The notes beneath the pieces were generated by a model that worked only from the letters and a program-made list of their open reading frames with translations, ran no database searches and was not told the origin of the DNA. A stretch of 39,246 nucleotides of DNA from Oscillospiraceae bacterium (GTDB taxonomy: Bacteria; Bacillota; Clostridia; Oscillospirales; Oscillospiraceae): contig JAISJH010000102.1 of assembly GCA_031261635.1 (NCBI GenBank), positions 1-39,246 on the forward strand. Reading direction: 5' to 3'. The position numbers and the translations under genes were made by a program. Positions 1-39,246 of this stretch are shown here, piece by piece. Within the stretch, counting starts at the first letter, position 1. Every line of letters begins with the position of its first letter.

Positions 1-8
1 GGATGCCG

Positions 9-110
9 ATGGACAAAATATCGCTGAGCGACCTAATACAAATCGTCAGCGTAGTCATAAGCATTATTGGGCTAGTAGCGCAACTGCGTGAAAACTCTAA
101 AAAGAAGTAG
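9..110 (+). CDS. Small hydrophobic peptide, possible holin-like type I toxin
   Basis: This 33-residue ORF encodes MDKISLSDLIQ followed by a hydrophobic stretch (about residues 9-24) and a charged tail ending in three lysines. That layout, short acidic start, one membrane span and lysine tail, matches the small holin-like toxins of Firmicutes (Hol_Tox/TxpA-like). A GG pair at 1-2 lies six bases before the ATG and may be the end of a Shine-Dalgarno that is cut off by the window edge; an in-frame ATG at 3 is less likely. A GC-rich hairpin follows the stop codon, and a consensus promoter on the other strand points at the 3' end. The toxin role is inferred from size, topology and context; residue-level homology was not tested. 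Confidence 0.55.
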   Translation: MDKISLSDLIQIVSVVISIIGLVAQLRENSKKK

Positions 111-209
111 CCGCCCCTCTCCTATCCACTGGATGGGCGGCTGCTCTTGTAGCTAGTCGTAATTCGAGGGCAAAAGTATCGCAATCCGCAATGTTTTGTA
201 GCCTCTATA
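95..209 (-). ncRNA. Predicted antisense RNA to the toxin 3' end
   Basis: A consensus minus-strand promoter (216-244) should start transcription near 209, and the terminator-like hairpin with its T tract would stop it near 95-105. The resulting RNA of about 110 bases contains no convincing ORF. It would be complementary to the last codons, stop codon and hairpin of the toxin mRNA. This geometry is like RatA opposite txpA in Bacillus. Both ends are inferred from signals only. Confidence 0.45.
109..142. terminator. Hairpin shared by toxin mRNA and antisense RNA
   Basis: An 8-bp perfect stem, AGCCGCCC with GGGCGGCT, encloses an 18-base loop directly after the toxin stop. On the plus strand the trailing sequence is only weakly T-rich. 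On the minus strand the stem is followed by CTTCTTTTTAG, a better terminator tail. It may therefore end the antisense transcript more efficiently than the toxin mRNA. Confidence 0.6.
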
Positions 210-215
210 CCTAGT

Positions 216-244
216 ATTATACCATAGTGATTGCCGCTTGTCAA
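216..244 (-). promoter_or_regulatory. Consensus sigma-A promoter for the antisense RNA
   Basis: Read on the minus strand this is TTGACA (244-239), a 17-base spacer and TATAAT (221-216), a perfect match to both boxes. No minus-strand gene follows inside the window, so it most simply drives a non-coding transcript. The -35 box sits in the loop and arm of a 10-bp palindrome (230-252) just downstream of spoVT. Confidence 0.75.
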
Positions 245-252
245 GCGGCAAT
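230..252. terminator. Palindrome after spoVT
   Basis: ATTGCCGCTT and AAGCGGCAAT form a 10-bp stem around a 3-base loop, starting 8 bases past the spoVT stop. On the minus strand it is not followed by a T run, so as a terminator it is weak. It overlaps the -35 region of the antisense promoter. Confidence 0.4.
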
Positions 253-259
253 TTTCCGT

Positions 260-805
260 TTACGATTCCATCTGTTTCCCCAGGAATCTTGCTACCGCCG
301 AGGCCAGTTTACTTTCGAGGTCGCCGGTTGAGTTCGCTCCCGAGGGCGTTACGAAGGCCACGCAACCCATTACGTCGCCCTCGGAGAGTATCGGCGCGGC
401 AACCGCTATGCTGTAGTCCGAAGTGCCGTCAATAACCGGCAATCCCGCCTCCTTGCCTGTACGCTGATAGAGCGTGCGGGCCTCCATAAGCTGTTCAAGC
501 TCCGGGCTGACGTGCTTATTATCAAGCTCGCGCTTAGGCGCTCCGTAGACGGACAAAACAGTGTCGCGGTCGGTCACAACCGTCGCAACGTTAGTCGTCT
601 TATTGAGCGTTTCGCAGATATGGCTGGCAAATTCTGTCAAATCGCCCATCGGCGAGTATTTCTTGAAGATAACCTCGCCGTTTTTCTCGGTATAGATTTC
701 CAGCGGGTCGCCCTCGCGGATACGCATAGTGCGGCGGATTTCCTTCGGGATTACCACCCGCCCGAGGTCGTCGATGCGGCGAACAATACCTGTTGCTTTC
801 ATCAT
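260..805 (-). CDS. spoVT: Stage V sporulation protein T (SpoVT)
   Basis: SpoVT is a DNA-binding regulator of forespore genes late in sporulation. The N-terminus (MKATGIVRRIDDLGRVVIP) is the AbrB-type swapped-hairpin DNA-binding domain, about residues 1-50. The rest, about residues 55-181, matches the SpoVT GAF-like domain in length and position and ends FLGKQMES, much like the end of Bacillus SpoVT. Length is 181 residues against 178 in B. subtilis. The reading frame stays open upstream, but GGAGG at 816-820 places the start at the ATG at 805, or at the adjacent ATG at 802. Its presence is the best evidence that this organism forms spores. A sigma-G-like promoter lies upstream. Confidence 0.95.
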   Translation of the reverse strand: MMKATGIVRRIDDLGRVVIPKEIRRTMRIREGDPLEIYTEKNGEVIFKKYSPMGDLTEFASHICETLNKTTNVATVVTDRDTVLSVYGAPKRELDNKHVSPELEQLMEARTLYQRTGKEAGLPVIDGTSDYSIAVAAPILSEGDVMGCVAFVTPSGANSTGDLESKLASAVARFLGKQMES

Positions 806-863
806 TATATATTTTCCTCCATAATGTTTATTTGGAACTTGCGGGTGTGATTTGCTTACAGAG

Positions 864-894
864 GATAGTATTAGCGTTTTTTGTCGGAGTATGC
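864..894 (-). promoter_or_regulatory. Possible sigma-G promoter of spoVT
   Basis: On the minus strand GCATA (894-890) is followed after 17 bases by AATACTA (872-866). This resembles the forespore sigma-G pattern (GNATR, 17-18 bases, CATNNTA), with one mismatch at the first position of the -10 box. B. subtilis spoVT is controlled by sigma-G, so the match is biologically sensible. It lies about 60 bases upstream of the spoVT start. Confidence 0.45.
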
Positions 895-948
895 ACAATA
901 AGTAATTGCGAGCCAGTCGGCGGGTACGGGTTATTAGGCTTTGAATTT

Positions 949-1734
949 TTATTGGCTTGCGAACATAAAAAACTCACGAAACTGGAAAATGCCATATACA
1001 ATATAAATTATCACTACCGGAATTATCACGCGCTTCTTGCGAAATACAAAACAGGCGGCGGCAGGCGTTAATAATAAAGCGAAAAACAGCGGTATAAAAA
1101 TATGCTCGAAAATTGTAAAATTCAACCCGCTGTTAACGCTAAACATTACGCTAAACAAATAAACCAGCGGGGAGCGCAGCGCAAATAACACCTCGCCCTT
1201 GTCGCGTATTTCAAAATCCGGCGTATTTAACGGCTCGGGAGCTTTTGACAATTCCGCTCCTAAATAAAATAAGCGCAGTTCAAGACCGTGTTCCCGGTCG
1301 CGGTAAATTATAGACGGTTTAGAACTTTCGTGTCGAAAATACGCCGTCAGATAATTCCCGCCGAGCGCGTCAATAATTTCTTTTGCGGAGGTCAAACGCT
1401 CGTCAAGCCCTATCCCGGTCGCGAGTTTTTCGCCGCGAAATTCAATTGTCCCGGCGCTGGAGACGTCCCAAAACAGCTCGCCGGTTATCTCCGCGATAAC
1501 TCCGTCCTCAACGGTGATAAAACTGCCACGGTTGAGTTCGCCCGGAATATCGCCCGGTTTTAGCCCGTCAATAGTAATTTCCGAGAGGTCAGTAGAGGCA
1601 AGCCGGGCTTTTTGACTAACATAAAAAGCGTTCGCGCCATAAGTGACCGCCATATACAAAAGCGACGGGATAATAAGCGCCGCCGAAGCGCACAGGAAAA
1701 ACTTTGCTAATTTGAAAAATTTATCTTTTTCCAT
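949..1734 (-). CDS. Membrane protein of unknown function, two-ended membrane anchor
   Basis: I do not recognise this 261-residue protein. One hydrophobic segment lies near the N-terminus (about residues 11-33). A polar domain of about 150 residues follows, probably outside the membrane. Two or three hydrophobic segments lie in the C-terminal third (about residues 187-250). The polar part has no cysteine pattern or catalytic motif I can name. It starts 30 bases after the stop of the upstream membrane-protein gene (1765-2322), so the two are probably co-transcribed. A weak AAGGAAA ribosome site precedes the ATG. It could be an ABC-transporter accessory protein or an orphan; neither is supported by motifs. 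Confidence 0.7.
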   Translation of the reverse strand: MEKDKFFKLAKFFLCASAALIIPSLLYMAVTYGANAFYVSQKARLASTDLSEITIDGLKPGDIPGELNRGSFITVEDGVIAEITGELFWDVSSAGTIEFRGEKLATGIGLDERLTSAKEIIDALGGNYLTAYFRHESSKPSIIYRDREHGLELRLFYLGAELSKAPEPLNTPDFEIRDKGEVLFALRSPLVYLFSVMFSVNSGLNFTIFEHIFIPLFFALLLTPAAACFVFRKKRVIIPVVIIYIVYGIFQFREFFMFASQ

Positions 1735-1764
1735 AAGGCGTTTTCCTTTTTGTAAAGCAAAAAA

Positions 1765-2322
1765 CTACCGCTCCGCGGAATTATTTTTCCTATATTTTAC
1801 CGCCAGAATAATAGTGTCAATTATATCAAGCACAAATATAAATTGCAGTACACAATGTTTTACAAAACCTTTTGGGCGCAAAATAAGCAACCTGCAAACG
1901 GCATACGCCGAGGTCGCGAGTATTGTGAAATATGTATAAGCGATGATAAACGGCAGCATCGGTATTACCACGAGCGCCGTGTGAAACACAACCGAGCCAA
2001 TGAACCAAACGGCAAAATTTACGGCGTAAAAAGGTATCAGCGCGAGTTTGAAAATCAGCGCGGTTCCGAACGGCAACGTTTGTTTTCGAATAGCGCATAC
2101 AGCGGCGGTAATTATATTGAGCACGACAAATAAGCAAACAAGTAGCATCAGCGAAACCGGTAGCGCAAGCAGCGTTAGCGGACTGCTGGTCTCGTTGCTT
2201 ACAAGCGTAGAAAGTGTGCGGTACACGGCGATTGGCACAAGATAAACAGCAATGGCAAACGCCCCCAACAGCCATTTGGCAATTGTCAGACCGCGCGTTT
2301 TGTAATTAGTTGGAAATTTCAT
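1765..2322 (-). CDS. Multi-pass membrane protein of unknown function
   Basis: This 185-residue protein is mostly hydrophobic, with about four predicted membrane segments (near residues 12-36, 47-75, 88-110 and 112-145), and ends in a basic tail (KYRKNNSAER). No catalytic motif is visible and I do not recognise the family. The start is well supported by GGGAGG six bases before the ATG, and a near-consensus promoter lies 40-70 bases upstream. It appears to head a two-gene unit with the membrane protein at 949-1734. Confidence 0.75.
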   Translation of the reverse strand: MKFPTNYKTRGLTIAKWLLGAFAIAVYLVPIAVYRTLSTLVSNETSSPLTLLALPVSLMLLVCLFVVLNIITAAVCAIRKQTLPFGTALIFKLALIPFYAVNFAVWFIGSVVFHTALVVIPMLPFIIAYTYFTILATSAYAVCRLLILRPKGFVKHCVLQFIFVLDIIDTIILAVKYRKNNSAER

Positions 2323-2361
2323 TGATGGCCTCCCGAATGCGATAGTTTTTGTGACAAATTT

Positions 2362-2390
2362 ATTATATCACGTTTTGCAGTATAACGCAA
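2362..2390 (-). promoter_or_regulatory. Sigma-A promoter for the two-gene membrane protein unit
   Basis: On the minus strand TTGCGT (2390-2385), a 17-base spacer and TATAAT (2367-2362). The -10 box is perfect and the -35 box matches at four of six positions. The promoter lies about 40 bases upstream of the ATG at 2322. Confidence 0.7.
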
Positions 2391-2434
2391 GGGGGAGATT
2401 TTTCCGCGGAGTGAATAAATTACGTTGCACGTTC

Positions 2435-2670
2435 GTAGGGGCGGGTTTCAAACCCGCCCTTCCCCCGTCATTGCGAAGCACCGGAAAGTGTGCGATACGT
2501 ACCCAGTTACAGGTGCGAAGCAATCCAGTGCCGGGAGGACAACATACAGACTACGTATCGTAGGCTTCTACGTCAACCCTGGATTGCTTCGCCGCATAAC
2601 ACCTGTACGTATCGCAAGTGCGGTGGCGGCTTCGCAATGACGGGCAGGGCGCGCCCTGCCCCCCTACCTC
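2435..2670. repeat. Composite intergenic repeat: three nested or adjacent palindromes
   Basis: The 507-base gap between 2322 and 2830 contains no gene. It holds a short GC palindrome at 2435-2460 (GTAGGGGCGGG with CCCGCCC). A long imperfect palindrome at 2466-2642 begins CGTCATTGCGA and ends TCGCAATGACG. A third palindrome lies at about 2642-2666 (GGGCAGGGC with GCCCTGCCC). The long element has CAATCCAGTGCCGG and CTGGATTGCTTCGC near its centre and recurs at least five more times in the window. Small ORFs read through here are artefacts of the repeats. Confidence 0.85.
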
Positions 2671-2694
2671 TTACGCTTGCTTTGCGACAAAAAC

Positions 2695-2723
2695 TTGACA
2701 AGGGGCGTGAGCTGTGATATACT
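2695..2723 (+). promoter_or_regulatory. Sigma-A promoter of msrAB
   Basis: TTGACA (2695-2700), a 17-base spacer and TATACT (2718-2723), about 107 bases before the start codon. Eleven of twelve box positions match consensus. The untranslated leader is about 100 bases; I saw no obvious riboswitch in it. Confidence 0.8.
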
Positions 2724-2829
2724 TATTATATTGTTAAAGCCGCGATACGAGTGAATTTTATTTGAAAGATAAAGCAATAATAAACGCTGTAATGTTTGAA
2801 AACCCATAAAATCAAAAATAGGAGCGACT

Positions 2830-3771
2830 ATGAAAAAAATATACCTTGCGGGAGGCTGCTTTTGGGGCGTGGAAAAATATATCTCGCTGTTGCCGGGCGT
2901 TGAAAAAACCACCGTCGGCTACGCAAACGGAAGCACTGAAAACCCGTCGTATGAGGACGTTTGCAAGCGCGGAACGGGACACGCGGAAACCGTTGAGATT
3001 GTTTACGATGAAAAAATCCTGCCGCTGACGCGCCTTTTGGATTTTTACGCGGAAATAATCGACCCGACTTCGCTGAACAAGCAGGGCGGCGACGTCGGCA
3101 CGCAATACCGCACGGGAATTTATTATACCGACGCCGCCGAAGCGTCGATAATTCGCGGTTGGCTGACGCTTCTCGGCGAAAGTTTCAGCGAGCCTGTCGC
3201 AATCGAATGTGAGCCTCTGCGGCAGTTTTTCCCCGCAGAGGAATATCACCGGGATTATTTGAATAAAAATCCCGGCGGTTATTGCCATATTCCAAAAGCG
3301 AAATTCGATAAAGTCCGCGCGTTAAAAGCCTCGAAACCTAACGGCACGGAGGATTTGCGCGAAAAACTAACGCCCTTGCAATACGAAGTCACAATGAACG
3401 GAGCTACGGAACCGCCCTTTGAAAACGAATATTTTGACAATTTCAAAGAGGGGATTTACGTTGATATTATTTCAGGAACACCGCTGTTTGTTTCGAGCGA
3501 TAAGTTTGAATCCGGCTGCGGCTGGCCTGCGTTTGCGAAGCCTGTAAATTCCGCGTTGCTGAAAAATTTGCCCGATAATTCGTTTGGACGGCGGCGCACG
3601 GAAGTACGCGCTGAAAAATCGGGAGCGCACCTGGGACACGTTTTCAGCGACGGTCCCCGTGAACTAGGCGGCCTGCGGTATTGCATAAACAGCGCGGCGC
3701 TTAGGTTTATCCCGCGCGAAAATATGGAACGCGAGGGCTACCCGCTGACAATTTTGGAAAAAGATAAATAA
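2830..3771 (+). CDS. msrAB: Fused peptide methionine sulfoxide reductase MsrA/MsrB
   Basis: This enzyme repairs oxidised methionine in proteins, reducing both sulfoxide stereoisomers with thioredoxin as electron source. Residues 1 to about 155 are MsrA, with the catalytic motif GCFWG and nucleophile Cys10. Residues from about 178 on are MsrB, with SGCGWPAF and the reactive cysteine at residue 285 in [11 protein letters not shown]. No pair of CxxC zinc sites is visible in the MsrB part. At 313 residues it is the usual length for an A-then-B fusion. No signal peptide is present, so it should act in the cytoplasm. GGAG at 2821-2824 supports the start. It is transcribed alone from its own promoter. 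Confidence 0.97.
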
Positions 3772-3782
3772 CGTAACGTTTC

Positions 3783-3860
3783 GTAGGGGCGGGTTTCAAA
3801 CCCGCCCTTACGCAGAATTGTCAATGTTTCAACCAAGAGGGCGGGTTTGAAACCCGCCCC
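3783..3860. repeat. Two copies of the short CCCGCCC palindrome
   Basis: Copies lie at 3783-3808 and 3838-3860, the second nearly the reverse complement of the first. Each can fold into a strong GC hairpin (GGGCGGG with CCCGCCC around a TTTCAAA/TTTGAAA centre). They fill the space between the msrAB stop and the next promoter. They may act as transcription terminators, although no T run follows. Confidence 0.85.
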
Positions 3861-3884
3861 AACGTTTCGTTGCAAAAAATCGGA

Positions 3885-3913
3885 TTGACAATATCATAGC
3901 TGTATGGTATAAT
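3885..3913 (+). promoter_or_regulatory. Consensus sigma-A promoter of the glycyl radical enzyme
   Basis: TTGACA (3885-3890), a 17-base spacer and TATAAT (3908-3913), a perfect match. Transcription should start near 3920, giving a leader of about 38 bases. Such a strong promoter suggests high expression unless it is repressed. Confidence 0.85.
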
Positions 3914-3957
3914 AAGAGCAAGAAGGATAATAAAACTTGAAAGGTAGGATTATCACT

Positions 3958-6408
3958 ATGTATCACTTCAAACCATACACCGCCAGGATATGGAATATGC
4001 GGGAAAAAATCCGCGACAGAGTTATTATCGCCGACTCGGAAAAAACGCGTCTGAAGCTCGAGGCTTCCGAGAAATACGACGGCGTTACCCCGCTTATTCA
4101 GAAGCCCTTGCAGTCGCTTTATGTAATCTCGCAAATGCCGTTGCGGATTGAGGAGGACGACTACTTTGTCGGGAACCTGGGCAACAAAAACTTCGGCGGC
4201 GGCAGCGGGGCGATGTGGCTGATGGCGGACATCGAAAACACCTGGCCGATTGCCGAGGACGGACTTCACCACGCGCCTGTTGACGACCCGTTCTATTCAA
4301 GGCAGCTGCTCGCGATATCGCCGGAGGAACTGAAAAAGCTTCGCGAACTGATGATGCGGCAAATGCGCTCGGGCGGCGGCTTCGGCTTCGGCGACAAGTG
4401 GCTCCCGGACGGCGCAGAGGCCTTTACGAAACTGCAAGCGAGCGACTACGGTATTCCGGGACGCCCGGGCGCGCTTATGCCGCCGGGTCACCTCACCCCG
4501 GGCTTTCAGAATATACTTAAATCGGGCTACGGGGCTATCCGAAAACAGGCGCAGGACTGGCTTGACGAGCGCGAGGGACGCATAATGGGCGACGATATGC
4601 GGAAGTACATTTTCTACAAGGCCGCAACTATCGCCTGTGACGGTGCAATCACGCTCACGCGCCGCTACGCGGAACTCGCCCGCGAACAGGCAAAAACCGC
4701 CGCGCCGGAGCGTAAGGCGGAGCTTGAAAAAATGGCGGCCGGTTTAGAGTGGATAGCGGAAAAACCCGCTCGCAACTTCTGGGAGGCTTGCCAGCAGATT
4801 TTGCTGTACCACCTGTTCCTAATGGTTGACAACGGACCCGGAGTAACGTCAATGGGGCGCTTTGACCAGAACACCTGGAAATACTTAGAAAAAGACTTGG
4901 CCGACGGAACGATAACGCCGGAAGCGGCGCAGGAACTCGTTGACGCGTTCTTTTTGAAGCTCAACACCTTCTCCGAGGGCGGCTTCGGCAAAATGGCGCA
5001 GACCGCTGGAATCGGGCATATCGGTCAGCACACTACTATTGGCGGCGTTGACCCACAAACCGGCGAGGACGCTACTAACCCCGTTTCATATATGGTGCTT
5101 GAAACAATAGCGCGGCTTAAACTGCACGAGCCGACCGTGTCGCTCCGCGTCAATCAAAACACGCCGGAGGAAATTTGGAACTGTGCGCTTGAAACGTCAA
5201 AAATAATCGGGGGACTGCCTCTATTCCAGAACGACGATGTGATTATCCCCGGCATAATAAAAGAACTCGGCTTCTCAATAGAGGACGCGCGGGACTATAG
5301 CCTTATCGGCTGTCAGGAGATTGTTGGTTCCGGCAACGATTATCCCGCTCCTAACGGCACGGCTATGTCGCATAACGGCATCTACTGGTCAATCGTTATC
5401 ACAATGGCGATTAACAACGGTATAAATCCTATGAACGGAGCGCAGGCTCCCGAACACGTGCGCTCGGGCTACCTGTACGAGATGAACTCCATTGAGGACG
5501 TTCGCGCGGCGGTTGAAAAACTCGCGCGCTGGATGCTTACGTGGTCGGCTACGCTGAATAACTACGCGGAATACGAACAGGCGCGGCTATTCCCCTTCCC
5601 GAACCTTTCGATATCCACTACAGGCTGTATGGAAAAGGGTATGGACGTTTCAGCGGGCGGCGCGAAGTACAACTCCTACGGCGGCACGGCTACCGGGCTT
5701 GCTACCGTCGGCGACAGTTTAACCGCTATTAAATATATGGTATTCGACAAAAAGCTCGTCAGCGCCCGCGATTTCCTTGACGCAATCCTCGCAAACTGGG
5801 AGGGTTACGAACTCCTGCGCGAGCGGATAATTGCGGAAGTCCCGCACTACGGCAACGCAGACCCCTATGCCGATACCGAGCTTAAATGGATTGTAGACCT
5901 CTATTATCAGCTCTGCACCGAGTTTTCCAATCAGCGCTGTTCGGTGTATAAGGGCGGAATGTACGGAGCGGCAGACCACGTTCCGCAGGGCGAACTAACC
6001 TGGGCGACGCCGGACGGTCGCAAGACCGGCACGCCGATTGCCGACGCGATGAGCCCCGTACAGGGCAGAGATACCAATGGTCCAACCTCCGTGTTCCTGT
6101 CAACGACAGTCTTTGACCACACGCGCTTTATGGACGGTATGGCGGTAAATCTGCGTATCCACCCAACTGCGCTGTCAAGCGACGACGGAGTTATAAAACT
6201 GCGCGATATGACAAAGGCGTTCTTCGGAAAAGGCGGTATGGAGTGCCAGTATAACGTAGTGGATTCAAAAACTCTGCGTGCGGCACAGGCAAACCCGGAC
6301 GAACACCATAACCTAGTAGTGCGTATAGCCGGCTACTCTGCCTATTTCGTGGAAATGACCGAGGCAATGCAAAACGACGTAATCTCCAGGGCTGAACACA
6401 GCTTTTGA
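3958..6408 (+). CDS. Glycyl radical enzyme of the PFL/diol-dehydratase superfamily, substrate unknown
   Basis: Glycyl radical enzymes are oxygen-sensitive and catalyse C-C, C-O, C-N or C-S bond chemistry with a stable radical on a C-terminal glycine. Here that loop reads RIAGYSA with the radical glycine at residue 792 of 816. The active-site thiyl cysteine is Cys452 in GCQEI, followed by Glu454, the C-x-E arrangement seen in dehydratases and lyases. Pyruvate formate-lyase has Cys-Cys there, so this is unlikely to be true PflB. The ATG at 3958 is preferred (AGGTAGGA eight bases upstream); a TTG at 3937 with AGAAGGA is possible. The required radical-SAM activase is not adjacent, and no microcompartment genes are seen. 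The substrate cannot be told from sequence alone. Confidence 0.9.
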   Translation: MYHFKPYTARIWNMREKIRDRVIIADSEKTRLKLEASEKYDGVTPLIQKPLQSLYVISQMPLRIEEDDYFVGNLGNKNFGGGSGAMWLMADIENTWPIAEDGLHHAPVDDPFYSRQLLAISPEELKKLRELMMRQMRSGGGFGFGDKWLPDGAEAFTKLQASDYGIPGRPGALMPPGHLTPGFQNILKSGYGAIRKQAQDWLDEREGRIMGDDMRKYIFYKAATIACDGAITLTRRYAELAREQAKTAAPERKAELEKMAAGLEWIAEKPARNFWEACQQILLYHLFLMVDNGPGVTSMGRFDQNTWKYLEKDLADGTITPEAAQELVDAFFLKLNTFSEGGFGKMAQTAGIGHIGQHTTIGGVDPQTGEDATNPVSYMVLETIARLKLHEPTVSLRVNQNTPEEIWNCALETSKIIGGLPLFQNDDVIIPGIIKELGFSIEDARDYSLIGCQEIVGSGNDYPAPNGTAMSHNGIYWSIVITMAINNGINPMNGAQAPEHVRSGYLYEMNSIEDVRAAVEKLARWMLTWSATLNNYAEYEQARLFPFPNLSISTTGCMEKGMDVSAGGAKYNSYGGTATGLATVGDSLTAIKYMVFDKKLVSARDFLDAILANWEGYELLRERIIAEVPHYGNADPYADTELKWIVDLYYQLCTEFSNQRCSVYKGGMYGAADHVPQGELTWATPDGRKTGTPIADAMSPVQGRDTNGPTSVFLSTTVFDHTRFMDGMAVNLRIHPTALSSDDGVIKLRDMTKAFFGKGGMECQYNVVDSKTLRAAQANPDEHHNLVVRIAGYSAYFVEMTEAMQNDVISRAEHSF

Positions 6409-6424
6409 GACGCGGTAAGTGGAC

Positions 6425-6450
6425 GTAGGGGCGGGTTTCAAACCCGCCCC
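6425..6450. repeat. Short CCCGCCC palindrome between convergent genes
   Basis: Another copy of the GTAGGGGCGGG/CCCGCCC hairpin, located 17 bases after the glycyl radical enzyme stop and 16 bases before the XRE regulator stop. Its position between converging genes fits a bidirectional terminator role. Confidence 0.8.
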
Positions 6451-6466
6451 TATGTGTACTCTATCC

Positions 6467-7684
6467 TCAACCCGGCTCGCCCTCGCGAAGTCTCGCGAGC
6501 GCGGCTATATAGCGCGGGTGGTTCGCTAACAGCTTCTCCGGCGTATCCTGCAACTCCGGGTGCTTATATAGCTGCTCTTTCGCGAAACTCTCGGCTCCCA
6601 TAACTGACATTTTGCGAAGGGATATTTCCTCGCCGTGTACTTTACCGTCCTCGCCCATATTGTAGCCGCTTATCATCTCGCTCCACGGGTGTTTTACCTC
6701 TATATCGACGAATTTTTCCGCCGCAGTTGCCGCGCTTTCGAGGTCGTCTAAGCGTACATACGCCCGGCACAGTTCCGAATAATACTCACGAAACACATTG
6801 CCGCGCTCAAACACCTCCGGCCTGTTTATACAGGAGAGTTCTATGGCGGCGTTATCGAGTTCGAGCAGTTTGATATATTCCTCATCTGTAACCAAACCAT
6901 ACGACACGCGCGCGCGGATTAAGCGCAGGAACGCCTGATGCGTAAGGTTTGCGAACATCGCGACGGCGGCTTCAAAGGGTTTGAGGATTTCCGCTATAAC
7001 GTCCTTGTCAGCTAGCAACTGCTGTTCCGGCAACCTGCAATTATTCGCCCGTTCGTACAGGTCAAGCGCGACTATTGCGATATTGTTATGCGCCATTTCG
7101 CGGCTGAACTCCGCGGCAGGCAGACGATTTGCGTATTCGCGAGCCTTGTCCAGTTCCTCCAGCGCGCAGTATCGAAGCGTAAGCCACGAGATTGCGCGGC
7201 AGCGAATGTTGTCATCGGTACAGTTTCCGAGTATACGCTCGTATATCGGCAGTACCTTACTAATATAATTCGCCGCGTCCTCGGCGGGTATATACATCGG
7301 GTCTGCAAAGATTTCGATAGCTCTCGCGTAGGTCACCTGCACGTCCCAGTTATTGGGCATATCGCGGGCGAGTTCGCTCCAGATTGCGAGCGTTTCCTCC
7401 GCTTTTTTCGGGTAATTCCAGTCGCGAGCAATCTCGTCGGTCTTAGCCCGCGCCTCCTCAACGCGTTTGGTATCGCGTAGCTCGTCCATACCGAGCAGAA
7501 CGTCCGTACTGACGTCGAAAAAGTTCGCGATTGCGGGCAGAAGCGTGATATCCGGGAAATTCTCCCCGCACTCCCAGCGCGAAACCGACTGCGCGGAAAC
7601 GTCGAGAACTTCGGCAAGCGCCTCCTGCGTAAGCCCTCTTAAACGCCGAAGCCTCTTGATGTTGTCGGAAATATGAATACTCAT
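6467..7684 (-). CDS. XRE-family transcriptional regulator with TPR-like C-terminal domain
   Basis: The first 65 residues form a Cro/C1-type helix-turn-helix (DNIKRLRRLRGLTQEALAEV, then SVSRWECGENFPD). The remaining 340 or so are alpha-helical with spacing typical of TPR-like repeats, a layout shared by many Firmicute regulators that respond to peptides or other ligands. Total length is 405 residues. The frame extends 52 codons upstream, but the HTH begins at the ATG at 7684, which has a GGCGGTGG site and its own promoter; the longer N-terminus is not family-like. Its targets are unknown. The inverted repeat upstream could be an autoregulatory operator. It lies downstream of, and in the same direction as, the giant surface protein gene, separated from it by a hairpin. 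Confidence 0.9.
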   Translation of the reverse strand: MSIHISDNIKRLRRLRGLTQEALAEVLDVSAQSVSRWECGENFPDITLLPAIANFFDVSTDVLLGMDELRDTKRVEEARAKTDEIARDWNYPKKAEETLAIWSELARDMPNNWDVQVTYARAIEIFADPMYIPAEDAANYISKVLPIYERILGNCTDDNIRCRAISWLTLRYCALEELDKAREYANRLPAAEFSREMAHNNIAIVALDLYERANNCRLPEQQLLADKDVIAEILKPFEAAVAMFANLTHQAFLRLIRARVSYGLVTDEEYIKLLELDNAAIELSCINRPEVFERGNVFREYYSELCRAYVRLDDLESAATAAEKFVDIEVKHPWSEMISGYNMGEDGKVHGEEISLRKMSVMGAESFAKEQLYKHPELQDTPEKLLANHPRYIAALARLREGEPG

Positions 7685-7709
7685 AATGTTCCACCGCCTT
7701 TCGATAAGT

Positions 7710-7738
7710 ATTGTACCATAACGCAAGGCAATACGCAA
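7710..7738 (-). promoter_or_regulatory. Promoter of the XRE regulator
   Basis: On the minus strand TTGCGT (7738-7733), a 17-base spacer and TACAAT (7715-7710). The start codon is about 25 bases downstream of the -10 box. Confidence 0.65.
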
Positions 7739-7758
7739 CAGCACGCTACGTGAGATTT

Positions 7759-7777
7759 TTACACGCCGAACGTGTAA
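7759..7777. promoter_or_regulatory. Inverted repeat upstream of the XRE promoter, possible operator
   Basis: TTACACG and CGTGTAA form 7-base arms around a 5-base spacer, about 20 bases upstream of the -35 box. The arms are short and not followed by a T run, so a protein-binding site is more likely than a terminator. Autoregulation by the XRE protein is a guess. Confidence 0.35.
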
Positions 7778-7806
7778 GGCGCGGTGGACGACAATCACAT
7801 AAACGC

Positions 7807-7839
7807 TGACGCAACCGTACTCTCTATACGGTTGCGTCA
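7807..7839 (-). terminator. Strong hairpin after the giant surface protein gene
   Basis: TGACGCAACCGTA and TACGGTTGCGTCA make a perfect 13-bp stem around a 7-base loop, beginning 18 bases past the stop codon. The following minus-strand bases (GCGTTTATGTG) are only moderately T-rich. It most likely ends the long transcript and separates it from the XRE gene. Confidence 0.65.
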
Positions 7840-7857
7840 TTTATTATATGCGCGTAA

Positions 7858-10800
7858 CTAACGCCTGTCGTGGCTAACGCTGGCCTCGAGGATATTGCTG
7901 AACGCCCAGTGTTTTGCCGTCAAATCGCTGAAAGGGTTCAGCGACGCGTCCGTCACGGTGCAGTCGCGTTTTAGTACGTGGTTTATCAGGGCAATCACGC
8001 CGGCGCGGGTTATGCCGTCTGTGCCGTGGAAATTGCCGTCGTACTTGCCGCTAATCCAGCCCTTGTCATAGGCCGCGTTGATGTATTTCGCGTAGTATTC
8101 GCCGCCCTCAATGTCCGGGAAGCCCGTGCTTCCTGTGCGCGGTTTCAGGCCGCTGATTTTTGCCGCGAGAACCGTGAAGCCGCCGCGCGTCATCTGTTCG
8201 TCCGGGTGGAACAGGCCGTCCGTAAAGCCGACAATCAGCCCCTTAGCCGCGAAGTAGTTAACCGCCTGCGCGTACCAGGCGTCCGGCTCAACGTCGCTAA
8301 AATGGTTTTCAAGTTTTACGTTTTTATCAGAGTTCGCGACGATATTGAAAAGTATCTGCGCCGCAGACGCTCTGGTCATAACCTTATCCGGCATTATCTG
8401 GCGAATATGGTTGCCAACGACATAGGCGCCGTGGTCAAAGTGCGCGGAACCGCTTGACCCGCCAGAGCCGCCGGAGCCGCCGGAACCGCCGGAACCGCTT
8501 GAACCGCTCGAGCCGTCGGAGCCACTTGAACCGTCGGAGCCGTCAGATGTTCCCGAACTACCGGGGCTACCGGGACTACCGGGACTGCCGGGACTGCCGG
8601 GATTACCGGGGCTGCCGGGATTACCGGGGCTGCCGGGACTACCGGGACTGCCGGGACTACCGGGGCTGCCGGGATTATCGGGACCGTCCGTATCCTCATC
8701 ACCAATGAGGATAATTCCTCCCGGGCGACCAGTGTCGTCGGGGTCGTCAGAATCGCCGGGGCTACCGGAGCCGCCCGGAGGCGAGCTGGGCGAGGGTGAG
8801 CTACCCGGTGACGGGTTAGGCGAGGGTGAGCTTCCTGGTGAGGGCGAACTACCCGGAGACGGACTTGGCGAAGGCGAACTGCCGGGAGACGGACTGGGTG
8901 ATGGCGAGCTTCCCGGAGACGGACTGGGTGAAGGCGAGCTGCCGGGAGATGGACTAGGCGAAGGTGAGCTGCCCGGAGTTGGACTGGGCGAGGGTGAGCT
9001 TCCCGGAGTTGGACTAGGTGTAGCGGGCGGGGGCGGGGCTGGAGGCGGGTTGCCGCCGGGGGGTAAACCGCCGTTGGGAGGTGAACCAGACGTGATTGGT
9101 ACATAGTTTGCCTGTATTGTTGCTTCAAAACTCTCGTTTTCGTTAGCAAATATATACAGAGTATTCATTAGAGTTGGAATAGCAATAGAACCACCGCCGC
9201 TTATTATTGTCCAGTTGATAAATCTGTACGCAGAACCGTGGTCAGGCGCGATTATCGTGAATATTTTACCCTCATCAACTTCACGGGAATAGGTTAGTGT
9301 AGTCTTTGTTACAGTATCGTTTATGTTTAACTTGTATATCGAATTGTCTGATTCAGGGGCTTCTGTGCCTGCTGCAAAGCGTGCTACTATTTTTGCCGAG
9401 ACAGGATTTTCACTTTCTTCAGTCATTATAAACGTCGCAGACGCACTTTTGTCGGTTGGCTGAAAATAACCCTCACCATTAAGTATTTCCCAGAAGTCAA
9501 ATATTTCATTTTCTTCGGGCTCATTTGCAGCTATCGTGAATACACCGGTTTGGAAGCCCTGTTGACCATTAGTTATAGTACCGCCCTCTACTGTTAAGTC
9601 GAACAGTGGGTCGTCTCCAGGCGTGGGCGGATCATTGTCGCCGGACCAGGCATAGTATGCTATTATTGTTGCCTCAAATACCCCGTAAGGCATTTCATAG
9701 CTAGACGCTTCGCTGCCTATCTCACTGATGTTACCGCCACCGCTCTCTATGTCCCAGTAATCGAAAGTATAGTCGGAGTGCTTAGACGCTTGTATATTAA
9801 ATGTTTGAGCATCTGGTCCCGCTGTGACTTGGTGAACCTGTTCGGGTTGCGTATATAAAATATCATCTCCATATTGCTCTTTTATTGTTAACGTGTAGCT
9901 CGGCGCACCGATATGTGTAAACATTGGACGGATAGATGCTCTGTAAAGATGGTTCCCGTCTCCTAATTGCCACATATTAAACGTCGCAGTCGGTGTAGCT
10001 GTTGAAGGTGAAAACACACCCTCTCTGTTGCCTTCGTCTGGAAATTGCGACCATTTCACAAATATGTCAAATTCGTTCTCTGGAGTTGCAACTATGTTAA
10101 ATATGCCGGTATTGTTTTGAACTACCTCTTCACCATCACCGCCGACTATATAACCGCCGCCTATTTTCAATTCATACACCGGGCTTGTGCGGAAGTTTGC
10201 GGTAACAAACGCGATTGCGTGAGTTGGTTCATTAAATTCGAAAGAGGTATTTTCTTCCGTTGGCTGCTCAATCGTACCCAAGTTGTCAGCGTTTGTCCAA
10301 CTGAGAAAGTCTGAGTCTACGTTCGGAATAGGCGCGTCTATTGGAAACACAGTGGCCTCCGGGTGCCATTGAAACGTAGGCTCCTGCGATGTGTTCACGT
10401 TGCTGAGTACGACCACGCCATATCCATCGAGGTAATTCGGTGGTAATTCGCCTGGGTTTTCTTCGTCGTCTTTGAGCATGTATTTCGCTAAAACAATAGC
10501 GTGTTTCTGTCCCTCTCCCATTACGTAGGTAGCAATATAATTCGGAACATCTGCATTAATATCACCTTTTACACCGCTACTTTTATCGACCCAACCGATA
10601 AACTTCATAGTTCCGCTTTCATTTTCAGCATCAACACTAATCTCAACTTCATCAGTGGCTGATGAAAATATATAAGGTTCAGCGATATCGCTGAGAACCA
10701 GCACATAGTAATCGCCCGCAGTACCCTGGGGTTCTCCGTCGGGGGGGTCATCGCCACCGTCGGTTGGTCTAAAGTGCGCTTCAAGAATTATATCATCGTC

Positions 10801-13800
10801 AATTGTTATCTCGTCCTGCGGAGCGTACTCTCTGCCGTCATCATTTTGGTTAATCCAATAATCAAATGTATGGTCCGGCTTGTATAAATTGCCCCCGTCC
10901 GGAACGCGTACTATTGTACCCTCGGGATAACGCGCAGCCGGGGGAAGGTCGCCGATAGCCTCCCATTCACTCTCACTTAAAGCATACGACAACTCATACA
11001 GCGGCGTGCCCTGGTTAGCGAGATAGAGGTCAAGCGTATACTTCACCTCGTCTGCGACAAAATCCGGGAACAGGTTGCCGTTTTGCAAATTGAGCGTAAC
11101 CGTTCGCGGAAGGGCGCTATCACTGTCGGTTGCCTTAGCATACGCCACCGCGGGCGTAGCGTCGGCTCTGTTCACCGTCGTTAAAGAGTTTGAATATCTA
11201 TCGTCCGAGTAGAAACTAAGCGTTTTCAGCGCGTCAAGGCCTGTGCCGTCCAAATCGCCCCCAAGCGTAAAGCTATCCGCAATAGCCGAGTACGCGCGGG
11301 TTAAATCGTAAGGGTCGCCCGTAAACTTGCCGCCTATCGGGCTGTCGTTTTTACCGTGACCAATAGGTTCCGCGTCGTCAGCCGCGAATATGTATCCCGT
11401 GACCTCAACATTGGTAATACGTATATCGCCCGTACCGCTGTTCTCCGCGCCGCCGCCGATACCCGCGCCGCCTTTCTCGTTATTTTGCATGCCAGTACCG
11501 CCGGAAATATAAGTAAACACGGAGTTCTCAATTGTTATATTTTCGACCGGTGAGTACATATGCCCGCCGCCAATACCCGCGCCGTCGGACGAGTTCATAC
11601 CTCCGATTATCTCCCCGTTGAATACCGCCTGTTGAATCGTAATATTTCCCGCGCTACTAAGCTCACCGCCGCCGATACCCGCGGAACCTTTAGCAGCACC
11701 ACCACCGCCGACAAGGTTTTCCTTAAATAAAGAGCCGTTAATAATAGTTATGTCATTTACCGAACTAAAGTAACCGCCGCCGATTGCCGCGCCCGCTAGT
11801 GTACTGCCTTGTATGTTGCCATTGAATGTAGCTGCGTTATCAATTCTAATTTCACCGCCAACGCCGCTGTTCCCCGCGCCGCCGCCGATACCCGCACCGC
11901 CGCCGTACAGAGCGCCCTGGATGTAACGCTCAAAATAACTTTCTGAAATTTTAATATCACCGCTTATTGCGGCATTATTTAACCCGCCGCCGATACCCGC
12001 GCCGCCGCCATCGCCGCCGATAATTGAGTCCCCAAACTCTGAACTTGAAATTTTAATATCACCGCCAACATCGTCAACCTTTGTTATCCCGGCGTTTGCA
12101 AAGCCGCCGCCAATACCCGCGCCGCCGCTTGTGCCGCCTTTAATTTCTCCGTCAAAAGTCGTATTTTCAATAGTTATGCTTGTCGCTTCCATACTGATAA
12201 AATCTTCGTCTCCTAATACTTCATTATCGCCGATTGGCGCGCCGCCGCCGCCGATACCCGCGCCGCCGCCGGCGCCGCCGGTTATTCTACCATAAAATGC
12301 TGCATTGGTTATTTTGATTTCACCTATGCCACCGTAATATACTTCGGTATCTTGGATACGTCCGCCTGCGCCTATGCCCGCGCCAAGAGCAGCTAAATTA
12401 TCTTGATTGGCATAAATATCTCCCCAAAAAGATGAACTATCAATCGTAATATTCCTAACTCTTGACAGCAGTCCGCCGCCAATTCCCGCGCCTGCCGCGT
12501 AACCGCCCATTATGTCGCCATAAAATTTCGATCCGTTTTGTATTAGAATGTCCCCGCTCACATTGGACGAATGGCCGCCTCCGATACCCGCGCCGGAGTC
12601 AATGCTTTGAGAGCCGTTACCGCCTTTAATAACGCCGTAAAATGTCGAATTGTCTAAGCTAATATCACCATTCACATTTGAGTAATTATTTCCGCCGCCG
12701 ATACCCGCGCCGCTATCGCCGCCGGTTATTATTAGAGTGTTGTATTTCGGAATTTCTTCTCCTTCTCCTATTTCTACTGCTTCGCCGAACGTCGAACCCT
12801 CAATTACGATGTTGCCATTGATGTAGCTATTGCTAGTCCCGCCGCCTATACCCGCGCCGACGGCGCCGCTGATGCGACCCTTAAACTCCGAACCAATGAT
12901 TTCTATACCGTTTTCTAAAGATTCACTGTTAACGGAACTAGTTGATCCACCGCCGATGCCGGCGCCGCCGCTATAATTAGCTTTACCCGCGCTAATGTTG
13001 CCTAAAAAAAGCGAGTTTTCTATTTTAATAGCTCTGTTGACATTGCTGTAGTTACCCCCGCCGCCGATACCCGCCGCTTCGGACGAACTGATATCCTTAA
13101 AACTTGAGTTAGTTATATTGATACTTCCAACCGATGCCCAATTACCCCCGCCGCCGATTGCCGCACCTTCCTGGCCGATTAACTCCCCCACAAAACGCGC
13201 GTTTGTTATGTTGATATCACCATTTACAGCACTGTTAAAGTCGGGACCGCCGCCGATAGCCGCGCCGCCGTTAGGACCCGCGGTGATTGTATTTTGGAAT
13301 ATCGTACCTAAATACGCTTTTGGAATCTTATATTCCTCATTGCCTGTGCTTAGAGACTGCGGTACATATAAATTACCGTCTATTGTGATATCGCCGTTAA
13401 CCTGAGCGCCAACGCCACTACCTATACCCGCACCGCTATTCAGCACTTCAATGGTGTTAAAAACCGATTCTGTAATAGTAATATTTTTGACGGAAGCATT
13501 CACACCGCCACCAATACCCGCGCCGAGTGTACTCGTTATCTGCCCACTGAACCACGAGTCGGTTATTGTAATGTCTCCCGCACCCGCATCAGGAGCGACA
13601 CCTCCACCAATTGCCGCGCCGCCCTGATTTCCCCCGCTAAGGTTTCTAAACTTAACGTGATTCAGTGTAATATTACCGACGTAACTAGCGTTATTGCTAC
13701 CGCCGCCGATTGCCGCGCCTTTCTGTGAAACTTCGGCTGTTATTATACCGCCGTCAATAAATATATTTCCGCCTAAGGTACGGTCTCCAGCGCCGATTGC

Positions 13801-14607
13801 CGCGCCAGTTTCGCTTCTCGCTATAAGTATACCGCTATGTGCGACAACAGGCACATCCGCAAAGTGAAAACCGTCAACGAAGCTTGCCCGTATATACGAC
13901 CGCCCAGCGTATTGATAACCTGCAGAATATAGCGAGTTCTCAGAAACAGCTGCAATTGCGTCACCGTAGATATTGACATTCGCCAAATTGTTAAGCAACA
14001 GCGCCGCGCCTTTACCCGCCGTAGTGAGGGTATTTTCTATGTCTGTCCACCCTCCGTCATCAACACCCGGATTGAGATAGATGTCAGTCGTGAAATCAGA
14101 CGAAGAATCGCCTCTAATGGCCAGAGCGTAGCTATTGTTTGTCAAATCAAAATCAGTAATTTTGTTATCATTATGTATAGTTAACCCGTTCAGCAGCAAG
14201 CGCACGTTGTCTGCCGATACTTTAACGATATAGTCGGACGTTTCGCCGGATAATATGTAGTTGCCCTCGGCGTTGATAGTTACGATGTTATCGGTAATAT
14301 CAATGCCGCTGCCGCTTGTTTCAGGGGGATTCTCGCCGTCAAACTTAATCCAGCCTGTACCCGCCGCCACAGTATCCTCGTTGTACACATCGCCAATCGA
14401 AGCCGTGTCTTTGAAAAACCACTCGAACATATTGTCAGGCTCGACGGCGTTAATCCGCGCGTAATCAATCGCCGGGAACAGCCCCGCGACGAACACAAAC
14501 GCGAGAAACAGCGATAAAACCTTTTTTACGCGATTGTGATAGCTACTCTTGTTGCCGTTTTGTAATCTCTCTGTTTTCGTTTTGTCATTATTGTGTATCT
14601 TTTTCAT
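7858..14607 (-). CDS. Giant SLH-anchored surface protein with Gly-rich beta-solenoid-like repeats
   Basis: This 2249-residue protein is secreted and probably bound to the cell wall. A long basic N-region and a hydrophobic core (KKVLSLFLAFVFVAGLFPA, about residues 28-46) form the signal peptide. Residues about 80-170 resemble the Cthe_2159-type carbohydrate-binding/beta-helix family. From about 265 to 1055 the motif GAGIGGG or a close variant recurs about 22 times, alternating with ITIxxSxF strands, as in a right-handed beta-solenoid. Residues about 1150-1845 hold several InlB/Flg_new-like repeats (FDYW..., ending in AxF or AxY). A Pro-Ser linker (about 1850-1950), a collagen-like GSP/GNP stretch (about 1973-2023) and a Ser-Gly tract lead to SLH motifs (about 2060-2249). 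GGAGGG precedes the ATG and a consensus promoter lies upstream. The role may be adhesion or glycan binding. Confidence 0.92.
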   Translation of the reverse strand: MKKIHNNDKTKTERLQNGNKSSYHNRVKKVLSLFLAFVFVAGLFPAIDYARINAVEPDNMFEWFFKDTASIGDVYNEDTVAAGTGWIKFDGENPPETSGSGIDITDNIVTINAEGNYILSGETSDYIVKVSADNVRLLLNGLTIHNDNKITDFDLTNNSYALAIRGDSSSDFTTDIYLNPGVDDGGWTDIENTLTTAGKGAALLLNNLANVNIYGDAIAAVSENSLYSAGYQYAGRSYIRASFVDGFHFADVPVVAHSGILIARSETGAAIGAGDRTLGGNIFIDGGIITAEVSQKGAAIGGGSNNASYVGNITLNHVKFRNLSGGNQGGAAIGGGVAPDAGAGDITITDSWFSGQITSTLGAGIGGGVNASVKNITITESVFNTIEVLNSGAGIGSGVGAQVNGDITIDGNLYVPQSLSTGNEEYKIPKAYLGTIFQNTITAGPNGGAAIGGGPDFNSAVNGDINITNARFVGELIGQEGAAIGGGGNWASVGSINITNSSFKDISSSEAAGIGGGGNYSNVNRAIKIENSLFLGNISAGKANYSGGAGIGGGSTSSVNSESLENGIEIIGSEFKGRISGAVGAGIGGGTSNSYINGNIVIEGSTFGEAVEIGEGEEIPKYNTLIITGGDSGAGIGGGNNYSNVNGDISLDNSTFYGVIKGGNGSQSIDSGAGIGGGHSSNVSGDILIQNGSKFYGDIMGGYAAGAGIGGGLLSRVRNITIDSSSFWGDIYANQDNLAALGAGIGAGGRIQDTEVYYGGIGEIKITNAAFYGRITGGAGGGAGIGGGGAPIGDNEVLGDEDFISMEATSITIENTTFDGEIKGGTSGGAGIGGGFANAGITKVDDVGGDIKISSSEFGDSIIGGDGGGAGIGGGLNNAAISGDIKISESYFERYIQGALYGGGAGIGGGAGNSGVGGEIRIDNAATFNGNIQGSTLAGAAIGGGYFSSVNDITIINGSLFKENLVGGGGAAKGSAGIGGGELSSAGNITIQQAVFNGEIIGGMNSSDGAGIGGGHMYSPVENITIENSVFTYISGGTGMQNNEKGGAGIGGGAENSGTGDIRITNVEVTGYIFAADDAEPIGHGKNDSPIGGKFTGDPYDLTRAYSAIADSFTLGGDLDGTGLDALKTLSFYSDDRYSNSLTTVNRADATPAVAYAKATDSDSALPRTVTLNLQNGNLFPDFVADEVKYTLDLYLANQGTPLYELSYALSESEWEAIGDLPPAARYPEGTIVRVPDGGNLYKPDHTFDYWINQNDDGREYAPQDEITIDDDIILEAHFRPTDGGDDPPDGEPQGTAGDYYVLVLSDIAEPYIFSSATDEVEISVDAENESGTMKFIGWVDKSSGVKGDINADVPNYIATYVMGEGQKHAIVLAKYMLKDDEENPGELPPNYLDGYGVVVLSNVNTSQEPTFQWHPEATVFPIDAPIPNVDSDFLSWTNADNLGTIEQPTEENTSFEFNEPTHAIAFVTANFRTSPVYELKIGGGYIVGGDGEEVVQNNTGIFNIVATPENEFDIFVKWSQFPDEGNREGVFSPSTATPTATFNMWQLGDGNHLYRASIRPMFTHIGAPSYTLTIKEQYGDDILYTQPEQVHQVTAGPDAQTFNIQASKHSDYTFDYWDIESGGGNISEIGSEASSYEMPYGVFEATIIAYYAWSGDNDPPTPGDDPLFDLTVEGGTITNGQQGFQTGVFTIAANEPEENEIFDFWEILNGEGYFQPTDKSASATFIMTEESENPVSAKIVARFAAGTEAPESDNSIYKLNINDTVTKTTLTYSREVDEGKIFTIIAPDHGSAYRFINWTIISGGGSIAIPTLMNTLYIFANENESFEATIQANYVPITSGSPPNGGLPPGGNPPPAPPPPATPSPTPGSSPSPSPTPGSSPSPSPSPGSSPSPSPSPGSSPSPSPSPGSSPSPSPSPGSSPSPGSSPSPNPSPGSSPSPSSPPGGSGSPGDSDDPDDTGRPGGIILIGDEDTDGPDNPGSPGSPGSPGSPGSPGNPGSPGNPGSPGSPGSPGSPGSSGTSDGSDGSSGSDGSSGSSGSGGSGGSGGSGGSSGSAHFDHGAYVVGNHIRQIMPDKVMTRASAAQILFNIVANSDKNVKLENHFSDVEPDAWYAQAVNYFAAKGLIVGFTDGLFHPDEQMTRGGFTVLAAKISGLKPRTGSTGFPDIEGGEYYAKYINAAYDKGWISGKYDGNFHGTDGITRAGVIALINHVLKRDCTVTDASLNPFSDLTAKHWAFSNILEASVSHDRR
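8540..8692 (-). repeat. In-gene collagen-like GSP/GNP triplet repeat
   Basis: About 17 consecutive Gly-x-Pro-type triplets (mostly GSP, with GNP) are encoded by 9-base units such as CCGGGACTA and CCGGGGCTG. Such Gly-x-y runs can form bacterial collagen triple helices, but this run is short and serine-rich, so an extended spacer is equally likely. Confidence 0.8.
8762..9050 (-). repeat. In-gene tandem repeat coding the Pro-Ser linker
   Basis: About seven or more imperfect 30-base units, each encoding PGSSPSPSPS or a close variant, sit inside the giant surface protein gene. Third-codon changes between units show they are not freshly duplicated. The unit number could vary between strains through recombination or slippage, changing the distance between the anchor and the functional part. 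Confidence 0.85.
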
Positions 14608-14658
14608 AGCCGTTCCCTCCGTTAGTGTAATGTAGCTTTGTCTACTTATGTATTCATT

Positions 14659-14687
14659 ATTCTACCATATGTGTTCAATTTTGTCAA
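14659..14687 (-). promoter_or_regulatory. Sigma-A promoter of the giant surface protein
   Basis: On the minus strand TTGACA (14687-14682), a 17-base spacer and TAGAAT (14664-14659), eleven of twelve positions matching. The -10 box lies about 50 bases before the ATG. Confidence 0.8.
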
Positions 14688-14729
14688 GGGGTTTTTATTC
14701 GGGCAGGGTTAAATATACGTTGAGGCTTG

Positions 14730-14845
14730 TAGGAGCGGGGTTTACCCCCCACGCGCCGCGCCGTGCGGCGTACTATCGTCCAAACCACCGTCTCTGATAT
14801 TTGATATTTGATATTTGATAACTGTTATTTGATAACTGTTATTTG
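14730..14845. repeat. Degenerate GC palindrome plus solo AT-rich repeat end
   Basis: The 313-base gap between the giant gene and the rsgA leader peptide carries two promoters and repeat remnants. A degraded copy of the GTAGGGGCGGG palindrome lies at about 14730-14752. A solo right end of the AT-rich element at 14777-14845 reads CGTCCAAACCACCGTCTCTG and then runs of TGATATT and GATAACTGTTATT. The matching left end is not seen nearby. Confidence 0.75.
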
Positions 14846-14855
14846 AAAAAGCCTC

Positions 14856-14884
14856 TTGACAAGCCCCAACATTCGTAGTATAAT
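14856..14884 (+). promoter_or_regulatory. Consensus sigma-A promoter of the rsgA leader
   Basis: TTGACA (14856-14861), a 17-base spacer and TATAAT (14879-14884), a perfect match. Transcription should start near 14891, giving about 270 bases of leader before the rsgA start. So strong a promoter ahead of two terminator-like hairpins points to control by premature termination. Confidence 0.85.
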
Positions 14885-14920
14885 AAACTCGAATCCAAAT
14901 CACGAAAGGGAGTGTTTTAT

Positions 14921-14953
14921 ATGACTGCAACGAAAATGGTGGCTGTCACCTAA
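14921..14953 (+). CDS. Ten-residue leader peptide upstream of rsgA
   Basis: The short ORF encodes MTATKMVAVT and stops with TAA. An AAAGGGAG ribosome site sits 8 bases upstream of the ATG at the right distance from a perfect promoter, so it is very likely translated. The stop codon lies 10 bases before a stem-loop that begins at 14964. A ribosome paused near the end of this ORF would cover the base of that stem. This is the standard layout of drug- or peptide-sensing leader ORFs in front of resistance and ribosome-protection genes. The peptide is too short for the general gene call and has no function I can name beyond this. Confidence 0.7.
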   Translation: MTATKMVAVT

Positions 14954-15048
14954 CTGAATAACCGGCGCAGGCAACTGTTGGGGAGGTGCTTCTCCTTGGT
15001 TTGTTGTGCGCCGCAGAAGTAACCTTTCGTGAATACTGCAATTTGTGC

Positions 15049-15078
15049 GGCACACCGACAGGTGTGTTGTTTTTGTTT
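15049..15078 (+). terminator. Leader terminator 1
   Basis: CACACC and GGTGTG form a six-bp stem around GACA, extendable by a G-T pair and a further G, followed by TTGTTTTTGTTT. It lies between the leader peptide and rsgA, as expected for an attenuator. Confidence 0.75.
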
Positions 15079-15079
15079 A

Positions 15080-15127
15080 GCCGCAGATTTTGCAGCCGTC
15101 GAACGGCTGCTTGTCCGCGGCCTTTTT
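15080..15127 (+). terminator. Leader terminator 2
   Basis: An outer stem GCCGC (15080-15084) with GCGGC (15117-15121) encloses a perfect 8-bp hairpin, GCAGCCGT with ACGGCTGC (15092-15110), and is followed by CTTTTTG. A second stop signal in the same leader would tighten shut-off in the absence of induction. It ends about 25 bases before the rsgA ribosome site. Confidence 0.6.
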
Positions 15128-15163
15128 GCGCCCTTTTCAACTGTAAACTTTGGAGGAAAACTA

Positions 15164-16204
15164 TTGACAACAATGCACACTTACGGTTTTACTGAAAACC
15201 AAACGACAAAAAACACCGCAGAAACCCCCGCGAGAGTTACGGCGGTTCACAAGGAACGCTATGAGCTTGCCGGCGAGTACGGAACCGTCTACGGCAAACT
15301 GAAAACGTCGGTTTACTACGGCGGCGCTGACGAAAATTTCCCCACTGTCGGGGACTACGTTCTAATTCGCTACATAGCGGACGGCGACAGCCAAATCGTT
15401 AAAACGCTACCGCGCAGAACGTACTTCGCGCGGCGCGACCCTACGCCCGGACGCGGCGAACAGGCGGTTGCGGCGAATTTTGACACGGTGTTTATCACAA
15501 CATCGCTAAACCACGACCTAAACCTAAAGCGCGTCGAACGCTACCTAATGCTCACGCGGCAGAGCGGCGCTACGCCCGTCATACTGCTCACAAAAGCCGA
15601 TTTAACCGGGGACATCGCCGAACGTATCGGCGCGGTCAGGGAGATTGCCGCCGGAGCGGACGTTTTCCCGGTAAGCGTCGTAAGCGGCTACGGACTGGAA
15701 CAATTGCGAAGCTACTTGATACCCGGACAAACGGTAGTTTTCCTCGGCTCGAGCGGCGTAGGAAAATCCTCGCTCGTTAACGCGTTATTCGGCGGAGAAC
15801 TTATGACGGTTAACGGTATTCGCGAGGACGACAGTCGCGGCCGCCACACTACGACGCACAGGCAGCTGTTCACGTTCCCCTCCGGCGCGATGGTTATTGA
15901 CACGCCCGGTATGCGCGAACTTGGAATGTGGGACGTGACAACCGGGCTTGGCGAAACCTTCGGCGGGGTCGAGCGGTATTTTGGCAACTGCCGCTTTTCC
16001 GACTGCCGCCACGAAAGCGAACCCGGCTGCGCCGTAAAACAGGCGATAGCAAGCGGCGAACTGCCCGCCGAACGCTGGGAAAACTACCTAAAACTAAAAC
16101 ACGAGGCAAAATACTCCGACGACAAAGCGGCCTTTATGCGAGAGCGCCGCCGGTTGCACAAAGACCTCGCAAAGCACAGCAAGAAAGAACGGTACAATTA
16201 TTAG
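15164..16204 (+). CDS. rsgA: Ribosome small-subunit GTPase RsgA
   Basis: RsgA is a circularly permuted GTPase that acts late in 30S subunit assembly and is linked to the stringent response. The N-terminal OB fold covers about residues 20-110. The G4 motif TKAD (about residue 142) precedes the P-loop GSSGVGKSS (about residue 195) and DTPGM, which is the diagnostic permutation. A zinc-binding segment follows (CRFSDCRHESEPGC, about residues 275-288). The 346-residue form begins at TTG 15164, seven bases after GGAGG (15152-15156). The ATG nine bases later is too far from that site, and the longer open frame upstream runs through the attenuator. The longer N-terminus (YGFTEN...) suggests it may be a second, inducible RsgA paralogue rather than the main copy. 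Confidence 0.93.
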   Translation: MTTMHTYGFTENQTTKNTAETPARVTAVHKERYELAGEYGTVYGKLKTSVYYGGADENFPTVGDYVLIRYIADGDSQIVKTLPRRTYFARRDPTPGRGEQAVAANFDTVFITTSLNHDLNLKRVERYLMLTRQSGATPVILLTKADLTGDIAERIGAVREIAAGADVFPVSVVSGYGLEQLRSYLIPGQTVVFLGSSGVGKSSLVNALFGGELMTVNGIREDDSRGRHTTTHRQLFTFPSGAMVIDTPGMRELGMWDVTTGLGETFGGVERYFGNCRFSDCRHESEPGCAVKQAIASGELPAERWENYLKLKHEAKYSDDKAAFMRERRRLHKDLAKHSKKERYNY

Positions 16205-16234
16205 ACCGTCCTAAACAATATTTACACATACAAT

Positions 16235-16332
16235 GTATGGGCAACGCACCTCGCCTCGCCCGGTTGCCAATTCTCGCCGGTTGCCAATTTTACCCCGCGC
16301 AATCCGGGCGAGGCAAGGTGCGTTGCCCATAC
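16235..16332. repeat. Large hairpin between rsgA and the GGDEF gene
   Basis: GTATGGGCAACGCACCT (from 16235) is inverted at AAGGTGCGTTGCCCATAC (ending 16332). The arms continue through CGCCTCGCCCGG and CCGGGCGAGGC, giving nearly 30 paired bases. The loop carries a tandem GGTTGCCAATT. It lies between two converging genes and can act as a terminator in both directions. It looks like another family of the intergenic palindromes in this genome. Confidence 0.8.
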
Positions 16333-16369
16333 AAGCCACAGTGTATAATATTTGGCACTTTCGTATTCA

Positions 16370-17752
16370 TTACGCCCGGCTGTAGAACTCGTAGCCGTTG
16401 CGCCCTCTGCCTTTTACCCTGTATAGCGCGATATCGGCCTTTTCAAACAGCGCGGAGTAGTCCGTGCCGTCGGCGGGAGCTAGCGCTATACCCACGCTTA
16501 CAGAGGCCGTAAAGAACTCGCCGCCCGATACGAACTTATTCACGCGCCAGGTTCTTAGCATCGCGTCAATTTTCCGCTCTATTACCTGCAAATTCCCTAC
16601 GCTTTCGCAGAATATCGCGAACTCGTCGCCGCCTATACGCGCCACCAAGTCACTGCTTCGGAACGCGTGTCTGAGGATTTCCGCAAGCCCGCTCAGAACG
16701 TCGTCGCCCATTCTGTGGCCGTAGGTGTCGTTAACCGCCTTGAAATGGTCGATATCGAGAATAGCAAAGGCGTGAATATCATCGCCGCCGGTAAGTAAAA
16801 TGTTGTTAACCCGCGACTCAAAGGCTCTGCGATTAAGCAGACCCGTGAGCGAATCGGTCGAAGCGCGCTTATTCGCAATGTTCAGACTGTCAATATAATC
16901 GCGTATAGAAATCTGCATACGCGTAATCGAGCCGCGCAGAAGCTCAATCTCACTGCCTCTGATGTTCAAATCGGGGTTATCCTCAATGCCGTTTTGCAGA
17001 ATAGCTTCGGCCTGCGGAATTTCCACGCGTATAAACTCCTCGGCGGACTCGGCTAGGTGGCGCAGCGGAGTAACCATAGCGGCGCGGGCAAGGTAGCCGT
17101 AAATCATACAGAAAACAGCGGTAGCGGCGGCAATAATAACTATAAACTCAAGCAAAAAGGACTCCTGCCGCTCCGCTAAATAGTCCAGACCGAAGCAGGT
17201 CGCTATATAGGCTTTAGTTTCGCCGTCCGAGCCTTTGAAGCCTTTCAGCAGTGATAAAATCTCCGGCGCGTCAGACATATGCGCGACCTCGAAATACGCC
17301 GGGATAATCGTTTCGCCGTTCAGCATCGCCTGTACAATCTCGGGAGCCAAATCGTCGTCTTCCCAGGTATAGATGTGACCAATCTCCCAGCGTTCGTCCA
17401 TATCCTCCGAAGCGTCGAATACATAGTGTTCCCCGTCCGCTTGCGCCTTGAAAACGAGCAGGTACGGCAGATTATGTTCACGCGCCAAAACCCGCATAAG
17501 TTCCAGAGCCTCCGCGTAGTCCGGCTCACGCTCGGCCTCCTCCTGCGTTAAGGTTAGCCAGTAATCTATTTTATCCCAGTCAATCTTAGTGCTTACAATG
17601 TTGCAAATCTTATCCGCGGTATCCGCGTATAAATTCTGCATTGAGGTTTTATAAGTGGTATAACTTAGCGTAACCGATATGACACAGATTGTAATGGCCA
17701 TAACAATCAGCATAATAAGGAAACGAAACCAAATAGACATTTTGTGTAACAT
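16370..17752 (-). CDS. Membrane-bound GGDEF diguanylate cyclase with extracytoplasmic sensor domain
   Basis: The enzyme should make cyclic di-GMP from two GTP. A membrane span near residues 10-30 and another near 200-225 bracket an outer sensor domain of about 165 residues. A HAMP-like linker and helix follow. The GGDEF domain is C-terminal, with DSLTGLLNRR, the active-site signature GGDEF (about residue 374) and the allosteric inhibition motif RSSD just upstream. All catalytic residues I can check are present and no EAL domain is attached. The frame opens at GTG 17770, but ATG 17752 is preceded by GAGGGG at a suitable distance. It starts 20 bases after queA, so it is probably co-transcribed with it. 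Confidence 0.93.
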   Translation of the reverse strand: MLHKMSIWFRFLIMLIVMAITICVISVTLSYTTYKTSMQNLYADTADKICNIVSTKIDWDKIDYWLTLTQEEAEREPDYAEALELMRVLAREHNLPYLLVFKAQADGEHYVFDASEDMDERWEIGHIYTWEDDDLAPEIVQAMLNGETIIPAYFEVAHMSDAPEILSLLKGFKGSDGETKAYIATCFGLDYLAERQESFLLEFIVIIAAATAVFCMIYGYLARAAMVTPLRHLAESAEEFIRVEIPQAEAILQNGIEDNPDLNIRGSEIELLRGSITRMQISIRDYIDSLNIANKRASTDSLTGLLNRRAFESRVNNILLTGGDDIHAFAILDIDHFKAVNDTYGHRMGDDVLSGLAEILRHAFRSSDLVARIGGDEFAIFCESVGNLQVIERKIDAMLRTWRVNKFVSGGEFFTASVSVGIALAPADGTDYSALFEKADIALYRVKGRGRNGYEFYSRA

Positions 17753-17772
17753 AGAATTAAAACCCCTCACGA

Positions 17773-18762
17773 TTAGGCTATCAGCATCGCGTCCCCGAAG
17801 CTGAAAAACCTGTAACCACTGTGTATAGCCTCCGCGTAGGCCGCGAGAACGTTTTCACGTCCGGCAAGCGCGGAAACAAGCATAAGAAGCGTACTCTCCG
17901 GCAGGTGGAAATTAGTTATAAGCGCGTCGATTATCTGAAACTCATAACCGGGATAGATAAAACAATTGACAAAACCCGAATACGGTACGCCGCCGGTAGC
18001 TTCAAGGCTTCTGCAAACGGTAGTCCCGACAGCGACTACGCGGCGCTTTTCAGCTTTTGCGCGTGAAATTGCGGCGGCTGTGGCGTCCGGCACAATACAA
18101 TACTCGCTGTGCATAACGTGGGCGGCAATGTATTCAGACTTTACAGGTCGAAAGGTTCCCACTCCGACGTGAAGCGTGATATACGCAAGCTCCACGCCGC
18201 GCTCTTGAAGCTCTGCCAGCAGTTCGGGAGTGAAGTGCAGTCCCGCCGTGGGAGCCGCCGCGCTTCCCGGGGCTTTTGAGTAAACCGTCTGATAACGCTC
18301 GCTGTCCGCAAGCTTTTCCTTTATGTACGGCGGGAGCGGCATTTCGCCGAGTTTTCCAAGTATTTCCAAAAACAAACCATCGTAGCTGAATTTTACAAGC
18401 CGGTTGCCGTTGTCTAAAACCTCTAAAATTTCAGCTTTTAGCTCGCCGCCGCCAAAACTAAAAACCCTCCCGGCTTTGGCTTTTCGTCCGGGTTTTACCA
18501 AACATTCCCATTTATCGTTACCCGTATCGCGAAGTAGTAACAGCTCAATCTCACCAAGCAAGCGGGCGGGCAGTACGCGGCTGTCATTCAGCACAAGTAA
18601 GTCGCCCGGGCGCAAAAGACTGACCAAATCAGAAAAAACCTTATGCCCCACGGCTCCCGAAGTCTTATCAAGAGTCATAAGCCGCGAAGCGTCACGCATA
18701 GCTTTAGGCGTCTGAGCAATCAACTCCGGCGGCAGAGCATAGCTAAATAGCTCTGTTTTCAT
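17773..18762 (-). CDS. queA: tRNA ribosyltransferase-isomerase QueA
   Basis: QueA transfers and isomerises the ribosyl part of S-adenosylmethionine onto preQ1 at tRNA position 34, giving epoxyqueuosine. The protein starts [19 protein letters not shown] and contains [14 protein letters not shown] and [14 protein letters not shown], which are signature blocks of the family. Its 329 residues are close to the usual 340. The upstream ribosome site (AAAGG, 11 bases) is modest. Tgt, which is often adjacent, is not in the window; the next gene is the GGDEF protein. No clear promoter was found because the upstream gap is filled with repeats. Confidence 0.97.
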
Positions 18763-18795
18763 ATATGCAATAAACCTTTATTTACGTCACCATTT

Positions 18796-18911
18796 TGTAG
18801 GGGACGATGCCCACATCGTCCCGTGAGTGTATCAATCTTACATTCTACGGAGCGGGGCGATGTGGGCATCGCCCCCTACAGAAGCGGGGCAGTGTGGGCA
18901 TCGCCCCCTAC
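18796..18911. repeat. Cluster of three GATGCCCACATC palindromes
   Basis: Units at 18796-18822, 18854-18880 and 18886-18911 each read GTAGGGG(A/C)GATG, a short loop and CATCG(T/C)CCCC(TAC), the last two in the opposite orientation. ACATTCTACGG occurs twice as a flanking direct repeat. The cluster occupies most of the 211-base gap between queA and purF. It belongs to the wider set of short GTAGGGG hairpins scattered in this chromosome. Confidence 0.85.
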
Positions 18912-18973
18912 AATACATTCTACGGGTTTTAGGACAGGTTAACCGCAAACGGCAAATAACCCCCTATGCCCCT

Positions 18974-20419
18974 CTATTGCCGCTTCTCACTCAGTTTCGT
19001 TTCAAATTTCTTTTTACCGGCGTTGTGCGGCGGTTGTATCGGGTACTCGCCGCTGAAACAGCCTACGCAGAAGTCGGCGTTCGGCACGTCCGCAATCTTT
19101 CGCACATCGTCTACCGAGAGGTAGCCTACGCTGTCCGCGCCTATTTCGCGGGCTATATCCTCGTCAGTGTGGAAACGGTTAGCTATAAGCGACTCGCGGT
19201 TATCGACGTCTATCCCGAAGTAACAGGGGTGGCGAAACGGCGGCGACGAAATCCTTACGTGAACCTCCTTAGCCCCTGCCTTACGCAGGAGCATAACCGT
19301 GCTTCGTGTGGTAGTCCCGCGCACAATGCTGTCGTCTACGACAATTACGCGCTTACCGCGAAGCGTGTCAGCAATCGGCGTGAGTTTTATATGCACGGCT
19401 TCCTCGCGCCCCGCCTGCGTCGGCTGGATAAACGTCCGCCCGATGTAGCGGTTCCGCGATAAACCTATGCCGTAAGGTATCCCCGATTCCTCCGCGTAAC
19501 CGAGCGCCGCGTCAAGCCCCGAATCCGGCATACCGATTACAACGTCCGCTTCAACCGGGTGCGCTTTAGCGAGGAAATGCCCGGCGCGCCTCCGCGCCTT
19601 GTGAACGCTGTAACCCTCGAGGTAGCTGTCAGTGCGCGCTACGTAGATATACTCAAACACGCACATATTGAGCCGCCCCTCTGATTTATACGAGGCGTAA
19701 CCGTCCTCCAAATCGGGCGAAACGACAATTATCTCGCCGGGGTGAACGTCGCGTATAAACGTACCGCCAAGCGCGGTTATAGCGCAACTCTCCGAGGCGA
19801 ACACGAAAGCGTCCTCAACTTTCCCCAGACAGAGCGGACGAAACCCGTTAGGGTCACGCGCGGCAATGAGCTTTCGCGGCGACATAAGCACGAGACTATA
19901 CGCGCCCTTAAGCCGCCCCATCGCGATGTAAACCGCCTCCTCAATAGATTTAGCGTTGAGCCTAGCGCGGGTTATCGCGTAGGCTATAACCTCGGTATCG
20001 CTTGTGGTGTGAAAAATTGCTCCGTCAAGCTCGAACTCCGCCCTAAGCTCGTCGTCGTTCGTAACGTTGCCGTTATGCGCTATAGCCATAGAGCCTTTGA
20101 CGTGATGTACTACGATAGGCTGGGCGTTGACGACCTGCGGCGCGCCGGTTGTCGAATAGCGGACGTGTCCGATAGCCATATTGCCCGTGCCGAGTTCGCT
20201 TATAGTGCGGTGGTCGAATACGTCCGGCACAAGCCCGAGGTCTTTATGCACCCTCATAACCCCGTCGTCGCCTACGCATATGCCGCAACTCTCCTGCCCC
20301 CGATGTTGCAGGGAGTACAGCGCGTAGTAGGCGGCGTGGGCCACGTCCGACCGTCCCTTAGTGTTGTATATCCCAAAAACGCCGCATTTATCACGCGGTT
20401 TGAACTCGTCTGTATCCAT
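18974..20419 (-). CDS. purF: Amidophosphoribosyltransferase PurF
   Basis: PurF catalyses the first committed step of purine synthesis, making 5-phosphoribosylamine from PRPP and glutamine. An 11-residue propeptide (MDTDEFKPRDK) precedes Cys12 (CGVFGIYN), which becomes the N-terminal nucleophile after cleavage. The glutaminase domain spans about 12-240. The phosphoribosyltransferase domain has the PRPP loop VIVVDDSIVRGTTT. Cysteines in NMCVF, HPCYF and FCVGC fit the Fe-S cluster ligands of the Bacillus-type enzyme. It is 481 residues long. AGGAGG four bases upstream fixes the start. It is a single gene here, not part of a pur operon, with its own promoter. Confidence 0.97.
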   Translation of the reverse strand: MDTDEFKPRDKCGVFGIYNTKGRSDVAHAAYYALYSLQHRGQESCGICVGDDGVMRVHKDLGLVPDVFDHRTISELGTGNMAIGHVRYSTTGAPQVVNAQPIVVHHVKGSMAIAHNGNVTNDDELRAEFELDGAIFHTTSDTEVIAYAITRARLNAKSIEEAVYIAMGRLKGAYSLVLMSPRKLIAARDPNGFRPLCLGKVEDAFVFASESCAITALGGTFIRDVHPGEIIVVSPDLEDGYASYKSEGRLNMCVFEYIYVARTDSYLEGYSVHKARRRAGHFLAKAHPVEADVVIGMPDSGLDAALGYAEESGIPYGIGLSRNRYIGRTFIQPTQAGREEAVHIKLTPIADTLRGKRVIVVDDSIVRGTTTRSTVMLLRKAGAKEVHVRISSPPFRHPCYFGIDVDNRESLIANRFHTDEDIAREIGADSVGYLSVDDVRKIADVPNADFCVGCFSGEYPIQPPHNAGKKKFETKLSEKRQ

Positions 20420-20463
20420 AATGCCTCCTAGTAAAGCTTGTCACCCGACATTTAACGTAACCC

Positions 20464-20492
20464 AGTATACCACATAACGCAAAATTTTGCAA
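20464..20492 (-). promoter_or_regulatory. Promoter of purF
   Basis: On the minus strand TTGCAA (20492-20487), a 17-base spacer and TATACT (20469-20464). The -10 box lies about 45 bases before the start codon. I could not identify a purine repressor box or a purine riboswitch in the short leader. Confidence 0.65.
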
Positions 20493-20532
20493 GTGGCGTT
20501 GTAAGGCGAAAAGCAAATTTGTATAGAGGCTT

Positions 20533-20580
20533 GTAGGGGCGGGTTTCAAACCCGCCCTTTCCCCGTCATTGCGAGCCGCG
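20533..20580. repeat. CCCGCCC palindrome plus half a CGTCATTGCGAG element
   Basis: A full GTAGGGGCGGG/CCCGCCC hairpin (20533-20558) is followed by a single arm of the long palindrome, CGTCATTGCGAGCCGCG (20564-20580). This arm ends one base before the stop codon of the SGNH gene. The other arm and the central part are missing. Confidence 0.75.
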
Positions 20581-20581
20581 C

Positions 20582-21670
20582 CTATTGTGCGAGCAACTTT
20601 TCCGCATTCGCCCGCAGCTGCTCTAAGCCGGCGGGGGTAATCGGCTCGTCGGGGCGGAACGTTCCCTTGCCGCTGCCGCTTATCAGACCTATAGCGGCGG
20701 CTATTTTGATTTGCGTCGCCTGCGGGTGATTATTCGGAACGTCGCCGAAGGGTTCAAACGTTGAGATATCTATTTTAATCGGCGGTATTTTAAGCTTACC
20801 CTCTTTCAAATCGTTAAGGAGGCTGTCGCAAATCGCGGCAACGGCTTCGGCGCGGGTTAACTGAACCTCGGCGGGTTCGGGGATATCGCGCGGCTCGCCG
20901 GTTATAGCCTCCGCATGAACCGCCGCGAGGATTTTGTGACCGAGCTTAGTCGGGTGCGGGTCAATGCTTCCGTTTTCCCAGTCGAAGTTCGTCAAACCCA
21001 GACCTCCCGCGAGGAAAAAGGCGTTAAACGTATCCACCTGTACATAGCCGCCCGCCGTGCTTAGGGCGTTATTAGCCTCCATAATATACTCCTCGACGGG
21101 AAAGTAAAACGCCTTGTCCGTTATCGGGAGCGGATTATAAAAGCGTGAAAGATAAATCCCGGCGTTAGGCGCAAGCTCGCGCAGGGTCGTGTAGATTGTG
21201 ACAAGATTATCGCGCATTTGCGTGATGTTTCGCGTAAAGGTGTTGTGATAAACCTCGCCCTTAATAATTTTCATTATATCGGCGGTAAGCACTTCCTTAG
21301 CCCCGCCGAGAACGATTGCGCGGGAAAAGGGCGATATAGCGTCCATAAGAAAATCATTCGCGCCGATACTGACGGTGATTATATCAGCGTCCGCGATAAC
21401 GCCGCCATAGCTGTCAATAACCTGTAACAAATCAGCCGTCGTATCGCCGGGACGCGCAAGGTTCTTAAGCGTTAAGCCCGGGTAATCGTTCTGCAAAGCC
21501 GCGCAGAGCAGCTCCGCGTAACCTTCGCCTTTCTGAAGCTGATAGTAGGAAGCGATACTGTCGCCAAGCGCGACATAAAGCGGCGGCGCGGCGGCTTCGT
21601 CCGCAAACGCCGCGGGAGCTACGCCAACGGCAAGCGCAAGTGTTAAGATAAAAGCAAAAAGTCTTTTCAT
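20582..21670 (-). CDS. Secreted SGNH/GDSL-family hydrolase with one SLH-like segment
   Basis: This is probably an esterase or lipase acting outside the cell. Residues 1-23 (MKRLFAFILTLALAVGVAPAAFA) are a clear signal peptide. The SGNH blocks are present in order: VALGDSIA (nucleophile serine near residue 38), the glycine block near ARPGDTT, GANDF, and DPHPTKLGH with the catalytic Asp-His pair. From about residue 268 (LTRAEAVAAI) a single, imperfect SLH unit follows (FGDVP...GTFRPDEPITP), which may hold the enzyme at the cell wall like the giant surface protein. Length is 362 residues. AGGAGA eight bases upstream supports the start. The substrate is unknown; glycan O-acetyl esters are one possibility given the MBOAT pair elsewhere in the window. 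Confidence 0.92.
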   Translation of the reverse strand: MKRLFAFILTLALAVGVAPAAFADEAAAPPLYVALGDSIASYYQLQKGEGYAELLCAALQNDYPGLTLKNLARPGDTTADLLQVIDSYGGVIADADIITVSIGANDFLMDAISPFSRAIVLGGAKEVLTADIMKIIKGEVYHNTFTRNITQMRDNLVTIYTTLRELAPNAGIYLSRFYNPLPITDKAFYFPVEEYIMEANNALSTAGGYVQVDTFNAFFLAGGLGLTNFDWENGSIDPHPTKLGHKILAAVHAEAITGEPRDIPEPAEVQLTRAEAVAAICDSLLNDLKEGKLKIPPIKIDISTFEPFGDVPNNHPQATQIKIAAAIGLISGSGKGTFRPDEPITPAGLEQLRANAEKLLAQ

Positions 21671-21715
21671 TGTAGAAATCTCCTATATTAGACCTGTTCT
21701 AAATCCTTCGTCCCC

Positions 21716-21876
21716 CGTCATTGCGAGCGCCGGTAGGCAAAAGATACGTATAATGTTTAGGCGCGAAGCAATCCAGTGCCGGGAACCAAAGATACGTTTC
21801 TATGGTTTGCGGCACTGGATTGCTTCGCCGCTATACCTTGATATATCTTGAACTTTCCGCGGCTCGCAAAGACGGC
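21716..21876. repeat. Long CGTCATTGCGAG palindrome, copy upstream of the SGNH gene
   Basis: A long imperfect palindrome running from CGTCATTGCGAGCG to CTCGCAAAGACGG, with CAATCCAGTGCCGG and CACTGGATTGCTTCGC in its centre. It fills most of the 252-base gap between comM and the SGNH gene. A short ORF of 195 residues read through it on the plus strand is an artefact. No promoter for the SGNH gene is obvious. Confidence 0.85.
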
Positions 21877-21922
21877 GCACTGCGCCGGGACGAAGGTTAT
21901 CGGTCTGCCGACTGGTTCATCG

Positions 21923-23422
21923 CTACGAATTACGATATTGCAAGGCTTCGGCCAAATGCGTTACCGTTATATCCGCGCTCTCGGCTAAATCCGCTATTGT
22001 TCGCGCCACGCGTAGTATTCTGTCGTGCGAACGTCCCGACATACTCAGACGCTCGAACGCTGATTTCAATAAGCCCTCGCCCTGTTCGTCCAGTTTGCAA
22101 AATTCTATTATCTGCGACGAGTCCATTTGAGCGTTGCACTCCGCCGGGCTGTTCTTTAGGCGCTCGCGCTGAATGTTCCGCGCGGCCTCGACCCTTACGC
22201 GTATTTCAGCGGAGGTTTCAGCGGGTTTGTCGCTTCGCAGTTCCTCAAACTCGAGGGCTTGTACGCCTACGAAAATATCTATCCTGTCGAGGAGCGGCCC
22301 GGAGAGCTTTGCCTTGTAGCTTTGAATTGCGCTGTCCGAACAGATACATTTATCGCTGCCGTACCAGCCGCAGCGGCAGGGGTTCATAGCTCCCACGAGC
22401 ATAAAGCGCGCGGGGTATGTAACGCTTCCGCTCACGCGCGAGATTGTAACGCTGCCGTCCTCCATAGGTTGCCGCAAAGTTTCAATCGCAAGCCTGGAAA
22501 ATTCAGGCAGTTCGTCTAAAAATAGCACTCCGTTGTGAGCGAGCGACACTTCGCCGGGTTTAGGATTGCTCCCGCCGCCAATCAGTCCGGGCTGTGAAAT
22601 AGTATGATGAGGCCGCCTGAACGGACGCTCCGCGATAATCGGGCGGCTAGGATTAGTATTCCCCGCGATACTGTGAATTTCTGTAGTTTCAAGCGCCTCC
22701 GCGCGGCTCATAGAGGGGAAAATCGACGGCAGGCGGCTAGCGAGCATACTCTTACCGGAACCGGGCGGCCCGGACATCAGTATATTATGGCCTCCCGATA
22801 CCGCGACTTCCAGCGCGCGTTTTATATTAGCCTGTCCCTTAACCTCGCTGAAATCGCGGGCGTTATTTTCAGCTAAAAGCTCGAAGTTACTCGGCGGCAC
22901 GGGCTCAATCGCAATACGACCCTGCAAATGGTCAAGAAGCTGCGTAATATGTGCAACCGGGTAGACGCTTACGCCCTCTGAAAAGGAGGCCTCGGCGGCG
23001 TTCTCGGCGGGCAAATAGAGTTTCGCTATACCCAAACGTTCTGCGGCGAGAGCCATAGAAATCGCGCCGTTAATAGGCCGCACGTCGCCCGATAGCGACA
23101 GTTCGCCGAGGAACGCGCTGTCGGAGGGTAGCGGCACAATCATTCCTCCCGCCGCCATTATTCCGAGCATTACCGGCAAATCATAGGTTGTCCCGTTTTT
23201 CTTTGTATCAGCCGGGGCAAGATTTACCGTTACGTGACCGACGGGAAAACGAAAGCCGCAGGAGCGCACGGCGGCGCGGATACGCTCACGCGACTCCTTA
23301 ACGGCGGTATCGGGCAGACCGACAATCTCAAAATTAGGCAAACCGCCCCCAAGGAAGCACTCGACAGTAACTTCATAGCCCCGGATTCCTCCAAGCCCCA
23401 TAGAACGAACCGTCTGAGCCAT
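21923..23422 (-). CDS. comM: YifB/ComM-family Mg-chelatase-like AAA+ ATPase
   Basis: ComM-type proteins are hexameric helicases that help integrate single-stranded DNA during natural transformation; in many Firmicutes the role is untested. The N-terminal part (about 1-170) is the Lon-protease-like fold. The AAA+ core has Walker A GPPGSGKSM (about residue 217), Walker B VLFLDELPEF, and a cysteine-rich insert CRCGWYGSDKCIC. The C-terminal helices match Mg_chelatase_C. The length, 499 residues, is normal. ATG 23422 is used, with AGGGG nine bases upstream; a TTG two codons earlier is possible. It stands alone between repeat blocks. Confidence 0.95.
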   Translation of the reverse strand: MAQTVRSMGLGGIRGYEVTVECFLGGGLPNFEIVGLPDTAVKESRERIRAAVRSCGFRFPVGHVTVNLAPADTKKNGTTYDLPVMLGIMAAGGMIVPLPSDSAFLGELSLSGDVRPINGAISMALAAERLGIAKLYLPAENAAEASFSEGVSVYPVAHITQLLDHLQGRIAIEPVPPSNFELLAENNARDFSEVKGQANIKRALEVAVSGGHNILMSGPPGSGKSMLASRLPSIFPSMSRAEALETTEIHSIAGNTNPSRPIIAERPFRRPHHTISQPGLIGGGSNPKPGEVSLAHNGVLFLDELPEFSRLAIETLRQPMEDGSVTISRVSGSVTYPARFMLVGAMNPCRCGWYGSDKCICSDSAIQSYKAKLSGPLLDRIDIFVGVQALEFEELRSDKPAETSAEIRVRVEAARNIQRERLKNSPAECNAQMDSSQIIEFCKLDEQGEGLLKSAFERLSMSGRSHDRILRVARTIADLAESADITVTHLAEALQYRNS

Positions 23423-23440
23423 AAGCAAACACCCCTTTTA

Positions 23441-23856
23441 CAGTTAACAGTTATCAAATATCAAATATCAGAGACGATGGTTGGACGTGGGTTACGGTAA
23501 GCAATTCCCCTCCTGGGAGGGGTGGCGCGTAGCGCCGGGGTGGTTCCCCCGTAGGGCGCAACTCCCGTCCAAACCCACGTCCCACCGTCATTGCGAGCCG
23601 CGGTACGCTTGCGATACGTACCATTGAGACCGGCGCGGCAATCCAGTGCCGGGAGCGTAACTTACGTATCTATGGTTTGTGCTACTGGATTGCTTCGCAC
23701 CTATACCGCGTTGTATGTTAGGCCTACCGGTGCTTCGCAATGACGGGTTCTTTAGTCCCTCGCGCTTTATTTACGACTTCTAGCTTGAATAGAACTTCTA
23801 TTTTTAATACAGCTTCTAACTAATATTTGATATTTGATATTTGATAACTGTTATTT
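23441..23856. repeat. Composite element bounded by AT-rich inverted repeats, copy 1
   Basis: The 432-base gap before comM is a single composite. The left end (23441-23475) reads CAGTTAACAGTTATCAAATA and continues with TATCAGAGACG. The right end (23822-23856) is its inverse, TGATATTTGATAACTGTTATT. Between them lie a CCCCTCC/GGAGGGG hairpin with CGCCGGGGTGG (about 23508-23550) and a complete long palindrome (23586-23745). No transposase ORF is present. The left end stops about 10 bases before the comM ribosome site and the right end contains the gpsA stop codon. Confidence 0.8.
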
Positions 23857-24766
23857 AGTTCTCGTTTTTACGTTCGCGCGTCATTAGCTCGCGCGTTGTC
23901 TGCGAGGGGTCGCGTCCCTCGTATAGTATGCTGTAGATTGCGCTGCATATCGGCATTTCAGTATCGAGCGACTGCGCCAGTTTATGAACTGCGGCGGCTG
24001 TATAGACACCCTCTACAAATTCGCTTACTTCGCTAACGGCGGTCTTTGGGCTTAGGCCGCGCCCTATGTTTATCCCGGCGCGGCGGTTTCGCGAATGTTC
24101 ACTGGTACAGGTTACAATAAGGTCGCCAACGCCCGCAAGTCCCGCGAAAGTATCGCGCGTCCCGCCGAGTTTTTCACCCAGGCGCGACATTTCAGCAAGG
24201 CCGCGCGTCATAAGCATTGCGGCGGTGTTATCGCCGTAGCCTAAACCGTCGCTTATGCCCACGCCGATTGCTATAACGTTTTTAAGCGCACCGCAAAGCT
24301 CCGCGCCTATTATATCGGACGAAGTATAGACGCGAAACATCTCATTCATAAAGGTTTCCTGAACCGCTTCGGCGGTGGCGATATTTACCGAGGCCGCGAG
24401 CAAGCCCGTAGGAAGCCCGAGCTTAACTTCCTCCGCGTGGGAGGGTCCCGTCAGTACCGCTATACGCTCCTCGTTGCCCAGTTCCTCTGCTAAAACGCGC
24501 GATAATCTGTCGCCTGTGCTTATTTCAATACCTTTAGAACAGTTGACCAAAATAACATCGTCCTGTATAACGCCGCGAAGCAGGGAGGCGACTTCGCGAA
24601 AGGCAATCGACGCGCAGGCAAACACAAGCATACGCGCGGAAACCGGAAGCGTCTTAGCCAGTATTTCCGTTCGCGACGACAGAAGCGCGGTTTTGTGACC
24701 GTTATTCCTGAGAACGCCCGCTAGCGTAGTCCCCCAGGCTCCGGAACCTATTACCGCTATGTCCAT
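23855..24766 (-). CDS. gpsA: Glycerol-3-phosphate dehydrogenase GpsA, internally shortened
   Basis: GpsA reduces dihydroxyacetone phosphate to sn-glycerol-3-phosphate, the backbone donor for phospholipids and the substrate of PlsY encoded just upstream. The Rossmann motif GSGAWGTTLA (residues 7-16), CSKGIE, the catalytic GALKNVIAIGVG and SRNRRAGINIG are all present. The protein has only 303 residues. Compared with E. coli GpsA it lacks about 27 residues between the second and fourth beta strands, including the conserved segment that normally reads like FLPDVPFP. The cofactor loop may be affected, but the frame is intact and the rest is well conserved. GGAGG lies nine bases before the ATG. The stop codon lies inside the AT-rich repeat. 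Confidence 0.93.
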   Translation of the reverse strand: MDIAVIGSGAWGTTLAGVLRNNGHKTALLSSRTEILAKTLPVSARMLVFACASIAFREVASLLRGVIQDDVILVNCSKGIEISTGDRLSRVLAEELGNEERIAVLTGPSHAEEVKLGLPTGLLAASVNIATAEAVQETFMNEMFRVYTSSDIIGAELCGALKNVIAIGVGISDGLGYGDNTAAMLMTRGLAEMSRLGEKLGGTRDTFAGLAGVGDLIVTCTSEHSRNRRAGINIGRGLSPKTAVSEVSEFVEGVYTAAAVHKLAQSLDTEMPICSAIYSILYEGRDPSQTTRELMTRERKNEN

Positions 24767-24782
24767 TTGCGTATACCTCCGT

Positions 24783-25406
24783 TTATCGTTTGCGCTGTAA
24801 GTGGAATTTATTTTCTTTGCCCATAATAATACGCCCGATGTTAGGTATGTGCATAATGACGATTAAAACGCCGCACAGAGCCGCGAGCAGAAACTCCTGA
24901 TTAGTCGCCCCGAATACCCTTGTAAAAAGCGGAAAAACTATAGCCCCCGAGAGTATTGAACCCGCTGAAACGTAGCTCGAAATTATCACGACTACAATAA
25001 AGAACGCGATACATATAAGCCCCACGCGCCAGTCAACCATTAGCGCGACAACTCCGCAGACTAAGGCGCCCTTGCCGCCCTTAAGCCCGTACCATACCGG
25101 GAACGCGTGACCGAGCATTACAAGCAGACCGGCTATAAGCTTGCCCATAAGCGGGAAGCCCGTAACGTGACCTATCCACAGCCAGCCGATTAGTATACCT
25201 ATCGCGGCCTTGAGAACGTCTATAACGAGCGTCATCACCGCCGCCCGCATACCGAATGAACGGTACATATTTGTAAGCCCCGCGTTACCGGAGCCTTTTG
25301 TTCGTATATCTTCGCGCAGAAACACAGTCGATACGATTATCGCGCCGTTTATTCCGCCGAGTAGGTACGATACGATACACGTTATCGCAGCAGCAAAGAA
25401 AGGCAT
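24783..25406 (-). CDS. plsY: Glycerol-3-phosphate acyltransferase PlsY
   Basis: PlsY is a membrane enzyme that moves an acyl group from acyl phosphate to glycerol-3-phosphate, the first step of phospholipid synthesis in most Firmicutes. Its signature sequences are visible: GSGNAGLTN (glycerol-phosphate loop, residues 38-46) and GHAFPVWYGLKGGKG (about residues 98-112). At least five hydrophobic segments fit the known topology. Length is 207 residues. The gene starts two bases after the der stop, with GGAG inside the end of der, so translation is probably coupled. The end is 16 bases before gpsA, whose product is its substrate supplier. The der-plsY-gpsA order is common in Clostridia. Confidence 0.97.
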   Translation of the reverse strand: MPFFAAAITCIVSYLLGGINGAIIVSTVFLREDIRTKGSGNAGLTNMYRSFGMRAAVMTLVIDVLKAAIGILIGWLWIGHVTGFPLMGKLIAGLLVMLGHAFPVWYGLKGGKGALVCGVVALMVDWRVGLICIAFFIVVVIISSYVSAGSILSGAIVFPLFTRVFGATNQEFLLAALCGVLIVIMHIPNIGRIIMGKENKFHLQRKR

Positions 25407-25408
25407 AA

Positions 25409-26707
25409 TTATTCTCCGTTTTTTTCGCGTATAGTAAATTTGAGCGGCGTTCCGTCAAGCCCGAAGTTAGCGCGTATCTGGTTTTCAAGATAGCGCAGGT
25501 AACTGAAATGGAAAAGCTCCCTGTCGTTGACGAACACGACGAAATGCGGCGGCTGAATACCGACCTGCGTCATATAGTAGAGTTTCAGGCGTTTGCCCTT
25601 ATCCGTAGGCGGCTGAACTCTCTGCGTAGCGTCTGACAGCACGTTATTCAGCAGTCCCGTGGTAATACGCATAACGCTCTGCCCGTAGACTAGGTTTATC
25701 AGTTCATAGAGCTTATCAACTCTCGAACCCGTAAGCGCGGACATATGCAGTATAGGCGCGTAGTCCATAAACGCGAGACCGTAATTGCCGTCGTCAAGGC
25801 TCTTTACGAGGTCTGCCTTGTTCGCTATAATGATGCTCGCCTTACCCGCTTCGTGGGCTAAACCCGCGACTTTAGTATCCTGCTCGGTAATCCCGGCGAG
25901 CGCGTCTACCATAATAAGGCAAACGTCCGCGCGGTCAATCGCGGCCTCGGTTCGCAGATTGCTGAAATGCTCAACGCGCTCGTCAACGCGCGATTTTTTG
26001 CGAAGCCCGGCGGTGTCAATAAAGAGGTAATCGCCGTGGGAATTTGAAAACGCGCTGTCAACCGCGTCGCGGGTCGTCCCCGCAATCTCGCTGACGATTA
26101 CGCGCTTTTCGCCGAGTATACGGTTTACAAGTGAGGATTTCCCGACGTTAGGGCGGCCGATTACGGCGACCTTAACGCGCTGTTCGTCCTCCCCGGTATA
26201 GTCGCTGTCCTTAAAATGCGCGACACAGCTGTCCAGTATATCACCCGTGCCGTGACCGTGAAGCGCGGAAACGGCGATAGGCTCACCCACGCCGAGCGCG
26301 TAGAAATCAAACAAATCGGGGTCAGGCGCGCCGGTCTTATCGCACTTATTAACCGCAAGCACTATGGGCTTCTTGCTTCTGAGCAAGAAACTCGCGACGT
26401 CGCTGTCCGCGGCGGTTACTCCCGCCTGTATGTCTGTAACAAGCACTATCACCGTCGCTGTAGCGACGGCTATACGCGCCTGTTCCCGCATAAAAAGCAA
26501 CATATCATCGTTAGTTTTAGGCTCTATACCGCCCGTGTCAATCAGCGAAAAGGTCTGACCATTCCAGTCAATATCGGTGTACAGTCTGTCGCGTGTAACT
26601 CCCGGGGTGTCCTCAACGATAGACAAACGTTTACCCGCAAGCTTATTAAAAAGCTGCGACTTGCCAACGTTAGGACGCCCCACAAGAGCTACGGTAGGTT
26701 TAGGCAT
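25409..26707 (-). CDS. der: Ribosome assembly GTPase Der (EngA)
   Basis: Der is an essential GTPase with two tandem G domains and a C-terminal KH-like domain, needed for 50S subunit maturation. Both P-loops read GRPNVGKS (residue 8 and about residue 182), with NKCD and NKAD as the G4 motifs. The C-terminal part (about 345-432) has the typical KLYYMTQVGIQPPHFVVFVN. Length is 432 residues, the usual size. AAGGAG lies five bases before the ATG. It heads a three-gene unit with plsY and gpsA. A possible promoter at about 26725-26770 in the repeat-rich gap is weak and is not claimed. Confidence 0.98.
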   Translation of the reverse strand: MPKPTVALVGRPNVGKSQLFNKLAGKRLSIVEDTPGVTRDRLYTDIDWNGQTFSLIDTGGIEPKTNDDMLLFMREQARIAVATATVIVLVTDIQAGVTAADSDVASFLLRSKKPIVLAVNKCDKTGAPDPDLFDFYALGVGEPIAVSALHGHGTGDILDSCVAHFKDSDYTGEDEQRVKVAVIGRPNVGKSSLVNRILGEKRVIVSEIAGTTRDAVDSAFSNSHGDYLFIDTAGLRKKSRVDERVEHFSNLRTEAAIDRADVCLIMVDALAGITEQDTKVAGLAHEAGKASIIIANKADLVKSLDDGNYGLAFMDYAPILHMSALTGSRVDKLYELINLVYGQSVMRITTGLLNNVLSDATQRVQPPTDKGKRLKLYYMTQVGIQPPHFVVFVNDRELFHFSYLRYLENQIRANFGLDGTPLKFTIREKNGE

Positions 26708-26726
26708 TATATCTCCTTGTCAGTTT

Positions 26727-26802
26727 ACAGATAACAAATAACAAATAACAGATGACGGGGGTTATGTCAATTGATAATTGATAATGAATAATTGATAATT
26801 AC
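26727..26802. repeat. Degenerate AT-rich repeats upstream of der
   Basis: The 144-base gap holds ACAGATAACAAATAACAAATAACAG-type units (26727-26752) and a second AT family, CAATTGATAATTGATAAT (26768-26800). The latter also occurs at about 34146-34171 and 38448-38480. A GC-rich tail (CGCGCGGCGCGG) follows. No hairpin terminator is clear. Confidence 0.65.
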
Positions 26803-26839
26803 GGGGGTTTTGGACGGGGCGCGCGGCGCGGGACGCGGG

Positions 26840-29452
26840 TTAACTGTTCACAATGAGCTTCCCCGCCTGCGGCTCAAACACTCTGCGTACCAGTTTCACT
26901 ATTTCCGTTACCGGGATTACCGCGAACGCAAGCCCTAAGGCTTCAAAGAAATCTTTCGCGGACAGCGGGTACAGCTCGAACGCCACGTTCAGCCCCGGTA
27001 TGTAGATTACCCCGAAGGTCAGTATCGCGCTCAGAGCCATAGCTCCCCACAGCAGGACGTTCTGACGTTTCAGCGTGAATATTGAGTGTATGCGGCTTCT
27101 CATATTGAGACTGTGGAAAACTTCGCACATCGAGAGCGTCAGAAACGCCATCGTCATACTGATTGCCGCGTGTTCGTCAACAATCCGCCCGTCCTCACTT
27201 GCCCCGAGGAAGTACGATATAAGCGCAAGCCCCGCGATTACTATACCCTGCCATATAACGTCTATGCCGAGGCCGTCGCTGAATATGCTCGCTTTTGGAT
27301 TGCGCGGCGGCTTCGACATCGAATCGGCTTCGGCGTGTTCCACTCCGAGCGCCATTGCCGGGAATGTATCGGTTACAAGGTTTATCCATAGTATATGTAT
27401 AGGCTTGAACAGCGCAAAACCAAGCACGGTCGCGATAAAGATTGAAACGACCTCCGCGAGGTTAGACGACAGCAGAAACTGTACGGCTTTGCGGATATTT
27501 TCGTAAATCCTGCGCCCCTCTTTGACCGCGCCGACTATCGTAGCGAAGTTATCGTCCGCAAGCACCATATCGGCTACGTTCTTGGTTACGTCCGTGCCGG
27601 TTATGCCCATTCCTATGCCTATATCAGAGGCTTTTATAGCGGGAGCGTCGTTAACCCCGTCGCCTGTCATAGCGGCGATAGCGCCGCGCTTTTTCCAGGC
27701 GTTGACAATGCGTACCTTATGCTCCGGCTGAACGCGGGCGTAGACGCTGTATTTTGTAACGTCATATTCCTCGTCCGGGATAGCCTGTAGTTCGCTTCCT
27801 GTAAGAGCCTTGGCTCCCGGGGTTAGTATTCCGAGTTCCGTAGCAATCGCGACCGCCGTGTCCTTATGGTCGCCGGTAATCATAACGGCGCGGATACCGG
27901 CTTCGTTACATTCGGCAACCGCGGCTTTTACTTCCGGGCGAATCGGGTCAATCATTCCCGCAAGCCCCACAAAGCACAGGCCGTTTTCAATCGCGCCGGG
28001 AGTGATATCGCCCGGAAGCTCGCCGTACTGCGCCATAGCCCCCGCGAGTACGCGAAGGGCTTTATCTGCCATACGCTTATTTTCAGCCATTATGCCGCTT
28101 TTCAGCTTATCGTTAAGCTCCGCGGTCTTGCCGTTTTCGAGCAGCAACGTTGTACAACGGGCAAGCACCTCGTCCGGCGCGCCCTTTGTGAACTGCACCA
28201 CTCCGTTCTCGACTTTATGCAGAGTGGACATCATTTTCCGCACGGAGTCAAAGGGAGCCTCGCCTATACGTTCAAGCTCTTTAGTATTATCGCTTCTACC
28301 AAAAATTTTAAGCGCAATCTCCGTAGGGTCGCCTATATCGCCGTTTATCGAAAGTTTAGCGTCGTTGCAGTTAAACATAATGCCCTGTAGCATAGAGCTA
28401 ATGCCGTAGCTTTCGACAACGGTCATTTTATTCTGCGTAAGCGTACCTGTTTTATCAGAGCAGATTACCTGCGTACAGCCGAGCGTTTCAACAGCGGTCA
28501 AGCGGCGAATAATCGCGTTCCTGCCGGACATATTCTTTACGCCGATACTTAAAAGCACCGTAACGACTACAACCAAGCCCTCCGGGATAGCCGCGACGGC
28601 GAGGCTTATCGCGGTAAGGAACGACTCAAAAATAGTGTCCGTGCCAAACCTAATGATATCAAAAACAAAGATAAACGCGCAGATAGCGAGTACGGCGATA
28701 GACAGCACCTTCGACAAGCTGTCAAGTTTGCGTTGCAGCGGAGTGCGCTCCTCCTCCGTATTCGACAGCGCGTCGGCGATTTTGCCCATTTCAGTCGCCA
28801 TACCTGTTCGGACGACTACGCCCGTTCCGCGCCCGTATACTACGGAGGTTCCCATATACGCCATATTGTGCCTGTCGCCGAGCGGTACGTCGCCGCTCTC
28901 CGGGGCGGTCAATACGCCGGAGCTTTTTTCTGACGGTACGCTCTCGCCCGTCAAGGCGGCTTCCTCAATTTTCAGCACGGCGCACTCAATCAAGCGCAGG
29001 TCAGCCGGAACGCTGTCGCCGGCTTCAAGCCGCACAATATCCCCCGGCACAAGTTCCGCCGAGGGTACCACAAGTTCCTGACCGTTCCGACGAACCTTCG
29101 ACATCGCCGCCGACATCTTCTGCAAGGCCTCAATCGCCGCCTCTGCCTTGCTCTCCTGCACAATCCCGAGGACCGTGTTAAGTACGATAACGACAAGAAT
29201 AATCGCCATATCGGCGTATTCGCCGAAGTAGCCGGAAACTATACCCGCCGCCGCGAGGATTAGCACCATAGGGTCGCGGATTTGTTCCCAAATCCGTATG
29301 GGCAACTTTTTCTTAGGGGCTTCCTTAAGTTTATTAGCCCCGTGCTTATCAGTTAAAGCGGATACTTCGGAAGATGAAAGCCCGTTATCCGTTACGGATA
29401 AGGCACTAAGCACAGCCTCCGCTGTTTGTAAATGTTCGCGCTGTTCTGTCAT
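26840..29452 (-). CDS. P-type Ca2+-transporting ATPase (PMCA/SERCA-like)
   Basis: A P2-type ATPase that pumps calcium out of the cytoplasm using ATP. The phosphorylation motif DKTGTLT (about residue 330), the LTGES dephosphorylation motif, the KGAPD nucleotide-binding motif and TGDGVNDAPA are all present. The cation-site sequences PEGL in the fourth span and NLVTDTFPA in the sixth fit calcium specificity rather than potassium or copper. About ten membrane spans are expected in 870 residues. The start is ATG 29452, ten bases after GGAGG. The ATG at 29476 lies upstream of that site and is rejected. A perfect promoter lies just upstream. It is a single gene. Confidence 0.95.
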   Translation of the reverse strand: MTEQREHLQTAEAVLSALSVTDNGLSSSEVSALTDKHGANKLKEAPKKKLPIRIWEQIRDPMVLILAAAGIVSGYFGEYADMAIILVVIVLNTVLGIVQESKAEAAIEALQKMSAAMSKVRRNGQELVVPSAELVPGDIVRLEAGDSVPADLRLIECAVLKIEEAALTGESVPSEKSSGVLTAPESGDVPLGDRHNMAYMGTSVVYGRGTGVVVRTGMATEMGKIADALSNTEEERTPLQRKLDSLSKVLSIAVLAICAFIFVFDIIRFGTDTIFESFLTAISLAVAAIPEGLVVVVTVLLSIGVKNMSGRNAIIRRLTAVETLGCTQVICSDKTGTLTQNKMTVVESYGISSMLQGIMFNCNDAKLSINGDIGDPTEIALKIFGRSDNTKELERIGEAPFDSVRKMMSTLHKVENGVVQFTKGAPDEVLARCTTLLLENGKTAELNDKLKSGIMAENKRMADKALRVLAGAMAQYGELPGDITPGAIENGLCFVGLAGMIDPIRPEVKAAVAECNEAGIRAVMITGDHKDTAVAIATELGILTPGAKALTGSELQAIPDEEYDVTKYSVYARVQPEHKVRIVNAWKKRGAIAAMTGDGVNDAPAIKASDIGIGMGITGTDVTKNVADMVLADDNFATIVGAVKEGRRIYENIRKAVQFLLSSNLAEVVSIFIATVLGFALFKPIHILWINLVTDTFPAMALGVEHAEADSMSKPPRNPKASIFSDGLGIDVIWQGIVIAGLALISYFLGASEDGRIVDEHAAISMTMAFLTLSMCEVFHSLNMRSRIHSIFTLKRQNVLLWGAMALSAILTFGVIYIPGLNVAFELYPLSAKDFFEALGLAFAVIPVTEIVKLVRRVFEPQAGKLIVNS

Positions 29453-29483
29453 AAATGTAAATCCTCCATAAGTCAATCAAGAT

Positions 29484-29512
29484 ATTATAACACATCTACA
29501 CGCGATTGTCAA
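29484..29512 (-). promoter_or_regulatory. Consensus sigma-A promoter of the calcium ATPase
   Basis: On the minus strand TTGACA (29512-29507), a 17-base spacer and TATAAT (29489-29484), perfect at all positions. It lies about 32 bases before the start codon and directly beside the AT-rich repeat end at 29517. Confidence 0.85.
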
Positions 29513-29516
29513 ATCC

Positions 29517-29790
29517 AAATAACAGTTATCAAATATCAAATATCAGAGACGGTGGTTTGGACGGGGTTGCGCCGGGGACGTAGGGGCGGGTTTCAAACCC
29601 GCCCTCCCCCCGTCCCGGCGCAGTGCGCCGTCTTTGCGAGCCGCGGTAAGCGTGAGATACGTAGGACGTATAGCGGCGAAGCAATCCAGTGCCGGGAGCG
29701 TAACATACGTTTCTTTCGCCATTACTACTGGATTGCTTCGCACCTGTAACGTCCTACGTATCGCGGGCGTACCGGTGCTTCGCAATGACG
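29517..29790. repeat. Repeat block between the calcium ATPase and the DHHW gene
   Basis: The 392-base gap contains, in order, a left AT-rich end (29517-29563, AAATAACAGTTATCAAATAT, continuing to GGTTTGGACG), a CCCGCCC palindrome (29580-29604) and a full long palindrome (29629-29790). A right AT-rich end is absent, so the composite is incomplete. The remaining 54 bases before the DHHW stop show nothing I can name. Confidence 0.8.
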
Positions 29791-29844
29791 GGGGAGAGCC
29801 GGATTCGCCGTATAACGCCTTGCCCAAACGAAATCGTATACACC

Positions 29845-30972
29845 TCACCGCCCGAGCAGGAACAAGTTCCCCTCCGCGCTGAAATTCGCTACGCTGTAGT
29901 TTACTAAAGCCTCGGTTATGCCGCTGTCCGCTATATAGTCTTTTACGCTGCCCTTATAATAGCGCAGGTCAAGCAGGTGGATTTCAGAAAAGTGCGTCAA
30001 AAAATACGGCGTTTCGATATCGCTGTAGCTGTCGCGGATTATCAGCAGTTTGCCGCCTGTGAAACCGCTGTAGATAACGCGCAGGGGCGAGTTGCCGCCG
30101 AGGAAATAGGAATACTTATCTTTGCGCGTGAGCTGTTCGGGGTTATAAATCGACACGGGCGTAGCTACGCCGGAGTTATAATCGAGCGAAGCCGCGCTAT
30201 AGAGCGGTACCCGCGCCTCCAGTATATCCGGCGACACCCAGGTCGCGCCTGACTTACTATATGCCGTGCCAAAGAAAGAATTGCTAAGAACCCTCCCGCT
30301 CTCTAAAGCGAGCGGACTAAGCCCCATTGCGGTAACGGTCTGCGCGTAGCCGTAGTAAGCCCCAAGCGCCGTCCAGTGGTGGTCGGTTCTGAAAAAGATG
30401 TATTCGTCCTTATGCGCCGTCAACGCGCCGGAAACGTCTATAGAGCGGATATAGGGGTCAACCTGCCCGTAGATAGACGTAATATAGTCGCGCTGGTCGT
30501 CAAGAGGCGCGTTAGCGGGAAGTTTATCGCGGTTAATCGCCGACGCGCCGGGAATAAGCGCGAGATAGAGCGGCACGCCGAGCTGTTCGCAGTTAGCCGA
30601 TATACGCGATAAACTCCGTACAGCGTCCTCGAGCTGCGAATCGGCGGGTGCGGTGTAGTTGTCGATAAGACTGCCGTCGGAGCAGAAAAACACGCCGTTG
30701 TTCTCGGTTTTCCCAAGAGCGAGTTCGCTCACGGCTTTCAGCGTTACGAATTTATCGCGCAGGGGGAACTGGTCGCTTACGTAGCTCTCGAACTCGCGCA
30801 TAAACTTCCCGCTTTTCACAGCGTCCAGTGAAAACTGCGGGGCGGACGACAACAAACGGTTTTCCTGTTCGGAAAAATTCCTGTCCGGCAGTATAACAAA
30901 CAGAGCCGAACCAATTACAATGAACAGCAGAAAGACTATTATCTCAACGCGGAGTTGTTTTTTTCCTATCAA
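29845..30972 (-). CDS. DHHW/AlgX-like membrane-anchored partner of an MBOAT O-acetyltransferase
   Basis: Proteins of this family are secreted SGNH-like enzymes that work with AlgI-type membrane proteins to move acetyl groups onto extracellular or wall glycans. A single N-terminal membrane anchor (residues 9-29) precedes a long outer domain. The DHHW motif appears as RTDHHWTALG (about residue 195) and the serine block as IIRDSYS (about residue 317). Length is 375 residues. The start is TTG 30972, nine bases after AGGAGG. That Shine-Dalgarno overlaps the TAG stop of the MBOAT gene, so the two are translationally coupled. The glycan substrate is unknown and no polymer synthesis genes lie next to it. 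Confidence 0.9.
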   Translation of the reverse strand: MIGKKQLRVEIIVFLLFIVIGSALFVILPDRNFSEQENRLLSSAPQFSLDAVKSGKFMREFESYVSDQFPLRDKFVTLKAVSELALGKTENNGVFFCSDGSLIDNYTAPADSQLEDAVRSLSRISANCEQLGVPLYLALIPGASAINRDKLPANAPLDDQRDYITSIYGQVDPYIRSIDVSGALTAHKDEYIFFRTDHHWTALGAYYGYAQTVTAMGLSPLALESGRVLSNSFFGTAYSKSGATWVSPDILEARVPLYSAASLDYNSGVATPVSIYNPEQLTRKDKYSYFLGGNSPLRVIYSGFTGGKLLIIRDSYSDIETPYFLTHFSEIHLLDLRYYKGSVKDYIADSGITEALVNYSVANFSAEGNLFLLGR

Positions 30973-30985
30973 TGCGTGACGCCTC

Positions 30986-32341
30986 CTAAAATCTTAAATA
31001 CAAAAACGGGTTATAGGTCGAGTTAACAAGGTAAGCCGTGCAAAGCAGTAAGGCAAGCACAGTCAGCACAGGCGCGAATTTTTCAAGCCGCGCACCCAAA
31101 CGTTTAGCGAGCGGAGTAGAGGCTAAAGCGCAGATTACAAGCACAGCCGCGTAGTTTCGCAGGTAGTACAACGCCCCGCCGTCTATACCGCCGTTCGCGC
31201 CGAATAAGGCCGCGAGGTAGGTCAGCAAGGCACTGAAATCCTCGACGGCGAATAAGACCCAGCCGAATATTACTATTACTAATGTATAAACGTGCCTTAT
31301 AAACGCCGGAAGTTTTTCAAAGAATTTTAGCAGGAACGCTTTTTCAATCACGAGCCAAAACGCGTAGTAAACGCCCCATAACAGGAAATTCCAGCTGGCT
31401 CCGTGCCAAAAGCCCGTCAGGCTCCAGACTATAGCTATGTTAAGTAACTGCCGGGCAAAACCCTTGCGGTTGCCGCCTAGCGGAATGTATACATAGTCGC
31501 GAAACCACGAGCCTAGCGATATATGCCAGCGTCTCCAGAACTCCGTTATGCTCTTTGAGATATACGGATAGTTAAAATTTTCCAAAAACTCGAACCCGAG
31601 CATACGCCCTAAGCCTATCGCCATATCGGAATAGCCGCTGAAATCAAAATAGAGCTGAAAGGAAAACGCCAGTATCCCAAGCCACGCGCCCGCCGCCGAA
31701 TTTGCGGTGTTACTAAGCGACAGCTCCCACAGCTGCCCTATGTTGTTTGCAAGCAGTACCTTTTTACACAGTCCTACCGAGAAGCGGCGTATGCCGGACA
31801 CAAAGCGTGAGGTAGTTTCGCGCCGCTTAGATAACTGTTCGCCGATATCCCTGTAGCGGACTATAGGCCCCGCGATAAGCTGCGGGAACAGCGATACATA
31901 CGTTCCGAATTTTACAAAACTGCGCTGAGGAGCGCTTTCCCCGCGATACAGGTCAATAGGATAGGATATGTTCTGAAACGTGTAGAAAGAAATACCGATA
32001 GGCAACGCAAGCCCCAGTCCCGGCAATTTGAACAGGGAGAGGAACAGGTCGCTGTACTTGAAAAATACCAGTATAGCAAGATTTACAATGCAGTTAACTA
32101 TAACAACAAGCCGCGCCTTAGACCTGTCCGCGCCAAGGTATTTGCCGACAAGCCTACCCGCGACATAGTTTATAACAACCGTCGCAAGCATAAGCAACAC
32201 ATACACCGGCTCACCCCAGGCGTAAAACACAAGATTAGCCAAAAACAGCCAAACATTGCGCCACCGACGCGGCAAAGCATAGTACACCGCAAGCGTACAG
32301 GGCAGAAAGACAAAGAGGAATGTCAAACTTGAAAAAATCAT
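30986..32341 (-). CDS. MBOAT-family O-acyltransferase (AlgI/DltB-like)
   Basis: This multi-pass membrane enzyme should carry acetyl groups from a cytoplasmic donor across the membrane to an acceptor handled by the DHHW partner. Signature blocks are PIGISFYTFQNISYPIDLYRG, WRRWHISLGSWFRDYVYIPLGG and TGFWHGASWNF, the last holding the conserved catalytic histidine. Nine or more hydrophobic segments span the 451 residues. The order and strict coupling with the DHHW gene match AlgI-AlgJ/X style pairs. DltB is less likely because no dltA, dltC or dltD genes are nearby. AAGGTG lies eight bases before the ATG. Confidence 0.95.
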   Translation of the reverse strand: MIFSSLTFLFVFLPCTLAVYYALPRRWRNVWLFLANLVFYAWGEPVYVLLMLATVVINYVAGRLVGKYLGADRSKARLVVIVNCIVNLAILVFFKYSDLFLSLFKLPGLGLALPIGISFYTFQNISYPIDLYRGESAPQRSFVKFGTYVSLFPQLIAGPIVRYRDIGEQLSKRRETTSRFVSGIRRFSVGLCKKVLLANNIGQLWELSLSNTANSAAGAWLGILAFSFQLYFDFSGYSDMAIGLGRMLGFEFLENFNYPYISKSITEFWRRWHISLGSWFRDYVYIPLGGNRKGFARQLLNIAIVWSLTGFWHGASWNFLLWGVYYAFWLVIEKAFLLKFFEKLPAFIRHVYTLVIVIFGWVLFAVEDFSALLTYLAALFGANGGIDGGALYYLRNYAAVLVICALASTPLAKRLGARLEKFAPVLTVLALLLCTAYLVNSTYNPFLYLRF

Positions 32342-32367
32342 CTAGTATACACCTTGTTGACAGATAT

Positions 32368-32672
32368 AAATAACAGTTATCAAATATCAAATATCAGATT
32401 TCCGCGCACGGCGCGGGGAAACCACCCCGCCCCTGCGGGGGCACCCCTCCACAGAGGGGATAAGGACGAGGGCTTGGACGGGGTTGCGTAGGGGCGGGGC
32501 TTGCCCCGCCCGTCATTGCGAGCCGCGGTAAGCGTGAGATACGTAGGAATGAGACCGGCGCGGCAATCCAGTGCCGGGAGCGTAACATACGTTTCTTTCG
32601 CCTGTACTACTGGATTGCTTCGCACCTGTAACGTTCTACGTATCGTGGGCTTACCGGTGCTTCGCAATGACG
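32368..32672. repeat. Repeat block upstream of the MBOAT gene
   Basis: The 404-base gap contains a left AT-rich end (32368-32399) and a third GC family (32402-32462: CGCACGGCGCGGGGAAACCA, then CCCCTCCACAGAGGGGAT). A variant CCCGCCC palindrome (32489-32511) and a full long palindrome (32511-32672) follow. No right AT-rich end is present. The last 70 bases before the recombinase stop show no signal. Confidence 0.8.
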
Positions 32673-32745
32673 GGGGAGTGCGCTTCGCTGTGACGGCGCG
32701 TGGACGGGTTATGAACTGAATACGCGCCCCTAAAACTCTTTACGC

Positions 32746-33735
32746 TTAGTTCCGTAATTTTTCGCGTTTCAGAGGGTTAGCGTCAACTGCAAGCCGCATA
32801 TCTGGTCCGGAAATGTGCAAATAAACTTCTGTAGTTCCAAGATGTTCGTGTCCAAGAAGTTGTTGAATTGCTTTAATATCAACGCCATTACCAACCATTA
32901 GCGTCGCGCAGGTGTGGCGTAGCTTGTGCGCCGAATAGCCGTGCAAGGTCGCGTCGCCGAGGTGTTTTTTTACCAGTAGATGTACGGCCTCTTTGGATAT
33001 GCGGCTACGTTTCTGCGATACGAACAGGGCGGACTGTTCGGCTCCGTAGTTTGCGCGTTCGGGAATGTAGCGGTTGATTGCCTCTGCCACAGCGTCGTTA
33101 ATCGGCACTATACGCTCCTTGTTGCCCTTGCCGCGTATACGCAGGCGGTCGGCCTCGATATCGGTCAAATTCAGTCCGCAGAGTTCCGATATCCGCAGTC
33201 CGCAGTTGAGAAAGATTGTCAGTATCGCGTAGTCGCGTATTTTATGCCGTCCCTCTACATTGTGCAGTAGGTCAACGCTTTGCTTTAGCGTCAGATACTT
33301 CGGCACCTGCTCCTTATGGCGCGGGGTTTCGATACCGAGCAGGGGATTTTTGTCAAGCTGCTCGGTCTTAACCGTCAGATACTTGAAAAAAGACATCAGC
33401 GTAGCCAGTTTGCGGCTTCGCGAGCGTTCGTTCAAGCCCTTTTTAATCGTTTTCGCGCTGTCGTTATGAACCTTGTCGCGGCGCAGATATGACAGATAGT
33501 CGTAGACCTCGGTTTTAGTAACCGCCGCGATATAGTTCAAGTCGAGGTCAGAAATATCGACCTCCTTAATATCAAGCGCGGCGTCGGCGTCCCCCCTGTG
33601 CTGTTTGAGCCAGCGAAAGAACAGGCGCAAATCGAGATAATACTCATCGACCGTCTTAATAGAGTGTTCCTGTATATCCTCGTGGTATTGCAGAAAATCC
33701 TTTATAGGTTTAGGCGCACTGGTGCGGTAATCCAT
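32746..33735 (-). CDS. Xer-type tyrosine recombinase
   Basis: Tyrosine recombinases of this kind resolve chromosome dimers or move elements by cutting and rejoining DNA. The N-terminal SAM-like domain spans about 10-125 and the catalytic domain about 145-325. All key residues are visible: Arg181 (LRISELC), Lys203 (RGKGNKE), His270 and Arg273 (HKLRHTC), His296 (LLGHEHLG) and nucleophile Tyr305 (TTEVYLH). Length is 329 residues, slightly above the 300 of XerC/XerD because of an acidic loop at about 48-65. GAGGGAG precedes the ATG. It sits among housekeeping genes without phage neighbours, so a chromosomal XerC/D role is plausible. It could also act on the surrounding repeats, but nothing shows this. 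Confidence 0.93.
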   Translation of the reverse strand: MDYRTSAPKPIKDFLQYHEDIQEHSIKTVDEYYLDLRLFFRWLKQHRGDADAALDIKEVDISDLDLNYIAAVTKTEVYDYLSYLRRDKVHNDSAKTIKKGLNERSRSRKLATLMSFFKYLTVKTEQLDKNPLLGIETPRHKEQVPKYLTLKQSVDLLHNVEGRHKIRDYAILTIFLNCGLRISELCGLNLTDIEADRLRIRGKGNKERIVPINDAVAEAINRYIPERANYGAEQSALFVSQKRSRISKEAVHLLVKKHLGDATLHGYSAHKLRHTCATLMVGNGVDIKAIQQLLGHEHLGTTEVYLHISGPDMRLAVDANPLKREKLRN

Positions 33736-33784
33736 AAGCTCCCTCTTTTCGTGCGGTTTCGCAAAGCGATAGTGGTAGAATGGT

Positions 33785-34227
33785 ACAGTTAACAGTTAGC
33801 AAATATCAAATATCAGAGACGATGGTTCAGATAACAGTTAGCAAATATCAGATATCAGAGACGAGGGTTTGGACGAGGGCTGCGTCCGCGCACGGGGCGG
33901 GGAAACCTTCTGGAAGTTTTGCAACGGTGACAACCGTGACGTTACGTCCGCGCACGGCGCGGGGAAACCACCCCGCCGCCTGCGGGCGGCACCCCTCCAC
34001 AGAGGGGATAGGGGTTGAACGAGAGTTGCGTGCGGTGGGCTTGCGTCCTCGTAATCCCCGTCCAAGCCCACGTCCTTATCCCCTCTGTGGAGGGGTGCCG
34101 CCGCAGCGGCGGGGTGGTTTCCCCCGCAGGGCGCGTCCCCGTCCTAATTGACAATTATCAATTATCAATTGCAAAAAACCCGCGCCGCGCGCGACATTTG
34201 ATATTTGATATTTGATAATTGTTATTT
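33785..34227. repeat. Composite element bounded by AT-rich inverted repeats, copy 2
   Basis: The 486-base gap before the recombinase is mostly one composite. Its left end (33785-33824) is followed by a second, partial left end (33828-33862). Inside are three GC-family segments: about 33887-33906, 33947-34012 and, inverted, about 34076-34135, each with CCCCTCCACAGAGGGG or its complement. An AATTGACAATTATCAATT tract lies at about 34146-34171. The right end (34195-34227) contains the metG stop codon. The long CGTCATTGCGAG palindrome is absent here. Small ORFs in this block are artefacts. Confidence 0.8.
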
Positions 34228-35679
34228 TTCTATAATTCTCGGGAACAGTACGCCGCGTTTGCCCTCATCTAGCTGTTCAAGGATTTTCCCCGCGCTGTCC
34301 GGCATAAAGGGCGCGAGTAGCTCCGTACAGCCGCGTATTGTTACTAACAGCGTCGAGATAACGTCAGCTAACTCTGCTCGTTTAGCCTCGTCTTTCGCGA
34401 GGAGCCAGGGGGTGGTTTCGTCGATGTGCTTATTCGCGCGGCTCAGTACGTCGAATACGTCGGCTAGTGCCGCCTGGAACGCGAACTGTTCCATATTTGC
34501 GTGGAAACTCTCGCGCTTGCCGCCGAAGAGGTTTGTAGCGTTGCCGTCATTTTCTTTCAAGCCGTATTTATCAGCCATTGCGAGGCTTCTTGAAACGAGG
34601 TTGCCGAGGTTATTCGCGAGGTCAGAGTTAATGCGCGTAACAAGCAGGTCGTTAGTAAAATTACCGTCAATCCCGAAGGGAAATTCAGACAACAGAAAAT
34701 AGCGCAGCGCGTCAACACCGTAGGTATCAGCCAGCACATAGGGGTCAACAATATTCCCGGTAGACTTGCTCATTTTCGCGCCGTCAAGCACAAGCCAGCC
34801 GTGACCGTATACGCGCTTCGGAAGCGGCAAATCTAGCGCCATTAGCATTGCAGGCCATAGGATTGAGTGGAAGCGTACTATTTCCTTCCCAACAAAATGC
34901 ACATCACAAGGCCAAAATTTTGCAAGGTCATCGTACTTTTCATTTTGATAGCCTAGCGCTGTCATATAGTTAAACAGCGCGTCCACCCATACATAGACAA
35001 CGTGACCGGGGTCGAAGTCCACGGGTATCCCCCACTTGAAACTGGTACGCGATACACAGATATCCTCTAAACCGGGTTTTATGAAACTTGAAATCATCTC
35101 TTTCTTGCGCGATTCGGGTTGCAGAAACTCCGGGTGTTCCTCGTAAAGTTTCAATATGCGCTCGCCGTATTCTGACTGTCTAAAGAAATACGCTTCCTCT
35201 TTTTCGTCGCGCACTTCGCGTCCGCAATCGGGACATTTGCCGTCTACAAGCTGCGCCTCCGTCCAGAAACTTTCACAGGGGACGCAGTATTTTCCCTCGT
35301 AGGTTCCCTTGTATATCGCGCCCTTGTCATAGAGCGCCTTGAAAATTTTTTGTATCGCCGCTACGTGGTAATCGTCGGTAGTGCGGATAAACCTGTCGTA
35401 GGAGATATTCATAAGTTTCCAGAGGTCAGTAATCCCGCCCTTGCCTATGACAATCTCGTCTAAAAACTCAATCGGCGTTTTACCGGCGTCCTTAGCGGCC
35501 TTTTCGATTTTGAGCCCGTGTTCGTCTGTCCCGGTAAGGAACATAACGTCATAGCCCCGCGAGCGCTTATAGCGAGCCATTACGTCGGCGGCTACGGAAC
35601 AGTACGTGTGACCGATATGAAGCTTTGCCGAGGGATAGTATATCGGCGTGGTGATATAAAACGTCTTATTGTCCGTCAT
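34222..35679 (-). CDS. metG: Methionyl-tRNA synthetase, short form
   Basis: MetG charges methionine tRNAs for initiation and elongation. The Rossmann core shows PIYYPSAKLHIGHTY (HIGH motif, residues 8-22) and KMSKSTGN (about residue 300). A zinc knuckle is present as CVPC and CPDC (about residues 126-145). The 485-residue protein ends with the anticodon-binding helices and lacks the C-terminal EMAP/Trbp111-like tRNA-binding domain found in many Firmicute forms of about 640 residues. The frame is open upstream, but the ATG at 35679 overlaps the acp stop as ATGA, matches the family start and should be coupled. The stop codon lies within the repeat element that follows. Confidence 0.96.
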   Translation of the reverse strand: MTDNKTFYITTPIYYPSAKLHIGHTYCSVAADVMARYKRSRGYDVMFLTGTDEHGLKIEKAAKDAGKTPIEFLDEIVIGKGGITDLWKLMNISYDRFIRTTDDYHVAAIQKIFKALYDKGAIYKGTYEGKYCVPCESFWTEAQLVDGKCPDCGREVRDEKEEAYFFRQSEYGERILKLYEEHPEFLQPESRKKEMISSFIKPGLEDICVSRTSFKWGIPVDFDPGHVVYVWVDALFNYMTALGYQNEKYDDLAKFWPCDVHFVGKEIVRFHSILWPAMLMALDLPLPKRVYGHGWLVLDGAKMSKSTGNIVDPYVLADTYGVDALRYFLLSEFPFGIDGNFTNDLLVTRINSDLANNLGNLVSRSLAMADKYGLKENDGNATNLFGGKRESFHANMEQFAFQAALADVFDVLSRANKHIDETTPWLLAKDEAKRAELADVISTLLVTIRGCTELLAPFMPDSAGKILEQLDEGKRGVLFPRIIEK

Positions 35680-35912
35680 TTTTCCAGCCTGCTTTCTATC
35701 AGCCCCGCGAGTTCGCCAACGGTGTGGATATCCGCGACCGCCGCGTCGGGGATAGGCGGTACGTGCCACTCCTCCTCAATTGTCGAGAGCAGTTCCGCGA
35801 TATCAAGACTGTCCGCGCCGAGGTCGTCCACCACGTCGGTAGTATCCTTTATACGGTCAATATCAATGCCGAACTGCGCGGAGAGTATGCTTTTTAGCCT
35901 ATCAATAATCAT
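35676..35912 (-). CDS. acpP: Acyl carrier protein
   Basis: This 78-residue protein carries acyl chains on a phosphopantetheine arm attached to Ser35 in DDLGADSLDIAEL, the exact ACP signature. It is acidic and of normal length. The ATG at 35912 follows GGGGAGG by eight bases; the open frame extends further but lies over the jag gene. It overlaps jag by 11 bases and metG by 4 bases, so the three should be translated together. ACP usually sits with plsX/fabD genes, so its place between jag and metG is unusual, and it may be a second ACP. Whether it serves fatty acid synthesis or another pathway cannot be told. Confidence 0.93.
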   Translation of the reverse strand: MIIDRLKSILSAQFGIDIDRIKDTTDVVDDLGADSLDIAELLSTIEEEWHVPPIPDAAVADIHTVGELAGLIESRLEK

Positions 35913-36738
35913 AGTCAGAGCCTCCCCTGGTTTCAAGGCGTTTTGAACCGTAACCCACAACAACGCGGCGGTTTGGTTCGCGGCCTGTTGAGAATGTGTG
36001 TACGCCCTTATGGTTTTGCAGAGCCGTGTGAATAACGTGCCGCTCATAGGCGTTCATAGGGTCAAGCGTAACATCGCGGCGTGAGCGTATAACTTTCTGC
36101 GCGGCGCGTTCGGCAACGCCGGTGAGCATTTCATTGCGCCGCTCGCGGTAGCCCTCGGTATCTAAATATACACGCACGTGCTGCTCTAAAGACTTATTTA
36201 CTACCGCGCTCGTAACTCTTTGCAGAGCGTCAAGAGTTTCGCCGCGTCTGCCGATTAAGAGGCCGGAAGCGTCCGCACCGCCGACGGGGATAATCTTTAC
36301 GCTCAGTTTGCCGCTTCCGCGCTTAATTTGAAGCTCCGCGTCAATCGTCATATGTTTCAGGAGGTCAAGCAGGAACTCCCGCACGGCGGCTTCCGGGGCT
36401 TCAAGCTCCTCGTGCGCCCCGCTTTCCCCGTCGTCTCCGGTAGTGGCGTAGTCAAGCCACTCGGGAGTTTCACTTTTCACGGACTTCAGAGCGGCGGCGG
36501 CTACAGGCTCGCTGTCCGCGCCCGCATCGCTTACTTCGCTTCCGTCGTCCTGCAAGGTGTAAATTACCCGCACTTTCGCGAGAGCCGAGCCTAAGCCCAG
36601 CACGCCTTTTTTCGACTTTTCAATAACCTGCACCTCGTAGTCATAGGTGCGCTCCCCGGCGATTTTAGTTAGTTCCGCGAGGGCGTTGTTAGTTGCCTCG
36701 GTTTCTGTCTTGCCGCTGTGTTCAATAAAGTTAGTCAT
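35902..36738 (-). CDS. jag: RNA-binding protein Jag/KhpB (EloR)
   Basis: Jag/KhpB binds RNA together with KhpA and influences cell elongation in Gram-positive bacteria. Residues about 1-52 are the Jag_N domain (TETEATNNALAEL, KKGVLGLG). An acidic linker follows. The KH domain is about 135-205 with GLLIGRRGETLDALQ, and the C-terminal R3H domain contains NAYERHVIHTAL. Length is 278 residues. AGGAGAG five bases upstream and an 8-base overlap with yidC fix the start at 36738. The conserved yidC-jag pairing supports the call. Confidence 0.96.
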   Translation of the reverse strand: MTNFIEHSGKTETEATNNALAELTKIAGERTYDYEVQVIEKSKKGVLGLGSALAKVRVIYTLQDDGSEVSDAGADSEPVAAAALKSVKSETPEWLDYATTGDDGESGAHEELEAPEAAVREFLLDLLKHMTIDAELQIKRGSGKLSVKIIPVGGADASGLLIGRRGETLDALQRVTSAVVNKSLEQHVRVYLDTEGYRERRNEMLTGVAERAAQKVIRSRRDVTLDPMNAYERHVIHTALQNHKGVHTFSTGREPNRRVVVGYGSKRLETRGGSDYDY

Positions 36739-38062
36739 TATTACTCTCCTGTTCAATATTATCTGACTGTTCACGTTTATAGCGGTTAGGGTCGTAGTTG
36801 CGCCCCTTAGCGAATTTGCGTTTGTCAACCTGTGAGGCTGGTTTTTCGTTAGTTGCGGCTTTGGCTAGCTTCTTTTCCTCGGGTTCGTGAGCCTTTTCCC
36901 ATTCGAGGCGTTTTGCCTCGCGCTCCTGCTTTTCCTGTAGCTCCAGTTTTTTCTTGCTCTTGTTTTTATCGGTGTCAAGCGCGTTTTCAGCGCGCAGACG
37001 TTCGGTTTCGAGGCGTTTTGCCTCGCGTTCGGCTTCAATCTCCGCCCTCTGCGCTTCGCGGACTGCGGTCTCGGCATCTATAATCTTTTTGTAGTGCTTT
37101 GTAAGTATATACTCACGAACGGTTGTCAGAAAAGTTCCCATTATCCAGTATAAACCCATCAGCGCGGGCATTGTAAAACCCCAGACCAGTGAGAATATAG
37201 GCATCATATAAAACATCATCTTGCCGCCCGGCTGGTCGGCTGTATTGACCGTCTGGCTCGCCATAGTAATCTTTGTAGAAAGCAGCGACAGCGCGACGTT
37301 TATAAGCGGCATTAGGAACAGCCCGATGTTAGCCCAGCTAAACGCTTCCCAGGCCCAGACCTTATAACTCGGAACCGCCGCGAGGTTTAAGCCAAAAAGC
37401 GTAAAGTTTAAGTCCTCGGGTTTCAGCGCGCTCATTCTGTCAAGCAGCGTTATTGCCGCCGTACCCATTGAACCCTGCACCGAATTAAACAGCGGCGACA
37501 GGGACGCGAACGCGTCGGGAACGGTAATCGCTGCGCTCTTTACAGCGTCGCCGTAACCCGTGAGCCACTGCACGATAGCGGGGAGGTGGTTCCCTGCAAG
37601 CGCGGCGTAGGAAACCTCGTCAAAGCCCAGGCTCGCGGCTCCCTGCACGGCAACGCCGATAGCCGGGAACACGGTATCGCGCAGAAACGCGAACTGCCCC
37701 GCGGTAAAGCCCAACAGCTCTGTAAACGGCATTCGCACGATTGAATAAATCGGGAACAGTAAAAACAAGGGCAAAAGGCTCCATAAACAGCCGCCGAGCG
37801 GTTTAACGTCCTCGTCTTTATAGAGCTTCTGAAGCTCCTCCTGATATTTCGCCTTGTCACCTGCGTATTTCTTTTCAAGTTCCTTCATCTTAGGGGTAAT
37901 AGCGGAAGTTTTGAGCATACCCTTCTTGCTTTTCATAGCAAAAGGTGTCAAAATGGCATATACGATAATGGCGAAAAGAACTATAGCCACACCGTAATTG
38001 TGTACTACCCCGTTAAGCGCCCGAAGAAGCAGCGCAAATGGCACAAGTATGAAATCAAACAA
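36731..38062 (-). CDS. yidC: Membrane protein insertase YidC (Oxa1 family)
   Basis: YidC inserts proteins into the cytoplasmic membrane, alone or with Sec. The core has the first conserved span (GVAIVLFAIIVYAILTPFA, about residues 24-42), the cytoplasmic hairpin KMKELEKKYAGDKAKYQEEL, and later spans at about 91-112, 262-285 and 297-325. The position that usually carries Arg or Lys in the first conserved span appears to be Tyr. The segment between the second and third spans (about 115-255) is longer than usual. A highly charged coiled tail of about 110 residues, rich in Lys, Arg and Glu, may contact the ribosome. TTG 38062 starts nine bases after AGGAGA. It overlaps jag by 8 bases. Confidence 0.95.
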   Translation of the reverse strand: MFDFILVPFALLLRALNGVVHNYGVAIVLFAIIVYAILTPFAMKSKKGMLKTSAITPKMKELEKKYAGDKAKYQEELQKLYKDEDVKPLGGCLWSLLPLFLLFPIYSIVRMPFTELLGFTAGQFAFLRDTVFPAIGVAVQGAASLGFDEVSYAALAGNHLPAIVQWLTGYGDAVKSAAITVPDAFASLSPLFNSVQGSMGTAAITLLDRMSALKPEDLNFTLFGLNLAAVPSYKVWAWEAFSWANIGLFLMPLINVALSLLSTKITMASQTVNTADQPGGKMMFYMMPIFSLVWGFTMPALMGLYWIMGTFLTTVREYILTKHYKKIIDAETAVREAQRAEIEAEREAKRLETERLRAENALDTDKNKSKKKLELQEKQEREAKRLEWEKAHEPEEKKLAKAATNEKPASQVDKRKFAKGRNYDPNRYKREQSDNIEQESNND

Positions 38063-38090
38063 TATAAAAATCTCCTAAGTTAATTTTAGA

Positions 38091-38528
38091 TAATAGTTAT
38101 CAAATATCAAATATCAGATAACGTAGGTTTGGACGAAGGACGCGTCCGCGGTTTGGACGAGGGTTGCGTCCGCACACGGTGCGGGGAAACCGTCCCGGCG
38201 TAGTCCCCCGTCCCGGCGCCGTGCGCCGTCTTTGCGAGCGCCGCCGCACTTGCGATACGTACTACATATAGGCGCGAAGCAATCCAGTGCCGGGGACTAA
38301 AAATACGTATCTGCGGACTGCGGCACTGGATTGCCGCGCCGGTATCACCGCTACGTATCTTACGCTTTCCGCGGCTCGCAATGACGGACTTTTGAGTCGT
38401 TACCGTTTGAATACAGCCCCTTAAACCCGCGTCCAAACTCCACGTCATTGTCAATTATCAATTATCAATTGTCAATTGTCCAAGCCTCTCGTCTCTGATA
38501 TTTGATATTTGCTATCTGTTAACTGTCA
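38091..38528. repeat. Composite element bounded by AT-rich inverted repeats, copy 3
   Basis: The 463-base gap inside the rpmH cluster, between yidC and yidD, is filled by one composite. The left end (38091-38123) is TAATAGTTATCAAATATCAA. A GC segment (about 38165-38195) and a complete long palindrome (38227-38386) follow, then an ATTGTCAATTATCAATT tract (38448-38480). The inverse end (38490-38528) contains the yidD stop codon. It separates genes that are normally adjacent. Confidence 0.8.
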
Positions 38529-38744
38529 AGGTACCGGGTCGTAGACCTTATAATCCCGCCGATGAAACGGGTGGCACCTTAATAACCGTTTCGCCGCGAG
38601 GTACGAGCCCTTTAGCGCGCCGTAACGTTCGAGCGCGGTTAGGGCGTACTGCGAACAGCTCGGTATAAACCTGCACCTCGGGGAGAACTGCGGCGATATA
38701 CGTTCCCGGTAGAAGCGCAGCGCCGTCATTAGAAACGCTTTCAT
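38526..38744 (-). CDS. yidD: Membrane protein insertion factor YidD
   Basis: YidD is a small protein thought to assist YidC-dependent insertion of inner-membrane proteins. The 72-residue sequence has the family core [24 protein letters not shown] with its conserved cysteines, followed by [15 protein letters not shown]. The N-terminal amphipathic helix fits membrane association. The ATG overlaps the rnpA stop as ATGA. The stop lies in the AT-rich repeat that separates it from yidC. Confidence 0.97.
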
Positions 38745-39079
38745 TTACGCACCTTAGGTTTTTTATCCGGCATTTTAGCGAGTTTGTCCGCCAGGTAGGT
38801 TAAATCACGCGACAGCTCCGCGTAGTCCGCGCCGGCGGCGGGTAAACGCGCTACCGCTATGTAGTCGCTGGCGTTTTTGAACAGCGCGGAATTAAGACGG
38901 AAAAACTCCTTGCACCGACGGCGGATTTTGTTGCGCGTGACGGCGTTGCCGATTTTCGCGCTGACACTAATTCCGAAGCGGGTATCGCCCTTGTAGTTTC
39001 TAAGGGCATAAAGAACGAGCCGCGAGGTCGCGGCGGAACGCCCTTTAGAGTACACCCGCCGGAATTCGTAGTTCTGCAT
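38741..39079 (-). CDS. rnpA: Ribonuclease P protein component RnpA
   Basis: RnpA is the protein subunit of RNase P, which trims the 5' end of precursor tRNAs. The 112-residue protein has the RNA-binding motif [17 protein letters not shown] and the family start [12 protein letters not shown]. The start is ATG 39079, two bases after the rpmH stop. No good Shine-Dalgarno is seen, so translation likely depends on coupling to rpmH. A longer frame upstream simply reads through rpmH in another frame. Confidence 0.97.
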
Positions 39080-39081
39080 AA

Positions 39082-39216
39082 TTAAGCAGACAGCACGGCG
39101 CGGTTCTTTGCGCGTCTGCGCGCAAGCACCTTGCGGCCGTTGCGGGTTGACATACGCTGCCTGAAACCGTGAACCTTTGAACGCTGACGTTTCTTCGGCT
39201 GGAATGTTCTGAGCAT
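39082..39216 (-). CDS. rpmH: 50S ribosomal protein L34
   Basis: The 44-residue, very basic protein ([20 protein letters not shown], ending AKNRAVLSA) is the full L34 of the large subunit. AAGGAGGG lies six bases before the ATG. It heads the rpmH-rnpA-yidD-yidC-jag-acpP-metG series. Its promoter must lie beyond the right edge. By conserved gene order dnaA and oriC are expected just outside the window on that side. Confidence 0.98.
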
Positions 39217-39246
39217 TAGTATCCCTCCTTACCACTTTTGCATACA

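Follow-up and report, generated by a model that had tools for sequence, protein, structure and literature searches.

The DNA ahead of rsgA2, the second rsgA gene of a 2.3-Mb clostridial genome (G000), probably encodes a transcription attenuator coupled to a uORF, which would respond to a ribosome halted at the stop codon of that uORF; its target would be a second RsgA of the stress type. Read in this way from its sequence, the switch seems to tie rsgA2 to the ribosome state of the cell. The window, by which we mean the whole 39,246-nucleotide stretch of DNA analysed here (contig C42), carries in order a promoter, a short upstream ORF (uORF), a stem, two terminator-like hairpins and rsgA (Table 1). 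The perfect promoter, the 10-codon ORF, the stem and the two terminators had been described in the original prediction, and all were found again on re-measurement; the 10-bp pairing P1, the pairings AT2 and P3 and the internal Shine-Dalgarno were absent from it. The leader folds more stably than its dinucleotide shuffles (z −2.5 and −3.2), and its recurrence in dozens of relatives speaks most strongly against a chance arrangement. No known RNA family matched: against Rfam 15 the leader gave no match above the gathering score, with chance matches only at a relaxed threshold, and a search of the loci of 16 relatives returned nothing except two neighbouring tRNA genes.

Table 1. Features of the rsgA2 leader and gene in the window
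Feature	Positions	Strand	Details
Sigma-70 type promoter	14856–14884	+	TTGACA 14856–14861, 17-base spacer, TATAAT 14879–14884; 12/12
P1 5' strand	14900–14909	+	TCACGAAAGG; holds the uORF Shine-Dalgarno; 10/10 pairs with 15023–15032
Leader ORF (uORF)	14921–14953	+	MTATKMVAVT, 10 codons; ATG 14921, TAA 14951–14953
Internal Shine-Dalgarno-like site	14936–14942	+	ATGGTGG, three codons 5' of the stop; GAGGTG in most relatives
P3 5' strand	14955–14969	+	TGAA...GGCGCA, right behind the uORF stop; pairs with 15127–15139
P2 5' strand (B)	14963–14975	+	Overlaps the P3 5' strand; pairs with 15002–15013
P2 3' strand (D)	15002–15013	+	
P1 3' strand	15023–15032	+	CCTTTCGTGA; almost invariant among relatives
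AT2 5' strand	15036–15041	+	CTGCAA; pairs with TTGCAG of terminator 2, 15090–15095
Terminator 1 hairpin	15047–15070	+	T tract from 15071; missing in some relatives
Terminator 2 hairpin	15080–15121	+	T tract 15123–15127; in nearly all leaders
P3 3' strand	15127–15139	+	TGCGCC...TTCA, right behind terminator 2
rsgA Shine-Dalgarno	15152–15156	+	GGAGG
rsgA2, second RsgA GTPase	15164–16204	+	346 aa; TTG start, stop TAG 16202–16204

RsgA works in late 30S maturation. The original prediction had named rsgA as the target, and the family assignment stands, as the product is an RsgA by TIGR00157 (profile score 171.3 bits, cut-off 100). The housekeeping RsgA copy of the same genome lies on another contig (C11), and at least two RsgA proteins above the TIGR00157 cut-off are found in 19 of the 19 leader genomes examined. 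In these genomes the housekeeping protein scores 188–262 bits and is mostly about 290–300 aa long, whereas the other is longer, scores 158–184 bits and is in most genomes the copy behind the leader. The gene behind the leader is the second RsgA and not the housekeeping one, and on this point the original prediction has to be amended. The presence of two RsgA proteins in all 19 leader genomes, similar to the pair of hflX and hflXr in Listeria, counts in favor of the attenuator (PMC6310831).

Searched as DNA at near identity, the leader had no match among 39 other relatives, and it was therefore traced through the DNA upstream of genes for relatives of the RsgA protein. Under a strict rule, the same leader is present in at least 56 of the 88 clostridial rsgA relatives with enough upstream sequence, counts that are not all independent because some loci of different collections represent one genome (e.g. 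L096 and L028). By this rule the leader is missing from about one third of the rsgA loci, which we count against the attenuator reading. The shared layout runs from a Shine-Dalgarno (GAAAGGAG) through ATG, about 10 codons, TAA, CTGAATA and GGGC... to the stem, and continues with AAGTAACCTTTCGTGAATACTG, terminator 1 (not in all), terminator 2, GCGCCC-TTTTCAG and rsgA. The comparison with relatives that the original prediction had proposed finds the leader ORF, covarying stems and terminators conserved among clostridial rsgA relatives. Many relatives also have a second small ORF just 5' of rsgA, and the window has none; in L026, L043, L020, L004 and others it lies between terminator 2 and rsgA with a uORF-like site (GAAAGGAGTTG), and in some relatives it runs, in a different frame, as far as the rsgA start or beyond it, which may suggest translational coupling. 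Three loci (L030, L032 and L041) carry an additional inverted-repeat insert between terminators 1 and 2 or behind terminator 2, with the flanking elements kept.

The coevolution of the pairings was assessed by an alignment-free test on a non-redundant set, in which the duplex energy of a leader's own two strands is compared with that of strands swapped between leaders. The best-covarying helix is P3, between the strand behind the uORF stop and a strand past terminator 2 (z −6.7 and −6.9); AT2, between the CTGCA strand and the 5' side of terminator 2, reaches z −5.3, P1, between the uORF Shine-Dalgarno and the downstream CCTTTCG, z −4.2, and P2, the stem, z −3.2, and the control strand pairs give no signal. 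As kinship could inflate such a signal, the swaps were restricted to the five nearest relatives, upon which P3 (p 4e-6), P1 (p 8.5e-5), AT2 (p 1.8e-4) and P2 (p 0.008) gave a signal and both controls were empty. In its own register P3 pairs in 81% of cells and has 17 double-change cells; slid registers reach 31–53% and 1–7 such cells. No coevolution signal was seen between the P1 3' strand and the internal or the second Shine-Dalgarno, between the strand behind terminator 2 and the second Shine-Dalgarno, or between the uORF and other strands. The covariation therefore backs AT2 as the putative mutually exclusive antiterminator. The original prediction had directed its antiterminator against terminator 1; this pairing, by the P2 3' strand, is feasible in the window (duplex −20.0 kcal/mol), but coevolution is absent in two tests (z −0.8 and −1.1), and the candidate is unsupported.

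Two alternatives are built into the leader, where the strand behind the stop can pair in P2 or P3, and the strand adjoining P1 competes for terminator 2, the intrinsic terminator ahead of the main gene. In healthy translation, the ribosome would leave the uORF, P1 and P2 would form, and transcription would end at terminator 1 or terminator 2. Under stress, a ribosome would be held at the uORF stop through drug-dependent slow termination, assisted by the internal Shine-Dalgarno, while the next ribosome sits on the uORF start, roughly one footprint back; neither P1 nor P2 would form, the CTGCA strand would be free to engage terminator 2 as AT2, and rsgA2 would be transcribed. P3 speaks against this reading, as its 3' strand comes only after terminator 2 and keeps it out of the termination decision; it would lock the read-through RNA, and this role as a latch is a guess. 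In masked equilibrium folding with the start and the stop occupied, the mean values across relatives fall from 0.91 to 0.81 for terminator 1 and from 0.88 to 0.73 for terminator 2, a modest drop, the largest among the masks, that is uneven across relatives and arises mainly with the start site occupied; it lends the switch weak support. A ribosome mask at the stop alone changes neither terminator at equilibrium, which does not support the original prediction that a ribosome at the end of the leader ORF would let transcription continue, and in the window leader no ribosome mask disrupts terminator 1 (0.91–0.98) or terminator 2 (0.97–0.99). What survives of the translation-sensing attenuator first proposed is its conserved ORF, stems and terminators, along with targets that fit stress; its terminator 1 antiterminator and its switch by a ribosome at the stop alone are unsupported in the form proposed.

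In a different hypothesis, which we consider unlikely, the leader gauges 30S loading on the uORF and requires neither a nascent peptide nor a drug stall. Scarce or defective 30S subunits would allow P1 to form, loading would free AT2, and the internal Shine-Dalgarno would be a second 30S contact. The coevolving P1 does conceal the uORF Shine-Dalgarno, masking this Shine-Dalgarno alone lowers terminator 2 in a subset of leaders (from 0.93 to 0.02 in L017 and from 0.64 to 0.00 in L048), conservation within the uORF falls on an anti-Shine-Dalgarno contact and not on the peptide, and the general role of RsgA in 30S maturation would suit such a sensor. However, it predicts more RsgA2 when 30S subunits are plentiful, the opposite of what would be expected of a factor in 30S assembly, and the GTPase resembling tetracycline-protection proteins and the GNATs found behind related leaders fit drug stress better.

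The case for a ribosome held at the uORF stop comes from the uORF itself. A short and apparently translatable ORF is kept in start, stop and frame among relatives: 45 of 63 uORFs have exactly 10 codons and 55 have 9–10, and the stops are 60 UAA and 3 UGA. In the codon five before the stop the third base is G in 63/63, while the amino acid varies (Glu, Met, Lys, Gly and others) and GG is constant; where the residue is Glu, the codon is GAG in 43 of 43 cases and never GAA, whereas rsgA genes use GAA 501 times and GAG 456 times. The internal site binds the anti-Shine-Dalgarno with a mean energy of about −7.7 kcal/mol, stronger than the −6.9 of the Shine-Dalgarno ahead of the uORF. In 300 synonymous shuffles weighted by codon usage, this energy was never attained (z −8.8). 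The best-conserved coding feature of the uORF is this internal Shine-Dalgarno, GAGGTG, which is under selection at the nucleotide level. The window has a weaker form of it, at −6.0 kcal/mol, where the Shine-Dalgarno ahead of the uORF reaches −7.2 kcal/mol. GAGGTG ends nine bases 5' of the stop, which is the ordinary initiation spacing for a ribosome whose P site contains the final sense codon, and we infer that it would hold the ribosome in this position. The peptides end in V-I/A/V-x-x followed by UAA, with Val at N-3 in 46/57 and an N-2 residue of Ile, Ala or Val in 42/57, similar to uORFs for which stalling at termination was inferred (PMC12121999), and the internal Shine-Dalgarno combined with this C-terminal pattern points to the uORF stop codon as the regulatory position.

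The same two residues are the ground for proposing a peptide-specific arrest, where a drug or metabolite would stall the nascent chain (consensus MTV..EVI.S), as happens in the erm, cfr and msrD leaders, and Glu-Val would give rise to the Shine-Dalgarno-like codons incidentally. MsrDL and the E. coli uORF ToiL share with the uORF the UAA stop, an N-3 residue of Val or Leu, Ile at N-2 and, putatively, stalling at termination, which for ToiL was inferred to be erythromycin dependent; in the parts of that source drawn on here, ToiL precedes another operon and a description of an internal Shine-Dalgarno was not found (PMC12121999). The comparison with both peptides covers the N-3 and N-2 residues only. 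We hold this arrest to be quite improbable, as Glu is replaced by other residues with the third base still G, as GAA is avoided, and as synonymous shuffles never match the anti-Shine-Dalgarno energy. An Arg-Leu-Arg motif is absent from the window uORF and from the relatives' peptides listed, and the uORF codon table has no trp-type run of codons for one regulatory amino acid.

Scanning 391 genomes of the class with a covariance model for the front half of the leader gave matches in at least 26, the weak ones being assessed by the uORF signature. Among the matches listed, a similar leader stands ahead of a GTPase with its best match to NF012153, the family of tetracycline ribosomal-protection proteins (434 bits, short of the cut-off of 775, the sequence being cut by the end of the fetched stretch), and others precede GNAT acetyltransferases, an RtcB fragment, CD3324 proteins, a weakly CotS-like protein and an ABC ATPase. 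These downstream genes, which include kin of genes for drug resistance and RNA repair, fit translation stress. That related leaders sit on unrelated genes, that the uORF is conserved in start, stop, frame and length, and that Rfam offers no match make it extremely improbable that the leader is a protein- or ligand-binding element (an autogenous RsgA site or a riboswitch) with an incidental ORF, for which the long-range, pseudoknotted architecture of P1 and P3 could be cited. The class-wide DNA pattern is unspecific without the uORF filter, since a reversed control pattern matches too, and a viral scan with it gave 0 loci passing the filter. In L118, L119 and L120 a small basic protein (KKKTTFDYMREIRGSWVINPRTRVQENN...) lies directly behind a similar leader; it has no NCBIfam or Pfam match in L119 and adjoins rsgA in L120. 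CD3324-family-like proteins (Mor-like helix–turn–helix) lie behind the uORF signature in L130, L131, L152 and L153, with rsgA next in L152.

The original prediction cited no such control for a ribosome assembly GTPase, but a precedent exists in Listeria monocytogenes, where a uORF attenuator (rli80) precedes hflXr, the second copy of a ribosome-associated GTPase (PMC6310831). This is the nearest known case to the rsgA2 leader, with a short uORF, a terminator and antiterminator, a second GTPase copy and a housekeeping copy elsewhere; it differs in its 14-aa uORF with an RLR motif, which the rsgA2 leader lacks, and in the gene, here rsgA (PMC6310831). The rsgA2 leader is further set apart from it by the internal Shine-Dalgarno three codons 5' of the stop, by the long-range P3 and by P1, which covers the Shine-Dalgarno of the uORF. 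The uORFC-6-1 motif upstream of Bacillales hflX is likewise a computationally found, structured uORF leader of a ribosome-rescue GTPase, although its structure is wholly downstream of the uORF start and its peptide has Arg-Leu-Arg (PMC8632094). Clostridial uORF attenuators that serve a ribosome-protecting factor and have an anti-Shine-Dalgarno element are known from cplR of Clostridioides difficile and from related ABC-F leaders; the cplR uORF has three codons (MRI) and its masking element controls cplR itself (PMC10201436), whereas the one described here covers the uORF's own Shine-Dalgarno. Among open-licence papers, we found no relevant report on rsgA with a uORF, attenuation or Term-seq.

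Going beyond the attenuator of rsgA2, we tentatively put forward as a possibility a new clostridial attenuator class, where an internal Shine-Dalgarno, and not the nascent peptide, would park the terminating ribosome at the uORF stop, the switch would sense termination, recycling or 30S state, and the regulon would consist of ribosome-maintenance genes (the second RsgA, the Tet-protection-like GTPase, RtcB and GNATs). If so, placement of a terminating ribosome by an internal Shine-Dalgarno would be a sensing principle unlike drug-dependent nascent-chain arrest, many Clostridia would hold a second RsgA as an inducible translation-stress response, and RsgA2, which has been little studied, could be tested for a role in protecting ribosomes like that of HflXr. 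Further genes of the response could be located with the help of a short ORF followed by the signature GAGGT-N10-TAA-CTGAATA.

Two features lie upstream of the leader. A tandem repeat with a 7/14-base unit (TGATATT / CTGATATTTGATAA) occupies 14794–14846 and ends about 10 bases 5' of the −35 box. On the minus strand, a second strong promoter-like site (14659–14687, 11/12, with TG ahead of the second hexamer) faces a 2249-aa ORF at 7858–14607.
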